From Lentzea sp. NBRC 102530 (GTDB lineage: Bacteria; Actinomycetota; Actinomycetes; Mycobacteriales; Pseudonocardiaceae): 64,000 nt of DNA. The position numbers and the translations under genes are program-made. The DNA is taken from positions 124,001-188,000 of the forward strand of contig NZ_BSTF01000015.1 in NCBI RefSeq assembly GCF_030269365.1, in the 5' to 3' direction. Positions 1 to 64,000 of the stretch are shown piece by piece (the stretch's first letter is position 1; every line of letters starts with the position of its first letter). The notes below the pieces were generated by a model. The model was given only the letters and a program-made list of their open reading frames with translations. It did no database searches and was not told the DNA's origin.

Positions 1-432
1 CGCCGTCACGTGCCGGCGCGGCTGCCAGAGAGCGCGCATCAGGTCGATCGCTTCCGCTTGCGCCTCAAGGGCTTCCTTGGGGCTGCGGCGCGGCACGCCG
101 AGCTTGGTGATCGCGTCCCAGTAGCCGCCCGCGCCGAGCCCCAGGTGGAAACGCCCGCCCGACAGGCGGCTCAGTGCGCTCGCCTGGCGGGCGAGCATCG
201 GCGCGGGCCGCAGCGGGAGGTTCGCGACGTCGGGGAAGAACGAGATCTTCCCGGTGTGGGCGATGAAGTCGCCGATGAGCGCGAACGAGTCGAGGTCGTC
301 TGCCACGTACGGGTGGTCCTGGACGCCGACGAGGTCGAGCCCCGACCGTTCGGCCGCCGCGACGACCGCCCTGTTCTGGTCGACGTCGACCGACGGCGCG
401 ACCGAGATGCCGAAGCTGAGTGCCTGCAACAC
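1..432 (-). CDS. LLM-class flavin-dependent oxidoreductase, 3' end outside window
   Basis: Partial gene; 144 codons are visible and the C-terminus runs off the left edge. The N-terminus reads as a bacterial luciferase-like TIM barrel: an early SFGISVAPS strand, then GLDLVGVQDHPY, and SGGRFHLGLGAGGYWDAI, the F420/FMN-binding region typical of this superfamily. The GTG start at 432 follows a strong AGGAGGA ribosome site. Such enzymes use F420H2 or FMNH2 to reduce or oxygenate small molecules; the substrate cannot be read from sequence. It lies 42 bases downstream of the ABM monooxygenase gene on the same strand, so the two are probably co-transcribed from the operator region near 773. Confidence 0.85.
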   Translation of the reverse strand, partial: MLQALSFGISVAPSVDVDQNRAVVAAAERSGLDLVGVQDHPYVADDLDSFALIGDFIAHTGKISFFPDVANLPLRPAPMLARQASALSRLSGGRFHLGLGAGGYWDAITKLGVPRRSPKEALEAQAEAIDLMRALWQPRRHVTA

Positions 433-474
433 GGCTGTCTCCTCCTGTGCCTATCTCCCCCGGTTCTGGCTCTC

Positions 475-765
475 CTACTCGGAGAGCACGCCTTCCTCCG
501 CACTGACCAGGGAATCGATCGCGTCGAAGAACGCCTTGATGCCCGGACGGTTCGGGCCCTTGGCACTCGAAGCGGCGTGGTCCGCCGAGGACCGCCACTC
601 GACGATGTCGAGCCATTCGCCGTCGGGCAGCCGCACGAGCCGGGCGCCGAGGAACCCCTCGCGGTCGGCCTCGAAGTCGGCGATCATCCCGGGACGGGCG
701 GCGAGCAGCGCCTCGACGTTCTCCGGCGCCACGCGGAAGCGGGTCAGTTCCACTGAAGTAGTCAT
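475..765 (-). CDS. Antibiotic biosynthesis monooxygenase (ABM) domain protein
   Basis: A 96-residue protein covering a single ABM (dimeric ferredoxin-like) fold: an N-terminal VELTRFRVAPENVEALLAAR strand-helix, a central EGFLGARLVRLPDGEWLDIVEWRS hairpin, and a C-terminal helix. ABM proteins are cofactor-free monooxygenases or quinone/haem-handling enzymes. The ATG at 765 lacks a clear Shine-Dalgarno sequence and sits only 8 bases from an operator-like element (773-804), so transcription may start close to the ATG. The LLM oxidoreductase gene follows on the same strand, which suggests a small redox operon controlled by the nearby MarR-type regulator (inference). Confidence 0.85.
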   Translation of the reverse strand: MTTSVELTRFRVAPENVEALLAARPGMIADFEADREGFLGARLVRLPDGEWLDIVEWRSSADHAASSAKGPNRPGIKAFFDAIDSLVSAEEGVLSE

Positions 766-772
766 GAAACCA

Positions 773-804
773 TGATAGTCACTATTGATGACTAAATCCA
801 GGGA
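773..804. promoter_or_regulatory. Operator-like element, copy 1 of a 32-bp repeat
   Basis: A 32-bp sequence containing the palindrome ATAGTNACTAT followed by ATGACTAAATC. It recurs at 3761-3792 with three mismatches. It lies directly upstream of the ABM start (765) and overlaps the stop codon of the SLAC1-type transporter gene. Placement and palindromic core fit a MarR-type binding site; the MarR gene at 2633-3103 is the obvious candidate, but this is inference. Confidence 0.6.
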
Positions 805-1747
805 TCGAGCGCCACCCGATGGTGCCGATGAACACCGTGATGGCCAGCAGCATCGCCCCGGTCATCCAGCGCCATCCGCCCGGCTGGGCGATGGCGAGCC
901 ACTGCTCGGTGAGCGAGACCGCGGCGGCCAACGGGAAGGTGAACGACCAGAAGCCCATCGAGAACTTCAGCCTGCGGTAGCGAGGCAGCATGCCGAGCTG
1001 CATCAGCAGCAGCACCACGCCGACACCGGCGATCGAGTCCGCGACGGGGTCGATCACGTGGCCGTTCAACGTGAACCAGGCGAGGCCACCGACGGCGGGC
1101 GGCGCGAGCAGGATCATCGCCGTGGGCGCCAAGGCGTCCGGCAGCGGGGCGCGGAACGAGTGCCGCTGCACCACGAGCCCCGTCATCACGACGCCGAAGA
1201 ACGTGCCGGTGGCGAACAACCCCCAGGCGAGGCCGGTGTTGCCCATCTTCGCGGCCACGTCGGCGCCGATGAGTCCGGGCGCGACGGTCGGCAGCAGGTA
1301 GCCGGAGTGCAGTGCCTCGTGCTCCAGTCCGCCCTCGAACCAACGGCCGAACACGACGACCACCAGAGCGGCCGATCCGGTCAGTGCCAGCAGGTAGAGC
1401 GCCCAGCCGGCGGCGTGCGAGTACGTGTGGAGCTGTGCGGCCAGCAGCATCGCGGTGACCGGGGCGAGCGACGCGACCGGCCCCTGGGAGGGGTGCCTGA
1501 TCTGGTCGATCAGCCGTTCCTCTCCTCTGGCGCCGCGCACGAGGTGGGCGACGACCAGCCACACCCACGCGATCGCCGCCACCGCGTGGAACGCCTGCGG
1601 CACGACGGCCGGCAGACCCAGCGCCGGGGCCGCCGACCTCCACGCGCCGGCGAGGCCCGCGAGGCCGAAGCCGATGGCGAACGTCGTGAGCGGGATCCTC
1701 GTCACCGGCTGCGCGGGGGTGCCGGGCTGGACGAGCGTGCTGGTCAT
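782..1747 (-). CDS. SLAC1/TDT-family membrane transporter
   Basis: A 321-residue, almost wholly hydrophobic protein with about ten membrane segments. It matches the tellurite-resistance/dicarboxylate (TehA, SLAC1) anion channel fold: the TTFAIGFGLAGLAGAW first helix, HTYSHAAGWALYLLALTG, and KMGNTGLAWGLFATGTFFGVVMTG in the centre. The ATG at 1747 follows GGAGGACATC. Family members export small anions such as sulfite, malate or chloride; the substrate here is unknown. The stop codon falls inside the repeated operator element, so readthrough into the ABM gene is possible. Confidence 0.85.
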   Translation of the reverse strand: MTSTLVQPGTPAQPVTRIPLTTFAIGFGLAGLAGAWRSAAPALGLPAVVPQAFHAVAAIAWVWLVVAHLVRGARGEERLIDQIRHPSQGPVASLAPVTAMLLAAQLHTYSHAAGWALYLLALTGSAALVVVVFGRWFEGGLEHEALHSGYLLPTVAPGLIGADVAAKMGNTGLAWGLFATGTFFGVVMTGLVVQRHSFRAPLPDALAPTAMILLAPPAVGGLAWFTLNGHVIDPVADSIAGVGVVLLLMQLGMLPRYRRLKFSMGFWSFTFPLAAAVSLTEQWLAIAQPGGWRWMTGAMLLAITVFIGTIGWRSIPGFSHQ

Positions 1748-1815
1748 GATGTCCTCCGTGGACAGTCCGTTCCGATGACCAGAACACTGCTCCTCCAGGC
1801 GATGCCGGTGCGTCT

Positions 1816-1874
1816 GTCAAATGACCGTCGTCGAGACGACCGTCGCGCTCACCGTCGGACGACAGTCATGTGAC
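1816..1874. promoter_or_regulatory. Pair of GTCACATGAC-type sites upstream of hydrolase gene
   Basis: GTCAAATGAC (1816-1825) and GTCATGTGAC (1865-1874, the reverse complement of GTCACATGAC) lie in the divergent promoter between the transporter and the alpha/beta hydrolase at 1913. The same decamer recurs at 4251, 4982 and 5010 around the decayed AraC gene and upstream of the second hydrolase. It is a likely regulator site. Confidence 0.5.
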
Positions 1875-1912
1875 GGGCGCTGTCCACGACCGGCGCGATC
1901 AGGCTGGAAGGC

Positions 1913-2611
1913 ATGAAACCCACCATCGTTCTGGTACACGGAGCTTTCGCGGAGTCGGGCGGCTGGGGTCCGGTCGCGGACCGCCTGCGGGCCGAGGGGC
2001 ACCGCGTCGTCGCGGCGGCCAACCCGTTGCGGTCGGTCGCCCACGACGCCGCCCGGGTGCGTGCGCTCGTCGACTCCATCGAGGGACCGGTCGTCCTGGT
2101 CGGCCACTCTTACGGCGGCATGGTCATCAGCAAGGCCGGCGCCGGGGCCGAGAACGTGACGGCGCTGGTGTTCGTGGCGGCGTTCGCGCCCGAGGCCGGG
2201 GAGAGCGGTGCGAGCCTGTCCGGGAAGTTCCCCGGCAGCACGCTCGGGGAGACGCTGCGCACGGTCGACCTGCCCGACGGAGGGCAGGACGCCTACGTGG
2301 CGCAGGAGCTCTACCACCAGCAGTTCGTGGCGGACGTGCCCGAGCAGCAGGCCGCCCTGATGGCGATCACGCAGCGGCCGATCACGATCGCCGCCCTGAA
2401 CGAGGAGGCGGAGGGACCGCAGGCGTGGCGCGGACTGCCGAGCTGGTTCGTCGTCGCCGAGGCGGACCGGAACATCCCGGCGGCGGCCGTGCACTTCATG
2501 GCGGAACGCGCGGGCGCGGAGGTCGTCAGCGTCGAGGGCGCCTCGCACGCGGTGTTCGCGTCGCGGCCGGACCTCGTGGCCGACGTCATCCTCAAGGCGG
2601 CGAACGCCTAG
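1913..2611 (+). CDS. Alpha/beta-fold hydrolase
   Basis: 232 residues with the classical alpha/beta hydrolase layout: an early LVHGAF oxyanion strand, the nucleophile elbow GHSYGG (Ser near residue 66), and a late SHAVFAS segment supplying the catalytic histidine. It resembles the short salicylate-esterase/EstC-like group (about 230 aa), typical of stress-induced single-domain hydrolases. The ATG follows GGAAGGC. It reads alone, away from the transporter, under the GTCACATGAC-type sites at 1816-1874. The substrate is unknown. Confidence 0.88.
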   Translation: MKPTIVLVHGAFAESGGWGPVADRLRAEGHRVVAAANPLRSVAHDAARVRALVDSIEGPVVLVGHSYGGMVISKAGAGAENVTALVFVAAFAPEAGESGASLSGKFPGSTLGETLRTVDLPDGGQDAYVAQELYHQQFVADVPEQQAALMAITQRPITIAALNEEAEGPQAWRGLPSWFVVAEADRNIPAAAVHFMAERAGAEVVSVEGASHAVFASRPDLVADVILKAANA

Positions 2612-2632
2612 CGCACGCGGCGGAACGGCCGG

Positions 2633-3103
2633 TCAGTCCTGTGTGGACCGACCGGCCAGGCGCTGGTGCTCGGTGATGTCGACGAGCATCCGCTTGAAGC
2701 GGGTGTACTCGCCCTTGCCGACGCGTTCAGCGTGCCGTTCCTGCATCGCGGCCATGATGTGGTCTGCGGCCTTCATCTGGGCGAGGCCGCGGCCGGTGGG
2801 GCAGACCAGCTTCGCCCGGCGGTCGCTCGGGTCCGGCCTGCGTTCGACGTAGCCGAGCGTCTCGAGCTCGTCGATCAGCGTGCCGACGATCTGCTTGTGC
2901 TGACCCGACAGGTGCGCGAGGTCGGTCGCGCGCACCCCGTCCGGGTCCAGGTAGGCGAGCACCGCGCCGTGGCGGTGCTTCAGGTCTCCGAACCCCAGCT
3001 CGGCGAGGGTCTGGAACAGTTCGCGCTGCACGGCGAACAGCAGGCGGCCCGACAGGACCCCCAGATCGGGGTTCGAGGCGTTGCGTTCCGCGCGGGTGAC
3101 CAT
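2633..3103 (-). CDS. MarR-family transcriptional regulator
   Basis: 156 residues with a winged helix-turn-helix: VRATDLAHLSGQHKQIVGTL as the recognition unit, then LGYVERRPDPSDRRAKLV, the diagnostic MarR wing. MarR proteins bind short palindromes as dimers and release them on binding aromatic or oxidised ligands. It is the last gene of a minus-strand unit, 9 bases after the unknown gene at 3113-3733. The two copies of the ATAGTNACTAT element at 773 and 3761 flank the gene and are good candidates for its targets. Confidence 0.9.
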   Translation of the reverse strand: MVTRAERNASNPDLGVLSGRLLFAVQRELFQTLAELGFGDLKHRHGAVLAYLDPDGVRATDLAHLSGQHKQIVGTLIDELETLGYVERRPDPSDRRAKLVCPTGRGLAQMKAADHIMAAMQERHAERVGKGEYTRFKRMLVDITEHQRLAGRSTQD

Positions 3104-3112
3104 CCGGCCACC

Positions 3113-3733
3113 CTAGCGGCGGACGAGTTCGCGTCCGAGGACCTCCCGCAGATGAACCTCGACGAACACGCGCAGGTAGGGGTCCTTCGCCATCTTATCG
3201 AACGCCGCCGCGAGCTCGGGGGCGACCTCGTCGGTGAGGTTCACGACCTTCCACAGGTTGAGCGGGTCGGCCTCCGTGCCGCCGACCGAGTGCTCGACGT
3301 GGAAGATCGGCTGACCGGTGCCCGCGGTGAACACGCGGCCGTCCGGCGCCTCGAACCGCTCGTCGCCCACGAAGAGCGCGCGGCGGTTCTCGTGGTCGAG
3401 CCGCACGTGCTCGATGACCCTCCCGGTCCGCGAGTCGTCCGCCCACAGGCGCTGCTCGGACACCCGCGTGAACTCCTCGACCTGGCCGTGCCAGACGCTC
3501 GGGAACCTCTCGGCGCCCGGCAGCACGACGGTCGGGATGAAGACGTCGGGCGCCTTCGCCTTGCGGACCTCCATGTCCCAGAGCTGGGTGCCCGTGTACT
3601 CGAACGGCGGGGTGACCCGGTAGCGCTCGCGCAGCACCTCGTTGACCCGCACCGGGGGCAGGTCGGCCGTCGTGGTGCCGGGCCGCGCCCAGGCCTGCTC
3701 GAAAACGGCCTCGTGGTCGAGCGTGGTGATCAT
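3113..3733 (-). CDS. Conserved-looking protein of unknown function
   Basis: 206 residues, soluble, no signal peptide and no domain I recognise. It has an N-terminal proline-rich stretch, a central run of aromatic and charged strands (RRALFVGDERFE, PIFHVEHSVGG) and a helical C-terminus ending in LREVLGRELVRR. I chose the ATG at 3733 because GGGAG lies at a good distance upstream and the operator copy at 3761-3792 is then just upstream of the gene. An upstream ATG at 3754 overlaps the restored stop of the SRPBCC gene and would add seven residues. Its position between an operator and the MarR gene suggests it is part of the MarR regulon. Confidence 0.7.
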   Translation of the reverse strand: MITTLDHEAVFEQAWARPGTTTADLPPVRVNEVLRERYRVTPPFEYTGTQLWDMEVRKAKAPDVFIPTVVLPGAERFPSVWHGQVEEFTRVSEQRLWADDSRTGRVIEHVRLDHENRRALFVGDERFEAPDGRVFTAGTGQPIFHVEHSVGGTEADPLNLWKVVNLTDEVAPELAAAFDKMAKDPYLRVFVEVHLREVLGRELVRR

Positions 3734-3750
3734 GACGAACTCCCAACTGG

Positions 3751-4211
3751 TCATCCTTCGTGATAGTCACTATACATGACTAAATCGAGGGAGGCCAGCC
3801 ACTCCTTCGTCTGGTCGAGCCGCTCGGCGGCGTGCAGGGTCGCGGACGGGCCCCGGGAGGCCTCCTCGAAGACCACTCGGGTGCCGCCGCCGGGATCGGG
3901 GTCAGCAGCCACGACTGGTAGAAGCTCAGGCCGTCGCTCACCGCGATCCAGCCGAACCGTTCGGGACGGTCGAGCTCGCCGACGATGCCGTCGAGCGCGT
4001 GCAGGGCTGTCACCACGACGAACCCGCTGCCGACCGACAGCTCACCGCCGGCCCGGACCTCGGTGGTCCCGCGCTGCCACTCCGGCCACTCCCCCGCCGC
4101 CGTGAGGTGGTCGAAGAGGACCTCCGGCGCCGCCGCGACGAACCGTTCGTGGCTCACGAAGCTGTCGCACTGCGCCGGCCCCCAGCCTGGCGGCCAATGG
4201 ACTTCAGTCAT
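3751..4211 (-). pseudogene. SRPBCC/START-like protein, frameshifted near the 3' end
   Basis: The first about 105 residues read as an SRPBCC (AHSA1/START-like) lipid-pocket protein: SHERFVAAAPEVLFDHLT, then WPEWQRGTTEVRAGGELSVGSGF. As sequenced, the reading frame then turns into arginine/proline-rich nonsense and stops at TAG (3780-3782). One missing base near the G run at 3898-3901 restores LLTPDPGGGTRVVFEEASRG, a normal strand and C-terminal helix, running to TGA at 3751-3753, which overlaps the upstream ATG of the next gene. It is either a real frameshift or a sequencing slip. The tail of the restored frame runs through the operator element at 3761-3792. Confidence 0.7.
3761..3792. promoter_or_regulatory. 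Operator-like element, copy 2 of a 32-bp repeat
   Basis: Matches the element at 773-804 at 29 of 32 positions, including the ATAGTNACTAT palindrome and the ATGACTAAATC tail. It lies 28 bases upstream of the chosen start of the unknown gene (3733) whose operon contains the MarR regulator, which suggests autoregulation (inference). Confidence 0.6.
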
Positions 4212-4250
4212 GCCCCTCAGCGTCTCCTGGGACCCGCGGGCACAACATCA

Positions 4251-4260
4251 GTCACATGAC
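4251..4260. promoter_or_regulatory. GTCACATGAC site upstream of SRPBCC gene
   Basis: The exact decamer GTCACATGAC, followed by GGTCC, lies 40 bases before the SRPBCC start. The same decamer with GGTC occurs at 4982. It sits at the edge of the LuxR remnant, so it may mark a recombination endpoint as well as a regulator site. Confidence 0.4.
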
Positions 4261-4632
4261 GGTCCGCTCGTCGTACGCGCGCAACCAGAGAAGGGCCGCG
4301 TTCGACACCACGAGCCGGTCGGGAACGGGGCCGACGTCGAACCCGAGCGCGCACCTCAGCGCCGTGCGGTGGACCTCGCCGAGCGGGGGCATCTAGTCAC
4401 CGAGAGGGAACAGCAGCTGGTTGAGCGTCGAGTGGTTGATCTCGGACCCGAACTGCGCGCCGGCCGCCCTGAGCCCCAGCGCGCCGTTCACCTGCACGGC
4501 CAGCCGGTCGAGGACGGCGGTCTTGCCGACCCCGGCGTCCCCGCTCACGAGCAGCGCTCCGCCGCGCACTCCGGCGGTGTCGAAGTACGCCCTGATGGCA
4601 CTGATGTCCTGCTCGCGGCCGATCAGCGGACG
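4252..4632 (-). pseudogene. Remnant of a LuxR-family ATPase regulator (N-terminal ATPase part only)
   Basis: Reading from about 4632 down gives LIGREQDISAIRAYF, then GALLVSGDAGVGKTAVLDRL, a clear Walker A region of the large ATP-binding LuxR (LAL/MalT-like) regulators. It continues through INHSTLNQLLFPLGD to an in-frame TAG (4393-4395). The family pattern then resumes as HRTALRCALGFDVGPVPDRL and stops at 4252. There is no start codon, an internal stop, and the remaining roughly 800 residues are missing. It abuts the truncated AraC gene at about 4632, so this looks like a recombination scar. No function is expected. Confidence 0.7.
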
Positions 4633-4634
4633 CG

Positions 4635-5018
4635 GTGCTGGTGATGACCCTGCGCAGCCGCCCCGACCAGCGGCTCGACACCCCCGGCCTGTGGACGGCG
4701 ACGGGCGACGACGTGCTCGGCCGGGTGATCTCCGGCGCGCTGGAACAGCCGGGTGAGGCGTGGACGATCGAACGGCTGGCGGCCGAGGCGTCGATGTCCC
4801 GCGCGACCTTCCTGCGCCACTTCAGCGCACGCACCGGCACGACCGTGGCGCGCGAGGTCGGCTACCGCTCCGAGTCGGCGTTCAGCCAGGCGTTCCGGGC
4901 GGCGCTCGGCACGTCGCCGGCCCGCTTCCGCCGCGAGTCGTCCTCCCGCCGACCCGGCACCGCCCGGCACCGCCCGGCACCGTCACATGACGGTCGGACC
5001 GTCGCTCCAGTCATGTGA
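4635..5018 (+). pseudogene. AraC-family regulator, truncated and internally deleted
   Basis: 127 residues. WTIERLAAEASMSRATFLRH is the first helix-turn-helix of an AraC DNA-binding domain and REVGYRSESAFSQAFRAALG is the second. The roughly 25-residue linker helix that normally separates them is missing: the protein jumps from RTGTTVA straight to REVGYRS. The usual cupin-type sensor domain (about 180 residues) is also absent upstream, where the sequence is replaced by the LuxR remnant. It probably does not bind DNA normally. The 3' end overlaps GTCACATGAC-type sites, and intact relatives often sit beside alpha/beta hydrolases as here. Confidence 0.65.
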
Positions 5019-5019
5019 C
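4982..5019. promoter_or_regulatory. Inverted pair of GTCACATGAC sites upstream of chloroperoxidase-like gene
   Basis: GTCACATGAC at 4982-4991 and its reverse complement GTCATGTGAC at 5010-5019, 28 bases apart, end 68 bases before the hydrolase start at 5088. The arrangement resembles the pair at 1816-1874 before the other hydrolase gene, implying a shared regulator. Confidence 0.5.
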
Positions 5020-5087
5020 AGACCCTGTCGGCACGACGGCCGCGGCAGAGTAGCTCCCAACGGAAACGACCAGACAGGAGCAGGGCG

Positions 5088-5912
5088 ATGCCGACGATCA
5101 CCACCAAGGACGGCGTGGACATCTTCTTCAAGGACTGGGGCACCGGTCAGCCGATCGTCTTCAGCCACGGCTGGCCGCTCTCGTCGGACGACTGGGACAC
5201 CCAGATGCTGTTCTTCGTGCGGCAGGGCTACCGCGTCATCGCCCACGACCGCCGCGGCCACGGCCGTTCGGCCCAGGTCGGCACCGGCCACGACATGGAC
5301 CACTACGCGTCCGACCTGGCCGCCGTCACCGAGCACCTCGACCTGCGTGACGCGATCCACATCGGGCACTCGACCGGCGGCGGCGAGGTCATCCGCTACA
5401 TCGCGAACCACGGCGAGTCCCGCGTCGCCAAGGCGGCGATCCTCGCGGCCATCCCGCCGCTGATGCTCAGGACGGAGGCCAACCCGGGCGGCCTGCCGAT
5501 CGAGGTCTTCGACGACCTCCGCGCCCAGCTCGCGGCCAACCGCTCCGAGTTCTACCGCGCGCTGCCCACCGGCCCGTTCTACGGCTTCAACCGCGACGGC
5601 GCCGAGGTGCGCGAGGCACTGGTGGCGAACTGGTGGCGCCAGGGCATGATGGGCTCGGCGCTCGCCCACTACGAGGGCATCAAGGTGTTCTCGGAGTCGG
5701 ACTTCACCGAGGACCTCAAGAAGATCACCGTGCCGGTCCTGGTGATGCACGGCGACGACGACCAGATCGTGCCGATCGCCGACGCCGCGCTGCTGTCCGC
5801 GCCGTTGCTGAAGAACGGGACGCTGAAGGTCTACGAAGGCTTCCCGCACGGCATGCCGACCACGCACGCCGACGTGATCAACGCCGACCTGCTGGAGTTC
5901 ATCAGGTCCTGA
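5088..5912 (+). CDS. Alpha/beta hydrolase of the non-haem chloroperoxidase type
   Basis: 274 residues, the usual length for cofactor-free haloperoxidase/perhydrolase proteins. Family marks are [14 protein letters not shown] near residue 25, DRRGHGRS, the nucleophile elbow GHSTGG (Ser near 98), the acid in HGDDDQIVP near residue 225, and the histidine in [11 protein letters not shown] near the C-terminus. These enzymes are esterases that can also form peracids and halogenate in vitro. The start follows GGAGCAGGGCG. It is preceded by the inverted GTCACATGAC pair and the decayed AraC gene, its probable former regulator. Confidence 0.9.
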
Positions 5913-6092
5913 GTGGACTGATCGGTGCCGGGGTCGCGTCCGGGCCGCACAGCCTCAGCACGACGGGTCCGCCGCGCGATTCGGGGTCGCGCCCCGGACC
6001 CACGCACCACCCGCACCGGAGGCGGGGTCGGTTTCACCGCGATCGGGGTCGCGGTGCAACCACGCGCCCACCCGCACCCGGTGCGGCCCGGA

Positions 6093-6122
6093 GGCCGGAC
6101 GCGACGGGGGTCGCGTCCGGCC
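6093..6122. terminator. Bidirectional hairpin terminator
   Basis: A perfect 13-bp stem (GGCCGGACGCGAC with GTCGCGTCCGGCC) and a GGGG loop between the convergent ends of the hydrolase (5912) and EF-hand (6143) genes. A short pyrimidine run follows on the plus strand. The rest of 5913-6142 is GC-rich sequence with shorter GGGGTCGCG repeats and no gene. Confidence 0.7.
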
Positions 6123-6142
6123 CTTCTTCTCGTGCGTCGCGA

Positions 6143-6697
6143 TCAGGTGCGCTGCAACGCCTTCGGGTACAGCCAGCTGCCGGGCGTGTCCTCCGCCGGG
6201 TTCGTGTAGTAGTCGCGCACCGCCGTGATGTACTCCTGCACGCTGATCGCCCCGTCACCGTCCGTGTCGAGGTGCGCGAACGCGAGGCCGCACTCCTCCT
6301 CGGACAGCCCGCGCGCCCGCAACAGCACCTGGAACTCGCCCGCGTCCACCCGGCCGTCGCCGTTGGTGTCGACCAGGTCGAGCAGGGACGACACGATCTC
6401 CAGGAGGTCCGCGTCGAACGGACCGTGGTCGACGAACGCCTCGATCATGGCTTCGCGGTACTCGTCCGGGCCGATCCGGCCGTCCCGGTCGGCGTCGCAG
6501 TGCTCGACCAGCAGTTCCCAGAACCTGTCGTAGGCTTCGACCAGGTCCCGGCCGCGCTCGGAGGAGGCCGGTTCGCCGAACGCCCTGAGCAGGCGGTTGG
6601 CCAGTGCGTAGAAGTCCGCCAGTTCGATGACGCCGTTGCGGTTCACGTCGTAGTGGGCGAAGGTCGAGTCGATCCTGTGCTGCAACACCTGCTTCAT
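6143..6697 (-). CDS. EF-hand calcium-binding protein (calerythrin-like)
   Basis: 184 residues with four canonical EF-hand loops at about 17-28 (DVNRNGVIELAD), 68-79 (DADRDGRIGPDE), 110-121 (DTNGDGRVDAGE) and 144-155 (DTDGDGAISVQE), each with Asp at position 1 and Asp or Glu at position 12. This matches the actinobacterial calerythrin/sarcoplasmic calcium-binding protein type: cytoplasmic calcium buffers or sensors. No signal peptide. It is a single gene with its own promoter region upstream of 6697. A second, more divergent EF-hand gene lies at 62196-62738. Confidence 0.93.
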   Translation of the reverse strand: MKQVLQHRIDSTFAHYDVNRNGVIELADFYALANRLLRAFGEPASSERGRDLVEAYDRFWELLVEHCDADRDGRIGPDEYREAMIEAFVDHGPFDADLLEIVSSLLDLVDTNGDGRVDAGEFQVLLRARGLSEEECGLAFAHLDTDGDGAISVQEYITAVRDYYTNPAEDTPGSWLYPKALQRT

Positions 6698-6781
6698 GCC
6701 CTGGCACTGTTGGCGACGGGCCCGGGTCCGGGCAAGGCGCGTCCCTCTGTCGGGTGGTGTTGTTCAGCCGGTTTCGCGAAG

Positions 6782-6799
6782 CCGGTATAGTTATACCGG
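6782..6799. promoter_or_regulatory. Palindromic operator before methionine aminopeptidase gene
   Basis: CCGGTATAGTTATACCGG is a perfect inverted repeat with 8-bp arms and a 2-bp spacer, 22 bases before the TTG start at 6822. It is AT-rich in an otherwise GC-rich setting, so it may overlap a -10 box. The small XRE regulator at 7732 is one possible binder. Confidence 0.6.
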
Positions 6800-6821
6800 T
6801 AACCGCTGATGGAGGACCACG

Positions 6822-7640
6822 TTGATCGAGCTCAAGTCGCCGGCCGAGATCGAACGCATGCACGTCACCGGCCAGTTCATCGGGGAAGTGCTGGACGCGC
6901 TCGCCGCGAAGGCCGTGGCCGGGGTGAACCTGCTCGACCTCGAGCACCACGCCCGGCACATGCTCCAGGAGCGCGGTGCCGTCTCGTGCTACTGGGACTA
7001 CTCGCCGTCGTTCGGGCGCGGGCCGTTCCGCAACGTGACGTGCCTGGCGGTCAACGACGCGGTCCTGCACGGACTGCCGAAGGACTACGTGCTGCAGGAC
7101 TCGGACGTGCTGACGATGGACATCGCCGTCACCATCGACGGGTGGGCCGCCGACTCGGCCATGACCGTGGTCGTCGGCAACGCGCGCGAGGAAGACCTGC
7201 GGCTCGTGAAGACCACCGAGATCGCGCTGGCAGCGGCGATCGAGCAGGCGCAGGTCGGCAACCGAATCGGCGACATCTCCGCCGCCATCGGCGAGGTGTG
7301 CGCGCAGTACGGCTACAAGCCCAACCTGGAGTTCGGCGGGCACGGCATCGGCCGCACCATGCACGAGGCCCCGCACATCTCCAACGACGGCCGGCGCCGG
7401 CACGGCATGAAGCTCAAGCCGGGCCTGACCGTGGCCATCGAACCCTGGCTCGCCGCCACCACGGACAAGATCATCTACGACGACGACGGCTGGACGCTGC
7501 GGTCGGCGGACGGGTCGCGCACCGCGCACTCGGAGCACACGGTCGCGATCACCGAGGACGGGCCGCTGGTGCTGACGCGCCGCAAGAGCGAGCTGGAGGA
7601 CGCCGCGAACCCGGACGCGACCCAGGCGCGCACTCCTTAG
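6822..7640 (+). CDS. map: Type I methionine aminopeptidase
   Basis: 272 residues, about the usual 250-285 of type I enzymes. The metal-binding set is recognisable: DIAVTIDGWAADSAMTV (two Asp), GGHGIGRTMHEAP (His) and LKPGLTVAIEPW (Glu), with a final Glu in the HSEHTVAITEDG segment. The enzyme removes N-terminal methionine from nascent proteins in the cytoplasm. The start is TTG at 6822 after GGAGGACCACG. It is not next to ribosomal genes, so it is probably an accessory paralogue, under a palindromic operator and followed 91 bases later by an XRE regulator. Confidence 0.9.
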   Translation: MIELKSPAEIERMHVTGQFIGEVLDALAAKAVAGVNLLDLEHHARHMLQERGAVSCYWDYSPSFGRGPFRNVTCLAVNDAVLHGLPKDYVLQDSDVLTMDIAVTIDGWAADSAMTVVVGNAREEDLRLVKTTEIALAAAIEQAQVGNRIGDISAAIGEVCAQYGYKPNLEFGGHGIGRTMHEAPHISNDGRRRHGMKLKPGLTVAIEPWLAATTDKIIYDDDGWTLRSADGSRTAHSEHTVAITEDGPLVLTRRKSELEDAANPDATQARTP

Positions 7641-7731
7641 TCCCGGGGACGGTGGCGAAGTCCCGTTCGCTCGGGTAACCATGCAGTGGGCTGCAGGAGA
7701 GGAACGGAGAACCCACTACACGGGAGTCTGG

Positions 7732-8019
7732 ATGACCACAGGGGGCAGGGCGGAGCTCGGCATCGACCTGGACGAGCTGCGTCTGCTGGTCGGGATGTCC
7801 TACCGCGAACTGGCGCGCCGCACCGGGTGCGCCCGCAGCACGTTGCACGACGCGTTGACCGGACGCCGGTTTCCGCGGCTGGACACGGTTCTCGCGATCG
7901 CCCAGGCGTGTGGCGGGGACCCGGCGCGGTGGCGGTTGCGGTGGGTGGCGGCGTGCAAACGCTCTCACGCACCGCGCAGCGAGGCCACGACGTCCTTGCA
8001 GTCGACCAACCCCAGCTGA
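7732..8019 (+). CDS. Small XRE-type helix-turn-helix protein
   Basis: About 95 residues. The core (DLDELRLLVGMSYRELARRT, then CARSTLHDALTGRRFPRLDT) is a Cro/CI-type helix-turn-helix common at the N-terminus of actinobacterial regulators; here almost nothing follows it except a short basic tail. I chose ATG 7732 because GGGAG precedes it and upstream in-frame residues look non-coding. The last 55 bases overlap the convergent S26 peptidase gene. It may be cotranscribed with map and bind the palindrome at 6782 (inference). Confidence 0.7.
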   Translation: MTTGGRAELGIDLDELRLLVGMSYRELARRTGCARSTLHDALTGRRFPRLDTVLAIAQACGGDPARWRLRWVAACKRSHAPRSEATTSLQSTNPS

Positions 8020-8291
8020 CGGGAGTCCTGTGACCTCGGGTTGTCCCCCACCACCACGACGAACCCGTCCGGCACCTGCTCGACGCCGGGCAGCGGCAGC
8101 CAGTCCGGCACCGGGTCGCCCGCGACCGCGGCCACCCTCTTGACCCGGTGCGGCAGTTCCGGGTCCGGTACCCGGAACACGATCACCTCGCGGCGGCGCG
8201 GGCGCCGGAAGAGCTTGCGCGCCAGGAGCCGCTGCCCGTCGTGCAGCGTCGGCGCCATGCTGTTGCCGCGCACCGTGACCCTGATCCACAT
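7965..8291 (-). CDS. S26 signal-peptidase-like protein without membrane anchor
   Basis: 108 residues. The signal peptidase I catalytic boxes are present: GNSMAPTL with nucleophile Ser11, HRVKRVAAVAGD with general base Lys51, and VVGDNPRSQDSR. The usual N-terminal transmembrane segment and most of the beta-barrel cap are missing: the protein begins only ten residues before the catalytic serine. It is the last gene of a minus-strand operon with a cysteine-rich precursor, a MauE-thioredoxin protein and an ABC exporter, and its ATG overlaps the ABC stop. It probably cleaves the precursor leader after Ala-Gly-Ala (inference). Confidence 0.85.
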   Translation of the reverse strand: MWIRVTVRGNSMAPTLHDGQRLLARKLFRRPRRREVIVFRVPDPELPHRVKRVAAVAGDPVPDWLPLPGVEQVPDGFVVVVGDNPRSQDSRQLGLVDCKDVVASLRGA

Positions 8292-10069
8292 CAGCTGACC
8301 CTCACGTCCTGGTAGCCGTTCGCCTGCAACCGGAACAGGCGCGCGTACTCACCGCCCGCGTCCATCAACGCGTCGTGGTCACCCTGCTCGGCGATCCGGC
8401 CGCCGACCAGGGTGACGATGACATCGGCACCGCGCAGCGCCGAAAGCCGGTGCGAGATGAGCAGTCTCGTACGGCCTTCCGCGTGCCGGCGCACGGTCTC
8501 GTGCACCCGGTGCTCGCCCTCGGCGTCCAGCCCCGACGTCGGTTCGTCGAGGATCATCAACGCCGCGTCCGCGCGCATCAGGCACCGGGCCAGCGCCACC
8601 CGTTGCCACTGCCCGCCGGACAACGTCACGCCCGTGCGTTCCTCGTCGGCGTGCGTGCGCGACAGCACGGTGTCGTACCCGTCCGGCAACGCCCCCAGCA
8701 CGTCCGCCACCCGTGCGCGTGCGGCCGCGTCGGTGATCCGCGCGCGATCCCCCAGCGCGGACACCTGGCCCACGCCGACGTTCTCGGCCGCGCTCAGGTC
8801 GTAGGTCATGAACTCCTGGAACACCACGCCGATCCGCGCCCGCAGCGCCGTGACGTCCAGATCGCGCAGGTCCACGCCGTCCCACGTGATCGAGCCGCGC
8901 TGCGGGTCGTAGAACCGGCACAGCAGCTTCACCAGCGTGCTCTTGCCCGCCCCGTTGACGCCGACCAGCCCGACCGCCGCACCCGCCGGGATCGTCAGGT
9001 CGACGCCCCGCAGCACCCACGGCCCGTCGTCGGAGTAGCGGAACCAGACGTCCCGCAGCTCGATGGTGCCCTCGCCGGGCGCCGCAGTGCCGCCCACCAG
9101 GTCGTCGGGCGTCGCGAGCACGTCCAGGTAGTGCCCGAAGAGCCGCACCGCCCGCCCGGCCTCACCGAGTTGCAGCACCACCCCGGACAGGCCCGTCTGC
9201 ACGGCCGCCACCGCCCCGAGGAACAGCACGAGGTCCCCCACCGACGACCGCCCGGCCACCACGCTCAACGCCACCACGACCGTGCCCGCCCCCGCCACGA
9301 CCGCCCCGAGCAGCGCGAGCCCGCTCTGCACGACCGTCCCCCGGCGCTGAGCGGCGAGCCGCGCGCCGCTGACCGACGCCAGCGACTCGACCATCCTGGT
9401 GTGCAGCAACTCCCCGAGCCCGAACAGCCGGATCTCCTTGGCGGCACGCACATCCGTGAGCAACGCACGGTAGAACAGCCGCCGCCGGTCCGTCGCCACC
9501 CAGGCCTCCTCGGTGGAGGCCTCTCGCCGCGCCGTCGCGAGGCGCGCGACCACCGCCGTCACCGCGAACGCCAGCAGCAGCACCGTCATCGGCGGCCAGA
9601 CGACCAGCAACGCCCCGGTGAAACTCGCCAGCAGCACGACCGACCGCACGGCCTCCTGGGTGAACTGCGAGATCGTCCCGGGAGCCTCCTGCGCCGCCTG
9701 CTCGGCGAGGCGCACCCTGTCGTGGAACACGGGGTCCTCGATCCGGCGCAGCCCCGGCAACGTCGCGATCCGCTGGAACAACGCGCTCTCCACCGTCACC
9801 GCGACCCGGTGCCGCACGACCTCCCCGAGGTACCCGGTCAGGTACAGCAACGCGATCGCGACCCCGCCGACCAGTGCCGACGCGATCGCCAGGAAGACCG
9901 CCCGGTCCGTGCCGATCCCGGACGTCAGCCCGTCCACCAGCAGCATCGTCAGCCACGCCCCAGCGGCGGGCGCCGCTCCGGCGACGACCGTGAGCACGAG
10001 GGTTCCGGACGCGAGCACCGGCGCGGCCCGGAACGGCACCGCCAGCGCGGCGCCCGCGGCCCGGATCAC
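8291..10069 (-). CDS. ABC exporter, fused membrane and ATPase domains
   Basis: 592 residues: six membrane segments in about 1-310, then a nucleotide-binding domain with Walker A GVNGAGKST, signature LSGGQ, Walker B LMILDEPT and the H-loop in LISHRLSAL. This is a type IV (peptide/lipid exporter) half-transporter that works as a homodimer. There is no N-terminal C39 peptidase domain, so any exported peptide must be processed by another protease, and the S26 protein is encoded next to it. The GTG start overlaps the stop of the MauE-thioredoxin gene. By context it exports the cysteine-rich peptide. Confidence 0.92.
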   Translation of the reverse strand: MIRAAGAALAVPFRAAPVLASGTLVLTVVAGAAPAAGAWLTMLLVDGLTSGIGTDRAVFLAIASALVGGVAIALLYLTGYLGEVVRHRVAVTVESALFQRIATLPGLRRIEDPVFHDRVRLAEQAAQEAPGTISQFTQEAVRSVVLLASFTGALLVVWPPMTVLLLAFAVTAVVARLATARREASTEEAWVATDRRRLFYRALLTDVRAAKEIRLFGLGELLHTRMVESLASVSGARLAAQRRGTVVQSGLALLGAVVAGAGTVVVALSVVAGRSSVGDLVLFLGAVAAVQTGLSGVVLQLGEAGRAVRLFGHYLDVLATPDDLVGGTAAPGEGTIELRDVWFRYSDDGPWVLRGVDLTIPAGAAVGLVGVNGAGKSTLVKLLCRFYDPQRGSITWDGVDLRDLDVTALRARIGVVFQEFMTYDLSAAENVGVGQVSALGDRARITDAAARARVADVLGALPDGYDTVLSRTHADEERTGVTLSGGQWQRVALARCLMRADAALMILDEPTSGLDAEGEHRVHETVRRHAEGRTRLLISHRLSALRGADVIVTLVGGRIAEQGDHDALMDAGGEYARLFRLQANGYQDVRVS

Positions 10070-11001
10070 GCCACCGGCGCCGGCGCACCGGCGAAGTCGT
10101 CGAGCTTGATCCCGGACGCCGTCACCACTCCCCCGTGCGTGTGCAGCAACGTCGGGTAGGCCATCACCCCGAACGCGGACAGCACCGGGTCGTCCGTGCC
10201 GACCACCGCGACGCGCCCCAGTGCGCTGACCTTCTCCGCCAGCCGGGCCGTGCCTTCGGGATCACTCGCGTCTCCGTCCACAACGGACACGAACCGCGTG
10301 GCGGGAGGAGACGCGACCAGCGCGTCGGTCAGCGTCCGGCACGGCCCGCACCCGACGGAGAAGAACCCGACCTGCACGGGCCCGTCGAGGTCAGCCTCGG
10401 TGAAAGGCAGCCCGTCGGTGTCGAGCACCGTGAACGGCCTGACCACCGCACCCGGCCGCGGCAGGTTCGACTCCCGCTTCGGCACGGTGTTCTCCTGCAG
10501 TTCGCGCACCCGCGCCACCAGCCCGAACGTGAACAGGACGTGCAGCGCCACCACCACGGCGAGCAGCACGACGGCGATCGTGAGCAGGGTCAACGGTTCC
10601 TCCCAGGAAGCGGGCGACGGCACGAACGCGCCCAGAGCGGCGACAGCGAGCAGCATCCCGTTGCGCACCAGGTGTTTCGGCCCCAGCACGTCGCCGCCCG
10701 CACCGAAGCACCTGCAGCGCACGGACTTCCGTGCGGTCACGGCCAGCAGGACGGCGCCGCAGAACGCCGCCAGCAACACCGCCGCGAGGCCGTACCCGAA
10801 CAGCGTGCCGGGAACGGCGAGCAGGACGACCGCCAGCGCCTCCCCGGCCAGGACCAGCACGGCGATCACGGTGGCGGGCAACGGAACGAGCGCGGCGATC
10901 GAGTCGCGGAACTCCGCGAACCCCTGCCGGGAACGCGCCTTGCCGGCGAGGGCGGCCAGGAAGACGGCGATGAGCAGCAGGCGAGCGAACAGATCGAGCA
11001 C
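10066..11001 (-). CDS. MauE-type membrane protein fused to a thioredoxin-like domain
   Basis: 311 residues. Residues 1-165 hold four hydrophobic segments of the MauE/DoxX redox-membrane family with a CRC motif (Cys96, Cys98) between them. Residues about 185-311 form a thioredoxin/TlpA-like domain with the active site FFSVGCGPC (Cys218, Cys221) and the cis-proline segment VMAYPTLL. MauE is known for disulfide formation in methylamine dehydrogenase. Here the fusion is placed to make or shuffle disulfides in the six-cysteine peptide encoded just upstream. Start GTG 11001 is chosen for its AGGGGG ribosome site; longer readings run back into the hairpin and the peptide gene. Confidence 0.85.
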   Translation of the reverse strand: MLDLFARLLLIAVFLAALAGKARSRQGFAEFRDSIAALVPLPATVIAVLVLAGEALAVVLLAVPGTLFGYGLAAVLLAAFCGAVLLAVTARKSVRCRCFGAGGDVLGPKHLVRNGMLLAVAALGAFVPSPASWEEPLTLLTIAVVLLAVVVALHVLFTFGLVARVRELQENTVPKRESNLPRPGAVVRPFTVLDTDGLPFTEADLDGPVQVGFFSVGCGPCRTLTDALVASPPATRFVSVVDGDASDPEGTARLAEKVSALGRVAVVGTDDPVLSAFGVMAYPTLLHTHGGVVTASGIKLDDFAGAPAPVA

Positions 11002-11021
11002 GGGAACCCCCTGAAGCGAGG

Positions 11022-11052
11022 CGGGGTGCCGGCGACGGACGCCGGCACCCCG
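11022..11052 (-). terminator. Hairpin between precursor-peptide gene and maturation genes
   Basis: A perfect 13-bp stem (CGGGGTGCCGGCG with CGCCGGCACCCCG) and a 5-base loop, beginning 5 bases after the peptide stop codon and ending about 20 bases before the MauE-thioredoxin start. There is no T run. Such partial terminators are typical after precursor genes, giving more peptide mRNA than processing-enzyme mRNA. Confidence 0.65.
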
Positions 11053-11057
11053 TCGGG

Positions 11058-11219
11058 TCACTTGCAGGAACTGCTCACGGACGAGCAGATGCCGTTGCAG
11101 TTGAAGCGGTAGCCCTTCTTGCAACACTGCCCGTGCTCCGGCACGCAGGCACCGGCATCGATCTTCGGCAGCACGAGTCCGACGAGCCTTTCACCGGCCA
11201 GCTTCGCGAAACGCTTCAC
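11058..11219 (-). CDS. Cysteine-rich precursor peptide (putative exported disulfide-rich peptide)
   Basis: 53 residues from GTG 11219, which has an excellent GGGAGGAG ribosome site 7 bases upstream. The leader (1-24) begins MKRFAKLAGERLVGLVLPKI and ends Asp-Ala-Gly-Ala, a small-x-small signal-peptidase-like site. The core (25-53) has cysteines at 25, 32, 33, 41, 45 and 52, spacing C-x6-CC-x7-C-x3-C-x6-C, with basic and serine-rich loops and a C-terminal Lys. The leader is amphipathic rather than a classical Sec signal peptide. The following genes encode a redox protein, an exporter and a peptidase. I do not recognise a named family; a bacteriocin, signal or toxin-like knotted peptide is plausible. 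Confidence 0.85.
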   Translation of the reverse strand: MKRFAKLAGERLVGLVLPKIDAGACVPEHGQCCKKGYRFNCNGICSSVSSSCK

Positions 11220-11294
11220 GGGTCCGCTCCTCCCAGTTCGATCAGCAACAACGCTGACCACGCTGGCCGCTGGGGGCGGCGAGCGGAAGGCGGG

Positions 11295-11320
11295 TCGGAC
11301 GATCTCGGACGGGCTCGGAC
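11295..11320. promoter_or_regulatory. Three helically phased TCGGAC repeats upstream of the peptide gene
   Basis: TCGGAC occurs at 11295-11300, 11305-11310 and 11315-11320, exactly 10 bp apart, between the stop of the epimerase gene and the peptide gene, 75 to 100 bases before its start. Copies on one helical face are typical of cooperative regulator binding sites. Confidence 0.45.
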
Positions 11321-12408
11321 TACTGACCGGAGACCGGCCCCAGCATCGCCCGGACGGCGGTCGCGATCAGCTCCGACGGCGACCCCGTGCCGTACGGGGA
11401 CGGGATCTCGCGCAACGCCGCGCGGTGCCCCTCCACGTCGTCGAGCCAGGCCAGCACGGCGCTGCCGACCGCCGGGCCGGGCGGGACGAGGGTGCCGAAC
11501 GTGCCCTCGATCTCCGGGCGTTCGGTGCTGCGCCGCACGACCACGACGGGCCGCTTCAGGACGCTGACCTCCTCCTGGATGCCGCCCGAGTCGGACACGA
11601 TCACGGCGGAGGCGTGCGCGAGGGCCAGGAAGGCCCGGTACGGCTGGGGTTCGATGACCTGGAGGCCGTGCAGCAGCCCGTCCAGGCCGAACGCGGTGAC
11701 GCGCTGGGCGGTGCGGGGGTGCAGCGGCAGCACGACCGGCAGCGGCAGCCGGCCCAGTTCCCGCAGGACGATCTCGAGGTTGGTGGCGTCGTCCACGTTC
11801 TCCGGGCGGTGGATCGTGGCGAGCACGTACCGGTCGTGCTTCAGGCCGAGGTCGCCCAGGACGGCGTCCTGCTCGTCGTGGCCGGGCAACGCGTGGGCGA
11901 GCGCCTCGACGACGGTGTTGCCGGTGACGGCGATGCGGCTGTCGGCGACGCCCTCGGACAGGAGGTTGGTGCGGTTCAACGACGTCGGCGCGCAGCAGAG
12001 GTCGGAGAGGTGGTCGATGAGGACGCGGTTGTGCTCCTCGGGCATCGCGCGGTCGTAGCTGCGCAGGCCCGCCTCGACGTGCACGAGCGGCACGTCGCAG
12101 GCGTTGGCGGCCAGGGCTCCCGCGAGCGCGGACGTCGTGTCGCCCTGCACGATGACGGCCGCGGGCCGTTCGGCGGCGAGCACCTCGTCCACGGCGGAGA
12201 CCGCGCGGCCGAGCTGGTCACCCCGGCGCAGGCCGCCGAGCCGCAGTTCGTGGAAGCCGCCCGGTTCCGGCACATCACGGCGGATGAGCGAGTACATCGA
12301 GCGGTCGTAGTGCTGGCCGGTGTAGATCATGGTGCACGCGCTGCCGAAGTGTTCGACGAGCGGCGCGAGTTTGATCAGTTCCGGTCTTGTGCCGCAGACG
12401 ATCGTCAC
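11320..12408 (-). CDS. wecB: UDP-N-acetylglucosamine 2-epimerase (non-hydrolysing)
   Basis: 362 residues from GTG 12408, the family length. It begins TIVCGTRPELIKLAPLV, the diagnostic WecB N-terminus, and contains GQHYD, VIVQGDTTSALAGA, HVEAGLRSYDRAMPEEHNR and the C-terminal UDP-binding SDSGGIQEE. It converts UDP-GlcNAc to UDP-ManNAc for cell-surface polysaccharides. The start was chosen for GGGAA upstream and homology; longer in-frame readings extend into the promoter. It is divergent from the polysaccharide operon starting at 12551 and 100 bases upstream of the peptide operon on its own strand, so weak cotranscription with that operon cannot be excluded. Confidence 0.92.
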   Translation of the reverse strand: MTIVCGTRPELIKLAPLVEHFGSACTMIYTGQHYDRSMYSLIRRDVPEPGGFHELRLGGLRRGDQLGRAVSAVDEVLAAERPAAVIVQGDTTSALAGALAANACDVPLVHVEAGLRSYDRAMPEEHNRVLIDHLSDLCCAPTSLNRTNLLSEGVADSRIAVTGNTVVEALAHALPGHDEQDAVLGDLGLKHDRYVLATIHRPENVDDATNLEIVLRELGRLPLPVVLPLHPRTAQRVTAFGLDGLLHGLQVIEPQPYRAFLALAHASAVIVSDSGGIQEEVSVLKRPVVVVRRSTERPEIEGTFGTLVPPGPAVGSAVLAWLDDVEGHRAALREIPSPYGTGSPSELIATAVRAMLGPVSGQ

Positions 12409-12482
12409 GGTGTTCGTTTCCCGCACCGCGGCAAGGTACTTCACCGATCTTGACCGAACCGGGCAAATGCCGCCCACGTTCA

Positions 12483-12521
12483 CTCGAAAGAGTTGCCTGG
12501 GATATCGCTCGAAAGTGTTGC
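12483..12521. promoter_or_regulatory. Direct repeats in divergent promoter of the polysaccharide locus
   Basis: CTCGAAAGAGTTGC (12483-12496) and CTCGAAAGTGTTGC (12508-12521) differ at one position and are 25 bp apart, in the short region between wecB and the first gene of the plus-strand polysaccharide operon. They are a candidate common regulatory site for both directions. Confidence 0.4.
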
Positions 12522-12550
12522 GTCCCAAGCGTGTCGTACTGTCCGGCCCC

Positions 12551-13375
12551 ATGTCCGGTCATCTGGCCCTCGTCGTGTCCACCGTCCTGTACGGCCTGGG
12601 GATAGTCGCGCAGACCGTCGCCGCGCGCAGGGCCGACGAACGTCCCGGCGCCGGGGTGGGCCTGCTCGCCCGGCTCGCGTCGGATCGCCTGTACCTGCTG
12701 GGTTTCACCGGTCAGGTCGGCGGTTTCCTGTTCGCGTTCCTGGCCCGCGAGGACCTGCCGCTGTACCTGGTGCAGGCGGGGTCGTCGAGCGCGGTGGGGC
12801 TCGCGACGGTGATCGGCGTGCTGCTGCTCGGCTGGCGCATCCAGCGGGTCGAGATCGCGGTGCTGGTGGTGATGGCGTGCGGCCTGCTGCTGCTGACGGG
12901 CGCGGCCGCCCCGTCGACCGCCCGCGAACTGCCGCTCGTGCCCGCCCTGGTGGTGCTGGGGGTGCTGACCCTGGCGGTGCTGCCGCTCGCGCGCACGTTC
13001 CGGGCCTTGACGCCCGTGCTGGCCGGCCTCGCGTTCGCCGTCGTGGCGGTGGCCGCGCGCAACGTCGCCGGCAAGCCGTTGCTCGACCTGCTGCTGCACC
13101 CGCTGACGTGGGTGATGGTGCTCGGCGCGTTCGTCGGGCAGGCGTGCCTCGCGACGGCGTTGCAGCGCGGTTCGGCGACGTCGGCGGTGGCGTCGATGGA
13201 CGCGACGACCGTGGTGATCAGCTCCGCGGCCGGGCTCGCGTTGATGGGCGACCAGATCACGCCCGGCCGCGAGTGGTGGGTCGCGCTCGGCGTGCTGCTG
13301 GTGGTGTCCGGCGTGCTGGTGCTGGGGTCGGTGTCGGCGCGCGCGTCCGCTCTCGTGCCGGTGGGTGAGCGGTGA
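12551..13375 (+). CDS. DMT/EamA-like membrane protein
   Basis: 274 residues with about nine or ten hydrophobic segments: LALVVSTVLYGLGIVAQTVA at the N-terminus and a second half with ATALQRGSATSAVASMDAT. This fits the drug/metabolite transporter type seen in actinobacteria, 10-helix proteins with two EamA-like halves. It is the first gene of the plus-strand polysaccharide operon; its stop overlaps the deacetylase GTG. It might move a small metabolite or precursor; the substrate is unknown. Confidence 0.75.
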   Translation: MSGHLALVVSTVLYGLGIVAQTVAARRADERPGAGVGLLARLASDRLYLLGFTGQVGGFLFAFLAREDLPLYLVQAGSSSAVGLATVIGVLLLGWRIQRVEIAVLVVMACGLLLLTGAAAPSTARELPLVPALVVLGVLTLAVLPLARTFRALTPVLAGLAFAVVAVAARNVAGKPLLDLLLHPLTWVMVLGAFVGQACLATALQRGSATSAVASMDATTVVISSAAGLALMGDQITPGREWWVALGVLLVVSGVLVLGSVSARASALVPVGER

Positions 13376-14304
13376 AGCCGGTCGCGAGCGTCTCGCTGGA
13401 CCTCGACAACCTGTGGGCGTACCTGCGCACGCACGGCGACCCCTCCTGGGAGAGCAGGCCGAGTTTCCTCGGTTCGGCGGTGCCGCGGTTGCTCGACGTG
13501 CTGGGCGAACAGCGGTTGACCACAACGGTGTTCGTCGTGGGCGCGGACGCCGAACGGGATGACGGCGCCGCCGCGGTGTCGTCGCTGGCCGCCGCCGGGC
13601 ACGAGATCGCGAACCACTCGTTCTGGCACCAGCCGTGGCTGCACCGCTTCTCCGACGAGGAGGTCGAGAAGGAGGTCCTGCGCGCCGAGGAGGCGATCAT
13701 GGCCGCCGGTGCGCCGAAGCCCGTGGGGTTCCGCGGTCCCGGTTACAGCGTGACGCCCGCGTTGCTGGACGTGTTGCGGCGCCGTGGTTATTCCTACGAC
13801 GCGAGCGTGCTGCCGACGTGGATCGGGCCGCTCGCGCGGGCGTACCACAACCGCACGGCCGGTGCGACGGACGGCGGCGAGGACCTGTTCGGCGGTTTCG
13901 GCAAGGTGCGCTCGCCCAACACCGCCTTCCGGTGGCGGGGCGGCGTGGTCGAGCTGCCGGTGACGACGATGCCGTTGCTCCGTGTGCCGATCCACGGCGC
14001 CTACCTGCTGCAGCTGCACCAGGTCTCGCCGCGGCTGGCTCGTGCGTACTTCTCCTCGGCGCTGCGCTTGTGCCTGCTGCGCAAGGTCTCCCCGTCGTTG
14101 CTGCTGCACCCGACCGACGTGCTGTCCGGCGCCGAGGCCCCCGGGATGGAGTTCTTCCCCGGTATGGCGGTGCCCGGCGCGTCGAAGGTCGCGTTGCTCG
14201 GCTGGGTGTTGTCGTTGCTGCGCAAGCACTTCGACGTCGTCGGCACCGGCGCCCACGTCGCGCGGCTGGCCCGTCTGCGCGAACGGGATCCGGTCGCATG
14301 CTGA
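13372..14304 (+). CDS. Polysaccharide deacetylase (NodB-type)
   Basis: 310 residues. NodB motifs are clear: SLDLDN (catalytic Asp near 10, metal Asp12), EIANHSFWH with metal His82 and His86, and GFRGPGYS. These are metal-dependent carbohydrate esterase 4 enzymes that remove N-acetyl or related groups. No signal peptide is seen, so it could act on the lipid-linked precursor at the cytoplasmic face. Neighbours are ligase and glycosyltransferase genes of the polysaccharide locus, with start and stop overlaps on both sides. Confidence 0.88.
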   Translation: MKPVASVSLDLDNLWAYLRTHGDPSWESRPSFLGSAVPRLLDVLGEQRLTTTVFVVGADAERDDGAAAVSSLAAAGHEIANHSFWHQPWLHRFSDEEVEKEVLRAEEAIMAAGAPKPVGFRGPGYSVTPALLDVLRRRGYSYDASVLPTWIGPLARAYHNRTAGATDGGEDLFGGFGKVRSPNTAFRWRGGVVELPVTTMPLLRVPIHGAYLLQLHQVSPRLARAYFSSALRLCLLRKVSPSLLLHPTDVLSGAEAPGMEFFPGMAVPGASKVALLGWVLSLLRKHFDVVGTGAHVARLARLRERDPVAC

Positions 14305-15737
14305 CGGTCCTGCTGCGTGTCCTCGCCTGCGGGACCGTGGCGCTGGCCCCGTTGGAGGGCTACCTGCTGCAGGTGCACGGCCAGTCGGCCAAGGTGGTGC
14401 CCGCGCTGCTGATCGGCGTGTGGCTGGTTTCGCTGGCGCGCCGGCGCCGTCTGCCCGCGCCGCACCCGTTGCACCTGCTGATCGCGTTGCTGGCGGTGGT
14501 GCTGCTCGCGACGTCCGCCGTGCACGTGGCCGAACCGTTCACGGTGGAGTACCTGGTGCGCTGGGTGCCGTTCCTGGTGATCACGGTGGTGCTGGCCGAC
14601 GTGGCGGCGCGCGAGGTGCCGGTGCGGTGGCTGCTGGCGGCGACCGTGGCGGGCGCCGTCGTGGCCGCTGCCGGTGGGTTGTACAGCGTGGTCAGCGGGT
14701 CGTTGCGCGCCACCGGGCCGTTGGAGGATCCGAACGACCTGGCGTTCTTCCTGGTGGCCGCGTTGCCCCTGCTGGTGGCGTTGCCCGCGCGGGGACGAGT
14801 CGCGTGGCTGGTGCTGGGTGCCGTTCTGGTGGCCGGGGCGGCGGCGACGTTCTCGCGCGGCGGCGGCATCGCGCTGGGTTGTGCCCTGGTGTGGCTGATC
14901 GCGCGGCGTGGCCTGCCGGTGCGCGCGGTGGTCGTGACGGCGGCGGTCACGGGGGTGGCGGCTCTGGTGTTCGCCTCCGCCGCACAGGCCGAGCTGGCGC
15001 GGGCGTTGCAGGAGAAGAGCCACATCGCGGGCACCAACGCCGACACCAGGATGCTGCGCTGGCAGGCGGCCTCGCGGATGCTCGCCGACAACCCGGTGCT
15101 CGGGGTGGGGCCGGGCGGGTTCCGGCAGGAGTACGCGGCGGCCGGGCACAACGCGGAGATCGACGAGCAGACGCCGGTGGCGCACAACCTGTTCCTGGAG
15201 GTGGCGGCGGAGCTGGGGATTCCAGGCTTCCTGCTGCTGGTGGGGCTGATCGCGGTGGGGTTCGTGGCGTCGGAACGGGCGTGGCGGCGTGCGGGGGCCG
15301 CCGGGCCGGTGGCGCTGGACGAGGGCGGCGGGGCTGGGCGGCGAGTGACCGTCGGCGCTGGGGCTGCCGTGTGTGGCGGCTGGACCGGGGAGCGAGCGGC
15401 CATCGGCACCGGGGCTGCCGCTGGTGGAGGCTGGGCCGGGCAGCAAGCGGCCGTCGGCGCTGGAGCTGGTGTGGCTGGAGGCCGGGCTGGGCAGCGGGAA
15501 GCCGTCGGCGCTGGGGCTGCTGCCGGTGCGGGCTGGGCCGCGCGACGCCGGGCCGTTGCGGCACGAGCTGCCCTTCAGCGCGAAGCCGTGGCCGTGCAGG
15601 CCGCTCTCATCGCCGTGCTGGTCGCCTCCATCTTCCTGTCCGAGCAGTACTACCTGCCGCTGTGGTCCCTCATCGCGATCGCGGTGGCCCTCGAGCAGCG
15701 TTCCTCGAAGGAGAGCCGATGCGCGTCCTCCACGTGA
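14298..15737 (+). CDS. O-antigen ligase/polymerase family protein with repeat insert
   Basis: 479 residues, at least ten membrane segments. The family block is visible: LRATGPLEDPNDLAFFL, then DTRMLRWQAASRMLADNPVLGVGPGGFRQEY and TPVAHNLFLEVAAELGIPGF, typical of Wzy/WaaL proteins that polymerise or transfer lipid-linked glycans at the outer face of the membrane. Residues about 351-435 are an unusual Gly/Ala-rich insert made of 17-residue repeats, between the last two membrane segments. The stop overlaps the following glycosyltransferase by 19 bases. It is probably the polymerase of this exopolysaccharide. Confidence 0.88.
   Translation: MLTVLLRVLACGTVALAPLEGYLLQVHGQSAKVVPALLIGVWLVSLARRRRLPAPHPLHLLIALLAVVLLATSAVHVAEPFTVEYLVRWVPFLVITVVLADVAAREVPVRWLLAATVAGAVVAAAGGLYSVVSGSLRATGPLEDPNDLAFFLVAALPLLVALPARGRVAWLVLGAVLVAGAAATFSRGGGIALGCALVWLIARRGLPVRAVVVTAAVTGVAALVFASAAQAELARALQEKSHIAGTNADTRMLRWQAASRMLADNPVLGVGPGGFRQEYAAAGHNAEIDEQTPVAHNLFLEVAAELGIPGFLLLVGLIAVGFVASERAWRRAGAAGPVALDEGGGAGRRVTVGAGAAVCGGWTGERAAIGTGAAAGGGWAGQQAAVGAGAGVAGGRAGQREAVGAGAAAGAGWAARRRAVAARAALQREAVAVQAALIAVLVASIFLSEQYYLPLWSLIAIAVALEQRSSKESRCASST
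15349..15552 (+). repeat. 51-bp tandem repeat inside the O-antigen ligase gene
   Basis: Four imperfect units begin at 15349, 15400, 15451 and 15502, exactly 51 bp apart, each starting CCGTCGG or CCATCGG. In protein they read as 17-residue units such as AAIGTGAAAGGGWAGQQ. Weaker half-copies flank the array on both sides. Being a multiple of three, copy-number changes would keep the frame. Confidence 0.85.
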
Positions 15738-16753
15738 TCAGCGAGATGGGCGCGGGCGGCGCGGAGGCGCTCGTCGCGGGCATGGCGACGGCCGGTGGTG
15801 ACGTCGGCTGGGAGTCCGCGGTGGCCTGCGGTGGCGGGTTCCGCGTGGAGGCGTTGAAGGCCGCGGGCGTTCCCGTGTTCGACGTGCCGGTGGCCCGGCG
15901 GTCGCCGGTCGGGGTGCTGAAGGCCGCGGCGGCGGTGCGGGTGGCGGTGCGGCGGTTCCGGCCGGACGTCGTGCTGGCGCACAACGTCTCCGCGTCGTTG
16001 GTGGCGCGGTTGGCCTCGCCGCGGCGGAAGGTCGTCACCGTGTTCCACGGCGTGGCCGAGGGTGAGGTGCGGTCGGCCGCCGGGGTGCTCAACCGGGTGT
16101 CGTCGTTGGTCGTGACGGTGGCGGACGCTGCCGCACGCAAACTCACCGACGCCGGGCTGAAGCACGTTGAGGTGATCCCCAACGCGGTGTTCCCCACCGT
16201 GCCGTCCGCGGATCGGGCGACGGTGCGGGCGCGGCTCGGCACCGGCGTGACCGTGCCGGTGGCGTTGTGCCCGGCTCGGCTGGAGCCGCAGAAGCGGCAC
16301 GACGTGCTGCTGGAGGCGTGGGCCCAGGTTCCCGGCGACGCCGAGCTGTGGCTGGCCGGGGACGGGAGCCTGCGGGCCGAGCTGGAGGCGAAGGCGCCCA
16401 GCCGGGTGCGGTTCCTGGGGACGCGCACCGACGTGCGGGACCTGCTGGAGGCGGCCGACGTCACCGTGCTCACCAGCGACTGGGAGGGCATGCCGATCGC
16501 GCTGCTCGAGTCGCTGGCGGCGAACCGTCCCGTGGTCGCGTCCGATGTGGACGGAGTGCGGGAGGTGCTGGCCGGGGGCGGTGGCGTGCTGGTGCCCCGC
16601 CGCAGCCCGGCGCAGACCGCGAAAGCCCTGCGCGGCCTGCTGTTCTCGCCCGCCGCCCGTTCGGTGGCCGCGTCGCACGACGGCTCGGCCGACGCGCACA
16701 CCTTGATGAAGTCCTACGACGAACTGCTTCGTACCGTCCTGGAGGGACGATGA
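15719..16753 (+). CDS. Glycosyltransferase family 4
   Basis: 344 residues with a GT-B fold: N-terminal MRVLHVISEMGAGGAE, the middle linker VIPNAV, and the C-terminal donor site with LCPARLEPQKRHDVLLEAW and DWEGMPIALLESLAANRPVV (the EX7E motif). These enzymes transfer a sugar from a nucleotide donor to the growing lipid-linked oligosaccharide in the cytoplasm. It overlaps the ligase upstream and the Wzz-like gene downstream by 4 bases. Sugar specificity cannot be read from the sequence. Confidence 0.9.
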   Translation: MRVLHVISEMGAGGAEALVAGMATAGGDVGWESAVACGGGFRVEALKAAGVPVFDVPVARRSPVGVLKAAAAVRVAVRRFRPDVVLAHNVSASLVARLASPRRKVVTVFHGVAEGEVRSAAGVLNRVSSLVVTVADAAARKLTDAGLKHVEVIPNAVFPTVPSADRATVRARLGTGVTVPVALCPARLEPQKRHDVLLEAWAQVPGDAELWLAGDGSLRAELEAKAPSRVRFLGTRTDVRDLLEAADVTVLTSDWEGMPIALLESLAANRPVVASDVDGVREVLAGGGGVLVPRRSPAQTAKALRGLLFSPAARSVAASHDGSADAHTLMKSYDELLRTVLEGR

Positions 16754-17598
16754 AGGCTCCCAGAGCTCTGGTGGAAGGCCTGGTCGCCGGCGTGCTGGTC
16801 GGCGCGGCCGTGTTGGCGGCCGTGGCGATGCGCGACGGCGTGACCGAGGGACGGCTGGCGCTGCTGGCCACCCCGGCGGCACCCGACAGCGCCCAGTTCG
16901 GCGAGGTGACGTCCCTGGCCGCACCCGCAGTGGTGCAGCTGGTGCGCAGCCCCTCGGTGCTGGACGAGGCGGCGAAGGCGGCCGAGACCACCCCCGAACG
17001 GCTGGCCGACGCCATCGCCGTCGAACTGGTACCCGCCTCGGGCGTGGCCCGCATCTCGGTGCGCGCCGACTCGGCCGAACACGCGGACCGTGCCGTCACG
17101 GCGGTGGCGCAGGCCGTGATCGACGCGGACCTGCTGGCACCGGCGGCGAAGTTCCGCCTGCTGGACCCGCGTCCCGAGACGAGCCAGGTGTCCCCGGACC
17201 TGCGCCTCGCCACGGGCCTGGCGCTCGTCGCGGCGGTGATCGCGGGCGTGGCCGTCTTCGCGTTGCGGCGCCTGCGGTCCAACCCGGTGCGCGCGGCGCT
17301 CGCCAGCTCCGGCATCGCCCACCCCGTGGTCATCGCGAACGACGACGACCCGGGCCTCACCGATCGCCTCACCGCTCTGTGCGTGGCGGCGGCACGGCCG
17401 GTGAAGGTGCTCGCGGCGAGCCCGGAGTTGAGGGAACGCGCGGAGAGCATCGCGATGTCGTTGCCCGACAAGGCCTCCGAGCCCGCCGAGGGAACGGCCG
17501 TGATCGCGGTGACCTCCCGGCACAGGCGTGACGACCTGGCGCCCGCGCTCGCGGTGCTGCCGGCGTCGTCGGTGCTGGTCGCGGTGGTGCTGGCATGA
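16750..17598 (+). CDS. Wzz/YveK-like polysaccharide chain-length protein, no kinase domain
   Basis: 282 residues with the layout of polysaccharide co-polymerases: a membrane helix at about 10-28 (LVEGLVAGVLVGAAVLAAVA), an external alpha/beta region of about 150 residues including SVLDEAAKAAETTPERLADAI, and a second helix near 160-178 (ATGLALVAAVIAGVAVFALR) followed by a cytoplasmic tail. The tail has remnants of a Rossmann-like fold but no Walker A, so it lacks the tyrosine-kinase part. It probably controls chain length together with the ligase/polymerase. Confidence 0.75.
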   Translation: MKAPRALVEGLVAGVLVGAAVLAAVAMRDGVTEGRLALLATPAAPDSAQFGEVTSLAAPAVVQLVRSPSVLDEAAKAAETTPERLADAIAVELVPASGVARISVRADSAEHADRAVTAVAQAVIDADLLAPAAKFRLLDPRPETSQVSPDLRLATGLALVAAVIAGVAVFALRRLRSNPVRAALASSGIAHPVVIANDDDPGLTDRLTALCVAAARPVKVLAASPELRERAESIAMSLPDKASEPAEGTAVIAVTSRHRRDDLAPALAVLPASSVLVAVVLA

Positions 17599-18116
17599 CG
17601 CCCGCGACCGAGGCACGCCAGGCGGGGGTGCCGGAGCAGGCCCGCCCGGCAGCCGCCGCCCCCAAGCCCGCCACCACCGCACCCCCGGCAGGGGTCACCG
17701 CCTCCAAGCCCGTCCCCACCAAGCCTGCTGCCACAGCGCTCAAACCGGCCACCGCCGCGCCCAGGCCAGCGGCCGCCTCACCCAAGCCCGCCGCCACCGC
17801 CAAGCCGCAGCCGTCGCCCGCCGCACCCAAGCCCGCCGCACCCAAGCCTGCCGCCGCCAAGCCCGCTGCACCCAAGCTCGCTGCACCCAAGCTCGCTGCC
17901 GCACCCGAACCACCCCGCCCGGCTGCCGACGACGCCGACGACCTCAGCTCCGTCACCGGCGTGATCAGCAAGGCCGACTACCGCAAGCTCACCGCCACCC
18001 CGGTGCACTGGCCCGTCGCGGTCGTCGCGCTCAGCGCCCTCGCCGGTCTCGCCGCACTGGCCGCTCTGGTCGCCCTCGCCGCCACCTCGATCATCGTGGC
18101 GGTGGTGCCGGAATGA
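17595..18116 (+). CDS. Ala/Pro/Lys-rich protein with C-terminal membrane helix
   Basis: 173 residues. Residues about 20-110 are low-complexity PKPAA/PKLAA repeats, followed by an acidic DDADDLSS, a short conserved-looking VTGVISKADYRKLTATPVHW and a strongly hydrophobic C-terminal helix. Similar repeats act as flexible cell-wall or protein-interaction linkers. The ATG overlaps the Wzz stop and the stop overlaps the next start, so it is a true member of the operon. No enzyme motif is present. The repeat DNA is imperfect and could vary in length. Confidence 0.7.
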   Translation: MTPATEARQAGVPEQARPAAAAPKPATTAPPAGVTASKPVPTKPAATALKPATAAPRPAAASPKPAATAKPQPSPAAPKPAAPKPAAAKPAAPKLAAPKLAAAPEPPRPAADDADDLSSVTGVISKADYRKLTATPVHWPVAVVALSALAGLAALAALVALAATSIIVAVVPE

Positions 18117-19363
18117 TCACCACCACCAACCGGGCCGGCCTCGCCAGGACCATCGGGGTCGTCCTCGTCGCGTTCGCCGGAGCGCTCAGCGCCGTCCGGG
18201 CCCTCAAGCCGAGTTGGGAGGTACCGCTCCCCACGGAGCAGAACCTGCCGGAAGAACGCATGCAGGACTTCCGCGACGCGTTGTACTTCCCCGTCCGGGA
18301 GTTGCTCAACGGCGGCAACCCCTACGACCCGGCCGTGATGTTCGACCACTGGCCGGTGCGGCAGAACTTCAACCTCTACCAGCCCTACCACCTGGTGCTG
18401 CACCTGCCGTTCGCGCTGCCCGAGTACCGGGTCGGCGCGGTGGCGTTCGCCCTCGCCTGCCTCGTGCTCCTCGTCGGGCTCGCGGTCATGGCGGCGGGCC
18501 GGGCGAAGCTGCCACTCGTGGCGGGCACGGTGGTGATCGGCACGCTGCTGGTCACGAGCCAGGTCGGCAAGGCCCAGCTGTACGTCGGGCAGGTCAACCC
18601 GCTGATCGCGGTCGGCGCGGCCGGGGCGTTGCTGTTGCGCACGAAGAGTCCGGCGTGGGCGGCGACGGCGTTGGCGCTGGCGTGGCTGAAGCCGCAGTTC
18701 GGGTTGCCGCTGGCACTGCTGCTGTTCGTCCGGGGTGACCGGAAGGTCGCCCTGATGGGGACGGGTATCGCGGCGCTCGCCAGCCTGCCGGTGGCGGCAC
18801 TGCTCGTCGTCCGCGGTGGCGGGATCGGGGCGTTCCTCGACGTCGTCGACCGCAACCTCGCCTGGGCGAGCCACACCGGTTACGGCGCGGTCGACTCCAT
18901 GACGGCGCAACGGATCGACCTGCCCGCGGTGTTCTTCCGCACGACCGGGTGGCTGCCACCGGCCGCCGAACCGGTGGCGCTGCTGGGAGTCCTCGCCGCG
19001 ACCGCACTGCTCGCGCGGCGGCTCGACCGGACGGAGAACGGGTCCGTAGTCGCGGACCTGCTCATCTGCCTCGGCATCGTCGTGGCGCTGGTGCACCAGC
19101 CGGGCGACGTGCTGATCGCGGTGCCGGCGATGACGGCGTTGGCCGTGCTGGCGTGGCAGAACCGGCGAGACGCCCACTGGCGGTGGGCCGGCGTCGCGAC
19201 GTTGCTGCTCGCGGTTCCGTTCGCGCACCTGTACTTCGTCAACGAGGCCATCAGGGCCACGCTCGGGGCACGCGCCGACGTGACGGTGGACGGGATCGCG
19301 GTGGTGGCGGCCTGGGTCGTGCTGGTGGTGTTCGCGCTGCGGCACGTGCGGCGCGCGGCATGA
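18113..19363 (+). CDS. GT87-like (DUF2029) membrane mannosyltransferase
   Basis: 416 residues, about ten to eleven membrane segments. The first external loop with DFRDALYFPVRELLNGGNPYDPA matches the GT87/DUF2029 polyprenyl-phosphate-mannose-dependent transferases, where acidic residues in this loop are catalytic. Later the GWAALALAWLKPQFGLPL-like segment (here ATALALAWLKPQFGLPLA) also fits. It would act on the outer face of the membrane using a polyprenyl-linked sugar. It is part of the overlapping operon. Confidence 0.8.
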   Translation: MITTTNRAGLARTIGVVLVAFAGALSAVRALKPSWEVPLPTEQNLPEERMQDFRDALYFPVRELLNGGNPYDPAVMFDHWPVRQNFNLYQPYHLVLHLPFALPEYRVGAVAFALACLVLLVGLAVMAAGRAKLPLVAGTVVIGTLLVTSQVGKAQLYVGQVNPLIAVGAAGALLLRTKSPAWAATALALAWLKPQFGLPLALLLFVRGDRKVALMGTGIAALASLPVAALLVVRGGGIGAFLDVVDRNLAWASHTGYGAVDSMTAQRIDLPAVFFRTTGWLPPAAEPVALLGVLAATALLARRLDRTENGSVVADLLICLGIVVALVHQPGDVLIAVPAMTALAVLAWQNRRDAHWRWAGVATLLLAVPFAHLYFVNEAIRATLGARADVTVDGIAVVAAWVVLVVFALRHVRRAA

Positions 19364-20760
19364 CGGACGTGGCGGTGCGGGGGTCGTTGTGGCTCTTCGC
19401 GGTCAACCTGGTGAGCAAGAGCAGCCAGATCGTGGTGACCCTCGCGCTCGCCCTGTTCCTCACCGAGGCCGACCTCGGCGCGGTGGCACTGGTCGTGTCG
19501 GTCGTCAACATCGGCCAGGTCGTCCAGGCGATGGGCGTCTACGACATCGTCAGCCGCACGACCCGTGATCCGTTGCGCACAGCCGGGACGGTGCTCACGA
19601 TGAGCGTCGCGGCGGGCACCGCCCTCACGGTGATCATCCTCGTCACGGCGAACCCGCTCGCCGCGGCGCTGGGAGCACCAGAGGCCGCCGGGATGTTGCG
19701 GCTCGCCGCGCTCACCCTGCCTTTCACGGCGGCGGGCGGGGTGCAGATGGCGTTGATGCACCGCGACCTCGACTTCCGCCGCCGCATGCTGCCCGACGCG
19801 GGCGGCATGCTCGTCGGGGCCGCGGTCACGGTCACCCTGGCCGCACGGGGAACCGGGCCCACGGCGCTGGTGATCGGCCTGCTCTGCACCGCGATCGCCC
19901 AGCCCGTGCTGGCCGCCCTCGCCGGCACCCGCATCCGCCCGACCTGGGACCGGGACGCTGCCGGCGAAGCGTCGAGGTGGCTCGCCGTGGTCGGGCCGGG
20001 CGCGCTCATCGCCGTCCTGCTGATCAACGTCGACTACCTCGCCCTGGGCCACGTCCTCGGCCCGGAGGCGGTCGGCGGCTACTCGCTCGCGTTCCGGATC
20101 GCCTGGGTGCCCTACATCATGATCGCGGTCGTGCTGGGCGGTGTGCTGTTCCCGCTCTGCGCCGAGCTGGTCCGAAGTGGACAGCGGGACCGACTCCCGG
20201 ACACCCTGCGCCGCTTCACCGTCGCGACCCTCGTGATCACCGGCGGCCTGTACGTCACGGTCGCCCTGTCCGCGCACGGGATCGTGGTCCTCGGCCAGCA
20301 GTGGGCGGACGCGGCACGGGTCCTCGCGCTGCTCTGCGGGTACGGCCTCGGCCTCGGCCTGCTGCACGTCTGGTACCAGACGATCAGGGCCGCCGGGCAC
20401 GCCCGCCAGTACCTCGCCCTCGAAGCCACCCACCTCGTCACGCTGCTGACCGCCCTGGTCTTCACGACCGAACGCGGCCCCGCGGCCGTGGCGGCCACCC
20501 AGCTCGCCGTGGTGTGGCTGCTCGTACCGCTGACCTGGCTGGTCCTGCACGCCCACGGCCTCGCGTTCCCCCTCCCGGGCAAGGCGCTCGCCGGCGTCGC
20601 CGGAGCCGCAATCGCTTGCGCGGCACTCGACGCCGTCCTCCCGGACAGCACCACCCTCCCCGGCCTGATCGCCACCGGGCTGCTGCTGCTCGGCACCTAC
20701 TGCGCGATCGCCCTCCCCCTCAACCGCACCGTCCTCATCGGACTGAAGGAGCGCGCGTGA
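19360..20760 (+). CDS. Polysaccharide flippase (Wzx/MATE-like)
   Basis: 466 residues with 12 to 14 predicted membrane helices. The N-terminus VRGSLWLFAVNLVSKSSQIV and LTEADLGAVALVVSVVNIGQV is typical of the oligosaccharide flippase family (polysaccharide_synt), and LGHVLGPEAVGGYSLAFRI fits the conserved helix 7 region. It would move the lipid-linked repeat unit across the membrane, completing a Wzx/Wzy pathway with the ligase and the priming transferase. It has 4-base overlaps at both ends. Confidence 0.88.
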   Translation: MTDVAVRGSLWLFAVNLVSKSSQIVVTLALALFLTEADLGAVALVVSVVNIGQVVQAMGVYDIVSRTTRDPLRTAGTVLTMSVAAGTALTVIILVTANPLAAALGAPEAAGMLRLAALTLPFTAAGGVQMALMHRDLDFRRRMLPDAGGMLVGAAVTVTLAARGTGPTALVIGLLCTAIAQPVLAALAGTRIRPTWDRDAAGEASRWLAVVGPGALIAVLLINVDYLALGHVLGPEAVGGYSLAFRIAWVPYIMIAVVLGGVLFPLCAELVRSGQRDRLPDTLRRFTVATLVITGGLYVTVALSAHGIVVLGQQWADAARVLALLCGYGLGLGLLHVWYQTIRAAGHARQYLALEATHLVTLLTALVFTTERGPAAVAATQLAVVWLLVPLTWLVLHAHGLAFPLPGKALAGVAGAAIACAALDAVLPDSTTLPGLIATGLLLLGTYCAIALPLNRTVLIGLKERA

Positions 20761-21818
20761 AGGTCGTCCACGTGACGCAGCCGGTCGAGGCCGGGGTCGC
20801 CGCCGTCGTCCTCGACCTCGCCACCGAGCAGAAACGGCGGGGCTGGGACGTCAGCATCGCCTGCCCGCCGACCGGCTGGCTGCCCCGGCAGGCCGGGAAG
20901 GCCGGCATCCCGCTGCACCCCTGGCAGGCCACCCGCGTCCCGGGACCGGGCACCGCCCGTGAGCTCCTCGCCCTCCGCGAGATCCTCCGCGGCCAGGACG
21001 TCGTCCACCTGCACAGCTCGAAAGCGGGACTGGCCAGGCTGGTCCTGCGGGGCCGCACCCCGACGATCTTCCAGCCGCACCTCTGGTCGTTCCGCGTCGC
21101 CACCGGCCTGCTCAGCAGGGCCAGCCGGTTCTGGGAGGCCAGGGCGTCGCGCTGGACCACGATGCTGCTCTGCGTCAGCGACGACGAACTCGAAGCGGGT
21201 CGCGCGGCACGCGTCACCGCACCGGCCGAGGTCATCTGCAACGGCGTCGACACGCAACGCCTCCGGCCCCAGCCGAAACCGCACGACACCCCCACGGCGG
21301 TGTGCGTCGGCAGGCTCGCCCACCAGAAGGGCCAGGACCTCCTGCTCGAAGCCTGGCCCCGGGTGCTCGCCGAGGTCCCGGACGCCGAACTGGTCATCGT
21401 CGGCGACGGCCCGATGGCGGCCCGGCTCAAGGCCGCGAAACCCCGCCACACCCACTGGCACGGCCACAGCAGCGACGTAGCCCGGCACTACGCCAACGCC
21501 GACGTCGTCGTCCTCCCGTCCCGCGCCGAAGGCATGGCGCTGGTCCCGCTGGAGGCGATGGCCTGCGGACGTTCCGTCGTCGCGTTCGACGTCGAAGGCG
21601 TCCGGCAGAGCCTCGGCGACGCGGGCGAGGTCGTGCCGCAACTGGACACCGCGGCCCTGGCGCAAGCGATTGCGCACCGGCTGAAGGACCCGGAACTCGC
21701 CGCCACCGAAGGAAAACGCGGCCGCGTCCGCGCCGAGACCCTGTTCGACAAAGACCACATGACCAGCCGGATCGTGACGCTCACCGAGAAGCTGGTCGCC
21801 GAGAGAGGACCACGATGA
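20757..21818 (+). CDS. Glycosyltransferase family 4
   Basis: 353 residues, GT-B fold: MKVVHVTQPVEAGVAAVVLD at the N-terminus, the linker VICNGVDTQRL, VCVGRLAHQKGQDLLLEAWP, and SRAEGMALVPLEAMACGRSVVAFD with the EX7E donor motif. The GTG start overlaps the flippase stop. Its closest neighbours are another GT4 gene and the flippase, so it builds the repeat unit on the cytoplasmic side. The sugar is unknown. Confidence 0.9.
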   Translation: MKVVHVTQPVEAGVAAVVLDLATEQKRRGWDVSIACPPTGWLPRQAGKAGIPLHPWQATRVPGPGTARELLALREILRGQDVVHLHSSKAGLARLVLRGRTPTIFQPHLWSFRVATGLLSRASRFWEARASRWTTMLLCVSDDELEAGRAARVTAPAEVICNGVDTQRLRPQPKPHDTPTAVCVGRLAHQKGQDLLLEAWPRVLAEVPDAELVIVGDGPMAARLKAAKPRHTHWHGHSSDVARHYANADVVVLPSRAEGMALVPLEAMACGRSVVAFDVEGVRQSLGDAGEVVPQLDTAALAQAIAHRLKDPELAATEGKRGRVRAETLFDKDHMTSRIVTLTEKLVAERGPR

Positions 21819-22909
21819 CACGGATCGCCTACCTGCTGACACAGGACAGCGGTGGCCCGGTGGACGTGACGGTGCGCCTGGCCGCCGCACTGGCCAAGTC
21901 GGGCGACGCCGAGGTGCGCGTGTTCGGCCCGCGCCCGAGGCGGAGCGCCGAGCTGATCGACCCGTTCTTCGAAGAGACCCTGGTGCTGCGCAAGGGCGAC
22001 ATGGCCGCCGCCCGGCAGGCGCGCGCCGCGATCAAGGCGTGGCGGCCGGACGTCGTGCACGCGCAGGACCGCCGCTCGGGCCTCGTCAGCGCGGCGCTCG
22101 CCACCAGCACCAAGATCGTGCACACCTACCACGGCGTCCCGGACGAGGTGGCCGAACCGTGGTTCCGCAACGTCCGCGGCGCCACCCCTCCCCCGCCCTA
22201 CACGAGGGCCGTGCTGGCCGCCGACGCCGCCGTCGCCCGCGTCGTGCACCGGACGGTCGTGCCCGCCAGGGAGATGGGCCGGTTCCTGCGCGAACGCCTC
22301 TACGTGCCGCCACACCGCATGACGCACATCGACAACTGCGTCGAGGTCGGTGCCGCGAACCCGCCCGCGAAACCCGTCCGCAAGCTGGTGTTCGTCGGTC
22401 TCCTGGTGGAACGCAAGGGGTTGCTCGACCTGCTCGACGCCCTCGAAACGACCATGCCCGAGGACGCCACCCTCACCGTCGTCGGCGACGGTCCACAAAG
22501 GATGCAGGCGGAGGGCCGGGTCACCCGGCGCGGCCTCGCGGACCGGGTGACGTTCCTCGGCTTCCGCAGCGACGTCCCCGAACTGCTGCTGGAGCACGAC
22601 GCGCTGGTCCTGCCGTCCACGATGGAACAGCAGCCGCTGGTCGTCGCGGAGGCGATGGCGGCCGGCAAGCCCGTGATCGCCACGGACACCGGTGGTGTCG
22701 CGGACATGCTCGGCATCCCCGGCGACGACTGCCCCCGGCCCGGCGACGTCGGCGCGCTGGCGGCCAAGCTCCGCACGCTCTTCGCCGACCCCGACCCCGC
22801 GAGCACCGGGCAGCGCCTCGCCACCAGGGCACGGGAGCGGTTCACGCCCGAGGTCTGCGCGCGCCGGCACCTCGACCTCTACCGCAAGCTCACCGCTTCG
22901 GGCCGTTGA
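21815..22909 (+). CDS. Glycosyltransferase family 4
   Basis: 364 residues, GT-B fold with LVFVGLLVERKGLLDLLDAL, GDGPQRM and STMEQQPLVVAEAMAAGKPVIATD (EX7E variant). It is the last gene of the plus-strand operon that starts at 12551. Its end overlaps the convergent secreted glycosidase-like gene by 20 bases, with no room for a terminator. Confidence 0.9.
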   Translation: MTRIAYLLTQDSGGPVDVTVRLAAALAKSGDAEVRVFGPRPRRSAELIDPFFEETLVLRKGDMAAARQARAAIKAWRPDVVHAQDRRSGLVSAALATSTKIVHTYHGVPDEVAEPWFRNVRGATPPPPYTRAVLAADAAVARVVHRTVVPAREMGRFLRERLYVPPHRMTHIDNCVEVGAANPPAKPVRKLVFVGLLVERKGLLDLLDALETTMPEDATLTVVGDGPQRMQAEGRVTRRGLADRVTFLGFRSDVPELLLEHDALVLPSTMEQQPLVVAEAMAAGKPVIATDTGGVADMLGIPGDDCPRPGDVGALAAKLRTLFADPDPASTGQRLATRARERFTPEVCARRHLDLYRKLTASGR

Positions 22910-24128
22910 CCAGCACCACGGCGTCGGCCGACGGCAGGTCCAGCTGCGCGGGCACCGTCTCGCCGCGCAATGTCACGAGGCCCGGCGGGGGCGTCAGCAG
23001 CACGGACGTCTTCGTCGGGTTCACGGCCACCCACCCGCCCGAGTAGCGCCGGTTCCACACCCCGTTCGGCAGGCGGTTGGCCGTCTCGACCGCCTCGCCG
23101 AGCCGTGCGTCCTGGTAGATCGACCAGTACGGGTTCTTGTAGTCGGGTTGCGCGCGCGTCCAGCACGTGTGGGGGCTCGCGAGGAGCGCGGCCGAGGCGT
23201 ACCCGACGCGTTCTTCCTTGTCCGACTTGGTGTGCGTGATGAGCAGCAGCCACGACTCGCCGAGCGCGGCCTGCGCGCGCTGCTCCTTGAACTGGTTGCC
23301 CTGGAACGTGATCAGCTCACCGGTGCCGTCGTCGCCCTGCAGGCCGAAGTTCTCCTCCATCGCGCCCGCGTACCGCGAGTGCGCGGACCAGCGGCCGGGG
23401 GTGAGCTGCGACTCGGACACGTTGGGGATCAGCATCTTGCCGGACTTCTCCAGGGCGTCCCCGGTGAGCTGGAGCATGCCGTCGAGGCCGTCGCGCAGCA
23501 GCCGGTCCGTGCCCGCGGGGTCGGCGGTCCCCGCGATCACCCCGGACGAGTAGTACCTGAGCGAGCTGAAGTCGTTGTCCGCCAGCACGCCGTCCCAGCC
23601 CTCGCGCAGCACCTCGCTGACGACCGCGTCCGCCCAGGCCTTCTGGTAGGCCGGGTCCCACACCGTCATCTGCCAGTGCTTCGGGTAGCCGTCCCACTCG
23701 ATGCGCTGCCCGAGCGTGTTGATCGCGAACCACGACGGCTGCGTCTGTTCGGCCGCGTGGTACCCGACGCCGGTGGGCAGGTACTTCGCGTCCCGGTCGC
23801 CCTCGACCGCGCCGAAGTAGTTGCGGGTGCTGGAGAAGTCCTTGTAGACCAGGACCTTGACCTTGGGGTTCAGCTCGTGGAGCTTGCGCATGGCCGCCGT
23901 CTCCCACGCGTTGAGCACGACGACGTCGTAGTGCTTCGCGGCGGCCCTGATCTCCCACGGGTTGGGCGAGTCGCCGATCGCGTACCACCAGGCGCAGGGT
24001 GCGAGCGCCCTCGGCACCGGACCCGTGATGATCGGGTCCGACTCGGCGGCGCTGACCGCACATGCACTCGAAAGAAGTACAAGAGCGACAGCGGCGAATC
24101 GACGAATCAGCGATTTCTCCGGCAACAC
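22890..24128 (-). CDS. Secreted putative glycoside hydrolase (GHL-type TIM barrel)
   Basis: 412 residues. An N-terminal signal peptide ends in LLSSACAVSAAES; Cys23 could be a lipoprotein site, although the lipobox is imperfect, or cleavage could follow AVSA. The body reads as a TIM barrel of the putative glycoside hydrolase (GHL15-like) type: NPKVKVLVYKDFSSTRNYF, then EGWDGVLADND, where the Asp is a likely catalytic acid, and late NPYWSIYQDARLGEA. By analogy with PslG/PelA-type enzymes it may trim or release the locus polysaccharide. The GTG start lies inside the 3' end of the priming transferase gene. Confidence 0.75.
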   Translation of the reverse strand: MLPEKSLIRRFAAVALVLLSSACAVSAAESDPIITGPVPRALAPCAWWYAIGDSPNPWEIRAAAKHYDVVVLNAWETAAMRKLHELNPKVKVLVYKDFSSTRNYFGAVEGDRDAKYLPTGVGYHAAEQTQPSWFAINTLGQRIEWDGYPKHWQMTVWDPAYQKAWADAVVSEVLREGWDGVLADNDFSSLRYYSSGVIAGTADPAGTDRLLRDGLDGMLQLTGDALEKSGKMLIPNVSESQLTPGRWSAHSRYAGAMEENFGLQGDDGTGELITFQGNQFKEQRAQAALGESWLLLITHTKSDKEERVGYASAALLASPHTCWTRAQPDYKNPYWSIYQDARLGEAVETANRLPNGVWNRRYSGGWVAVNPTKTSVLLTPPPGLVTLRGETVPAQLDLPSADAVVLVNGPKR

Positions 24129-25549
24129 AACTCACCCGCCGTCATGAGTAGAATCCGCAGGTCCAACCACAACGACCAATTCGCGATGTAGTAGTTGTCG
24201 TATCGAGACCTGTCTGCGATGGAAGTGTCGCCCCGCAGACCGTGCACCTGGGCAAGTCCAGTCAAGCCGGTCGGAACGCGATGGCGCGCCCAATATAGCT
24301 CGTGAATAGCGGAAAACTCGCGAACGAAACCGGGACGCTCCGGGCGTGGCCCGACGACGCACATGTCGCCGCGCAGGACGTTCCACAGCTGGGGCAGCTC
24401 GTCCAGGGACGTGCGGCGCAGGAACCGGCCGACGGGGCCGACCCGTGAGTCGCCGACGACGGACCACTTGACCTGCGAGTCATCCTCGCCGGTCTGCCGC
24501 ACGCTGCGGATCTTGTAGAGCGTGAACGTGCGGTCGTCCATGCCGACGCGGACCTGGCGGAAGAACAGCGGGCGGCCGCTCTCGACCAGCACCGCGAGCG
24601 CGCACAGCCCGATCACCGGTGCCAGCACGACCAGCGCGACCGCGGCCAGCAGCAGGTCGGCGGCGCGCTTGATCCACCAGGTGGGCCTGCTGGTCGGGGC
24701 CGTGCCGAGGCGCATCAGCGGGTAGCTGCGCAGCCGTTCGATGCCGGGACCGTCCGGGTGCAGCTCGTACATCCGCGGCACGACCAGGGTGGAGCAGCCG
24801 AGCCGGTGCGCGGTGATCGCGGCCTCGACCAGCGGTGAGTCCTTCGTGTGCGAGAACGCGAGCACGACGGTGCCCGCCTTGAGCCGCACGATCGCGTCGG
24901 CGAGGTCGCCGTCGACCACCTCCAGCAGTGGCGGGCGGCGGTCCGGGTCGGGGCCGGAGTCGGCGAACGCGACGGGCCGCAGGCCGAACTGGGGGTGCTC
25001 CAGCATGGTCTTCGCGAGGTTCACGCCGACCTCGCCCGCGCCGACGATGATGGTCCGGTCGCAGCGGTCGAACCGCCGCCGGCACCACCGGCCGAACGCG
25101 AACACGCCCCACCGGACGGGCTCGATGACCAGCGCGAACTCGATCATCGCCCACTGCACCTCGGCCAGCCGGCCGGGGTCGGCACCGCTGATCAGGCCCA
25201 GTCCGGACAGCAGCGCGAACGCCAGCGCCGTGCTCGCCGCGGACCGGGGCAGGTCCTGCAGCCAGGACAGCCACAGCCGCCGCCGGTAGAGCCGCCAGGC
25301 TCCCCTGATCGTGAACACCGTCGCCACGGTCGCGCCGCTCCAGGCCCAGCCCAGGTCGTGCCGCACGCACAGCACGGCGAGCGCCACGCCGTCGGCGAGG
25401 GCGAGCAGGACCGCGACCGCGTTCACCCGGCTGAGGAGGTCCCGGCCCACCGAGGACGGCTTGAGGGGCCGCTGCGCGGGGCGCCGGAGATCAGCCTCGT
25501 GCTCGTCGAGCGGGTCTGCGGGAACGGCAACCGCCGAGAATCGCCTCAT
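24107..25549 (-). CDS. Priming polyprenyl-phosphate glycosylphosphotransferase
   Basis: 480 residues. N-terminal membrane helices and a CoA-binding-like domain (TIIVGAGEVGVNLAK) precede a C-terminal bacterial sugar transferase domain: WWIKRAADLLLAAVALVVLA, then TLYKIRSVR, RRTSLDELPQLWNVLRGDM, VGPRPERP and RHRVPTGLTGLAQVHGLRG. It transfers a sugar-1-phosphate to undecaprenyl phosphate, the first step of the repeat unit. A weak ribosome site precedes ATG 25549. It overlaps the secreted hydrolase by 22 bases, so the two are cotranscribed. Confidence 0.92.
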   Translation of the reverse strand: MRRFSAVAVPADPLDEHEADLRRPAQRPLKPSSVGRDLLSRVNAVAVLLALADGVALAVLCVRHDLGWAWSGATVATVFTIRGAWRLYRRRLWLSWLQDLPRSAASTALAFALLSGLGLISGADPGRLAEVQWAMIEFALVIEPVRWGVFAFGRWCRRRFDRCDRTIIVGAGEVGVNLAKTMLEHPQFGLRPVAFADSGPDPDRRPPLLEVVDGDLADAIVRLKAGTVVLAFSHTKDSPLVEAAITAHRLGCSTLVVPRMYELHPDGPGIERLRSYPLMRLGTAPTSRPTWWIKRAADLLLAAVALVVLAPVIGLCALAVLVESGRPLFFRQVRVGMDDRTFTLYKIRSVRQTGEDDSQVKWSVVGDSRVGPVGRFLRRTSLDELPQLWNVLRGDMCVVGPRPERPGFVREFSAIHELYWARHRVPTGLTGLAQVHGLRGDTSIADRSRYDNYYIANWSLWLDLRILLMTAGELCCRRNR

Positions 25550-25760
25550 GGAAGATCATCCGATCGAAGGAGTTGTGGTCGCAGGTGCGCACGAAAGAGT
25601 GAATGAACAGCGAGAAATCATCTCTTCGGGTATCAAATTTCCCTCTTCAGTGGCACTTGTGTACGCGGTCGGTGAGGTTTCGACGTTGTTCCTGCCCTGA
25701 ACTCACCCAGGGCCCGCCTCAAAGCTTTAGCACGCCGTGTCAATAATTCACGCCACCAAC
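25550..25760. other. Promoter region of the priming transferase, no gene seen
   Basis: About 210 bases, distinctly richer in A and T than the flanks. It contains CGAAGGAGTTG and CGAAAGAGTG, which loosely resemble the CTCGAAAGAGTTG repeats at 12483, but no open frame with coding character. Confidence 0.4.
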
Positions 25761-25927
25761 CTAGTGGTGTGACTCGGAACGTTGGCGAGGGAATCGGCAT
25801 TCAGCAGGGCGCCTCGCGGCACCGCCCCCACGCCCCCGTACCACCAGTACGAGGACGTGGGGGCGGCACCGCGACGCACCCGTCTGACCGCGAATTCCCC
25901 CGGCAACGTTGCGAGCCACACCACTAG
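25761..25927. repeat. 167-bp imperfect inverted repeat
   Basis: The left arm starts CTAGTGGTGTGACTCGGAAC and the right arm ends with the complement of CTAGTGGTGTGGCTCGCAAC. About 75 bases on each side pair with roughly four matches in five, including AACGTTG, GGGAAT and CACCGCCCCCACG blocks, and the centre holds GTAC-CACC-AGTAC. No open frame is supported. It lies between divergent genes, is compact, and its ends look defined, so a MITE-like element or a large regulatory cruciform are both possible. Confidence 0.7.
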
Positions 25928-25948
25928 CCACCGAAGAGGGGGCATTGA

Positions 25949-26773
25949 GTGAGAGTCGACGAACACGGGATCCGGCATTCGGCCGGAGACTCGGTCGCGA
26001 TCGTGCAGAAGCCGATCCGCACGTGCGGCGACGTCCACGTCGTCCTCCCGGCCTACAACGAGGCGGAAGCGCTGCCGTCGCTGCTGGCGCGCATCGCCGG
26101 CTCGGACCTCGCGGACCGGATCACGGTGTGGGTGGTCGACGACGGCTCGTCCGACGGCACCGGCGACTGCGTCGGGCAGACCCGCGGCATCGACGCCCGG
26201 CTGGTGAGCCACCCGGTGAACCTCGGCCTGGGCCAGGCCGTCCAATCAGGACTGAGGGCGGTGCTCGCCGAGGCGGAGCCCGACGACGTGCTGATCGTCA
26301 TGGACGCCGACGACACGCACGACCCCGGGGTGTTCCCGAAGATGCTGGCCGAGATCAAGGCCGGCGCGGACGTCGTGATCTGCTCCCGGTTCGTCTCCGG
26401 CGGCGACGACTCGACGGCACCGCAGTGGCGCCGGCTGCTCAGCCGCGGCGCCCGCGTCGTGTTCGGCAAGGTCCTGCACTTCGACGGCGTGCGCGACTTC
26501 ACCAGTGGCTTCCGCGCGTACCGGGTGAGCCTGCTCAGCCGCGCCACCGCGCACTACGGCGAGCGGCTGGTCGAGGAACGCGGCTTCGCCTGCATGGTCG
26601 AGCTCCTGCTGAAGCTGCGGCACTGCGGCCCGATCGTCAGCGAGATCCCGCTGCACCTGCGCTACGACCGCAAGCCCGGCGCCAGCAAGCTCCGGCTCGG
26701 TCGCACGCTCAAGCAGTACCTGCTCCTGCTCACGCGTGACCGCCTCGCGCCCGTTCCGTTCCGGAAGCTCTGA
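25949..26773 (+). CDS. Glycosyltransferase family 2 (dolichol-phosphate-mannose-synthase-like)
   Basis: 274 residues with a GT-A fold: VHVVLPAYNEAEALPSLLAR, VWVVDDGSSDGTGD, NLGLGQAVQSGLRA, and the metal-binding DADDTHDP. SGFRAYRVSLLSRA is typical of DPM1-like enzymes. There are no C-terminal membrane helices. It would make a polyprenyl-phosphate sugar, a likely donor for the GT87-like enzyme in this locus (inference). GTG start after AGAGGGGG. It begins an operon with the FAD oxidoreductase and lysyl oxidase. Confidence 0.88.
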   Translation: MRVDEHGIRHSAGDSVAIVQKPIRTCGDVHVVLPAYNEAEALPSLLARIAGSDLADRITVWVVDDGSSDGTGDCVGQTRGIDARLVSHPVNLGLGQAVQSGLRAVLAEAEPDDVLIVMDADDTHDPGVFPKMLAEIKAGADVVICSRFVSGGDDSTAPQWRRLLSRGARVVFGKVLHFDGVRDFTSGFRAYRVSLLSRATAHYGERLVEERGFACMVELLLKLRHCGPIVSEIPLHLRYDRKPGASKLRLGRTLKQYLLLLTRDRLAPVPFRKL

Positions 26774-28107
26774 TGCCCCAGCGCGTTGTCGTCATCGGCG
26801 GGGGCGTCTGCGGCCTCGCCACCGCCCACCGCCTCGCCCGCGAGGGCCTGGCCGTGACGCTGCTCGAGGCGAGCGACCAGCTCGGCGGGCTCGGCACGTT
26901 CTTCGAGTCGCAGGGCCGGTCGGTGGAACGCTTCTACCACTGCGTGATGCCGACCGACGACGCGTTGCTCGCGTTGCTGGACGAGGTGGGGCTGCGCGAG
27001 AGCGTCGGCTGGCAGCCCACCTCGATGGGCATGATCGTCGGGGGCGAGCACCGCTCGTTCAACTCCGCGCTCGACCTGCTGCGGTTCCGGCCGCTGAGCC
27101 TCGTCAACCGGATCCGCTTCGGCGTGGTCTCGTTGCTGCTGCGGCGGCTGGGCAAGGGCAAGGACCTCGACCGGCTGCGCACCGAGGACTGGTTGCGCGG
27201 CCTGTACGGCGACAAGATCTGGGACCTGCTGCTGGCCCCGATGTTCGGCGCCAAGTTCGGCTCCGCGTTCGGCGACGTGCCCGCGCTGTACCTGTGGCAG
27301 CGCCTGGGCCGCGAGAGCAACGAGTCGGTGCGCGGCTACCCCGCGGGCGGCTACCAGAGCGTCATCGAGGCGCTGAGGGCGTCCATCGAGGCGCACGGCG
27401 GCGAGGTCCGCGTCGAAGCCCCCGTCGGCCGGGTGGAGGCCGACGAGCACCGGGTGGTCGTGACGCTCGCGGACGGCGAGACGATCGAGGCGGACCACGC
27501 GGTGTCGACCGTGCCGCTGCCGGCGTTGCGCGCCATCGCGGACAGCGACCTCGCGCCGTTGCTGCCCGAGGTGCGGCTGCCGTACCAGGGCGTCGTCAAC
27601 ACGCTCTTCTTCCTGCGCAAGCCGTTGTCCGGGCACTACTGGGCGCCGGTGATCCGTTCCGGCACCGACTTCGACGGCGTGATCGAGATGACGCCGCTGA
27701 CGGGCTCGGAACGCTACGGCGACCGGCACCTCGTGTACGTCATGCACTACACGGACCGCGAGTCGGCGCTGTATCGCGAGGACCCGGACAGCATCGCCCG
27801 CCGGTGGACCGAGCAGCTTCTGAGCGTCCACAAGGGACTGACGGCCGCCGACGTCGACGAGGTCCGGGTGTTCAAGGCACCGTTCGTCGAGCCGGTGTAC
27901 CCGTTGGGGTACCTGGAGAAGCGGCCTGCCGTCGAGGTCGCCGGCACGCGCCTGCTGCTCGCCACCACCGCCCACGTCTACCCGAACGTCACGAGCTGGA
28001 ACTCGAGCGTCGAGCTGTCCGGCTCGGTGACGGACACCCTCCTGCGCACCGCCAGGAGCACCCCGACCCAGGAGAACACCGCATGGTCAGCAGAATCGGC
28101 GCGGTGA
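26773..28107 (+). CDS. FAD-dependent NAD(P)-binding amine-oxidase-like oxidoreductase
   Basis: 444 residues. The N-terminal dinucleotide fold is RVVVIGGGVCGLATAHRLAREGLAVTLLEA, followed by the LGGLGTFFE second flavin motif. VSTVPLPALRAIA lies in the middle, and a C-terminal region with HVYPNVTSWNSSV contacts the flavin. The family (amine oxidase/protoporphyrinogen oxidase/UDP-galactopyranose mutase superfamily) often sits beside DPM1-like transferases in surface-glycan loci, suggesting a sugar or lipid carrier substrate. TGATG overlap with the GT2 gene shows coupling. Confidence 0.85.
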   Translation: MPQRVVVIGGGVCGLATAHRLAREGLAVTLLEASDQLGGLGTFFESQGRSVERFYHCVMPTDDALLALLDEVGLRESVGWQPTSMGMIVGGEHRSFNSALDLLRFRPLSLVNRIRFGVVSLLLRRLGKGKDLDRLRTEDWLRGLYGDKIWDLLLAPMFGAKFGSAFGDVPALYLWQRLGRESNESVRGYPAGGYQSVIEALRASIEAHGGEVRVEAPVGRVEADEHRVVVTLADGETIEADHAVSTVPLPALRAIADSDLAPLLPEVRLPYQGVVNTLFFLRKPLSGHYWAPVIRSGTDFDGVIEMTPLTGSERYGDRHLVYVMHYTDRESALYREDPDSIARRWTEQLLSVHKGLTAADVDEVRVFKAPFVEPVYPLGYLEKRPAVEVAGTRLLLATTAHVYPNVTSWNSSVELSGSVTDTLLRTARSTPTQENTAWSAESAR

Positions 28108-29039
28108 TCGCAGCACTGACGATCACCGCGGCCACCCTCGTCTCCTCGCAAACCGTGCAGGCCGACCCCGCACCGTTGCTGCCGGACCTCCGCCAGGCGC
28201 CGATCGGCTGCCCCGGCGGGTGGGACGGCTCCCCGCTCGCCTGCTGGGCGTGGGACGTCTGTCTCGTCGAGGACGCCTCGTCACCCCGGGGCCAGTGCAT
28301 GCACCGCGGCGGCACCGCCCAGGCCGTCCGGCTGCGGTTCACCACCTCGATCGACAACGTCGGCGACGGCCCGTTGCTCCTGCACGCGCACCGCGACAGC
28401 ACCGCCACCCCGACGATGAACGTGCGCCAGGCGATCCAGTCCGGCGTGGACGGGTCCATCGCCGGGACGTTCAACGAGGCCCGGCGCGAGACGAGGTCCA
28501 GCGCGTACTACGAGCCGGCGGAGTCGCACGAGCACTGGCACCTGCTGAACTTCGAGTACTTCCAGCTGCGCACCCCGGACGGCGGCGTGGTCGTGACCGA
28601 CCGCAAGAACGGGTTCTGCATCGGCGACCGCTACGGGGTGTCCGACGACCTCGCGCACCGGCCGGTCGATCCGGACACTCCCGAGGGGAGGCTCGCGCAG
28701 CGGCTGGACGGCCACATGTGCGGCCACCACGACACGTCCGCGTTGGACGTCATGTTCGGGATCTCCGTGGGATCCGGTGACGACTACAAGCACGACGTCG
28801 ATTTCCAGTGGCTCGACCTGAGCCGCGTGGAGTCCGGGATCTACGACGTCGTGAACGTCGTGAACTCCGACCGCGCGTTGCTGGAGAAGGACTACGACAA
28901 CAACGCGTCCTCGATCGCGATCTCCGTGCAGTGGCCGGGCGGCGCGGCGTCCCCTCCGGACACGATCACCGCGGCACCGTCCGTGCGGATGATCCGGAGT
29001 TGTCCCGGCAAAGCGCGGTGCGCCAAGACGCACAACTGA
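28083..29039 (+). CDS. Secreted lysyl-oxidase-family copper protein
   Basis: 318 residues with a signal peptide of about 27 residues (VIAALTITAATLVSSQTVQA). The copper-binding HEHWH motif of lysyl oxidases is at about 149-153, with HWHLLNFEYFQLRTPDG downstream, a Cys-rich region (GQCMHRGG, NGFCIGDRYG, HMCGHHDTSALD) and a second conserved block YDVVNVVNSDRALLEKDYDN. Bacterial members oxidise primary amines outside the cell. The start overlaps the FAD oxidoreductase by 25 bases, linking it to the polysaccharide locus. A strong terminator follows. Confidence 0.88.
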   Translation: MVSRIGAVIAALTITAATLVSSQTVQADPAPLLPDLRQAPIGCPGGWDGSPLACWAWDVCLVEDASSPRGQCMHRGGTAQAVRLRFTTSIDNVGDGPLLLHAHRDSTATPTMNVRQAIQSGVDGSIAGTFNEARRETRSSAYYEPAESHEHWHLLNFEYFQLRTPDGGVVVTDRKNGFCIGDRYGVSDDLAHRPVDPDTPEGRLAQRLDGHMCGHHDTSALDVMFGISVGSGDDYKHDVDFQWLDLSRVESGIYDVVNVVNSDRALLEKDYDNNASSIAISVQWPGGAASPPDTITAAPSVRMIRSCPGKARCAKTHN

Positions 29040-29062
29040 GAAGTTTCGAAACAACCCGAATG

Positions 29063-29098
29063 GGGGTGTCCGCACTGGCGGACACCCCGTTTTCTTTT
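29063..29098 (+). terminator. Rho-independent terminator after lysyl oxidase gene
   Basis: GGGGTGTCCGC pairs with GCGGACACCCC around an ACTG loop (11-bp stem), followed by GTTTTCTTTTG. It lies 24 bases after the stop and ends the polysaccharide-associated operon. Confidence 0.9.
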
Positions 29099-29411
29099 GT
29101 ACCGGGACAAACGGGCGCGACCCGGTCGCAATACCACGACGTGTGCGTTTGGCACAAACCTTACTCTGTGATGCCGATACACCGAACGCATAGCACACCC
29201 GTACAGGCGTGCGCAATTGCACGCAACGCCACTCGCAAACGCTCAAGTCAATAGTCCGAGTGGTGCAATCTTCATCACAGCGCAGAGTGTCGCATGCAAC
29301 CCCCTTGGCTCTTGACCAGGGCATGTGGCGGGTTGAGAGAATTCACTTCGCGATTCCACCCCGTCAGGGATCGCAAAAGACTGATTCCCGGCCGATCAGG
29401 AGTGCCCCATC
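29099..29411 (+). promoter_or_regulatory. Promoter region of the prenyl-indole operon
   Basis: About 310 bases without a supported gene, of lower GC than the surroundings. It must hold the promoter of the prenyltransferase-tryptophanase pair. I do not see a strong palindrome or an unambiguous -35/-10 pair. Short GCGTGCGCAATTGCACGC-like symmetry near 29206-29224 could be a regulator site. Confidence 0.4.
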
Positions 29412-30506
29412 TTGAGCGCGCCAGTCGTATCGTTGCACGATTTCGCCATTGGACAACTACACAACCTCCTGCGCGCGGTCGGTTTAGCGGACTCCACCAA
29501 AGCCGCGACAAAACTGCTGGGTGAGGCATTGGGACCCGGTAGCCGACTCCCGCTCTCCGCAGTTCCTCATTGGCCCTCATTCGTGGCGGACGACCACTCC
29601 CCGGTCGAATTCTCGGTGGCTTTGGCCCGAAACGAACGCCCGACCGTGCGGATGATCGTGGAATCGATCGCCGAGAAGCCCGGCAAGCAGGCGAACGTCG
29701 GTGTCGCGCTCAAGGTGCTCGACGAGCTCACGAGCAAGCACGGGCTGCGCCGCGACAAGCTCGACACCGTCCGCGACCTGTTCCTGCCCGACGACCCCCA
29801 GGGCGCGTTCGCGCTCTGGTACGCGCTGATCGTCGGCCCGGCGGCACCGCCCGGGGTCAAGGTCTACCTCAACCCCGACGCGCAGGGCCGCGACCGCGCC
29901 ACCGGCCTCGTCGCGGAAGCGCTCTCGCGGCTCGGGCTGAACTCGGCACTCCCGGCGATCACCGAACACGGACTGCGCCGCCCCGGCCTCGACCGGTTCT
30001 CCTTCTTCGCGCTCGACCTCGTGGACGAGGACCACGCCCGCGTGAAGACCTACGTCTCGCACGACGACGCGATGGTCACGGACGTGGTGGGCGCGGCGGC
30101 AGCTGTCCCCGACGTCGACCAGGGCCTGCTGGCGGACGTCTGCGCGCTCGCCTGCGGCGGCACCGGCCCGTTCCCCCGCCGCCCGCTGATGTCGAGCTAC
30201 ACCTTCCTGTCCGGCGACACGGACTCCCCGAGCGGTTACTCCCTCTACATCCCGGTGCGCGACTACGTCCAGGACGACCTGGAGGCCTGCGAACGGGTGC
30301 TGGCGATCATGGCCCGCTGTGGACTCGACACCACGCCGTTCGTGATGGCGCTGGCGAGCCTCGTGCGCCGGCCGCTGGGCGAGGGCGTCGGCCTGATCGC
30401 CCACGTCTCGTTGCGCCTGGGCAAACCCAAGCCCGGGGTCTCCGTCTACCTGTCCTCGGAGGCGTACGACGTCACGCCACCCCGCAGTCGAGCACTGCTC
30501 GTGTAA
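29412..30506 (+). CDS. Indole (tryptophan) prenyltransferase, DMATS/ABBA family
   Basis: 364 residues, the length of actinobacterial tryptophan dimethylallyltransferases. Recognisable features are VEFSVALARNERPTVRMIVE near residue 60, FALWYALIVGP and PGVKVYLNPDAQGRDRA, PSGYSLYIPVRDYV, and LIAHVSLRLGKPKPGVSVYL at the C-terminus, repeating the alpha-beta units of the PT barrel. It adds a dimethylallyl group to the tryptophan indole ring. The start is TTG 29412. Residue 25 is encoded by TTA (29484-29486), a bldA-dependent codon in actinomycetes, and the first about 200 bases use unusually AT-rich codons. The tryptophanase gene follows after 27 bases, as in the iptA/iptB-type 6-dimethylallylindole pathway of Streptomyces. 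Confidence 0.88.
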   Translation: MSAPVVSLHDFAIGQLHNLLRAVGLADSTKAATKLLGEALGPGSRLPLSAVPHWPSFVADDHSPVEFSVALARNERPTVRMIVESIAEKPGKQANVGVALKVLDELTSKHGLRRDKLDTVRDLFLPDDPQGAFALWYALIVGPAAPPGVKVYLNPDAQGRDRATGLVAEALSRLGLNSALPAITEHGLRRPGLDRFSFFALDLVDEDHARVKTYVSHDDAMVTDVVGAAAAVPDVDQGLLADVCALACGGTGPFPRRPLMSSYTFLSGDTDSPSGYSLYIPVRDYVQDDLEACERVLAIMARCGLDTTPFVMALASLVRRPLGEGVGLIAHVSLRLGKPKPGVSVYLSSEAYDVTPPRSRALLV

Positions 30507-30533
30507 CCGCACCACCGAAGAAAGGCCGCCGCC

Positions 30534-31895
30534 GTGGAGCCGTACCGCATCAAGGTAGTCGAACCCATTCCGATCACCACTCGCGAATACCGGGAACGAC
30601 GCTACGCCGAGGCCGGGTACAACCAGTTCAACCTGACGGCGGAAGACGTCACGATCGACCTGCTGAGCGATTCCGGCACCGGCGCCCTCTCCGCCGAGCA
30701 GATGGCCGCCGGCATGCGCGGCGACGAGACCTACGCGGGTTCCCGGTCCTGGTTCCGGTTCCGCGAGGTGGCCGAGGACCTGACGGCGTACCAGCACATC
30801 TTCCCGGTGCATCAGGGCCGTGCGGCTGAACGGATCCTGTTCGGCGCCTTGCTGAAACCGGGACAGATCTCGGTCTCCAACACGCACTTCGACATGACCC
30901 GGGCCAACGTGGAACTCTCCGGCGGCACAGCCCGCGACCTCCCGTGCCCCGAGGCAGCAGACCTCGACAGCGACGCCCCGTTCAAGGGCAACATCGACCT
31001 CGACGCCCTGACCGCGTTGCTGGAAGGTCCCGAAGACGTCGGCGTGGTCGTCATGACCATCACCAACAACGGCGGCGGCGGCCAGCCGGTCTCCATGGCC
31101 AACCTGGAAGCCGTGAGCACGTTGTGCCGCAAGCACAACGTCCCGTTCTTCCTGGACGCGGCCCGCTTCGCCGAGAACGCCTGGCTCGTCACCCAACGAG
31201 AAGAGCGCTTCCACGGCCACACCCCGCGCGAGGTCGCCAAGCTGGCGTTCCGCCTGGCCGACGGCTGCGTGCTGAGCCTCAAGAAGGACGGCATCGTCCA
31301 CATCGGAGGGATGCTCGCCCTCCAGGACACCGAACTGGCCAAGCAGTGCGAACTCCTGCTGATCGCCACCGAGGGCTTCCTGACCTACGGCGGCCTCTCC
31401 GGCCGAGACCTCGACATGTGCGCCCAGGGCCTCATGGAGGTGACCGATCCCCTCTACCTGCGCGAACGAGCGGAGGCCACCAAGTACCTGGCCGACTGCG
31501 CGCGCGAGGCCGGAGTGGACTCCGTGACGCCCACGGGCGTGCACGGCGTCTACCTCAACGCGGCCCGACTGCTCCCCCACATCCCACCGGCCCGCTTCAC
31601 CGGCCACGCCCTGGCCTCGGAGCTCTACCTGGCGGGCGGAATCCGTTGTGCGGAGGTGGGTTCGCTCTACCTGGGCGAGATCGACGCGGCGGGCGACCTG
31701 ATCACGCCGGCCCCGTTCGAACTGGTGCGCCTGGCGATCCCGCGCCGCGTGTACACCCGCAGCCACCTGGAGTACGTGGCGGAAACGCTGGGCGCGATCG
31801 CGAAGAACCCGGAGAAGGTGCCGGGCTACCGCCTGACCGAGATCCCGGCGATCCTGCGCCCGTTCCGCTGCAGGCTGGCACAGGTCAGGCCCTGA
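30534..31895 (+). CDS. tnaA: Tryptophanase (beta-eliminating PLP lyase)
   Basis: 453 residues. It fits the tryptophanase/tyrosine phenol-lyase family: IPITTREYRERRYAEAGYN at the N-terminus, HQGRAAERILF, NTHFDMTRAN, TITNNGGGGQPVSMANL, FFLDAARFAENAW and SLKKDGIVHIGG with the PLP lysine near residue 251. It splits tryptophan, or here probably prenyl-tryptophan, into an indole, pyruvate and ammonia. With the prenyltransferase it forms a minimal prenyl-indole pathway. A flavin monooxygenase, present in some related clusters, is absent here. Confidence 0.92.
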   Translation: MEPYRIKVVEPIPITTREYRERRYAEAGYNQFNLTAEDVTIDLLSDSGTGALSAEQMAAGMRGDETYAGSRSWFRFREVAEDLTAYQHIFPVHQGRAAERILFGALLKPGQISVSNTHFDMTRANVELSGGTARDLPCPEAADLDSDAPFKGNIDLDALTALLEGPEDVGVVVMTITNNGGGGQPVSMANLEAVSTLCRKHNVPFFLDAARFAENAWLVTQREERFHGHTPREVAKLAFRLADGCVLSLKKDGIVHIGGMLALQDTELAKQCELLLIATEGFLTYGGLSGRDLDMCAQGLMEVTDPLYLRERAEATKYLADCAREAGVDSVTPTGVHGVYLNAARLLPHIPPARFTGHALASELYLAGGIRCAEVGSLYLGEIDAAGDLITPAPFELVRLAIPRRVYTRSHLEYVAETLGAIAKNPEKVPGYRLTEIPAILRPFRCRLAQVRP

Positions 31896-31913
31896 CCGGC
31901 CGCGGAACGACGA

Positions 31914-31941
31914 AGGCCCCCGGCGCACGCGCCGGGGGCCT
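31914..31941. terminator. Bidirectional hairpin terminator
   Basis: AGGCCCCCGGCGC pairs perfectly with GCGCCGGGGGCCT across a 2-base loop (13-bp stem), between the convergent ends of the tryptophanase gene (31895) and cvnD (31957). Confidence 0.85.
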
Positions 31942-31956
31942 CGCTCGTCCGAAGAC

Positions 31957-32556
31957 TCACGCCATGACGTCAAGCCGGTTCATCGCGTGCTCGATCACGC
32001 GCACCAGCACCGACTTGCAGGACTCCCGATCCCGAGCGTCGCACAACACCAACGGCACGGACTCGGCAACGTCCAGCGCCACCCGCATCTCCTCGGCGGT
32101 GTAGGAGTGACTGCCCTCGAAGCAGTTCACGGCAACGACGAACGGAATCCCACGACGCTCGAAGAAGTCGATGGCCCCGAACCCGGCGTCCAACCGCCGG
32201 GTGTCGACCAGCACCACAGCCCCGATGGACCCGATGGCGAGCTCGTCCCACAGGAACCAGAACCGGTCCTGCCCGGGCGTGCCGAACAGGTACAGCACCA
32301 GCTCGGGGTTGATGGTGATGCGGCCGAAGTCCAGGGCGACGGTGGTGGTGGTCTTGCCCTCCACCCCGTAGAGGTCGTCGATCTCCTCCCCGGCCTCGGT
32401 CAGCAGCTCCTCGGTGCGCAGCGGGGTGATCTCGCTGACCGCGCCGACCATCGTGGTCTTGCCCACGCCGAAACCGCCGGCGACGACGATCTTCACGGAG
32501 GTGGGGACGGTGAGTTCTTCCCTGCCCTGCCCGGAATCAGATTGCACGGACACCAT
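31957..32556 (-). CDS. cvnD: Conservon GTPase CvnD
   Basis: 199 residues. P-loop AGGFGVGKTTMVGAVSEI at about 26-43, a central FGTPGQDRFWFLWDE switch region, and VAVNCFEG in place of NKxD. This is the Ras-like CvnD of actinobacterial conservons, which cycles GDP/GTP and is membrane-associated through its partners. Its start lies inside the end of cvnC (20-base overlap), typical of the operon. Confidence 0.93.
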   Translation of the reverse strand: MVSVQSDSGQGREELTVPTSVKIVVAGGFGVGKTTMVGAVSEITPLRTEELLTEAGEEIDDLYGVEGKTTTTVALDFGRITINPELVLYLFGTPGQDRFWFLWDELAIGSIGAVVLVDTRRLDAGFGAIDFFERRGIPFVVAVNCFEGSHSYTAEEMRVALDVAESVPLVLCDARDRESCKSVLVRVIEHAMNRLDVMA

Positions 32557-32914
32557 CGAGCACCTTCTGGAGTAGGTTCATGTCGACCGGGGTCACCCTG
32601 GTGGCCGGGCCGCTGGTGATGACGTCACCGCGCTGGATCAGGTCGCTCAGCAACACCTTCACCACCACGAGCGGGGCGTGGAGGTAGGCGGCCACCTCGG
32701 CCACGGAAAGCGGTTTCCGGCAGAGCTTGATGATCTCCAGGTGCTCGACCGACAGGGTGCCCTGGTCGGTCGTCGTGCGCAGTGCGCGCACCTGGGTCGT
32801 GAGCGTGAGGTCCTCGCCGGCGGGCTTGGGCCTGGTGCGTCCGCTCACCATCGCGTACGGGCGGACCATCGGGCCCGCCGCCTCGTCGTACCACCAGTCC
32901 GAGGAGTTGCTCAT
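32537..32914 (-). CDS. cvnC: Conservon protein CvnC (DUF742)
   Basis: 125 residues. DUF742 features: RPYAMVSGRTRPKP near the N-terminus, then LSVEHLEIIKLCRKPLSVAEVAAYL, a winged-helix-like segment, and PLVVVKVLLSDLIQRGDV. Conservon C proteins couple the sensor kinase and the GTPase. The ATG overlaps the cvnB stop by four bases. The gene order A-B-C-D is complete here. Confidence 0.93.
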   Translation of the reverse strand: MSNSSDWWYDEAAGPMVRPYAMVSGRTRPKPAGEDLTLTTQVRALRTTTDQGTLSVEHLEIIKLCRKPLSVAEVAAYLHAPLVVVKVLLSDLIQRGDVITSGPATRVTPVDMNLLQKVLDGVRAI

Positions 32915-33378
32915 GACAACCCGAGGGGGTTGGGCATCCGGGGTGACGCCAGTGTGCGCGGCGCCGACGAGAGGTAGGCGCCGACGCGCTTCACGAGCAT
33001 GTTCATCTCGTACGCGATCATGCCCATGTCGGCGTCCTCGTCGCCCACCACCGCGAGGCAGGCGCCCTGGCCCGCCGCTGTGACGAAGAGGTGTGCGCGC
33101 TCCATCTCCACGATGGTCTGGCGGACCTGCCCACCTCCGAAGTGCCTTCCGGTGCCGCGAGCGAGGCTCTGGAAGGCGGACGCCATCGCCGACAGGTGGT
33201 CGGAGTCGTCCTTGGAGAGCTCGGGAGAGTGGGCGAGCAGCAGGCCGTCCGCGGAGAGCACCACCGCGTGCCGGGCACCGACCACTCTCGCGACGAGGTC
33301 CTCCAGCAGCCAGTTGAGCTCGGGGTGCCCGCTGGTCAGGTCGTCCACGGAAATAGCCCTTTCGGTTCTGTGATTCAC
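32911..33378 (-). CDS. cvnB: Conservon protein CvnB (roadblock/LC7 domain)
   Basis: 155 residues with a roadblock/LC7 fold: LNWLLEDLVARVVGARHAVV, LSADGLLLAHSPEL, LSAMASAFQSLARGTG, and HLFVTAAGQGACLAVVGDED. These act as GTPase-activating or adaptor partners of CvnD. The ATG overlaps the cvnA stop by four bases. Confidence 0.93.
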   Translation of the reverse strand: MNHRTERAISVDDLTSGHPELNWLLEDLVARVVGARHAVVLSADGLLLAHSPELSKDDSDHLSAMASAFQSLARGTGRHFGGGQVRQTIVEMERAHLFVTAAGQGACLAVVGDEDADMGMIAYEMNMLVKRVGAYLSSAPRTLASPRMPNPLGLS

Positions 33379-35840
33379 GGTTCCACGACGTCGTCGGCCT
33401 GGCGGGCGTCTCGGGTGCCGCGCTGGAAGGCGGACATGCCGTCGCGGGTTCGTTCCGCCCGTTCCTCGGGGTTGAACTCCGCGAGTTCCGGCATCGGCCG
33501 GACTTCGTCGTTGGCGAGCTGGGGCACGAGGTGTTGCTGCCGCCTGCGGCGCGGCAACTCGGGCCGGGTGTCCGTGCGGGTCGTCGTGTCACCTTCCGCC
33601 GGGTCGTCGGTCGGCCACGCGCCTCCCAGGCGGTCTTCCCGGGGCAGTTCGATCTGCCCGCTGTTGCTGTCCAGGTCCCTTTCGAGGTCGAGGGCCGGAC
33701 TCCGGTCGTTTCCCACTGCCCTGCCGGCCCAGAACTCGTCCAGGCGGAAGGTCTCGGTGGGGCGCTCGCCGGGACGCGAGTCGTGGTTCAGGTCGCCCTG
33801 GATCGGCACGGCGGCTTCGAGTGCCTCCGGCGACCGCGCGGCCTGCTGCATGGTCTGCTGGCGGAACGTCGGCTTCGGCATCGGCACGGAGTCCGCGGGG
33901 TCGACCGCGCCCGCCTCGCCGACGATCAGCTCGGACGGGATGAGCACGAGCGCGATGGTGCCGCCGGACGGGCAGTCGCGCAGCTCGACGTGGACGTGGC
34001 GGCGCGCGGCCAGCCGGGCGACGACGAAGAGGCCGAGACGGGACTCACCGCGCAGGCGCATCGCCTCGAAGTCCGGCGGCGCCTCCAGCATCTTGTTGTG
34101 CTGCTCGCGGTCCTCGGCCTTGATGCCGAGACCGTGGTCCTCGATCTCGATGACGAGGCCCTGCGGCACCTCGCTGCTGTGGATCTCGACCTGCGAGCGC
34201 GGCGACGAGAACGACGTGGCGTTGTCGACGAGCTCGGCGATCAGGTGGATGGTGTCCGCGACGGCGGCGCCGACCAGCGCGACCTCGGGCACCGGGTTCA
34301 CCTTGACGCGGGCGTACTGCTCGGTCTCGGCGACGGCGGCGCGCACGACGTCGAGCATGCGCACGGGCTTGCGCCACTGCCGGCCCGGCTGCTCGCCGGT
34401 GAGGATGATCAGGTTCTCGGCGTTGCGGCGGGCACGCGTCGCGAGGTGGTCGAGCTGGAAGAACGCGTCGAGGTGGTCCGGGTTCTCCTCCTCGCGCTCC
34501 AGCTTGTCGAGGATCTTGAGCTGGCGGTGCACCAGGCCCTGGTTGCGGCGCGCGATGTCGAGGAAGACCCGGTTCACGCCTTCACGGGTCTGCGACTCCT
34601 TCACGGCCGCGGCGACGGCGGTGTACTGCGCGGCGTTGAACGCGTCGGCCACCTGCCCGATCTCGTCGTTGCCGTAGTCGAGCGCGGGGACCTCGGCGGC
34701 GACGTCGACGTGCTTGCCGTCGCGCAGCCGCTCGACGATGCTCGGCAGCCGCTCGTGGGCGAGCTTCAGCGAGTCGCTCTTCAGGCTGGTGAGGCGGACG
34801 ATCAACGCCTTGTTGACGAGGCGGTTGGAGACGCGGACCGCGACGAAGATGCCGACGATGACCGCGATCAGGGCGATGAGCGAACCGATGAGGACGGTCG
34901 TGAACTTGTCCTTGCCGTTCGCCATGGCGATGTTGACGGCGCCGGTCGACTGCTCCTGCACCATCGTGGTCAGCTCGGTCGACACCGCGCGGCTCGCGTT
35001 CTCCCACTCCGTCAGGGAGACCTGCTGGCCGATCGGCCGTTCCGCGTTCTGCAGCAGGCGGTTCTCGAGCGTCACGAGCTGCTGGTAGGGCGCGCTGCCG
35101 GTGACGGTCTTGAAGTGCTCGCGCACGTTCGGCAGCGAGGTGGGTTCGATGACGTTGAGCGTGAAGTGGTACGCGCCGACGAGCTGGACGAACTCGCGGT
35201 GCTCCTCCGCCGTGAACCTGCCCGCGGCGAGTGCGCCGGCGGCGACGGAACTGGAGCGCGACATGGCGTCCGAGGCCTGGAAGTACTGCAACGCACCGAG
35301 TGCGCCCTGCACGGTCTCGGCGTCGGGCACGATGCGGGCCTGCGTGCCGAACAGCGAACCACCGGCGTCGAGAACGCTGTTGTAGTAGCGGTACGTCTCG
35401 TCCTTGGACGTGGCACCGGACTCGAGGCGCTCGCGCTGCTCCGGCAGCTGGTCGAGCAGGCCGTTGAGCTTGTTGATGCCGTCGACGATCTCCTGCGGCG
35501 CCTGGGAGGCGAGCTCCGCGAAGGCCGCCTTCATCTCCTCGACGTCCTTGTCGGTGTCCTGCTGCTGCTTGAGCAACGCCGACGCGTTCGCGCCGGGGCG
35601 GCTCAGGCTCGTCATGCTGAGCTCGCGTTCCTTCTGCAGCGACGCGAACGACTGGACCGCGGGGATCGAGGCGTCTCGCGCGCCGGAAGCCACCAGCTGG
35701 AGGTACAGCCCCTCGAACACCGTGTAGGACGAGAACAGCGCCCACATGGCCAGAAGGACGACGCTGGGAACCACCACGACACCAGTGAGCCGGGAACGAA
35801 TTGTCTTGTAATTCGTCTCAGGCACGTTCTTCAGCTTCAC
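33375..35840 (-). CDS. cvnA: Conservon sensor histidine kinase-like CvnA
   Basis: 821 residues from GTG 35840 (GGAG five bases upstream). Membrane helix at about 20-45, a long external nitrate/nitrite-sensor-like (NIT) helical domain to about 300, a second helix VLIGSLIALIAVIVGIFVAVRV, a HAMP-like linker, then a helical region and an ATP-binding domain with VDNATSFSSPRSQVEI (N-box), GLVIEIEDHGLGI and the GLFVVARLAARRHVHVEL G2 box. The tail (about 180 residues) is disordered and Pro/Arg-rich. It probably senses an unknown ligand and signals through CvnB-D. The promoter lies upstream in a 960-base gap. Confidence 0.93.
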   Translation of the reverse strand: MKLKNVPETNYKTIRSRLTGVVVVPSVVLLAMWALFSSYTVFEGLYLQLVASGARDASIPAVQSFASLQKERELSMTSLSRPGANASALLKQQQDTDKDVEEMKAAFAELASQAPQEIVDGINKLNGLLDQLPEQRERLESGATSKDETYRYYNSVLDAGGSLFGTQARIVPDAETVQGALGALQYFQASDAMSRSSSVAAGALAAGRFTAEEHREFVQLVGAYHFTLNVIEPTSLPNVREHFKTVTGSAPYQQLVTLENRLLQNAERPIGQQVSLTEWENASRAVSTELTTMVQEQSTGAVNIAMANGKDKFTTVLIGSLIALIAVIVGIFVAVRVSNRLVNKALIVRLTSLKSDSLKLAHERLPSIVERLRDGKHVDVAAEVPALDYGNDEIGQVADAFNAAQYTAVAAAVKESQTREGVNRVFLDIARRNQGLVHRQLKILDKLEREEENPDHLDAFFQLDHLATRARRNAENLIILTGEQPGRQWRKPVRMLDVVRAAVAETEQYARVKVNPVPEVALVGAAVADTIHLIAELVDNATSFSSPRSQVEIHSSEVPQGLVIEIEDHGLGIKAEDREQHNKMLEAPPDFEAMRLRGESRLGLFVVARLAARRHVHVELRDCPSGGTIALVLIPSELIVGEAGAVDPADSVPMPKPTFRQQTMQQAARSPEALEAAVPIQGDLNHDSRPGERPTETFRLDEFWAGRAVGNDRSPALDLERDLDSNSGQIELPREDRLGGAWPTDDPAEGDTTTRTDTRPELPRRRRQQHLVPQLANDEVRPMPELAEFNPEERAERTRDGMSAFQRGTRDARQADDVVEP

Positions 35841-36750
35841 AACGCTCCACGACCACCCGAATTGGCGACGGAAAGATAGCACCGCATGATCAGCATGATC
35901 AACAGCGATGATCTTGAGGGGGCGAGAGCAGAGTACTCACTCGGTTGACCTTCGCAACACCCCCCATCGCCCTGGTTCACCACTAGGGGGTCCCGATGAC
36001 CGTATGGGCTAAAGGGATGAGGGGCCAGGGGCTTTCGGCTGACTGAACTGTGGAAACGCGGTTCTATTGACGGCAACTTGACACTGGCGTGCGACATCTT
36101 CTACGCACGAGCGGAGCGCGACCAATCGTCGCTTTCCGTCACCGTGTCCTATTCGCGAATTCGCACGTCAGGCCCACGACCGAGAGTGATCGACTTACGG
36201 CCGTTACCCGGCCGAGATCAGCCGGGCGGGCCCGGTTCGAGTCGCTAAGAACTCGGCAATTCCGCTGGTCACCGCCGCGAAGGCGACAGTTCCCGCGCCG
36301 ACCGCGGTGAGAAGTGCCCGGAACGGGCGCACGATGTCACCCCGATGGCCGAACGCGCGATGCCCCCGATGCCCGTCACCGCAGTGGTCTCGGCCACAGC
36401 GCGCGTTTCCGCTGATTACCGCCTACCCCGCGGCGGGCGTCCACTGCCCACTGTCCACACGTGAGCGCAGGACCGATGGCGCACGGAAGCATCCATTGCG
36501 AATCAAGAAGTTCTCGCCGGGTTCCCACGTTTCCGAAAGTTCTTCGACCACGACTGCCGCGCACGACTGTCCTTCTGCGCCTGCGCCACGGCGCGAACCG
36601 GGCAGGATCCGGGCCGAGGGCGGGGCGACGCCACCCCCAGTGACGTCGCCCCACCCGGACGCGGGCCGACTGACGTGAACCGTGACTCGATCACATCCAC
36701 GCCAGTCGAAGCGAGGTAAGTTAAACCTGGTTCACCCCAGGCCGTCAACA
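35841..36750. other. Long intergenic region, no gene supported
   Basis: About 900 bases between divergent cvnA and the XRE gene. Short open frames here have neither a ribosome site nor family resemblance. It holds two tandem GCATGATCA repeats (35884-35901) close to the cvnA start, and a 9-bp hairpin (GGGGCGACG with CGTCGCCCC, 36622-36652). The length would allow a small RNA or a long leader but nothing specific is visible. Confidence 0.5.
35884..35901. promoter_or_regulatory. Tandem GCATGATCA repeat upstream of cvnA
   Basis: Two perfect 9-bp copies in tandem, 44 bases upstream of the cvnA GTG, each containing the palindrome TGATCA. It is in the right place for an operator of the conservon operon. 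Confidence 0.4.
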
Positions 36751-36782
36751 GGCGTGAATCATCTAACCTTGGGATTCACGCC
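36751..36782. promoter_or_regulatory. Inverted-repeat operator of the XRE gene
   Basis: GGCGTGAATC (36751-36760) and GATTCACGCC (36773-36782) are perfect inverted 10-mers separated by 12 bases, ending 24 bases before the XRE start. The related half-site CCACGCCAGTC occurs near 36700. A site of this kind is usually autoregulatory. Confidence 0.55.
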
Positions 36783-36806
36783 AGTCAAAACACGAGGTGG
36801 GGTGGG

Positions 36807-37238
36807 ATGACAGACCAGGAGCAGCCACAACAGCGGGTGCTGGCCGACCGGCTCGGATACCTGTTCCGGTCCATCCGGCAGTCCGGCGAGCGCGAGTACA
36901 GCAACGAGGACGTCGCCGAGGCGATCACGCGCGACCAGGGCGTGACGATCTCCGCGTCCTACATCTGGTACCTGCGCACCGGGCAGCGCGACAACCCGAC
37001 GCTCAAGCACCTGACCGCGCTGGCGACGTTCTTCGGCGTGCCCCCGGCCTACTTCTTCGACGACGCCGTGCGCGAGCAGGTCGAGGGTGAGATCGCGCTC
37101 GTCACGGCGTTGAAGGACAACGGCGTGCGGGAGGTCGCGATGCGGGCGTCCGGGCTCTCGGACAAGAGCCTCGACACCATCACCGAGGTCATCAACCGCG
37201 TGCGGGAGCTGGAAGGCCTGCCGCCGAAAGAGTCCTGA
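36807..37238 (+). CDS. XRE-family DNA-binding protein (EspR-like architecture)
   Basis: 143 residues. Helix-turn-helix: YSNEDVAEAITRDQGVTISA then SYIWYLRTGQRDNPTLKHLT with the longer spacing seen in EspR-like proteins, and FFGVPPAYFFDD. A C-terminal helical dimerisation region follows (LSDKSLDTITEVINRVRELEG). EspR-type proteins act as nucleoid-associated regulators. Its 3' end overlaps the convergent membrane-protein gene by 47 bases, and it stands opposite an ImmA/IrrE-like peptidase gene two genes away. Confidence 0.88.
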   Translation: MTDQEQPQQRVLADRLGYLFRSIRQSGEREYSNEDVAEAITRDQGVTISASYIWYLRTGQRDNPTLKHLTALATFFGVPPAYFFDDAVREQVEGEIALVTALKDNGVREVAMRASGLSDKSLDTITEVINRVRELEGLPPKES

Positions 37239-38289
37239 ACGCGCGCGCCACCTCGGTCAGTTCCGCGACGTCGAGCGGGCGCAACGCGGCGGGTCCCGCC
37301 GTCACGGGTGCGTCGCGCGCCTTGGCGGCGAGCGCGGCCGCCATCGCCGCCGCCTCCCCGTCCCGTTCGGCGATCGCGGTGTCCCAGTAGGCGCGCAGCG
37401 CGAGCCGGCCGTCCAGGATCTCGATGACGCACCGGTAGACGCGCAGGTCGATCGGCACGCGTTCGCCCGGCGGCACCAGGGCGATCTCCGGCATCACGTC
37501 GTAGCAGGCGCGCCACAACGGCAGGAGTTCGCGGTACCGCAGGTGTTGTTGCCGCAGCCGGGTCGCGCGGACGATCCGCGGCCCCCACACGTAGGCGGTC
37601 AGGCCCACCACGAAGAACACCAGCACGACGCCGCTCAGCGACGTCGACACCGCGCCTTCCCACCAGGGCAGCTGCAGGCCGAGGCGGGACGCCAGCGCGT
37701 ACGCGGCCTTGTGCGCGGCGTAGGCGAACCCGATCAGACTGGCGAGCGACCACAACCGCAGGGCGAACCGCATCGGCCCGTCCGGCGCGCTGCCCGCGAA
37801 CTGCCGCGTCAGCCGGTACACGTCGACCAGCACGAACGCCATGTAGCCGAGGTAGACGAGCAGGTACTCGGTCACGAACGGCATGTCGGCGTACGCGCCG
37901 ACGAAATCCTCCGCGTCGTCACCGGGGTTCGCCAGCCAGAACAGCACGATCATCGCGCCGAGCGCGACGCCCGCCGTCGCCGCCCGCGCCACGATCCCGG
38001 CCTTCGACCGCGACCCCGAGTGCGCCACGAAGACGTTCAGCCAGAACAGGCTGATCACGATGAGCCCGTGCTGCACGATCCGGACGAGGCTCGCGCCCTC
38101 CGCGAACAACGGGATGCGCAGGTAGAGCGGCGGCAGCCCGATCGTGAACCCGAGCGCGAGGAACAGCAGCGCGAGGCAGACGGCCGCGTTGCCGAAGCTG
38201 CGCGACGGCCGCCGCACCAGCAGTGCCACCCGGTACGCCGTGCACGCCCACAGCAGCACCACGACGAGGATGTGGAACGCCCTAAGCAC
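37192..38289 (-). CDS. MAB_1171c-like putative membrane transporter (DUF6545)
   Basis: 365 residues. Seven hydrophobic segments in the first about 235 residues, then a soluble C-terminal part of about 130 residues with RLRQQHLRYRELLPLWRACY and RVPIDLRVYRCVIEILDGRL, the signature of the actinobacterial MAB_1171c family. Function is unknown. GTG start at 38289 overlaps the peptidase stop. In many actinobacteria this family is found beside an XRE regulator and an ImmA/IrrE-type peptidase, as here. Confidence 0.85.
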   Translation of the reverse strand: MLRAFHILVVVLLWACTAYRVALLVRRPSRSFGNAAVCLALLFLALGFTIGLPPLYLRIPLFAEGASLVRIVQHGLIVISLFWLNVFVAHSGSRSKAGIVARAATAGVALGAMIVLFWLANPGDDAEDFVGAYADMPFVTEYLLVYLGYMAFVLVDVYRLTRQFAGSAPDGPMRFALRLWSLASLIGFAYAAHKAAYALASRLGLQLPWWEGAVSTSLSGVVLVFFVVGLTAYVWGPRIVRATRLRQQHLRYRELLPLWRACYDVMPEIALVPPGERVPIDLRVYRCVIEILDGRLALRAYWDTAIAERDGEAAAMAAALAAKARDAPVTAGPAALRPLDVAELTEVARAFRTLSAAGLPAPARG

Positions 38290-38788
38290 TCAGCACCTCG
38301 CGCAGCCTCTCCAGTTCCGGATCGGGCACCTCCGGCGTGACGGTGCCGACGACCTCGAACCCCGCCCGCATGAGCACCAGCGTGGCGAACAGCTCGGCCT
38401 CCTGCTCGTGCTCGTTGTCGTAGCTGTCGCGGCACAGCAGTTGCCGCACGACCTTCGGGTCGAGGTTCGGGGCGAGCAGGCGGGCGGTGAGGTCGTCCAG
38501 TTCGGCGACGCCGGCGTGCGCGAACACCATGTGCCCCACCTCGTGCAGCACGATGTGCGCGCGGTGGGCCTCACCGACGGACTCGTCGTAGAAGATGTAG
38601 TCGGCCTTCTTCGCGGCCACCCACAGCCCGGACGGGTTGGAGGTCCGCGAAGTCAGCGCGAGCAGGTGGAGGGGCCTGCCGCGCTGCTCCGCCAGTCGTT
38701 CGCACAGCGCCGCGACGTCGAGCGGCGAGCCGATGGCCAGCCGCTCGATCTGTTCCTCGCAGCGCTTGCGCACCCGCCCCAAATCCAC
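38282..38788 (-). CDS. ImmA/IrrE-family zinc metallopeptidase
   Basis: 168 residues. The zinc motif HIVLHEVGHMVFAH (HExxH) is near residue 78, with NEHEQEAELFATLVL supplying the third ligand Glu. ImmA/IrrE proteins cleave or inactivate XRE-type repressors in response to DNA damage or other cues. The GTG start follows no strong ribosome site. It overlaps the membrane-protein gene by 8 bases and is close to an XRE gene, suggesting a membrane-sensor/protease/repressor circuit (inference). Confidence 0.88.
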   Translation of the reverse strand: MDLGRVRKRCEEQIERLAIGSPLDVAALCERLAEQRGRPLHLLALTSRTSNPSGLWVAAKKADYIFYDESVGEAHRAHIVLHEVGHMVFAHAGVAELDDLTARLLAPNLDPKVVRQLLCRDSYDNEHEQEAELFATLVLMRAGFEVVGTVTPEVPDPELERLREVLSA

Positions 38789-38827
38789 GGCGGCGATACT
38801 AGTGCCGGTGCGGCACGGGTGCCGGGC

Positions 38828-39853
38828 TCAGGGTGTGAGGATCGCCCTGCCGCGCACCCGTCCGCTGTCGAGGTCGTCGATCGCGTCCTGGAACCGGTCG
38901 AGCGGGTACTTCTGCGTGTGCAGCGTCACCTTTCCCTGTGCCGCCAGCACCATCAGCTCGCACAGGTCCGTGTAGGACCCGACGAGGTTGCCGATCAGGT
39001 TGATCTCGGTGGAGATGATGTCGATCGTGGGCACGTCGATGTTCTCGCCGTAGCCGACGACGTGGTAGTCGCCCGCCCGCCGCAGCATCGCGACGCCGTC
39101 CTTGGTGGCACCGCCCTCGCCCACGAAGTCGATCACGGTCTCGGCGCCGTCGCCACCGGTGAGGTCGAGCACCCGGGCCACGTGCGAACCGTCCGCCACG
39201 ACGCCGTGGTCGGCACCGATGGCCGAGGCGAGCTTCACCGCGTCCGGGTTCCGGTCCACCACGACGACCTCGGCCGCCGTCAGCGCCTTGAGCACCTGCA
39301 CGCCGATGTGCCCGAGCCCACCCGCGCCGATGACCACGCACCGGTCGCCGGGACGCAGCCTGCGGGCCGCCTTCGCCGCCGCGTGGTACGCCGTGAGCCC
39401 CGCGTCGGCCAGCGCCGCCACGTCGGACGGTTCCAGCGCGTCGTCGATCTTCACGACGCTGCGGGCCGACGTCTTCAGGTACTCCGCGTAGCCGCCGGCG
39501 GTGTCGATGCCGGGGAACGCGGAGGCGGAGCAGTGCACGTCGTCGCCGCTGCGGCAGGCCCGGCACAGGCCGCAGGTGATCAGCGGGTGCACGATCACCT
39601 TGTCGCCCTCCGCGACGTTCGTGACGGCCGAGCCGACCGCGTGCACCCAGCCCGCGTTCTCGTGGCCGATCGTGTACGGCAGCGCCACCCCGGACTTCTC
39701 CGCCCACTGCCCTTCGAGGATGTGCAGGTCGGTGCGGCACACGCCGGCGCCGCCGATCTTCACGACCACGTCGAACGGCCCGGTCACCTCCGGTTCGGCG
39801 ACCTCCGTCATCCGCAGCGGCTGGTGGTAACCGACGACCTGGACGGCCCTCAT
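38828..39853 (-). CDS. Zinc-dependent alcohol dehydrogenase
   Basis: 341 residues of the medium-chain family. Catalytic zinc ligands Cys39, His64 and Glu65 (GVCRTDLH, TIGHENAG), four structural-zinc cysteines in CGLCRACRSGDDVHC, and the nucleotide site VIGAGGLGHIGVQVLK. It oxidises an alcohol with NAD+. The ATG overlaps the stop of the DUF59 gene. Close relatives sit in propane/alkane binuclear-iron monooxygenase clusters, where they oxidise the alcohol product; no monooxygenase genes are present here. Confidence 0.92.
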   Translation of the reverse strand: MRAVQVVGYHQPLRMTEVAEPEVTGPFDVVVKIGGAGVCRTDLHILEGQWAEKSGVALPYTIGHENAGWVHAVGSAVTNVAEGDKVIVHPLITCGLCRACRSGDDVHCSASAFPGIDTAGGYAEYLKTSARSVVKIDDALEPSDVAALADAGLTAYHAAAKAARRLRPGDRCVVIGAGGLGHIGVQVLKALTAAEVVVVDRNPDAVKLASAIGADHGVVADGSHVARVLDLTGGDGAETVIDFVGEGGATKDGVAMLRRAGDYHVVGYGENIDVPTIDIISTEINLIGNLVGSYTDLCELMVLAAQGKVTLHTQKYPLDRFQDAIDDLDSGRVRGRAILTP

Positions 39854-40506
39854 GCCGTTTCCTCCATTGCGTATCGGGTGCGGAGCAGGCCACGGCAGAA
39901 GTGCGCGTTGCCCTCGATGGAAATGCCGACGGACCGCGCGAACCGCAGGCGCAGCGGCAGCTGACCGGGCGGCAGCGGGACGCCGTGGTCGTCGACGAGC
40001 ACCAGCGCGTCCGGCGCGCAGGAGAAGCCGAGCGCGGAACGCCTGCGCCGCAACGCCTCCGCCGCCCTGGAGGCCGGGAGGTCACCCAGCGTCAACGACC
40101 TCAGCCGGTCGGGCGGCACGTCGCGCACGGCCCGTTCCATCGCGGCCGCGTGGGCCTTGCGCTGGAACGTGAGCCGCAGCTCCCCCAGATCGCGGGACGC
40201 CTCCTCGCCGTACGTGCCGACGAACCCGGCGTCGGCGGCGATCCCGCGGTTGATCACGTCCGAGTCGTGGTGGTCGTCCAGCACGACGACCACGTGCCTC
40301 GCCAGTTCCCGCAGCACGTCCTTCGCGTCGGAAGCCATGAGGTACGCGAAGTTCGGCGAGCAGAACGCCGTGGGAAGCCGCAGGTGGACGGTCAGCACCT
40401 CCCCGGCCAGCTCGACCGAGCGGACGAACCCGAGCGTGGTGATCGGCTCGTCCAGCTCGGGGTCCATCACCTCGTCCAACGCCTTGAGCACAGCCGTTTC
40501 GATCAT
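39850..40506 (-). CDS. DUF59/MIP18-type metal-sulfur assembly protein
   Basis: 218 residues. The N-terminal about 100 residues match the DUF59/MIP18 domain: AVLKALDEVMDPELDEPITTLGFV and VHLRLPTAFCSPNFAYLMASD, with a conserved cysteine used in iron-sulfur assembly. The rest is a specific extension found in this protein type in monooxygenase clusters. The start overlaps the amidohydrolase stop by 4 bases. It likely helps mature a metal centre, but which one is unclear without the monooxygenase. Confidence 0.85.
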   Translation of the reverse strand: MIETAVLKALDEVMDPELDEPITTLGFVRSVELAGEVLTVHLRLPTAFCSPNFAYLMASDAKDVLRELARHVVVVLDDHHDSDVINRGIAADAGFVGTYGEEASRDLGELRLTFQRKAHAAAMERAVRDVPPDRLRSLTLGDLPASRAAEALRRRRSALGFSCAPDALVLVDDHGVPLPPGQLPLRLRFARSVGISIEGNAHFCRGLLRTRYAMEETA

Positions 40507-41516
40507 GCGACCGACACCGCCTCCTGCGGCACCGGGGCGACGTCGAGACCCTCGGGCACCGGGATGTCGTACATCCTGGCCGCGTTGAGGCCGAGGATTT
40601 TCTTCTTCTGCGCCACGGTGAGCGGCGCGTACTCGGTCATGTCGGCCGGGATCTGGAAGTCCACGAACCGTTCGACCAGCCAGCGCGGCGTCCACAGGGC
40701 GTAGTCGCTGGAGAACTGGATCCGGTCCTCGTTCAGCCAGTACAGCAGTTCGCCGATGATCTGCGCGAAGTAGCGCGGCCGGGTGTGGATGAACGGCATC
40801 GCGACCGCGAGGCCCGCGTGCACGTTCGGTTCCTGGGTGGCGATCCAGCAGAAGTCCTCCAGGCGCGGCAGCCCGCAGTGCTCGATCACGAAGTTCAGCT
40901 CGGGGAAGTCCGTCGCCGCGTGGTCGACGTCCGCCACGTCGAAGGCGTCACGGTCGAGCGGCCGGATCGTCGGGCCCTTGTGGATGTGGATGTTCTCGAT
41001 CCCCAGCTCCTGCGCGGTCTCCAGGTACCGGTAGCTCCACGGGTCGTCGAGGCGCCAGCCGCGCGAGTCGCCGTACCACTCGGCGGTGTAGAGCTTCACG
41101 CCCTTGAGCCCGAACCGTTCGGCGTCCCGCTGGAGGTCGTCGAGACCCTGCTGCTCACGGCGCGGGTCCCAGCAGTGGTTGTAGGTGAGCTTGTCCGGGT
41201 GCTTGGACGTGAGCTCCCACGCTTCCTCGGTCTGGCCGAAACCGTTGTGGTAGAACGCACCCAGGTGGGCGGGCTGGAAGATGGCGTGGTCCACGTACCC
41301 GTTGTCGAAGAGGTCGCGCATCAGGCGTTCGCCGCCCTGGTACAGGTACTCCTCGTACGACCAGACCTCCTCCTCCGGCGAGAGGTTGCGGTGGTAGTCG
41401 TAGAAGCAGTCGATGAACTGCTTGCCGTGGATGTTGCGCTGGTTCTCCGGGCGGGCGTCCCAGAGCGCGACGTGGGCGTCGACGATGAAGTAGTTCTCGC
41501 CGTCCTTCGAGTACAT
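40503..41516 (-). CDS. Amidohydrolase family protein of the monooxygenase-cluster type
   Basis: 337 residues. It begins FIVDAHVALWDARPENQRNI and carries a TIM-barrel with LKGVKLYTAEWYGDSRGW, IHIHKGPTI, LNFVIEHCGLPRLEDF and FSSDYALWTPRW, typical of the amidohydrolase_2 proteins encoded beside propane and related monooxygenases, where they are needed for activity. First gene of the three-gene operon. The promoter lies in the 150-base divergent region with a TGTCTCA palindrome at 41582. Confidence 0.9.
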   Translation of the reverse strand: MYSKDGENYFIVDAHVALWDARPENQRNIHGKQFIDCFYDYHRNLSPEEEVWSYEEYLYQGGERLMRDLFDNGYVDHAIFQPAHLGAFYHNGFGQTEEAWELTSKHPDKLTYNHCWDPRREQQGLDDLQRDAERFGLKGVKLYTAEWYGDSRGWRLDDPWSYRYLETAQELGIENIHIHKGPTIRPLDRDAFDVADVDHAATDFPELNFVIEHCGLPRLEDFCWIATQEPNVHAGLAVAMPFIHTRPRYFAQIIGELLYWLNEDRIQFSSDYALWTPRWLVERFVDFQIPADMTEYAPLTVAQKKKILGLNAARMYDIPVPEGLDVAPVPQEAVSVA

Positions 41517-41581
41517 GGCCGCCTCCTGTGGTGGTTGCGGACGACCGTAGGAAGATCCGCGCAGCTCAGGGACCCGCCGCG

Positions 41582-41598
41582 TGTCTCACTTTGAGACA
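41582..41598. promoter_or_regulatory. TGTCTCA-N3-TGAGACA operator
   Basis: TGTCTCACTTTGAGACA is a perfect inverted repeat with 7-bp arms and 3-bp spacer, between the amidohydrolase gene and the GAF/Fis regulator. It matches the general shape of sites used by AcoR/MimR-type GAF-Fis activators, so it is the likely binding site of the divergent regulator. Confidence 0.7.
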
Positions 41599-41666
41599 TC
41601 CGGCACCGCCGGGCGCGGCCGTTCGGGTCGTACGCTGGGGTCCGGACGTGCGACGAGGAGGTCGAC

Positions 41667-43061
41667 GTGGACGACCGGCAGCTGGCCGCGATCCCCCAGC
41701 GCCTGCGGGCCTCGTGGCTGCGCAGCGAGCGGTACGGCGTGCCGGAGGACGAGGTGCGACCGGTCTTCACCGGCACGGTCGACACCACGTCGTTGTTCTA
41801 CGAGTGCGGCCACGAGGTGTTGCGCGGCCTGCACGACACGCTGTCCGACGAGCCCATCAGCCTGATGATCACCGACAGCGAGGGCCTGGTGCTCACGCGG
41901 CTCTGCACCGATCCGGCCATCGTCCGCTCACTCGACCACGTCTACCTCGCCCCCGGCTTCTACTTCGCCGAGGCCAACGCCGGCACGAACGGCCTCGGCC
42001 TCGCCCTGGCCGACCGCACGGCGTCCCTGGTGCGCGCGAACGAGCACTACTGCACGGGCCTGCGCGGCTACACGTGCGCGGCCGTGCCGGTGCTCGACCC
42101 GGTGACCGGCGCTCTGGCGGGCAGCGTGAACCTCACGACCTGGTCCGACCAGTCGTCGGACCTGCTGCTGGCCCTCGCCCAGGCCGCGGCGGGCAACACC
42201 GCGGCGTTGATGCTGGCCCGCGCCTCGGGCCGCAAGATCCGCCCGGCACCACGCGGTGAGGTGTTCCGCGTCTACGCCGACCGGGTCCAGCCGCCGAGGC
42301 TGTCGGCCGCGTGGACGTCCGCGGTGGCCACGGCCGCCGAGGCGATGCAGGTCGGCCGCGTGGTCGCCGTCGTCGGCGAACCCGGCGCGGGCAAGACCGC
42401 GCTGGCCACGCACGCGCGCCGGTCCGTCCGCCCGCGCGAACGCCTGCTCAACGCCCGCCCGCCGGCACCCGGCGACGTCGGCTCGTGGTTGCGGCTCTGG
42501 ACCCCCGAACTGGGCAAGGCCGACACGTGCGTGGTGGTGTCGAACGTCGACGCGCTGCCCGCATGGGCCGCCTCTTCTCTCGCGCCCCTGCTGACCGGCT
42601 TCGCGCTGACGGCGACCTCGGGTGTGCCCGAGGCGTTGGCGCCGTTGGTCGACGTGGTGGTGGAGGCACCGGCGTTGCGGTTCCGTCCGGACGACGTCCT
42701 GCCGCTCGCCCACTACTTCGCGCACCGCGACCGGGGCCGCGAGGTCACGTTCACCTCGGCCGCCGTGCGCGCGTTGCTGTCGTACGAGTGGCCGGAGAAC
42801 ACCAGCCAGCTGCGCCAGGTGGTGCGCACCGCCGCCGCCCGCTCGGACGTGATCGACGTGCAGCACCTGCCCGCCGAGGTGTTCACGAGCGCCGGGCACC
42901 GCCTGAGCCGGTTGCAGGCCCTGGAACGCGACGAGATCGTGCGCTGCCTGACCGAGCCGGGCGCGACGATCGCGCAGGCGTCCGCCGAGCTCGGCATCGG
43001 GCGGGCGACGATGTACCGCAAGATGGCGCAGTACGGGATCAAGGCCGAACGGCTGCGGTGA
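41667..43061 (+). CDS. GAF-Fis transcriptional regulator (AcoR/MimR-like, degenerate AAA)
   Basis: 464 residues. An N-terminal GAF region (to about 180, with LMITDSEGLVLTRL, GFYFAEANAGTNGLGLALAD and EHYCTGLRGYTCAAVPV), a central ATPase-like domain with Walker A VGEPGAGKTALATH but without the GAFTGA sigma-54 contact loop, and a Fis-type HTH at the end (CLTEPGATIAQASAELGIGR then ATMYRKMAQYGI). Actinobacteria usually lack sigma-54, and such proteins act with sigma-70-type polymerase. It is divergent from the ADH operon and overlaps the convergent serine hydrolase by 23 bases. Confidence 0.9.
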   Translation: MDDRQLAAIPQRLRASWLRSERYGVPEDEVRPVFTGTVDTTSLFYECGHEVLRGLHDTLSDEPISLMITDSEGLVLTRLCTDPAIVRSLDHVYLAPGFYFAEANAGTNGLGLALADRTASLVRANEHYCTGLRGYTCAAVPVLDPVTGALAGSVNLTTWSDQSSDLLLALAQAAAGNTAALMLARASGRKIRPAPRGEVFRVYADRVQPPRLSAAWTSAVATAAEAMQVGRVVAVVGEPGAGKTALATHARRSVRPRERLLNARPPAPGDVGSWLRLWTPELGKADTCVVVSNVDALPAWAASSLAPLLTGFALTATSGVPEALAPLVDVVVEAPALRFRPDDVLPLAHYFAHRDRGREVTFTSAAVRALLSYEWPENTSQLRQVVRTAAARSDVIDVQHLPAEVFTSAGHRLSRLQALERDEIVRCLTEPGATIAQASAELGIGRATMYRKMAQYGIKAERLR

Positions 43062-44124
43062 CGGCGTTCGCGATCCGGAGCGTCATCTGCTGCTGGTTCG
43101 CGTCACGGACCGTCGGCGTGAACGAGTAGGCGATGCGGCGCTGACCGTCCCGCGTCGAGAACACGCCCGCGTTGTAGCCGTACCACTCCCCCGTCTTGCC
43201 CCAGACCTGGACCCCGTTGACCGTGAACGTCTGCAGGCCGATCGCGTACGCCGCCGGCCGACCGTCCACCATGGACACGTCCGGCAGCGTGAACATCTTC
43301 TCCAGCAACGGTTGCGCGACGAGCTCGCCGTCGAAGAGCGCCTGGGCGAACCGCGTGAGGTCGCCGGTCGTCGAGATCATGTCGCCCTCGCCGTGCGCGC
43401 GAGAGGTGTTGAAGTCGGTGACGTCGACCCGCTGCCCGTCCACCTCCAGGTAACCGTGCACGTGGCGGCCGCGGATGGCGGTCTCGTTGCGTTGCGGCAC
43501 ATAGGTCTTGTCCAGGCCGAGCGGGCGGGTGACACGGTCGCGCACCTCGACGCTCAGATCGCGGCCGGTGACCTTCTCGATGATCATCGTGGCGAGCAGG
43601 TAGTTGATGCCCCGGTACTCCTGCTTGGTGCCCGGCGTGAACTTCGGCTGCGCCTCGGGGATGAGGTCGCGGAGCTGCTGCGCCGTCCAGCGGTCGTAGC
43701 GGTGTTCGAGCACCTTCGCCGACGTGCTCAGGTCCGGGTAGCCGACCTCGTTCGGAATTCCGCTGGTGTGGTCGAGGAGTTGGCCGACGGTGACGGCGCC
43801 CAGCGTCTCCGGGACGTCCGGGAAGTGGTGCCGCACCTTGGTGTCCAGGCTGAGCCTGCGTTCCGCGACGAGCTGCAGCGCGACCGTCGCCACGAACACC
43901 TTGGAGACGCTGCCGATCCGGAACCGGTCGTCGGGCCCGACCTCGCGCCGGCCGTTCGCCGTGCCCGCGGTGCCGTACCAGCGGCCCGCCCCGCCGGTGA
44001 CCCTGAGCTGGGCGGAGGTCGCGACCGGGTTCTGCAGGTCGGAGATGGCCGCGTGCAGCGGTTCCGGTTGCAACGGGGGTAAGGGAGTGGCGGCGACGAG
44101 GGCCGCGATCAGGAGTGACTTCAT
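43039..44124 (-). CDS. Secreted serine hydrolase (class C beta-lactamase/DD-carboxypeptidase family)
   Basis: 361 residues from ATG 44124 (AGGAG upstream). A short signal peptide (MKSLLIAALVAATPLPPL) is followed by the SxxK motif as SVSK (Ser72, Lys75), QLLDHTSGIPN, the second motif region YRGINYLLATMI, and KTG as WGKTGEWYGYNAG. The family hydrolyses D-amino-acid peptides, esters or beta-lactams. It stands alone and ends inside the convergent GAF-Fis gene. Confidence 0.88.
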   Translation of the reverse strand: MKSLLIAALVAATPLPPLQPEPLHAAISDLQNPVATSAQLRVTGGAGRWYGTAGTANGRREVGPDDRFRIGSVSKVFVATVALQLVAERRLSLDTKVRHHFPDVPETLGAVTVGQLLDHTSGIPNEVGYPDLSTSAKVLEHRYDRWTAQQLRDLIPEAQPKFTPGTKQEYRGINYLLATMIIEKVTGRDLSVEVRDRVTRPLGLDKTYVPQRNETAIRGRHVHGYLEVDGQRVDVTDFNTSRAHGEGDMISTTGDLTRFAQALFDGELVAQPLLEKMFTLPDVSMVDGRPAAYAIGLQTFTVNGVQVWGKTGEWYGYNAGVFSTRDGQRRIAYSFTPTVRDANQQQMTLRIANAVTAAVRP

Positions 44125-44160
44125 GATCACCAACCTGCCGTGGTGATCGTGGCGGGGACA

Positions 44161-44198
44161 TGGTGCCGGCCCCCGCTCTCGCGGTGGGGCCGGCACCA
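44161..44198. terminator. Hairpin terminator
   Basis: TGGTGCCGGCCCC and GGGGCCGGCACCA pair perfectly over 13 bp with a 12-base loop. It lies 5 bases after the stop of the 55-residue protein gene, ending the minus-strand cluster that begins near 45629. Confidence 0.75.
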
Positions 44199-44202
44199 GT
44201 GC

Positions 44203-44370
44203 TCAGTCGACCTGCTGGGTCTGCTGGGAGCGCAGGCGGAGGTCGGCGTCCATCGCCTTCTTGCGCTCCTCCTCCCGTCGTCGGCGGAGTCTCTCCTGCT
44301 CTTCCGCGAACTTCTTGTCCTCGTGGGCGGGAGGGCTCCCGACCAGGTTCGGGGGCTGGCTGTAGTCCAT
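44203..44370 (-). CDS. Small charged helical protein, unknown
   Basis: 55 residues. It has an excellent AGGAGG ribosome site before ATG 44370. The middle is a charged single helix (DKKFAEEQERLRRRREEERK), likely coiled-coil. No known family is recognised. It is the last gene of a run with two paralogous unknown proteins and a zinc-ribbon-like microprotein, with only 16 bases to its upstream neighbour. Confidence 0.65.
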   Translation of the reverse strand: MDYSQPPNLVGSPPAHEDKKFAEEQERLRRRREEERKKAMDADLRLRSQQTQQVD

Positions 44371-44386
44371 GAGACCTCCTGTTGGT

Positions 44387-44965
44387 TCAGTCACCGAGAA
44401 GGGTCTTGAGAGCCTTGGAAAGGCCGACCCCCTTGGCGTGGTGGACACGTCTGCCGGGCTCGCGGTTGCCCCAGAACTTCGTACCGCGGCCGTGTTCACG
44501 TTCTTCTCGGTACCTGTCGTCGAAGTCGAGCCGGAGGATCTTGTCCTCCGTCATCGGCTCCGCCGTGCTGTCGTTCTCCAGGCGCTTCGTGCCGTCGGAC
44601 CACCCCGTGAACTCCTCCCACACCCAGACCGTCCAGAGGCTGCCGTCGGTGCACAGCACCCAGTAGTTCTGCTCGTGGTACTCCACTTCCTTGCCGCGGT
44701 CGTGGGACTCGATGTGGTGGTGGGTCTGGCGCAGGACCCAGTGCGGTCCGAGCACGGGTTCGGCCACCTGCACCGACTTCGTCGTGGTGACCGTCTCCGT
44801 CCGCAGCCCGAGGAACCCGGCCCTTCTCGTCTCGGTCGAAGGCACCGACTTGGTCACTCTCCGGGTGATCTCCGGACGCGGCGGCACACGAGTCTCCCTC
44901 GCGACCCGTTCCGCGAACCGCCGCAGTCGCGCCACGTCCAGCGCCGAGTCGTCGTAACGGGTCAC
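44387..44965 (-). CDS. Unknown protein, tandem paralogue A
   Basis: 192 residues from GTG 44965, whose GTGA overlaps the stop of its paralogue. It contains LRRFAERVARETRVPPRPEI, a WVLRQTHHHIESHDRG region, YWVLCTDGSLWTVWVWEEF, MTEDKILRLDFDDR and a basic C-terminus ending GVGLSKALKTLLGD. Shared with its neighbour: the VARET segment, FLxL-RTET, TDGSL, MTE-D-LLDF and NREP...GxGL blocks. No signal peptide or named domain. It probably works with the neighbour as a hetero-oligomer (inference). Confidence 0.7.
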   Translation of the reverse strand: MTRYDDSALDVARLRRFAERVARETRVPPRPEITRRVTKSVPSTETRRAGFLGLRTETVTTTKSVQVAEPVLGPHWVLRQTHHHIESHDRGKEVEYHEQNYWVLCTDGSLWTVWVWEEFTGWSDGTKRLENDSTAEPMTEDKILRLDFDDRYREEREHGRGTKFWGNREPGRRVHHAKGVGLSKALKTLLGD

Positions 44966-45564
44966 GACGACCTGCCTGCCAGCAACCTCGTCAGCGCCGC
45001 CGTGAGCCCCGCGCCCTTCACCGAGCCCCTGGGACGTCGCTTGTCCGGTTCCCGGTTCGTGACGACCGAGATCCTGCCCCCGTCCGAGTGGTGCTTGGGT
45101 TCGAAGTCGAGCAGCAGCACGTCGGCCTCGGTCATCGGGTTGACGCTCGGCTCGTCCCGGTACACGAAGAACCTCCCGTTCTTCGGCATGACCTCCTCTT
45201 CCTGCTCCACCCTCACGAACAGCGACCCGTCGGTGCCGAGGCAATAGAGGATCGACGCTTTCGTCGTCTCGTCCGCCATGCTCCCGGAGCCCTTCTCGTC
45301 CTTCTTCCAGAAGCGGCGTTCGAGCACCCAGTAGTCGTCGGTCGTGGTCCTGACCTCGGGCACCTCGTAGGTCTCGGTTCGCCTGGCGAGGTTGAGGAAC
45401 CCTCCCCGTACTTCACGGGTCTTCGTCACCTTCACGGTGACGGAGTGCTTCTGGCGGGCCACTTTCGTCTCGCGTGCAACACGCCGGGCGAGCTGCCGCA
45501 GCCCTTCCCAGTCGATGCGGCTCGCGTCGTAGGTCTTGGACGGCAACGGCGTCAGCTCCCGCAC
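44962..45564 (-). CDS. Unknown protein, tandem paralogue B
   Basis: 200 residues from GTG 45564. It aligns by eye along its length with the downstream neighbour: LRQLARRVARETKVARQKHS, GGFLNLARRTETYEV, YCLGTDGSLFVRVEQEE, MTEADVLLLDFEPK, and NREPDKRRPRGSVKGAGL. The start overlaps the end of the 25-codon microprotein gene. Tandem duplication is likely. Function is unknown; charged surface and aromatic pairs suggest a nucleic-acid or protein-binding role but no motif proves it. Confidence 0.7.
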   Translation of the reverse strand: MRELTPLPSKTYDASRIDWEGLRQLARRVARETKVARQKHSVTVKVTKTREVRGGFLNLARRTETYEVPEVRTTTDDYWVLERRFWKKDEKGSGSMADETTKASILYCLGTDGSLFVRVEQEEEVMPKNGRFFVYRDEPSVNPMTEADVLLLDFEPKHHSDGGRISVVTNREPDKRRPRGSVKGAGLTAALTRLLAGRSS

Positions 45565-45629
45565 CCCACGCACGTGCCGTTCGGGATCTTGACGGTGCCG
45601 CACTTGCCGCACTTGACGGTGTCTCCCAC
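45552..45629 (-). CDS. 25-residue double-CxxC (zinc-ribbon-like) microprotein
   Basis: 25 residues starting GTG 45629 with GGGAGG six bases upstream. It carries two CxxC pairs, CGKC (residues about 7-10) and CVGC (about 20-23), spaced as in a minimal zinc ribbon, and ends GS. Its 3' end overlaps the GTG of the paralogue B gene by 13 bases, so the two are translationally linked. Genes of this size are easily missed; the ribosome site and Cys spacing argue that it is real. Confidence 0.65.
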   Translation of the reverse strand: MGDTVKCGKCGTVKIPNGTCVGCGS

Positions 45630-45724
45630 AACTACCTCCCGCGCCGATGTTCGCTGATGCCACGTTCATTCGGAGGAGGCCGGAGATCCGTTACCCCGAT
45701 CACCCGCCTGGCCCAGCAACGAGA

Positions 45725-45762
45725 AACGGCCGGTGCTCACGGATTCGTGAGCACCGGCCGTT
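45725..45762. terminator. Long hairpin terminator after purQ
   Basis: A perfect 17-bp stem (45725-45741 with 45746-45762) and a GATT loop, 15 bases after the purQ stop on the minus strand. There is no T run, but the stem is among the strongest in the window. Confidence 0.8.
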
Positions 45763-45777
45763 GTGGCAGCACGCGGT

Positions 45778-46446
45778 CTAGCGGACGGCGCGCACGCCGT
45801 TCTCGAAGAACGCCAGCCGGGTCTCGCGGTCCATCGCCCGCTCCGGGTGGTCCATCAGGCCGAACGACAGACCGTCGGCGCTGGTGATGCCGGCGATGTC
45901 GTCGAACGAGCCGTCCGGGTTGGTGCCCTTCTCGTAGCGCAGCGCGACGCGGTAGCCCTCGGTCTCGCTGCCCGGGTCGAAGCGGCCCTCGCCGTGCGCG
46001 CACGGGAAGGTCAGCGTCTGGCCGGCCAGACCCGCGAGCCACGGGCTGTCGTTGCCGGTCTCGACGACGTGCCGCTGGTTCTCCTCGTTGCGGAACGTGC
46101 CGGCGGTGTTGACCTTGAGGCCCACCTTGCCGAAGCAGCCGCCGCGCACCGCGATCTGGAACCCGTTGCAGATGCCGAGCAGCGGGCGGGAGCGGGCCGC
46201 CTCGAACTGGTCGGCGAGGTGGCTGCGCAGCAACGCCGCCGCCACCGCGCCGCCACCGAGGTGGTCGCCGAAGGAGAACCCGCCGGGGATGCAGAGGATG
46301 TCGGCGTCGTCGAGGCGGTCGGTGCCCGCGAGCAGGTCGGCCGCGAACCTCATCCTCGGCTCGGCGCCCACCTCGGCGAACGCGCGGACGGTCTCCTCCT
46401 GGCAGTTGGTGCCGGGCAGGTACAGGACGTTGACGGTCGGCTTCAT
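45778..46446 (-). CDS. purQ: FGAM synthase glutaminase subunit (PurQ type)
   Basis: 222 residues. Class I glutaminase triad: Cys93 in LLGICNGFQIAV, and His200/Glu202 in GLMDHPERAMD. The N-terminus NVLYLPGTNCQEETVRAFAE and FSFGDHLGGGAVAAALL are typical PurQ. It supplies ammonia to the large FGAM synthase subunit. The ATG overlaps the purL stop by 4 bases, so the pair is translated together. Confidence 0.9.
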   Translation of the reverse strand: MKPTVNVLYLPGTNCQEETVRAFAEVGAEPRMRFAADLLAGTDRLDDADILCIPGGFSFGDHLGGGAVAAALLRSHLADQFEAARSRPLLGICNGFQIAVRGGCFGKVGLKVNTAGTFRNEENQRHVVETGNDSPWLAGLAGQTLTFPCAHGEGRFDPGSETEGYRVALRYEKGTNPDGSFDDIAGITSADGLSFGLMDHPERAMDRETRLAFFENGVRAVR

Positions 46447-49214
46447 GCGATCCTCGCCGTGAACGAGTTGAGCCAGCCGTCGCGCGCGGCCGGGGTGAAC
46501 AGGTCGGTGCCGTCGAGCACGATGCCCGTGCCGTCGAGCGTGCCGAGGACGACGGGGTTGAGCTCGGCGGGCAGCTTCGCGACGTCGGCGGGGGCGACCT
46601 CGACGACCGCGCCGATGCGGTGCTCGGCGAACAGCGACTCGGTGGTCGCGTTCTCCAGCCGCACGCCGATGCCGCTCGCCAGAACGCCCTGGGCCAGCGT
46701 GGCCGCGACGCCGCCGGCGCCGATGCGGGCACCGCTGAGCAGCAGCTCGCGGCTGCCGGCCAGCGCGGTCAGGTAGCTGTCCACTTCGGACAGTTCCAGG
46801 TCGTCCAGGCCGCCGTCCGGCAGGCCCAGCTTGCGCGCCGCGACCGTGCCGACCGGGGACGAGGTCCGCAGGCCGACCTGGACGAGCACGTTGCCCTGGG
46901 CGGTCCACTGCTCGCGCAGCAGGCCGTCGCGGTGCGGGACCTTGCCGAGCGCGCTCAGGAACACCGCGGGCGGCACGCTGACCAGGCCCTCGTCGGTGTG
47001 CACCGAGCCCGCCGACGAGTCCTTGCCCGAGATCAGCGGCACGCCGAAGTGGCGGACCAGGCCCGCGAGCTCGTCGACCATGCCGACGAGCCACTCGCGC
47101 CAGTTCTCCGACAGGTGCGGGGTGTAGAAGTTGTCGCACATGCAGACGTCCTTGACGGCCACACCCGCGAGCACCTGGCCCGCGATGGCCGCGCAGAACA
47201 TCTGGCGGGTGGCGGCGACCGGGTCGGCGTCGAACATCCACGGGTTGAACGCGGTGTTCAGCACGGCCGCGGCGGGCGAGCCGTCGACCGGCGTGCCCGC
47301 CCAGTAGGCGGTGCGGACCGGCTGCTCGGTGCCGTAGTGCGGGCCGTACCAGGTGTTGCCCTGGACCGTGGAGTCGTACTGCGAGTCGGCGTAGTGCTGC
47401 GAGGCGACCTCGGCGTCCGAGACGACCTGTTCGAGCAGGTCAGCGAGCTGCTTGGCGTCGAGTTCCGGCCACTCGGGGGCGCCCTGCGGGCGCGGCGGCG
47501 CGCCGACCTCGACCCGTTCGACCTCGAGGTCGAGCAGGTCGTACGCGACGTCGAAGCCGAGTTCGCCCTGGTGGGCGGGGACGCTGAACGGGTCGGCCGC
47601 GATCAGCTTCTCCTCGGTCAGGTCCGGCGCGTGGAACACGTGGTAGCGCCCCGTGTCCGCGAACCGGCCGATGACCGTCGAGCGCACCATGTGCCGGTCG
47701 AGGATCTGCTTCGCCCGCGCCTGGTGCTCCGGCGGCACGGCGAGCAGCATGCGTTCCTGCGACTCGGACAGCAGGATCCGCCACATCGGCAGCGCGGCGG
47801 TCTTGAGCGGCACCAGGGCGGTGTTGATCCACACGCCGCACGCCTCGCCGATCTCGCCGACGGCGCTGTTCAGGCCGGCGCCACCGACGTCGGTGAGCGC
47901 GCTCATGCAGCCCGCCTCGCGCAGTTCGATCAGCGCCTTGCGGAACTTGACCTGCTCCAGCGGCGCGCCGATCTGCACGGCCGTCGTGTCCATCACCGCG
48001 CCCGCCGAGCTGGCCGACGCGCCGTGGATGCCCTCGTTGCCGGTCAGGCCGCCGATGAGCACGACGAAGTCACCGGGACGCGGCGTGCCGCGCTGCGCGG
48101 CCTCCACCGGCAGCAGGCCGATGCTGCCGCCGAGCGCGAACGGCTTGGCGCGGTAGGCCGGGTGGAACGTCATGCGCGACGACATCATCGGCACGCCGAA
48201 GGTGTTGCCGTACTCCTTGATCGCGCGGATCGTCTCGCCCGCGAGCCTGCGCGCGTCCGGACGGCCCTTGATCGGCGCGGGAGCCTCGGGCTCACCGACC
48301 GCCGTGTACTCGAAGCTGCCGATCGGGTCCGCGGACAGCCCCGTGCCGAGGATGTCGCGCAGCACGCCGCCGAGCTTGGTCAACTGTCCGAAGTAGCCGG
48401 AGATCGCGGACGGCCCGTTGTGCGTCTCGGCCTTGATGGCGATCGCGTGGCCGTCGTAGAAGTCCCAGACGCCGGCGTTGTCGTGGAACATGCTGAGCAC
48501 GTTCGGGTTGTCGACGTCCTTCGCCGCCTGGATCAGCCTGCCGAGCAGACTGCCCAGCGACTTCCACGTGGTGTGCGCGCAGTGGTCGCTCCACCGGGCG
48601 TCGAGCGCCTCCAGCAGCACGTCCGTGACGAACTCGTCGTTCAGCGTGTTCTGCACGTGCTGGACGTGCTTCATCTGCACGAGCGACAGGTTCCGCCCGC
48701 CCGCGGTGCCGAGCTGTGCGAGCTCGTCGTCGCTGAGACCGCGCAGGTCGTACTGCTCCGCCGGGTCGTAGTGCCCCTGCGGCACGAGCGTGTCGTAGTG
48801 CGGTTCCTCGACGTGCAGCTCTTCGATCGTCGAGTTGAACCTGCTGGTGACGATGAGGTCCCTGAGCTGCGGCGCCGCCGACTTGTAGCTGGTCGCGACC
48901 TTGCCGGCCTTCGCCTTCACCCCGAGCAGCCCGCACACCGTGACGATGGAGTCGCTCTCGTTGTCGACCACCCCGCGCTTGTACGCCACCTGCACGGCAC
49001 CGGCGTCCAGCGGCGCGTCGAGCGTCACCTCGACGTCGAGCTGGTCGCCCAGCACCGCCGCCACCTGCCCGAGCGCGGCGGCGTCGGGCGCGCTCTCGAA
49101 CTCGACGTAGTAGTCGCGCCAGACCTCGAGGTCCTCAAGCCCCCACGATCGGCCGAGCTCACGGATGTCGGGCTCCGCTACCCCCGCGGAGCGAACCGAG
49201 AACTTGTGGATCAA
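46443..49214 (-). CDS. purL: Phosphoribosylformylglycinamidine synthase, long PurL with PurS-like N-terminus
   Basis: 923 residues from TTG 49214 (AGGAGG four bases upstream). The N-terminal about 70 residues resemble a PurS-like domain (VWRDYYVEFESAP then VQVAYKRGVVDNESDSI). Core synthase motifs follow: RWSDHCAHTTWKS, AIKAETHNGPSAISGYFG, FALGGSIGLLPV and GVPLISGKDSSAGS. The glutaminase is separate. Usual actinobacterial PurL is about 750 residues with separate PurS and PurQ, so this longer form may be an acquired or specialised paralogue. It catalyses the fourth step of purine synthesis. Confidence 0.9.
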   Translation of the reverse strand: MIHKFSVRSAGVAEPDIRELGRSWGLEDLEVWRDYYVEFESAPDAAALGQVAAVLGDQLDVEVTLDAPLDAGAVQVAYKRGVVDNESDSIVTVCGLLGVKAKAGKVATSYKSAAPQLRDLIVTSRFNSTIEELHVEEPHYDTLVPQGHYDPAEQYDLRGLSDDELAQLGTAGGRNLSLVQMKHVQHVQNTLNDEFVTDVLLEALDARWSDHCAHTTWKSLGSLLGRLIQAAKDVDNPNVLSMFHDNAGVWDFYDGHAIAIKAETHNGPSAISGYFGQLTKLGGVLRDILGTGLSADPIGSFEYTAVGEPEAPAPIKGRPDARRLAGETIRAIKEYGNTFGVPMMSSRMTFHPAYRAKPFALGGSIGLLPVEAAQRGTPRPGDFVVLIGGLTGNEGIHGASASSAGAVMDTTAVQIGAPLEQVKFRKALIELREAGCMSALTDVGGAGLNSAVGEIGEACGVWINTALVPLKTAALPMWRILLSESQERMLLAVPPEHQARAKQILDRHMVRSTVIGRFADTGRYHVFHAPDLTEEKLIAADPFSVPAHQGELGFDVAYDLLDLEVERVEVGAPPRPQGAPEWPELDAKQLADLLEQVVSDAEVASQHYADSQYDSTVQGNTWYGPHYGTEQPVRTAYWAGTPVDGSPAAAVLNTAFNPWMFDADPVAATRQMFCAAIAGQVLAGVAVKDVCMCDNFYTPHLSENWREWLVGMVDELAGLVRHFGVPLISGKDSSAGSVHTDEGLVSVPPAVFLSALGKVPHRDGLLREQWTAQGNVLVQVGLRTSSPVGTVAARKLGLPDGGLDDLELSEVDSYLTALAGSRELLLSGARIGAGGVAATLAQGVLASGIGVRLENATTESLFAEHRIGAVVEVAPADVAKLPAELNPVVLGTLDGTGIVLDGTDLFTPAARDGWLNSFTARIA

Positions 49215-49388
49215 CAATCCTCCTGGAGCAGAACGGTCCGGGCAATTGTCCCCGGCAGCGACCGCGCTCGTGGAAGCACCCAGCCAACCGGGCGAGGCCG
49301 CACTGCGACACACGCAGCACCCTATGTGCTCAGCCCCCACCAGCCCGAATCGACAGAGGGCGACGCGCGTCACCCGACCGCCTGACGC

Positions 49389-50009
49389 TCAGCGGCGCCG
49401 CCACACCTCGTCCCCGAGGGAGACCAGCTCGGCGTACCCGCGCGGCAGCGCGTCCCCCGGCCGGTAGGACTCCATCGACCGGTTCGGCACCCGCCACTCG
49501 TCCAGCGCGAGGTCCAGGGCCCGGGTCGCCAGCAGGACGTCGTGGTCGGCCGCGGACCGCGCGAACTCCACCAGGTGCACGCGCACCGGGGACCGCCCGG
49601 CCCGCCACGCGACCCGCAGGCTCACCGCGTCCCGCACCCGTGCGCAGGCCTCCGCGGCCGCGCGGTCGACCAGCACGTGCTTCGACGTCGTGGGCATCCG
49701 GGACGGCGGCAGCACCGGGACCGCGACCGTCTGGCCGGCGAGCGGGGTCAGCCGGGCGAGCCGGGCGGCGACGACCGCGTCACCGGTGAGGCCGCGCAGG
49801 TCCTTGATCTCCCGCGCGGTGAGGCCGATCCGGCCCTCGGCCGCGCGGCCGGTGATCAGCTCGATGCACGTCTCGACGCGGTGGTCGCACAGCAGGTCGC
49901 GCGCCTCCGCGGCCAGCCGGGTCGCTCCTGCCGCCGCGAGCCTCATCGTCACCACGCGCAACCGCGACGACAGCGCGCCGCCGGCGCCGATCGTCCGCTC
50001 GTCCAGCAC
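49389..50009 (-). CDS. Protein of unknown function
   Basis: 206 residues, soluble, Arg/Ala/Leu-rich. It contains LLCDHRVETCIELITGRAAE, AREIKDLRGLTGDAVVAARL, a middle AVPVLPPSRMPTTSKHVLV strand region and a C-terminal helix with FARSAADHDVLLATRALDLA. I recognise no family. It ends 175 bases before purL on the same strand and may precede it in a transcript. Composition and codon use look normal for the organism. Confidence 0.6.
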   Translation of the reverse strand: MLDERTIGAGGALSSRLRVVTMRLAAAGATRLAAEARDLLCDHRVETCIELITGRAAEGRIGLTAREIKDLRGLTGDAVVAARLARLTPLAGQTVAVPVLPPSRMPTTSKHVLVDRAAAEACARVRDAVSLRVAWRAGRSPVRVHLVEFARSAADHDVLLATRALDLALDEWRVPNRSMESYRPGDALPRGYAELVSLGDEVWRRR

Positions 50010-50174
50010 ATCCGCCTCCAGTACCGCGACCGCACCGGGATTCGATCACGGCTCGAGCGCGGATCGTGACCTCGGGAGGAGACCCTGCCCGCTCGGCACG
50101 GCCAAAGCCGCCCGAAGGTGCAGACAGGTGTTTCGCAGGCTCCGCGACGAGCACCGGCACGCAACGTCCCCGCC

Positions 50175-50435
50175 GACGAGGGCCGGGCCCTCGACGTGCT
50201 GCGGCACCGAGCGGGCGCCACCGCGGCGGTGTTCCCCGGTGACGGCGCCGCGGACGAGAAGGCGTTCGCGCAACTCTCCGGAAAGGACGTCGGCATCCGC
50301 GTCGGCGCCGATGACACCGTTGCGGCGCACCGGATCGAGGACATCGCGATGGTCGTGGCCACGTGCACGGCGTCGCTGGAGCACCGAACCGCGTGGTTGT
50401 CCTCCGGTTTTGCCCGTACGGCCCTCGCGGAGTGA
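50175..50435 (+). pseudogene. otsB: Fragment of trehalose-phosphate phosphatase (OtsB)
   Basis: About 85 residues resemble the C-terminal third of OtsB: EGRALDVLRHRAGATAAVF, GDGAADEKAFAQLSGKDVGI, RVGADDTVAAHRIED. In active enzymes the HAD motif is GDDxTDE; here it is GDGAADE, with one acidic residue lost. Upstream residues are not OtsB-like and no N-terminal domain is present. It is probably a dead remnant between the unknown gene and the SARP regulator. Confidence 0.55.
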
Positions 50436-50531
50436 CAATCGGGGCAGACACCCCGGTGAGCACCGCGCTCACCCGATTAGCCTCCGTCCGCGAGCGGTGA
50501 CGGGACGCGGTGTGGACCAGAGGGAGCGGGA

Positions 50532-53500
50532 GTGCCGGAAGCTGGTGCGGGACAACGGTTGCGCATCGGGCTGCTGGGCCCGTTGCGCGTCGTCCACGAC
50601 GGCACCGAGGTCCCGCTCGGCCCGAGCCGGCAACGCGCCGTGTTCGCCCTGCTCGCCTCGCGCGCCGGGCAGGCCGTCAGCCGCGAGGAGCTGATCGCCG
50701 GGGTCTGGGGGATCACCGCGCCGGCCAGTGCCGCGGGCAGCGTCTACACCTACGTCTCCGCCCTGCGCAGGGCCCTGACCGGCGCGGGCGTCGAGAACAG
50801 CCGCGAGGTCCTGTTCTCCGCCAGGAACGGCTACACGCTGCGGGTCGCGCCGTCCCAGGTGGACCTGGTGGAGTTCAGCGACCTGGTGGCGCACGCCGAC
50901 CGGCTCAGCGCCGCCGGGGAGCACCGCGAGGCCGTCGAACAGCGGTCCAGGGCGCTCGAGCTCTTCCGCGGCGACCCGTACACCGGGGTTCCCGGGCCGC
51001 ACGCCGAGCACGAACGCGGCCGCTGGACCGACCGCGGTCTGTCCGCCGTGGAGGCACGGGCCCGCGACCGGCTGGTGCTCGGCGAGACGGACGACCTGCC
51101 CGCCGAACTGGCCTCGCTGGCGCGGAACTTCCCGTTGCGCGAGTCGCTGCACGCGTTGCTGATGCTGGCGCTCAGCCGTGCCGGGAGGCAGGCCGAGGCC
51201 CTCGACGTCTACGCGGAGGCGCGCGGGGTGCTGCGGACCGAACTGGGCGCGGAACCGGGCCGGGCGTTGCTGGAGGCCCACGCCGCCGTGCTGGCCGGCG
51301 CGGCCGTTCCCACCGCCGCACCCGAGCAGGACGACGAGCAGGAGGACCCGGTCCCCGCGCGCGGCGCCACCGACGTGTTCGTCGGGCGGGAGGCCGAGGT
51401 CGAACGCCTGCGCGAACGCCTCGTCGAGCTGTCGACCGGCGCGGGCGGGGCCGTCCACGTCGAGGGCGAGCCCGGCATCGGCAAGTCCGAACTGCTCGCG
51501 CTCGGGCTCGCGGGAGCCAGGCGGCTCGGGTTCCAGGTCGGCTGGGCGGTCGCGGACCAGCTCGCCGCGCACTTCCCGCTGCAGGTGCTGATGGAGTTCG
51601 CGGGCATCGACCCGGTCGGGGCCTGCTCCCAGCGCGGCGAGCTCAGCCGCCGGCAGCACACGAGCGAACCACCGGGCGACGACGACACCATCCAGATCGT
51701 CGCCGACCACACGGTCGCGCTGGTGGACGAGATGACCGCGCGCGCCCCGACCGTGCTGGTGATCGACGACCTGCAGTGGGCCGACGAGGCGTCCGTGCAC
51801 ATCTGGCGCAGGCTCGTCACGGCGACCCGCCAGCTGCCGTTGCTGCTGGTCACGGCGGCGCGATCGCGGCACGGCCGGGCCGACCTCGACGGGCTGCGCG
51901 CGCACGTCGCCGCCACCGGTGGTGACGTGGTGGCGCTCGGGCCGTTGTCGGACGCCGAATCCGACGCGCTGACCACCGCGCTCGTCGGCGCCCGCCCGGG
52001 GTCGCGGCTGCGCAGGCTCGTCGCGCACGCCGACGGCAACCCGATGTACCTGCGGGAGATGCTCGGCGAACTGATGCGCGAGCAGGCCCTCGACGTCTCC
52101 GGCGGCACGGCCGAGGTCGCCCAGTCGCACCTGGACGACGCGCCGCGCACGTTGTTCGCCGCCGTGCGCCGCACGTGGGACGCGTTGCCCGACCGCACCC
52201 GCGAGGTGCTGCGCTGGGCCGCCGCGCTCGGCGCCGAGGCCACCACCGAGCAGATCGCGGCGCTGTCGGCACGACCCGTCGCCGAGGTCGCCCAGGCCGT
52301 CGAGGACGCGATCACCGCGAACGTCCTCGCGGAGGCCACGCCCCGGCTGGTGTTCCGGCACCCGGTGATGCGCGAGGCCGTGTACGAGGCCGTGCCCGTG
52401 TCGATGCGCGAACTGCTGCACCTGCAGGCCGCCCAGGCGCTGGCCGCCGAGCAGGCACCCGCGCGCCGGGTGGCCGAGCAGCTGGTGGCCGCCGCGTCCG
52501 ACCTGCCGCCGTGGGTGTGCGACTGGCTCGTCGTGCACGTCGCCGAACTCGCCTCGCGGGCGCCGTTGATCGCGGTGGACCTGCTGGAGCAGGCGCTCGA
52601 GGGCGGAGGCCCGCGCGACCCGCGCCGCGAGGTGCTGCTCACCGCGCTGGTGCGGGTGCTGTTCAAGCTGGTGCGCGACCCGGAGGCGCAGGTCAAGCAG
52701 GCGCTCGCGATCTCGACGGACCCGACCCGCTCGACCGAGCTGCGGCAGATGCTCGCGGCGATCCTGCTGCGGCAGGGCAAGCGCGACCTGGCCGTGCGGG
52801 CGCTGACCGAGGTGGAGACGGACCCGTCGGTGCCGGAGATCTGGCGGCTGCGGCACAAGTCGCTGCTGGCGCACATCGGGCGGGACATCTCCAACGTCGA
52901 CAGCGCCGAGCTGAACGCGAAGACGGCGCACGCGGAGGCCGTCGCGAACAAGGACGCCTACCTGATCGCGCACTCCCTGCAGACGCGCTGGCTGGTGGAC
53001 ACGGTCCGGCGCGACCACCGCGCTGCGCTGCGGCACGTGGACGAGGCGATCTTCGCCGTCGCCGGCCGCACGGACATGGCGGCGATGCACGCGATCCTGC
53101 TGGACAACCGCATGTTCACGCTGCAGAACCTCGACCGGCTGGGCGAGGTCGACGAGGCGTTGCGCAAGGTGGACGAACTGACGGTCGTGCACCGGCTGCC
53201 GACCGGCCCGCAGGTGCCCGCCGCGATCCACCACTACTGGACGGGACGCTGGGACCAGGCCCTAACGGAGCTCGACGCGGCGACCGAGGACGGCCCCGCG
53301 ATCAACTACGGCGGCCTGGTCGACCCCGGTCCGTCGTGGCTGTTGCTGCACGGCGTCGCCGCGCTGATCGCGTTGCGGCGGGGCGACAACGCCGCCGCGC
53401 GAGCACACCTGGACGCGGCCGAGGAGCACCTCGTGACCACGGTGGCCGAACGCGAGAGCTACGACTTCCTGCTGGTCGCGCGCTCGCTCGCCGCCGTGCG

Positions 53501-54191
53501 GGACGGGGACCGGAAACGAGCGCTGGAGATCATGGCGCCGGTCCTCGACCCGGCCTACGCCGAGCTGATGCTGCGGCACCAGTGGCTGCCCGAGGTGCTG
53601 AAGCTGGCGCAGGAGGCCGGCGCCGACGACGTGGTCTTCGAGGCACTGGCCGTCGCCAAGCTGGAGGCGGACCGCGAGATCGTGCCCGCACGCGCCCACA
53701 CGGCGTTGCTGCGGTGCGAGGCGCTCGCGACCGGCGACCCGGAACCGGCGCTCGCCGCGGTGGCGCACTACCGCGAGGTCGGCAGGACGGTCGAGCTGGC
53801 CGCGGCGCTGGAGGAGGCCGCGGCGCTGCTCGTCAAGGCCGGGCGGCAGGCCGAGGCCCGCAAGGCGTTCGCGGAGGCGGTGAACGTCCTCACGGCGCTG
53901 GACGCGCGGTGGGACGTCCAGAGGGTCCTGGACCGTTTCGGTGCCTTCGGCTTCCGGCACGACCGGGCGGTCGGTCGTGCGGGTACCGGCTGGGAGGCGC
54001 TGACAGCGGTCGAACGGCGCATCGCCGGCCTCGTCGCGAACGGACTGTCCAATCCGGACATCGCGGTGCGGCTGTCGCTGCCGCGCCGGGTGGTGCAGGC
54101 ACACGTGGCGCGCATCCTGACCAAGCTGGGCCTGCGTTCGCGCGCGCTCGTCGCGAAGCACGCGAACCTGCCCGGCAACGTGGTCAGATGA
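50532..54191 (+). CDS. SARP-type regulator with ATPase and LuxR domains (copy 1)
   Basis: 1219 residues. OmpR-like winged helix at about 10-105 (LRIGLLGPLRVVHDGTEVPL, AVSREELIAGVWG, YVSALRRAL), a BTAD domain to about 255 (LALSRAGRQAEALDVYAEAR), an AAA/STAND ATPase with Walker A GEPGIGKSE near residue 315 and LVIDDLQWADEASVH, a long TPR-like region, and a C-terminal LuxR HTH (ALTAVERRIAGLVANGLSNP then VQAHVARILTKLGL). Such giant regulators activate secondary metabolism. GTG start after AGGGAGCGGGA. Upstream, GGTGAGC-N5-GCTCACC (50455-50473) may be an operator. Confidence 0.92.
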   Translation: MPEAGAGQRLRIGLLGPLRVVHDGTEVPLGPSRQRAVFALLASRAGQAVSREELIAGVWGITAPASAAGSVYTYVSALRRALTGAGVENSREVLFSARNGYTLRVAPSQVDLVEFSDLVAHADRLSAAGEHREAVEQRSRALELFRGDPYTGVPGPHAEHERGRWTDRGLSAVEARARDRLVLGETDDLPAELASLARNFPLRESLHALLMLALSRAGRQAEALDVYAEARGVLRTELGAEPGRALLEAHAAVLAGAAVPTAAPEQDDEQEDPVPARGATDVFVGREAEVERLRERLVELSTGAGGAVHVEGEPGIGKSELLALGLAGARRLGFQVGWAVADQLAAHFPLQVLMEFAGIDPVGACSQRGELSRRQHTSEPPGDDDTIQIVADHTVALVDEMTARAPTVLVIDDLQWADEASVHIWRRLVTATRQLPLLLVTAARSRHGRADLDGLRAHVAATGGDVVALGPLSDAESDALTTALVGARPGSRLRRLVAHADGNPMYLREMLGELMREQALDVSGGTAEVAQSHLDDAPRTLFAAVRRTWDALPDRTREVLRWAAALGAEATTEQIAALSARPVAEVAQAVEDAITANVLAEATPRLVFRHPVMREAVYEAVPVSMRELLHLQAAQALAAEQAPARRVAEQLVAAASDLPPWVCDWLVVHVAELASRAPLIAVDLLEQALEGGGPRDPRREVLLTALVRVLFKLVRDPEAQVKQALAISTDPTRSTELRQMLAAILLRQGKRDLAVRALTEVETDPSVPEIWRLRHKSLLAHIGRDISNVDSAELNAKTAHAEAVANKDAYLIAHSLQTRWLVDTVRRDHRAALRHVDEAIFAVAGRTDMAAMHAILLDNRMFTLQNLDRLGEVDEALRKVDELTVVHRLPTGPQVPAAIHHYWTGRWDQALTELDAATEDGPAINYGGLVDPGPSWLLLHGVAALIALRRGDNAAARAHLDAAEEHLVTTVAERESYDFLLVARSLAAVRDGDRKRALEIMAPVLDPAYAELMLRHQWLPEVLKLAQEAGADDVVFEALAVAKLEADREIVPARAHTALLRCEALATGDPEPALAAVAHYREVGRTVELAAALEEAAALLVKAGRQAEARKAFAEAVNVLTALDARWDVQRVLDRFGAFGFRHDRAVGRAGTGWEALTAVERRIAGLVANGLSNPDIAVRLSLPRRVVQAHVARILTKLGLRSRALVAKHANLPGNVVR

Positions 54192-54807
54192 CGCCCGCGC
54201 GCATCGCGTAAGCCACGGCGTGCGCTCTGTTGCGGAGGTTGAGGCGGTTCGTCACGTGGTGGATCACGTTCTTGACGGTCCGCTCGGAGTACCGCAGCTC
54301 CTTGGCGATCTCGTCGGTGGCCCAGCCCTCGGCGATCAGCCGCAGGACGTCGATCTCGCGCGGTGAGAGCCCCGCCGCGTTGAGACCGTTGGGCGCGAGC
54401 ACGTCGCGCTGGAGCATCTCGACACGCTTGAGCAGCTTGCCCAGCACGTCCCTGGGCATCACGCCGCTGCCGTTGGCGGCGGCCTGGATGCTGTCGACCA
54501 GCTGCTCCCCCGTCACGGCGGTGCGCGGCAGGATCGCCACCACACCGCACTCGACGACGGCGAGCAGCGGGGCGTCGGTCAGGGCGGTCGCCATCAGCAC
54601 GATCGGCACCCTGCGGTCCGCCGAGATCTGGCGGAGCCAGCCCATGGCCTCCGACGTCAGCCTCTCCGTCGAGAAGACGATGATGTCGGGCGGGTTCGGC
54701 CCGTCCTTCTCGACGACCTGCACCTCGGGCCGCGCCTTGAGGAAGTAGGAGAGCCCGACGTAGCCCATGGGGTCCGTGCTGTGCACGGCGACGCGTACTT
54801 GCGCCAT
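54184..54807 (-). CDS. LuxR/NarL-type regulator with non-canonical receiver
   Basis: 207 residues. The C-terminal HTH is clear (LSPREIDVLRLIAEGWATDE then IAKELRYSERTVKNVIHHVT). The receiver-like N-terminus has PDIIVFSTERLTS where the phosphorylated Asp should be, and VAILPRTAV instead of the usual Lys motif, so it probably works without phosphorylation. ATG 54807 follows GGAGG. It converges on the SARP gene with an 8-base overlap and is divergent from a second SARP gene, so it may act in the same circuit. Confidence 0.88.
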   Translation of the reverse strand: MAQVRVAVHSTDPMGYVGLSYFLKARPEVQVVEKDGPNPPDIIVFSTERLTSEAMGWLRQISADRRVPIVLMATALTDAPLLAVVECGVVAILPRTAVTGEQLVDSIQAAANGSGVMPRDVLGKLLKRVEMLQRDVLAPNGLNAAGLSPREIDVLRLIAEGWATDEIAKELRYSERTVKNVIHHVTNRLNLRNRAHAVAYAMRAGVI

Positions 54808-54866
54808 CACAGAACCTCCACACGTTCGATCACTGAAATCGAGTCTGAAGAGGCAACCTCTATGAA

Positions 54867-55051
54867 GTCTTGACGACGGGGGCCGCCGAAGCCGTTCCGT
54901 CTTGACGACTTGTTCACGTCATGTGTGGATCTTGGCCGCCCCTCCCGAGCCCCCGCGGCGGCCGTGAGCGCCGGGGAACCGGTTGACCTGCGGGTTCACC
55001 CGGATGGCCCATCTCGACGTTTATCGGGCGGCCGTCTCGCCTCGTCAAGAC
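54867..55051. promoter_or_regulatory. Repeated GTCTTGACGAC motifs in divergent SARP promoter region
   Basis: GTCTTGACGAC occurs at 54867-54877 and 54899-54909, exactly 32 bp apart (three helical turns), and the reverse CGTCAAGAC at 55043-55051. They lie in the 365-base gap between the LuxR regulator and the second SARP gene. TTGAC inside each copy could also be a -35 element. Otherwise the gap shows no gene. Confidence 0.45.
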
Positions 55052-55172
55052 CGCGGTGAGCTGGGACACGATCTCATTTGGCGGCCGGCGCTGAACCGTC
55101 CGGCGTTCGCCCGCCGTGTCTAAACTCGACAGCCGCGCCCGTCTGCGCGATCGCAAGCCCGGAGTGGAGCAG

Positions 55173-58100
55173 ATGTCAACGGAGCCGACCGACTCACTCG
55201 CTCCGCTGCGGGTGCAGTTGCTGGGCGAGGTGTGCGCCTGGCGTGGCGTCGGCGAACTGCCGCTCGGATCCGCCAGGCAGCGTGCCCTCTTCGCCGTGCT
55301 GGCGTTGCGCGCGAACACCGTCGTGTCCCGCGACGAGCTGGTGGACGCGATCTGGGGCGACGCACCACCGGGCGCCGTCGGCAGCTCCCTCTACACCTAC
55401 GTCTCCCGCCTGCGGCGCGCGCTGGAACCGGTCCGCTCCAAGTGGTCCACCGGCAGCGTGCTCGTCTCGGAGGGCTCCGGGTACTCGCTGCGGCTCGACC
55501 CGGCCGCGCTCGACGTGGACGAGTTCGACCGGTTGCGGGACGAGGCGCGGCACCTCTGGGCGGCCGGGGAGGCCGCGCCCGCGCTGGCCGCGCTGGAGCA
55601 GGCGCTCGAGTTGTGGCACGGCGAGGCGTTGACGGGCATCGCGGGTCCGTTCGCCGCCCGGCACCGCGGCAGGCTCGCCGAACTGCACCTCGACGCCCTG
55701 GAGCGCCGGGCCGAGATCATGGCCTTCTCGGGCGAGACCGAGGGCGCGATCGAGGACCTGCTCGCGCTGACGTCCGCGCACCCGCTGCGGGAGACGCCCC
55801 GCGCGTTGCTGATGACGGCGCTGCACCGGGCGGGCCGCGACGACGAGGCGCTCGCGGTGTACCGGGCGGCCAGGGAGCTGCTGGTCGACCAGCTCGGCAT
55901 CGAACCGGGCCCGCAGCTGCGGCAGGCCCACGAGGCCGTCACCTCCGGCCGTGGCCGCGGCTTCGCGGTGTCCACCGCGCCCGTGCCGCCCCTGCTGCCC
56001 GAGGCGCCCCAGGCGTTCGCGGGCCGGGTGGACGAGCTGGACGCGGTGCGGCACGCGCTGAAGTCCGCCGTGCACGGCACCGGGACCGCGCTCTGGGTCG
56101 AGGGCGAGCCGGGCGCGGGCAAGTCGGCGTTGCTCGCCGCCGCGCTCGCGGACGCCCAGGAGTTCGGGTGCGCGGTGCGGTGGCACGCGGGCGACGAGAC
56201 CGACGACAGGTTCCCGCTGGGCGTGGTGACCGAGGCGTTGAACGCGCAGCTGCCCGACTCGCCGCCGCAGGTGGAGTCCGAGGACCTGATCGTGCTCGTG
56301 GACCACCTCGTCCGGACCGTGCACGAGCTGTGCGAGAGCGGCCCGGTCGTGCTGGTGCTGGAGGACCTGCAGTGGGCCGACGACGCGAGTCTGCTGGTGT
56401 GGCAGCGCCTCGCGAGGACGGCGCCGCACCTGCCGTTGCTGCTGGTGGGTTCCGCCCGGCCGCTCCCGGCCCGCCCGGAGCTGGACCCGTTGCGCACGGC
56501 CGTGGCGGCGTACGGCGGGATCCGGCTGCGGCTCGGGCCGTTGGACGAGATCGCGACGACGGAGCTGGTCCGCCAGGCCGTGGGCGCGGACCCGAGCTCG
56601 GAACTGCTGGCCGTCGTCGACTGCGCGGCCGGCAACCCCCTGGTCGTGCTGGCGGTGGTGGACGCGCTGGTCCGCGACGACGCGGTGGTGCTGCGCGGCG
56701 GTGCCGCCCACCTCGACCGGCGGCCCGGCGCGCCGCAGCCCGCGATGGACGCCGTGGTCTCCGGCCTGATGGACCACCTCTCCGGCAACACCCGCCGGCT
56801 GCTGCGGTGGGCCGCGTTGCTCGGCATGGAGTTCAGCCTCAACGACCTCGCGACCGTCGCGCGCGAACAGGCGTCCGGACTGCTGCCCGCCGTGGAGGAG
56901 GCGACGGCCGGGCGGGTGATCAGGGAGTCCGGCCGGCGGCTCGCGTTCGAGCACCCGATGCTGCGCCGCGTCCTGTACGAGGCCGTGCCCGCGACCGCCC
57001 GGATCGCGTTGCACCGGCAGGCCGCCGAAACGCTCGACACCGCGGGCGCGCACGTGGAGCGGATCTCCGAGCAGCTGCTCGCGGGTCCCGTGCCGGTGGA
57101 CGCGTGGGTGACGCAGTGGCTGCTCACCCACTCCAACACGCTGGCGAGCCGCAACCCGTCGCTCGCCGCCGAACTGCTCGAGTACGCCGTCGCGAGCCCG
57201 TCCACCCGCGACCGCGCCCGCGAGGTGTTCACGGTCCGCCTCGCCCGGCTGCTGTTCTGGCTCGGCCGGCATCCGGTCACCGAGGCCCGCGCGGTGCTGA
57301 AGACGACCGAGGACCCCACCCGTGCCGCCGAGATGCGCCTGATGCTCGCGTACATGGACCACGCGACGGGCGAGAACGACCGCGCGCTCGAGGTGCTGCG
57401 CCAGGTGGCGGCGGACCCGGCCGTCCCGGCGCACTGGCGGGCGCGGCACCACTCGTTGCAGGCCAGGGTGGAACGCCGCACGCTCGACGACCCGAACACA
57501 GCGCACCAGACCGCGGTCATGGCGCTGGACCGGGCGAGGGAGTCCGCCGACACGTTCGCCATCGCCCACGCCTCGGAGAACCTCTGGGAGATCGCGTCCG
57601 TGCAGGGCAGGCACGTCGAGGCGCTGGCCCACGTCGACCAGGCGCTGCAGGCGATCGGCGGCGACCCGGCCGGCGCCGACCTCGAACTCTGCCTGCTGGA
57701 CGACAAGGTCTTCACCCTCCAGCAACTCGACCGGCTGGGCGCCGCGTCGAGGACGTTGGACGCGGCCCAGCACCTGGTGATCCACCGCGGCCTGTCCACC
57801 GGCCCGCACCTCCCGGCGGCGGTGCACCACTACTGGCTGGGCTCCTGGCACGAGGCACTGTCCGAACTGGACGCCGTGGTGCAGGACCGGCCCGAGATCA
57901 CGTTCTACGGCCTGCGCCAGCGCACGTCGATCGACCTGCTGCACGGCGTGAAGGCGTTGATCGCCGCGCACCGCGACGACTCCGCGGCGCTCGAGACGTT
58001 CCTCAAGTCCGCCACCGACTACCCGCGTTCCTCGGTGGAGGCCCGCGACGACTTCCTGCGCACGGCCCACTCCGTGGCGGCGGAGCAACGCGGCCGCCCG

Positions 58101-58775
58101 GACGAGGCGATGGTGGCGCTGCTGCCGTTGCTGCGCACCGACTACCCGCGCCTGGTCCCGCGCCACCAGTGGCTCCCCCGGCTGACCAGGCTGGCCCTCG
58201 ACCGAGGCGAACGCGAGGTGGCAACGGCCGCCCTGGCCGCGTGCGACTCCCGCACCCCGCGCGGAGCGGTCGCCGAACGCTGGTGCCGCGCCCTGATCGA
58301 GGAGGACCCGGCGGCACTGGCGGCCGTGACACGACACCTCGCCGAGGTGGGCCGCAAGGTCGAGTACGCGACGGCGTCCGAGGACCTGGCCGTCCTGCAC
58401 GCCTCCCTGGGCGACGCGCCCGAGGCGCAGACGGCCCTGTACGACGCGATGACCGTCTACACCGAGCTGGGCGCGACCTGGGACGTGCGCAGAACGGAGT
58501 CGCGCCTCAAGCCGTACGACGTGCGCTGGCGCATCGGCGTGCACAGCGACCTGACCGGCAGGCCGCTCGACCCCCTGGAGAGCCGCGTGGCCGACCTGGT
58601 CGCCGCGGGCTGGCCCAACTCGGACATCGCGACCCGGCTCGGCATGTCCCGCAACACCGTGCAGGCGCACGTCTCGCGGTTGCTGCAGAAGCTGGGCGTG
58701 GACTCGCGGCTGAGCGTGACGCGGCAGGTGCTGGACCGCCACACCTACCGCGCCGGCGAAGCGAACACGGCCTGA
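55173..58775 (+). CDS. SARP-type regulator with ATPase and LuxR domains (copy 2)
   Basis: 1200 residues from ATG 55173 (GTGGAG upstream). Same architecture as the gene at 50532: OmpR-like wHTH (LRVQLLGEVCAWRGVGELPL, VVSRDELVDAIWGD, TYVSRLRRALEP), BTAD (TALHRAGRDDEALAVYRAAR), ATPase with GEPGAGKSA and LVLEDLQWADDASLL, TPR-like region, and a LuxR HTH at the end (LDPLESRVADLVAAGWPNSD then IATRLGMSRNTVQAHVSRLL). The two are divergent paralogues. The target cluster is not obvious within this window. Confidence 0.92.
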   Translation: MSTEPTDSLAPLRVQLLGEVCAWRGVGELPLGSARQRALFAVLALRANTVVSRDELVDAIWGDAPPGAVGSSLYTYVSRLRRALEPVRSKWSTGSVLVSEGSGYSLRLDPAALDVDEFDRLRDEARHLWAAGEAAPALAALEQALELWHGEALTGIAGPFAARHRGRLAELHLDALERRAEIMAFSGETEGAIEDLLALTSAHPLRETPRALLMTALHRAGRDDEALAVYRAARELLVDQLGIEPGPQLRQAHEAVTSGRGRGFAVSTAPVPPLLPEAPQAFAGRVDELDAVRHALKSAVHGTGTALWVEGEPGAGKSALLAAALADAQEFGCAVRWHAGDETDDRFPLGVVTEALNAQLPDSPPQVESEDLIVLVDHLVRTVHELCESGPVVLVLEDLQWADDASLLVWQRLARTAPHLPLLLVGSARPLPARPELDPLRTAVAAYGGIRLRLGPLDEIATTELVRQAVGADPSSELLAVVDCAAGNPLVVLAVVDALVRDDAVVLRGGAAHLDRRPGAPQPAMDAVVSGLMDHLSGNTRRLLRWAALLGMEFSLNDLATVAREQASGLLPAVEEATAGRVIRESGRRLAFEHPMLRRVLYEAVPATARIALHRQAAETLDTAGAHVERISEQLLAGPVPVDAWVTQWLLTHSNTLASRNPSLAAELLEYAVASPSTRDRAREVFTVRLARLLFWLGRHPVTEARAVLKTTEDPTRAAEMRLMLAYMDHATGENDRALEVLRQVAADPAVPAHWRARHHSLQARVERRTLDDPNTAHQTAVMALDRARESADTFAIAHASENLWEIASVQGRHVEALAHVDQALQAIGGDPAGADLELCLLDDKVFTLQQLDRLGAASRTLDAAQHLVIHRGLSTGPHLPAAVHHYWLGSWHEALSELDAVVQDRPEITFYGLRQRTSIDLLHGVKALIAAHRDDSAALETFLKSATDYPRSSVEARDDFLRTAHSVAAEQRGRPDEAMVALLPLLRTDYPRLVPRHQWLPRLTRLALDRGEREVATAALAACDSRTPRGAVAERWCRALIEEDPAALAAVTRHLAEVGRKVEYATASEDLAVLHASLGDAPEAQTALYDAMTVYTELGATWDVRRTESRLKPYDVRWRIGVHSDLTGRPLDPLESRVADLVAAGWPNSDIATRLGMSRNTVQAHVSRLLQKLGVDSRLSVTRQVLDRHTYRAGEANTA

Positions 58776-58886
58776 ACGCACTTCGCCGCCCTGTTGCTCG
58801 GCAGCGAGCCGCCGGGTGGTCTCGGCTGAACGACTGACGCGCGTCCTCCCGGACGTCCGCCCCCGGTCCTGATAGGAAAGATCACC

Positions 58887-60548
58887 GTGGGCACACGACC
58901 TCGGTTCGACCTCGCCGGCAGAGCGGCCGGTCTGCTCGCGCAGCGGCTGCTGAAGCTCCCTCCGGCCGTCTCGCGCAACGTCACCGTGGAACGGGATCTG
59001 CGGATCCCCACCCACGACGGCCAGACCCTGATGGCGAACCACTGGGCACCAGACGAGAGCACGTCGCCCAACGCGCCGACAGCCGTGGTGCGCACACCGT
59101 ACGGGCGTAGCGGGCCGTTGGACTGGTTGTACGGGCGCGCACTCGCGGAACGCGGTCTGCACGTGCTGACCGTCAGCTGCCGCGGCACGTTCGGCTCGGA
59201 CGGCGACTTCCGCGCGATGCGACACGAACGCGAGGACGGCCTGTCCGTCCTGCGGTGGCACGCGGACCAGCCGTGGGGCAACGACGTGCTGCTGACCGGC
59301 AGCAGCTACCTCGGCTACACCCAGTGGGCCATCGCGGCCGAGGCACCGCCGCAGGTCAAGGCGATGGTGCCGCACGTGACGTCGGCACGGCTGGCGCTGG
59401 CGTTCCTGCGGCCCGAGCGCACCGAACTGGAAACGCTGCTCGGCTGGTCCGTGAGCACGGCGACCCAGGAACGTCCGGGTGGCATCTGGCGGGCGCTGCT
59501 GGGCATCGGCCGCAAGCGCGTCGAGAACGCCATGAACACGCTCCCGCTGGTCGGCGCGGACACCGCCGCGCTGGGCCACCAGTGGCCGTTCTACCAGGAA
59601 TGCCTGCACCACGACCAGAACGACCCGTACTGGAAGAACGAGGACCACTCCCCCGCGGTCGGCGACGTGACGGTCCCCGTCAGCTCGATCGCGGGCTGGT
59701 ACGACATCTTCCTGGCCGACCAGCTCCGCGACTTCCAGGTGCTCAAGGCAGCCGGCCGCGACGCGCACCTGACGGTCGGACCGTGGTGGCACGCGCACAC
59801 CGGCGGGATGGCCGCGGTGCTCAACGACACGGTCGGCTGGGCCGCCGCCCACGCCAGAGGCGTCGAACCGCCGGGCAAGCCACCGGTGCGCCTCTTCGTG
59901 ATGGGCGTGGACGAATGGCGTGACTTCGACCAGTGGCCGCCCGCCGGCTACACCCCGCAGCGCTGGCACCTCGCGCCCGGCGAACTCCGGCCCGCACCGA
60001 TCGCCGACGCGGCGCCGACGTCGTTCACCTACGACCCGGCCGACCCGACGCCGTCGCTGGGCGGGCCGAAGCTGGAGAGCCGGGGTGCCGGCCCGGTGGA
60101 CAACCGGAAGCTGGAGGCGCGCGACGACGTGCTGGTCTTCACCTCGGAAGCGCTGGACGCCGACGTGGAGGTGATCGGCGAGGTCACCGCCGAGGTGTGG
60201 CTGCGCGCGGACCGCCCGTCCTGCGACCTGTTCGTGCGTCTGTGCGATGTGGACGGACGCGGCAGGTCGCTCAACATCTGCGACGACCTGGTGAAGGTGC
60301 GGCCGGACGGGATCACGAAGGTGGCGGTCGACCTGTCGCCGACCGCGCACGTGTTCCGGCGCGGGCACCGGATCCGGGTGCAGGTGTCGGCAGGCGCGCA
60401 TCCGCGGTTCGCCCGCAACCTCGGCGACGGCGGCCCACCGCAGACCGCGGCACAGCCGCTCGCGACGAGGGTGGAGATCTTCCACGACGCCGAGCGGCCG
60501 TCCGCGATCCTGTTGCCGCGCAAGCCGAAAGCCCGTCGGCCCGCATGA
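58887..60548 (+). CDS. CocE/NonD-family hydrolase (X-Pro dipeptidyl-peptidase type)
   Basis: 553 residues. An alpha/beta hydrolase domain with VVRTPYGRSGPLDWLYGRAL, RGTFGSDGDF, nucleophile GSSYLGYTQ (Ser near 139), acid region near SSIAGWYDIFLADQ, and the His in VGPWWHAHTGG. A helical cap lies between, and a C-terminal jelly-roll (FTSEALDADVEVIGEVTAEV, RVQVSAGAHPRFARN) is typical of CocE. The family hydrolyses esters and acyl-peptides. GTG start after AGGAAAG. The gene stands alone, 111 bases after the SARP. Confidence 0.9.
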   Translation: MGTRPRFDLAGRAAGLLAQRLLKLPPAVSRNVTVERDLRIPTHDGQTLMANHWAPDESTSPNAPTAVVRTPYGRSGPLDWLYGRALAERGLHVLTVSCRGTFGSDGDFRAMRHEREDGLSVLRWHADQPWGNDVLLTGSSYLGYTQWAIAAEAPPQVKAMVPHVTSARLALAFLRPERTELETLLGWSVSTATQERPGGIWRALLGIGRKRVENAMNTLPLVGADTAALGHQWPFYQECLHHDQNDPYWKNEDHSPAVGDVTVPVSSIAGWYDIFLADQLRDFQVLKAAGRDAHLTVGPWWHAHTGGMAAVLNDTVGWAAAHARGVEPPGKPPVRLFVMGVDEWRDFDQWPPAGYTPQRWHLAPGELRPAPIADAAPTSFTYDPADPTPSLGGPKLESRGAGPVDNRKLEARDDVLVFTSEALDADVEVIGEVTAEVWLRADRPSCDLFVRLCDVDGRGRSLNICDDLVKVRPDGITKVAVDLSPTAHVFRRGHRIRVQVSAGAHPRFARNLGDGGPPQTAAQPLATRVEIFHDAERPSAILLPRKPKARRPA

Positions 60549-60574
60549 CGGCGTTCGGCGGCGAACTCGTCGCG

Positions 60575-61621
60575 CTAGACCCGCAGTGAGTTGTCGGCGA
60601 GGTGGCTGCTCAGCCTCGCCTCGGACATCGCGACCGCGAGCGCCTGCGGTTCGAGCCCGCGCAACAGTCCGAGCAACGGTTCACCCCGCAGCCCGTAGCG
60701 GAACAGGTCGCAGGCGTTGAACCCGGCGGCCCAGTACGTGACGCCGGGGTCGGCCATCCACCGCGCCTTCTCCTGCACCGTCAGGGCCTCCCACACGTCG
60801 ACCTTGTCGTCGAACGACAGGGGCAGGAACTCCGCGATCTTCTTCGCGTCGGACGGGTCCGGCCGCAACGTGGCGCGAACCACGGCCCGGTGCGCCGGGT
60901 AGTCCCGCATCAGCCGCACCTTGGTCAGGTCCGACGCGGCGGCAGCGGCCTTCACCGGGTCCGACGCCGCCACGATCGCCTCCCGCACCGCGCGGCAGTC
61001 GTCCCACTCGCGCAACTCCTCGTCGGAAGCGACGAGCCGAAGCCGTTCGTTGGCGGACAACGCCTTCCACGTCTCGTCCTGCTTCGCCGCACCCTGCCCG
61101 ACGAACGCCTGCGCCCAGTCGACCAGCGCCTGGTGCACCGACCGGTCCCGCTTGCCGTGCTTCGCCATCACGTCCAACGTCGGCGGCAGGCTCTTGGTCG
61201 TGTCGACGCGGCAGGAGAACACCAGCAGGTACTTCCACTGCGCCTTCGCGGCCCGGCCGAACGCACCGTCGCACGTGTGCGGCCCGTCCTTCGGGCAGCC
61301 CGAGACGTTCGAGCACAACCTCAGGGTGTTCGGCGTCTCCCGAGACCCGACGATGATCGCCGGCGCGGCGTACTCGTACAACGCGGTGATCGCGCGCCGC
61401 TCGTGCTCCTTGAAAGGCTCGTACTGGTAGTTGGGCACCGACATTCCCGCGATCACGACCTGCATCGGAATCCTGTCGTGCTTCTCCCTGATCAGTTCCA
61501 GCACGTTCACCATCGCCAGCGACGTGCCCTCGTCGGCGTAGAAGTGCAGTGTCAGCCCGGCCGGCACCACGACCCTCTCCGCACCGACGAACGAGCCGTG
61601 CCCGATCAGAACGCCCACCAT
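60575..61621 (-). CDS. Stv-like putative adhesin-domain protein
   Basis: 348 residues. The N-terminal VLIGHGSFVGAERVVVPAGL then TLHFYADEGTSLA resembles the putative adhesin (Stv) domain: a leading GHG loop and a VPxGxxLxFY strand. The middle holds a Cys-containing CSNVSGCPKDGPHTCDGAF loop and the C-terminal 200 residues are helical with repeated short modules (LTVQEKARWMADPGVTYWAA). No signal peptide. Stv domains occur in bacterial conflict and effector proteins, but its role here is unknown. It converges with the CocE gene. Confidence 0.65.
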   Translation of the reverse strand: MVGVLIGHGSFVGAERVVVPAGLTLHFYADEGTSLAMVNVLELIREKHDRIPMQVVIAGMSVPNYQYEPFKEHERRAITALYEYAAPAIIVGSRETPNTLRLCSNVSGCPKDGPHTCDGAFGRAAKAQWKYLLVFSCRVDTTKSLPPTLDVMAKHGKRDRSVHQALVDWAQAFVGQGAAKQDETWKALSANERLRLVASDEELREWDDCRAVREAIVAASDPVKAAAAASDLTKVRLMRDYPAHRAVVRATLRPDPSDAKKIAEFLPLSFDDKVDVWEALTVQEKARWMADPGVTYWAAGFNACDLFRYGLRGEPLLGLLRGLEPQALAVAMSEARLSSHLADNSLRV

Positions 61622-62195
61622 CGCGGTCCTCCACCCGAAGTCGCCATCTCTACGGGTGATTCGTCAGCGGCACCCGATCCGTGACCGGCAGAACCCGAGC
61701 GGACCAGCAGAGAATCCGATGGGTCATCCGTCCATTGCGGACGGAATCATGCGATGGACCAGCACACCGAGGTCGACTGAGCAGGTCAGGCGACTACTGA
61801 CCGCGGGCCACCCCGTGCTCAACCCGTGCCGTTGACCGGCGCTGCCAGCCCTTGGATTCTCCGAATCCACTCGACCGACGCTCGCCCCAGCAGGACAAGC
61901 GCATCACTGTGCGTCGCAGTCGAGAACCCGATCGAGAGAGCCACTGCGACAAGACGCATCGTTTGCCGCAACCAAGTGGGCCGCCCACACCCACCAACAC
62001 GGACAGCAGGGGGCCGAACGCGCTGAGCCACGGAGAATTCAACCTGCATTCGAGCGATTCTGGCTCTTTAGTCGAAATTCACACTTTACGGTATCTTCGA
62101 ACTTTTCCATTACTCCTTTCCGAGTCCGGCTGCCATAGTTGCGAAAGAGATCAGCGCAAGTTTGTTCAATTCCTTTTCACGCCCATCAGGAAAGC
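61622..62195. other. Intergenic region, no supported gene
   Basis: About 570 bases between the divergent Stv-like and EF-hand genes. Short frames have no ribosome sites or family resemblance. The last 170 bases are clearly AT-rich (around TTTAGTCGAAATTCACAC) and probably hold the EF-hand promoter. Confidence 0.5.
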
Positions 62196-62738
62196 ATGGT
62201 CCGGCCAATGCAGAAGAGCGCCCTCGACCGCGTCACGGTCGTCTTCACCCTGTTCGACCGCAACGAGGACGGCCACTTGGAAGCCGAGGACTTCGAGATC
62301 ATGGCCGCCGACGTCGCGCGGGCGGCGCCGCAGTCCAGTGAGGCGGCCAAGAACACGATGCGCGGCGCGTTCGGACGTTACTGGGCCACCCTGGCCGCCG
62401 AGCTGGACGCCGATCGCGACGGAATGATCACCTTCGACGAGTTCACGGCCTGTGTGCTGGCACCGGAGCGGTTCGACGACACGATCAGCGAGTTCGCCGA
62501 GGCGCTCGCCGCTCTGGGCGACCCGGACGGCGACGGGCTCATCGAACGGCCTGGCTTCCTGGCGCTCATGACCGCGATCGGCTTCGAGCGCGACGCCATC
62601 AACGCGCTGTTCGACGCCTTCGGCCCCACGCAGTCCGATCAGATCACCGTGTCGGCCTGGGTCGCCGGGATCAAGGACTACTACAGCCCCACGAAGACCG
62701 GCATCCCCGGCGACCACCTGGTCAGCACCCAGGCCTGA
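62196..62738 (+). CDS. EF-hand calcium-binding protein (second copy)
   Basis: 180 residues from ATG 62196 (AGGAAAG upstream). EF loops: 21-32 (DRNEDGHLEAED), 71-82 (DADRDGMITFDE), and 109-120 (DPDGDGLIERPG, with Gly instead of Glu at position 12); the fourth (around QSDQITVSAW) has lost its ligands. Same fold and KDYYSP tail as the calerythrin at 6143, so they are paralogues. It is followed 28 bases later by an isopropylmalate-dehydrogenase-like gene and could be cotranscribed with it. Confidence 0.9.
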   Translation: MVRPMQKSALDRVTVVFTLFDRNEDGHLEAEDFEIMAADVARAAPQSSEAAKNTMRGAFGRYWATLAAELDADRDGMITFDEFTACVLAPERFDDTISEFAEALAALGDPDGDGLIERPGFLALMTAIGFERDAINALFDAFGPTQSDQITVSAWVAGIKDYYSPTKTGIPGDHLVSTQA

Positions 62739-62766
62739 CCAGCACACGAACAGGAGACGAGAACCC

Positions 62767-63849
62767 TTGGTCCCCACCGTCGGACTCGCTGTCGGCAGAG
62801 GCACCGGACCGGAGCTCGCCGACGTTTTCGACCGCGTCCTGACCACGCTGGGGAACGCGTCGTCGGTGCCCATCGGCATCACCCGTTCCCCACGGCTCTA
62901 CCACTCGTACTTCTCTCTCAAGGCCGAGGCGGAGGGAGTCGAGGAGGTCGGCCTGCTGACGAAGCAGGACGCCGATCACTACGAGCAGTTCTGCCGCGAT
63001 CGAGCACGCGCGGGTACGACCGCGATCTTCCGCACCGCGATCAACGCCCAGTCGCTGTACCTGGTCCGCACACGGCTCCAAGCGGTGAAGGTCGACCTCA
63101 TCGCCGACCGCGACACGTCACTTCTCCTGGTCCGCGACGCGGCCCAGGGCTTCTACACGGGCGAGAACCGCCACGACGCCGGCGTCGTGCACCGCACCAT
63201 GACCTTCAGCAAGGAGATCACCGAGAAGGTCGTCCTCACCGCCCTCCGGCAGGCGCAGCGGTACTGGCCCGGCGAGCAGGTGGGGCCGCTCGTCATGGCG
63301 TACAAGTTCCACCTGCTCGACGGAGCGCTGGGCGAATGGGTGGCCGACATCGCCGCCCGGCACGGCGTGGACATCCGGCTGGCTCAGCCCGACACGGTCA
63401 ACCGCAACCTCATCGAGCACGGCCTGCCCGCCCGCAGCGTCGTCATCGGAGCCAACGAGTGGGCCGACATCATGCACGTCGTCCTGCTGGACAGGCTGGG
63501 CTCCGAACGCCAGGAGAACCGCTGCACCGAGAACGTCCACCTGCACCCCGACGTGAACGGCCTGGTGGAGTACCAGACGGTCCACGGTTCGGCCGACGAC
63601 CTGGAAGGCCTCGGCACGGTCAACCCGACGGCGACCATCCGCGCGGCGGCGGCGATCGCGGAACGGCACGCCGGCTGCACCGGAGCGATCGAGCGCACGG
63701 AGAAAGCTCTGACCTTCCTGGCGGACCAAGACGTCCGCACCCCGGATCTCGGCGGACGGTGTTCGACCACCGACGTCGTGGCCGCGGTCGTGGAACTGCT
63801 GGAGGAGCCGGCCTTCGACGGGCGTCGTGCGGCACCGGTGGAAGCATGA
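62767..63849 (+). CDS. Isocitrate/isopropylmalate dehydrogenase-family enzyme
   Basis: 360 residues from TTG 62767 (AGGAGA upstream). Beta-decarboxylating dehydrogenase features: GLAVGRGTGPELADVFD at the N-terminus, DLIADRDTSLLLV, the YQTVHGSADDLEGLGTVNPT region for the dinucleotide, and DLGGRCSTTDVVAAV at the C-terminus. Several usual Arg and Tyr substrate contacts cannot be identified by eye, so the substrate is probably not isocitrate or isopropylmalate. The stop overlaps the isochorismatase ATG, placing it in a small pathway that continues beyond the window. Confidence 0.8.
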   Translation: MVPTVGLAVGRGTGPELADVFDRVLTTLGNASSVPIGITRSPRLYHSYFSLKAEAEGVEEVGLLTKQDADHYEQFCRDRARAGTTAIFRTAINAQSLYLVRTRLQAVKVDLIADRDTSLLLVRDAAQGFYTGENRHDAGVVHRTMTFSKEITEKVVLTALRQAQRYWPGEQVGPLVMAYKFHLLDGALGEWVADIAARHGVDIRLAQPDTVNRNLIEHGLPARSVVIGANEWADIMHVVLLDRLGSERQENRCTENVHLHPDVNGLVEYQTVHGSADDLEGLGTVNPTATIRAAAAIAERHAGCTGAIERTEKALTFLADQDVRTPDLGGRCSTTDVVAAVVELLEEPAFDGRRAAPVEA

Positions 63850-64000
63850 CCAAGACGGCGCTCGTCGTCATAGACCTGCAGAACGACTTCTGCACGGGCC
63901 CAGCCGTGGCGGCCCGGTACCGGGGCGATCCCGCCGTCCTCGACACCGTGACCGGCAACGCCGCCCGCGCCGTCGCCGTGGCGCGGAACCAGGCGGTCGA
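63846..64000 (+). CDS. Isochorismatase/cysteine-hydrolase family protein, truncated by window end
   Basis: Only 51 codons are visible. ALVVIDLQNDFCTGP is the classic N-terminus of isochorismatase-like/nicotinamidase hydrolases, with the catalytic Asp in IDLQNDF. The ATG overlaps the stop of the dehydrogenase gene by four bases. The substrate cannot be judged from this fragment. Confidence 0.85.
   Translation, partial: MTKTALVVIDLQNDFCTGPAVAARYRGDPAVLDTVTGNAARAVAVARNQAV

What the first reader, a model, noticed from the sequence alone, without database searches (positions are those of the whole stretch)
7965..11219. Candidate undescribed system for a six-cysteine exported peptide
Seen: a 53-residue precursor with a strong ribosome site, a leader ending Ala-Gly-Ala and a 29-residue core with cysteine spacing C-x6-CC-x7-C-x3-C-x6-C. 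It is followed on the same strand by a MauE-thioredoxin fusion (CRC and CGPC motifs), a peptidase-free ABC exporter and an S26 peptidase, with start/stop overlaps between the last three. Known: MauE forms disulfides, and C39-less exporters need a separate protease. Inferred: oxidation, export and leader cleavage of a disulfide-rich peptide. No known lanthipeptide, lasso, sactipeptide or thiopeptide enzyme is present, so it does not fit a named RiPP class.
Basis: partly seen in the sequence, partly recalled or inferred. Interest (0 to 1): 0.9.

Follow-up and report, generated by a model that had tools for sequence, protein, structure and literature searches.

The report
Secreted disulfide-rich peptide with export cassette
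A soil bacterium carries a compact gene set that very probably makes, exports, trims and disulfide-bonds a small cysteine-rich peptide, and related gene sets with a similar leader but very different cysteine-rich cores occur in other actinomycetes, rather like the toxin gene families of cone snails.

Summary
On the minus strand of a Lentzea genome a 53-aa precursor with six core cysteines is followed by MauE-thioredoxin, an ABC exporter without peptidase domain and an S26 peptidase. The precursor is conserved (dN/dS about 0.23) in 12 of 24 Lentzea genomes searched and in Nonomuraea candida. Profile searches uncover a superfamily: one leader (GDRLL..VP..AxA) before unrelated cores (41 clusters, 16 cysteine orders). 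Of 126 precursors found by profile, 124 have an even cysteine number. Of 40 held-out precursor loci, 26 have all four partner functions; of 20 control regions, none. No Pfam or NCBIfam model covers the ten precursors tested; the only mention found in print is decRiPPter's three untested MauE-containing candidate families in Streptomyces. Best reading: a leader-guided machine that exports the peptide, cuts after AxA and forms disulfides, probably for antagonism. Export, cutting, oxidation and activity are inferred, not shown. Corrections: MauE and Trx are separate genes in most relatives seen; the window clade's S26 lacks the N-terminal membrane segment that most relatives have; no immunity gene is evident. 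Weak point: starting from MauE, only 2 of 6 complete cassettes had a profile-recognised precursor.

The parts
11227..11234 (-). Shine-Dalgarno GGGAGGAG of the precursor
   Evidence: Sequence; a GGAGG/AAGGA-type site precedes the start in the 19 homologues printed
11058..11219 (-). Precursor peptide gene, 53 aa, GTG start
   Evidence: homologues; dN/dS
11148..11219 (-). Leader, residues 1-24, MKRFAKLAGERLVGLVLPKIDAGA, with predicted cleavage after AGA
   Evidence: Leader register and AxA conservation across 41 core clusters; cleavage itself inferred
11061..11147 (-). Predicted mature core, 29 aa, six Cys
   Evidence: model of residues 23-53, best pLDDT 92.4, the four other models 64-72
10066..11001 (-). 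MauE-thioredoxin fusion, 311 aa
   Evidence: PF07291; CRCFG and CGPC; separate ORFs in most relatives
10624..10995 (-). MauE membrane domain (Pfam residues 3-126)
10069..10479 (-). Thioredoxin-like part with CGPC (approximate limits)
8291..10069 (-). ABC exporter without C39 peptidase domain, 592 aa
7965..8291 (-). S26 signal-peptidase-like protease, 108 aa, no N-terminal membrane segment
   Evidence: PF10502; SM motif; hydropathy
7681..8019 (+). XRE-type regulator, convergent with and overlapping the S26 gene; kept next to the cassette in the Pseudonocardiaceae 6-Cys loci
   Evidence: HTH_31; 10 of 15 window-type loci, 0 of 61 other f1/f19 loci, 3 of 20 g71 loci, 0 of 20 controls

Best explanation
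A dedicated secretion and oxidative-folding cassette for a disulfide-rich peptide. The leader recruits the precursor to the ABC exporter, which carries it across the membrane; the S26 protease cuts after A-x-A; MauE with its thioredoxin partner oxidises the cysteine pairs, giving a 29-residue peptide with three disulfides. The machine appears not to care much about the core, so the same kind of leader and cassette serve many unrelated cysteine frameworks. The product is most likely an antagonistic peptide of secondary metabolism. Shown: gene content, conservation, leader/core architecture, cysteine parity, co-occurrence. Inferred: export, cleavage site, disulfides, order of steps, activity.
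For: All four partner functions in 31 of 36 first-set loci, 26 of 40 held-out loci and 18 of 20 g71 loci, 0 of 20 control regions. Leader: A at both positions of AxA in 40 and 41 of 41 core clusters, middle residue free, P at +8 in 38. Even core cysteine number in 88 of 88, 26 of 28 and 10 of 10 profile-found precursors; among clusters with 5 or more Cys 38 of 38, against 10 of 26 control ORFs with 5 or more. Redox motifs kept: MauE CxC 64 of 64, Trx CxxC 71 of 72; S26 SM 69 of 70. MauE and Trx are separate ORFs in 56 loci and one ORF in 8, which marks them as partners. SARP regulator near 39 of 61 non-window-type f1/f19 loci and 1 of 20 controls (BTAD). Purifying selection on leader and core.
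Against: No experiment. Only 2 of 6 complete cassettes reached from MauE had a profile-recognised precursor; the relaxed scan that fills the other 4 also fires in 17 of 20 controls (6 of 20 with AxA required). 14 of 40 held-out loci lack at least one of the four functions at my thresholds. Odd cysteine counts: L250 (7, with full cassette) and L260 (3, truncated). L080 holds two precursors with none of the four enzymes within 13 kb. The window clade's S26 has no membrane segment, so where it cuts is unclear. In class I lasso peptides the DoxX and Trx genes are dispensable for disulfides (PMC9266682, passages), so oxidation here may not depend on them. In the window clade only 3 of 15 loci have a SARP nearby. 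No immunity gene was seen.
Confidence: 0.8

Rival explanations
1. The cysteines bind metal (metallothionein-like or metallophore peptide) and the redox proteins keep them reduced.
For: High cysteine content; MauE/Trx could reduce as well as oxidise (recalled).
Against: Near-total even cysteine number over 16 different cysteine orders fits pairing better; export genes adjoin; no shared CxxC or His pattern across cores.
Confidence: 0.06
2. A secreted signalling or developmental peptide rather than a weapon.
For: No conserved immunity gene among 51 diverse loci; the largest other shared protein outside the cassette, precursors and SARP reaches 7 loci. Strong purifying selection within the window clade.
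Against: Hypervariable cores across the superfamily, tandem paralogues (seven in L155), patchy presence (12 of 24 Lentzea), SARP regulators typical of antibiotic clusters (role of SARPs recalled).
Confidence: 0.2
3. An inhibitor or toxin aimed at eukaryotes (protease inhibitor, anti-nematode or anti-fungal peptide), which would explain the lack of an immunity gene.
For: No immunity gene seen; C-C-CC-C-C order, the one of many knottins (recalled), in 9 of 41 core clusters.
Against: The window core has C-CC-C-C-C; no significant fold or sequence match to any solved structure.
Confidence: 0.2
4. The leader is a Sec signal and the ABC exporter serves something else.
For: AxA and an S26 protease are the marks of Sec-dependent export; S26 relatives carry an N-terminal membrane segment.
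Against: The leader has a conserved acidic-basic pair (D/E-R) in its middle and only a short hydrophobic run; the exporter gene is kept beside the precursor in 35 of 40 held-out loci.
Confidence: 0.12
5. In the window clade the anchor-less S26 cuts in the cytoplasm before export, as the nickel superoxide dismutase maturation protease may do (recalled).
For: No hydrophobic N-terminal segment in 14 of 14 window-clade S26 proteins; second-best NCBIfam model is sod_Ni_protease, below its cut-off.
Against: 53 of the other 55 S26 proteins examined have such a segment, so the ancestral arrangement is probably membrane-bound.
Confidence: 0.25

Closest known systems
decRiPPter candidate families with mauE (and mauD in one) in Streptomyces, PMC7794033
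   Same: MauE homologue beside a Cys-rich precursor in an actinomycete, proposed to modify RiPP precursors, untested
Class I lasso peptides (sviceucin, humidimycin): DoxX-family SviE/HumE plus thioredoxin-like SviF/HumF, PMC9266682 and PMC7168211
   Same: A DoxX/Trx pair proposed to form disulfides in a peptide of actinomycetes
   Different: Those clusters need lasso B1/B2/C proteins; none seen here; the pair is dispensable there
Pediocin PA-1 / bactofencin A operons, PMC5465099
   Same: Peptide, ABC transporter and a thioredoxin-like accessory protein in one operon
   Different: Double-glycine leader cut by the transporter and an immunity gene there; here AxA leader, separate S26 and no immunity gene seen
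Actifensins, PMC6989792
   Same: Six-Cys peptide with leader in an actinobacterium, several copies per operon, mass six Da below the reduced form
   Different: Operon described with split ABC genes, a subtilisin-like protease and LuxR regulator; no thioredoxin is mentioned in the text
TMcin, PMC13252029
   Same: Leader removal, dedicated disulfide oxidoreductase (TmcD) and ABC exporter
   Different: Membrane-embedded precursor and S2P-type protease
Conotoxin gene superfamilies (recalled)
   Same: Conserved leader, hypervariable Cys-rich core with many frameworks
   Different: Eukaryotic secretory pathway; no shared ancestry implied

Membership tests
decRiPPter MauE families | mauE homologue next to precursor | tested here: met
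   PF07291
decRiPPter MauE families | Precursor with at least 8 Cys | tested here: not met
   Window core has 6; other superfamily members have 8 or 10
decRiPPter MauE families | Same precursor family | not testable with these tools
Class II bacteriocin with peptidase-containing transporter | C39 peptidase domain in exporter | tested here: not met
   Pfam
Class II bacteriocin with peptidase-containing transporter | Double-glycine-type leader | tested here: not met
   Window reads AGA; superfamily reads AxA with free middle residue
Class II bacteriocin with peptidase-containing transporter | Immunity gene | tested here: inconclusive
   None recognised between the cassette genes; no shared extra gene beyond SARP in more than 7 of 51 loci
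Bacterial cis-defensin | CX(2,18)CX(3)CX(2,12)CX(4,17)CXC (PMC11561630) | tested here: not met
   1 of 41 cluster representatives matches (L079)
Inhibitor cystine knot (knottin) | C-C-CC-C-C order (recalled) | tested here: not met
   Window is C-CC-C-C-C; 9 of 41 clusters have C-C-CC-C-C
Inhibitor cystine knot (knottin) | Knotted disulfide connectivity | not testable with these tools
   Models give no connectivity here; Foldseek best E 4.7
Lasso peptide | Lasso cyclase and B proteins in cluster | tested here: not met
   Pfam of 10 neighbouring window proteins; the wider window was not scanned for them
Lanthipeptide | LanB/LanC/LanM-type enzyme in cluster | tested here: not met
   Same scan, same limit
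Methylamine dehydrogenase maturation (MauE/MauD) | mau dehydrogenase genes alongside | tested here: not met
   no mau equivalog in NCBIfam for the fusion

The most novel reading that the evidence does not exclude
A bacterial counterpart of conotoxin gene superfamilies: one conserved leader and one core-agnostic machine (C39-less ABC exporter, S26 protease, MauE/thioredoxin oxidase) that secretes and oxidatively folds dozens of unrelated cysteine frameworks, including knottin-type ones, in several actinomycete families. It would be its own class of ribosomal peptide, defined by leader and machine rather than by the chemistry of one enzyme, and a natural platform for making disulfide-rich peptides in bacteria.
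Probability: 0.5. Interest if true: 0.9.

Novelty: new variant of a known kind. Interest (0 to 1): 0.78.

Why it matters
If true, actinomycetes hold a large, nearly unannotated reservoir of disulfide-stabilised peptides made by a compact cassette that may accept almost any core. That would give chemists a bacterial route to knottin-like molecules, offer new antagonistic peptides from well-studied producers (a cassette with two precursors sits on a Streptomyces clavuligerus plasmid, annotated as hypothetical proteins), and give the MauE/DoxX-thioredoxin pair, whose role is unsettled in lasso peptide clusters, a setting where disulfides are the main modification.

Tried and rejected
Metal-binding peptide: set aside because of cysteine parity over unrelated frameworks. 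Bacterial defensin: published cysteine pattern not matched. Solved-structure relatives: none by sequence at E up to 10 for the window precursor, best profile hit contryphan-Vc1 at E 0.45, no Foldseek match below E 4.7, one other core without useful hit. Whole-precursor model of low confidence (57.6). The upstream UDP-GlcNAc epimerase and the downstream M24/EF-hand genes were considered as partners and dropped: within the fetched stretches the epimerase is shared only by L038 and L071, M24 and EF-hand only by L036, L037, L038, L071. First all-ORF clustering was useless because of out-of-frame ORFs in GC-rich DNA. Sigma-70 and terminator scan found nothing. Literature: ten searches found no description other than PMC7794033; PMC13192320 matched 'MauE' only through an author's name. 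Subscription papers are not held.

Rows dropped before counts: L147 (run-on ORF with a broken core and no cassette gene within 13 kb) from the parity count of 88; L002-L005, L029, L030 and L033 judged chance hits; from the class search only loci with readable Cys-rich peptides were followed. The five relaxed-scan candidates (L265, L273, L276 two, L277; all even) are not in the 126, because that scan, run on controls, also hits 17 of 20, or 6 of 20 with AxA required. Control ORFs with 4 or more Cys are even in 66 of 82, since most have exactly four; the fair comparison is 5 or more. In one search the motif used to register the leaders itself demands D/E and R/K/V/Q/S, so conservation at those two places is partly by construction. 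Precursors in the counts are related, so they are not independent draws.
Full report
What is there. The window lies in a Lentzea genome: a contig of a same-genus genome (G234:C4, 785641 bases) has the length of the L. atacamensis contig that carries the same locus. On the minus strand a 53-aa ORF with a strong ribosome site is followed after 56 bases by MauE-thioredoxin, then ABC exporter and S26 peptidase with start/stop overlaps. An XRE regulator converges on the S26 gene. Pfam finds MauE, ABC_tran and Peptidase_S26; nothing covers the precursor in Pfam or NCBIfam, nor nine other superfamily precursors, apart from weak unrelated hits.

It is conserved. The precursor has matches at E 0.01 or better in 29 of 390 genomes of its family: 15 of window type (12 of the 24 Lentzea genomes searched, plus one each in three other genera), 9 of a shorter 4-Cys type in one genus (g11), two with the leader but other cores (G239, G309) and three that I judge chance. 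Searching named genomes with the MauE-Trx protein gave 7 loci, five Lentzea and two in Nonomuraea candida, and all 7 have a 6-Cys precursor upstream. Twelve close sequences give dN 0.045 and dS 0.20 for both leader and core. Flanking genes differ: L034 and L035 share only the XRE gene with the window in about 13 kb, so the unit is precursor, MauE-Trx, ABC, S26 and XRE.

It is one branch of a superfamily. A profile of 12 and then 20 precursors (A2, A3) reaches peptides with the same leader and unrelated cores. With A3, 75 of 200 genomes of family f19 (unnamed; probably Streptosporangiaceae, inferred from the Nonomuraea loci) have matches, in 30 of 68 genera and up to 10 per genome; 22 of 150 genomes of genus g71 (probably Streptomyces, inferred) do so. 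A phylum-wide sample gave 7 of 396: the own genome and six matches at E 0.003-0.008, all with in-frame stops, about what chance gives. Named carriers include Streptomyces clavuligerus, S. nigrescens, Embleya sp. and Nonomuraea gerenzanensis.

The cassette goes with the precursor. I fetched 40 held-out loci, chosen by me from the listed matches, and 20 control stretches about 100 kb away in the same genomes. In the 40: Trx 37, S26 36, ABC 35, MauE 31, all four 26. In the 20 controls: one Trx and nothing else. First set of 36 (which supplied the profile's seeds): all four in 31. Twenty g71 loci: all four in 18.

The reverse test is weaker. MauE alone is common in f19 (77 of 80 genomes). Of 20 MauE places picked because I knew of no precursor there, 6 had all four functions; 2 of these had a profile-recognised precursor (L269, L281; the L281 precursor was in fact already listed). 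The other 4 show Cys-rich ORFs with AxA only in a relaxed scan, and that scan also fires in 17 of 20 controls, 6 of 20 when AxA is required. So the profile may miss divergent precursors, or some cassettes may serve other substrates.

Anatomy. Over 41 core clusters (50% identity) the leader keeps D (39), R (38), P at +8 (38) and the two alanines of AxA (40 and 41), while the residue between them varies (D/R partly by construction). Cores run through 16 orders of cysteines. The core cysteine number is even in 88 of 88, 26 of 28 (exceptions L250 with 7 and the truncated L260 with 3) and 10 of 10, together 124 of 126. For clusters with five or more Cys it is 38 of 38, against 10 of 26 control ORFs. 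This is what full pairing into disulfides predicts. Seven tandem precursors sit in L155.

The machine. MauE keeps CxC in 64 of 64, Trx CxxC in 71 of 72, S26 its SM in 69 of 70. MauE and Trx share one ORF in 8 loci, all Pseudonocardiaceae (g1, or g8 in L074), and are separate in 56. The separate Trx proteins printed begin with a hydrophobic segment. Of 69 S26 proteins examined, 53 have a hydrophobic segment just before the catalytic domain, two are borderline (L163, L167), and all 14 of the window clade lack it (the script's count of 54 includes L038, flagged for another stretch). That loss is unexplained.

Regulation and role. A SARP-type regulator (BTAD) lies near 39 of 61 other f1/f19 loci and 8 of 20 g71 loci, but only 3 of 15 window-type loci, and 1 of 20 controls; the window's XRE type is near 10 of 15 window-type loci, 0 of 61, 3 of 20 and 0 of 20. 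Among 51 diverse loci no further protein is shared by more than 7, so no immunity gene is evident. I lean to antagonism because of SARP control, hypervariable cores, tandem copies and patchy presence; signalling or an anti-eukaryote role remain open.

Structure. The full precursor models poorly (pLDDT 57.6). Residues 23-53 give a best model at 92.4 with three short strands, but the other four models lie at 64-72. No significant match among solved structures.

Known work. decRiPPter (PMC7794033; passages seen) lists three candidate families with mauE, one with mauD, in Streptomyces, each with a precursor of at least 8 Cys, untested. Class I lasso clusters use a DoxX and Trx pair that proved dispensable (PMC9266682, PMC7168211; passages). 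Pediocin and bactofencin operons pair an exporter with a Trx-like accessory and an immunity gene (PMC5465099; abstract and passages). Actifensins (PMC6989792; passages), bacterial defensins (PMC11561630; passages) and TMcin (PMC13252029; abstract and passages) differ in operon, motif or protease. Ten library searches found nothing closer.

Verdict. A real, widespread and nearly undescribed system; a new variant of the known kind 'leader-guided secreted disulfide peptide', with a fair chance of being a class of its own.

Noticed in passing
L155 (G826:C28), about 7040-12962: Seven tandem Cys-rich precursors of the superfamily beside one cassette.
   Followed up: partly
L080 (G309:C1), 7334-7781: Two adjacent 8-Cys precursors between housekeeping-type genes (an enolase-like ORF among them), with none of the four cassette functions within 13 kb.
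   Followed up: no
L072 (G250:C25): Window-type precursor with GADA in place of DAGA next to a decayed cassette: MauE-Trx in two frames, ABC truncated, S26 not found.
   Followed up: no
L147 (G801:C41), 6160-7317: Precursor whose core breaks off and runs into a long ORF; no cassette gene within 13 kb; looks like decay.
   Followed up: no
L163 (G850:C1), 6603-6722: Ten-Cys relative of the window core (CVPENGQVCCSCC...), suggesting frameworks grow by adding cysteine pairs.
   Followed up: no
window 7965-8291 and the 13 other window-clade S26 genes: S26 without the N-terminal hydrophobic segment that 53 of 55 other S26 proteins examined have.
   Followed up: partly
L257 (G1390:C1), 2265-2843: Weak leader-like stretch (E 0.27) at the start of an ORF that continues into an HTH-like sequence.
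   Followed up: no
L288 (Streptomyces clavuligerus plasmid pF1D18A), 4006-8231: Complete cassette with two tandem 6-Cys precursors annotated as hypothetical proteins.
   Followed up: partly
window 6143-6697 (-): EF-hand calcium-binding protein of 184 aa.
   Followed up: no
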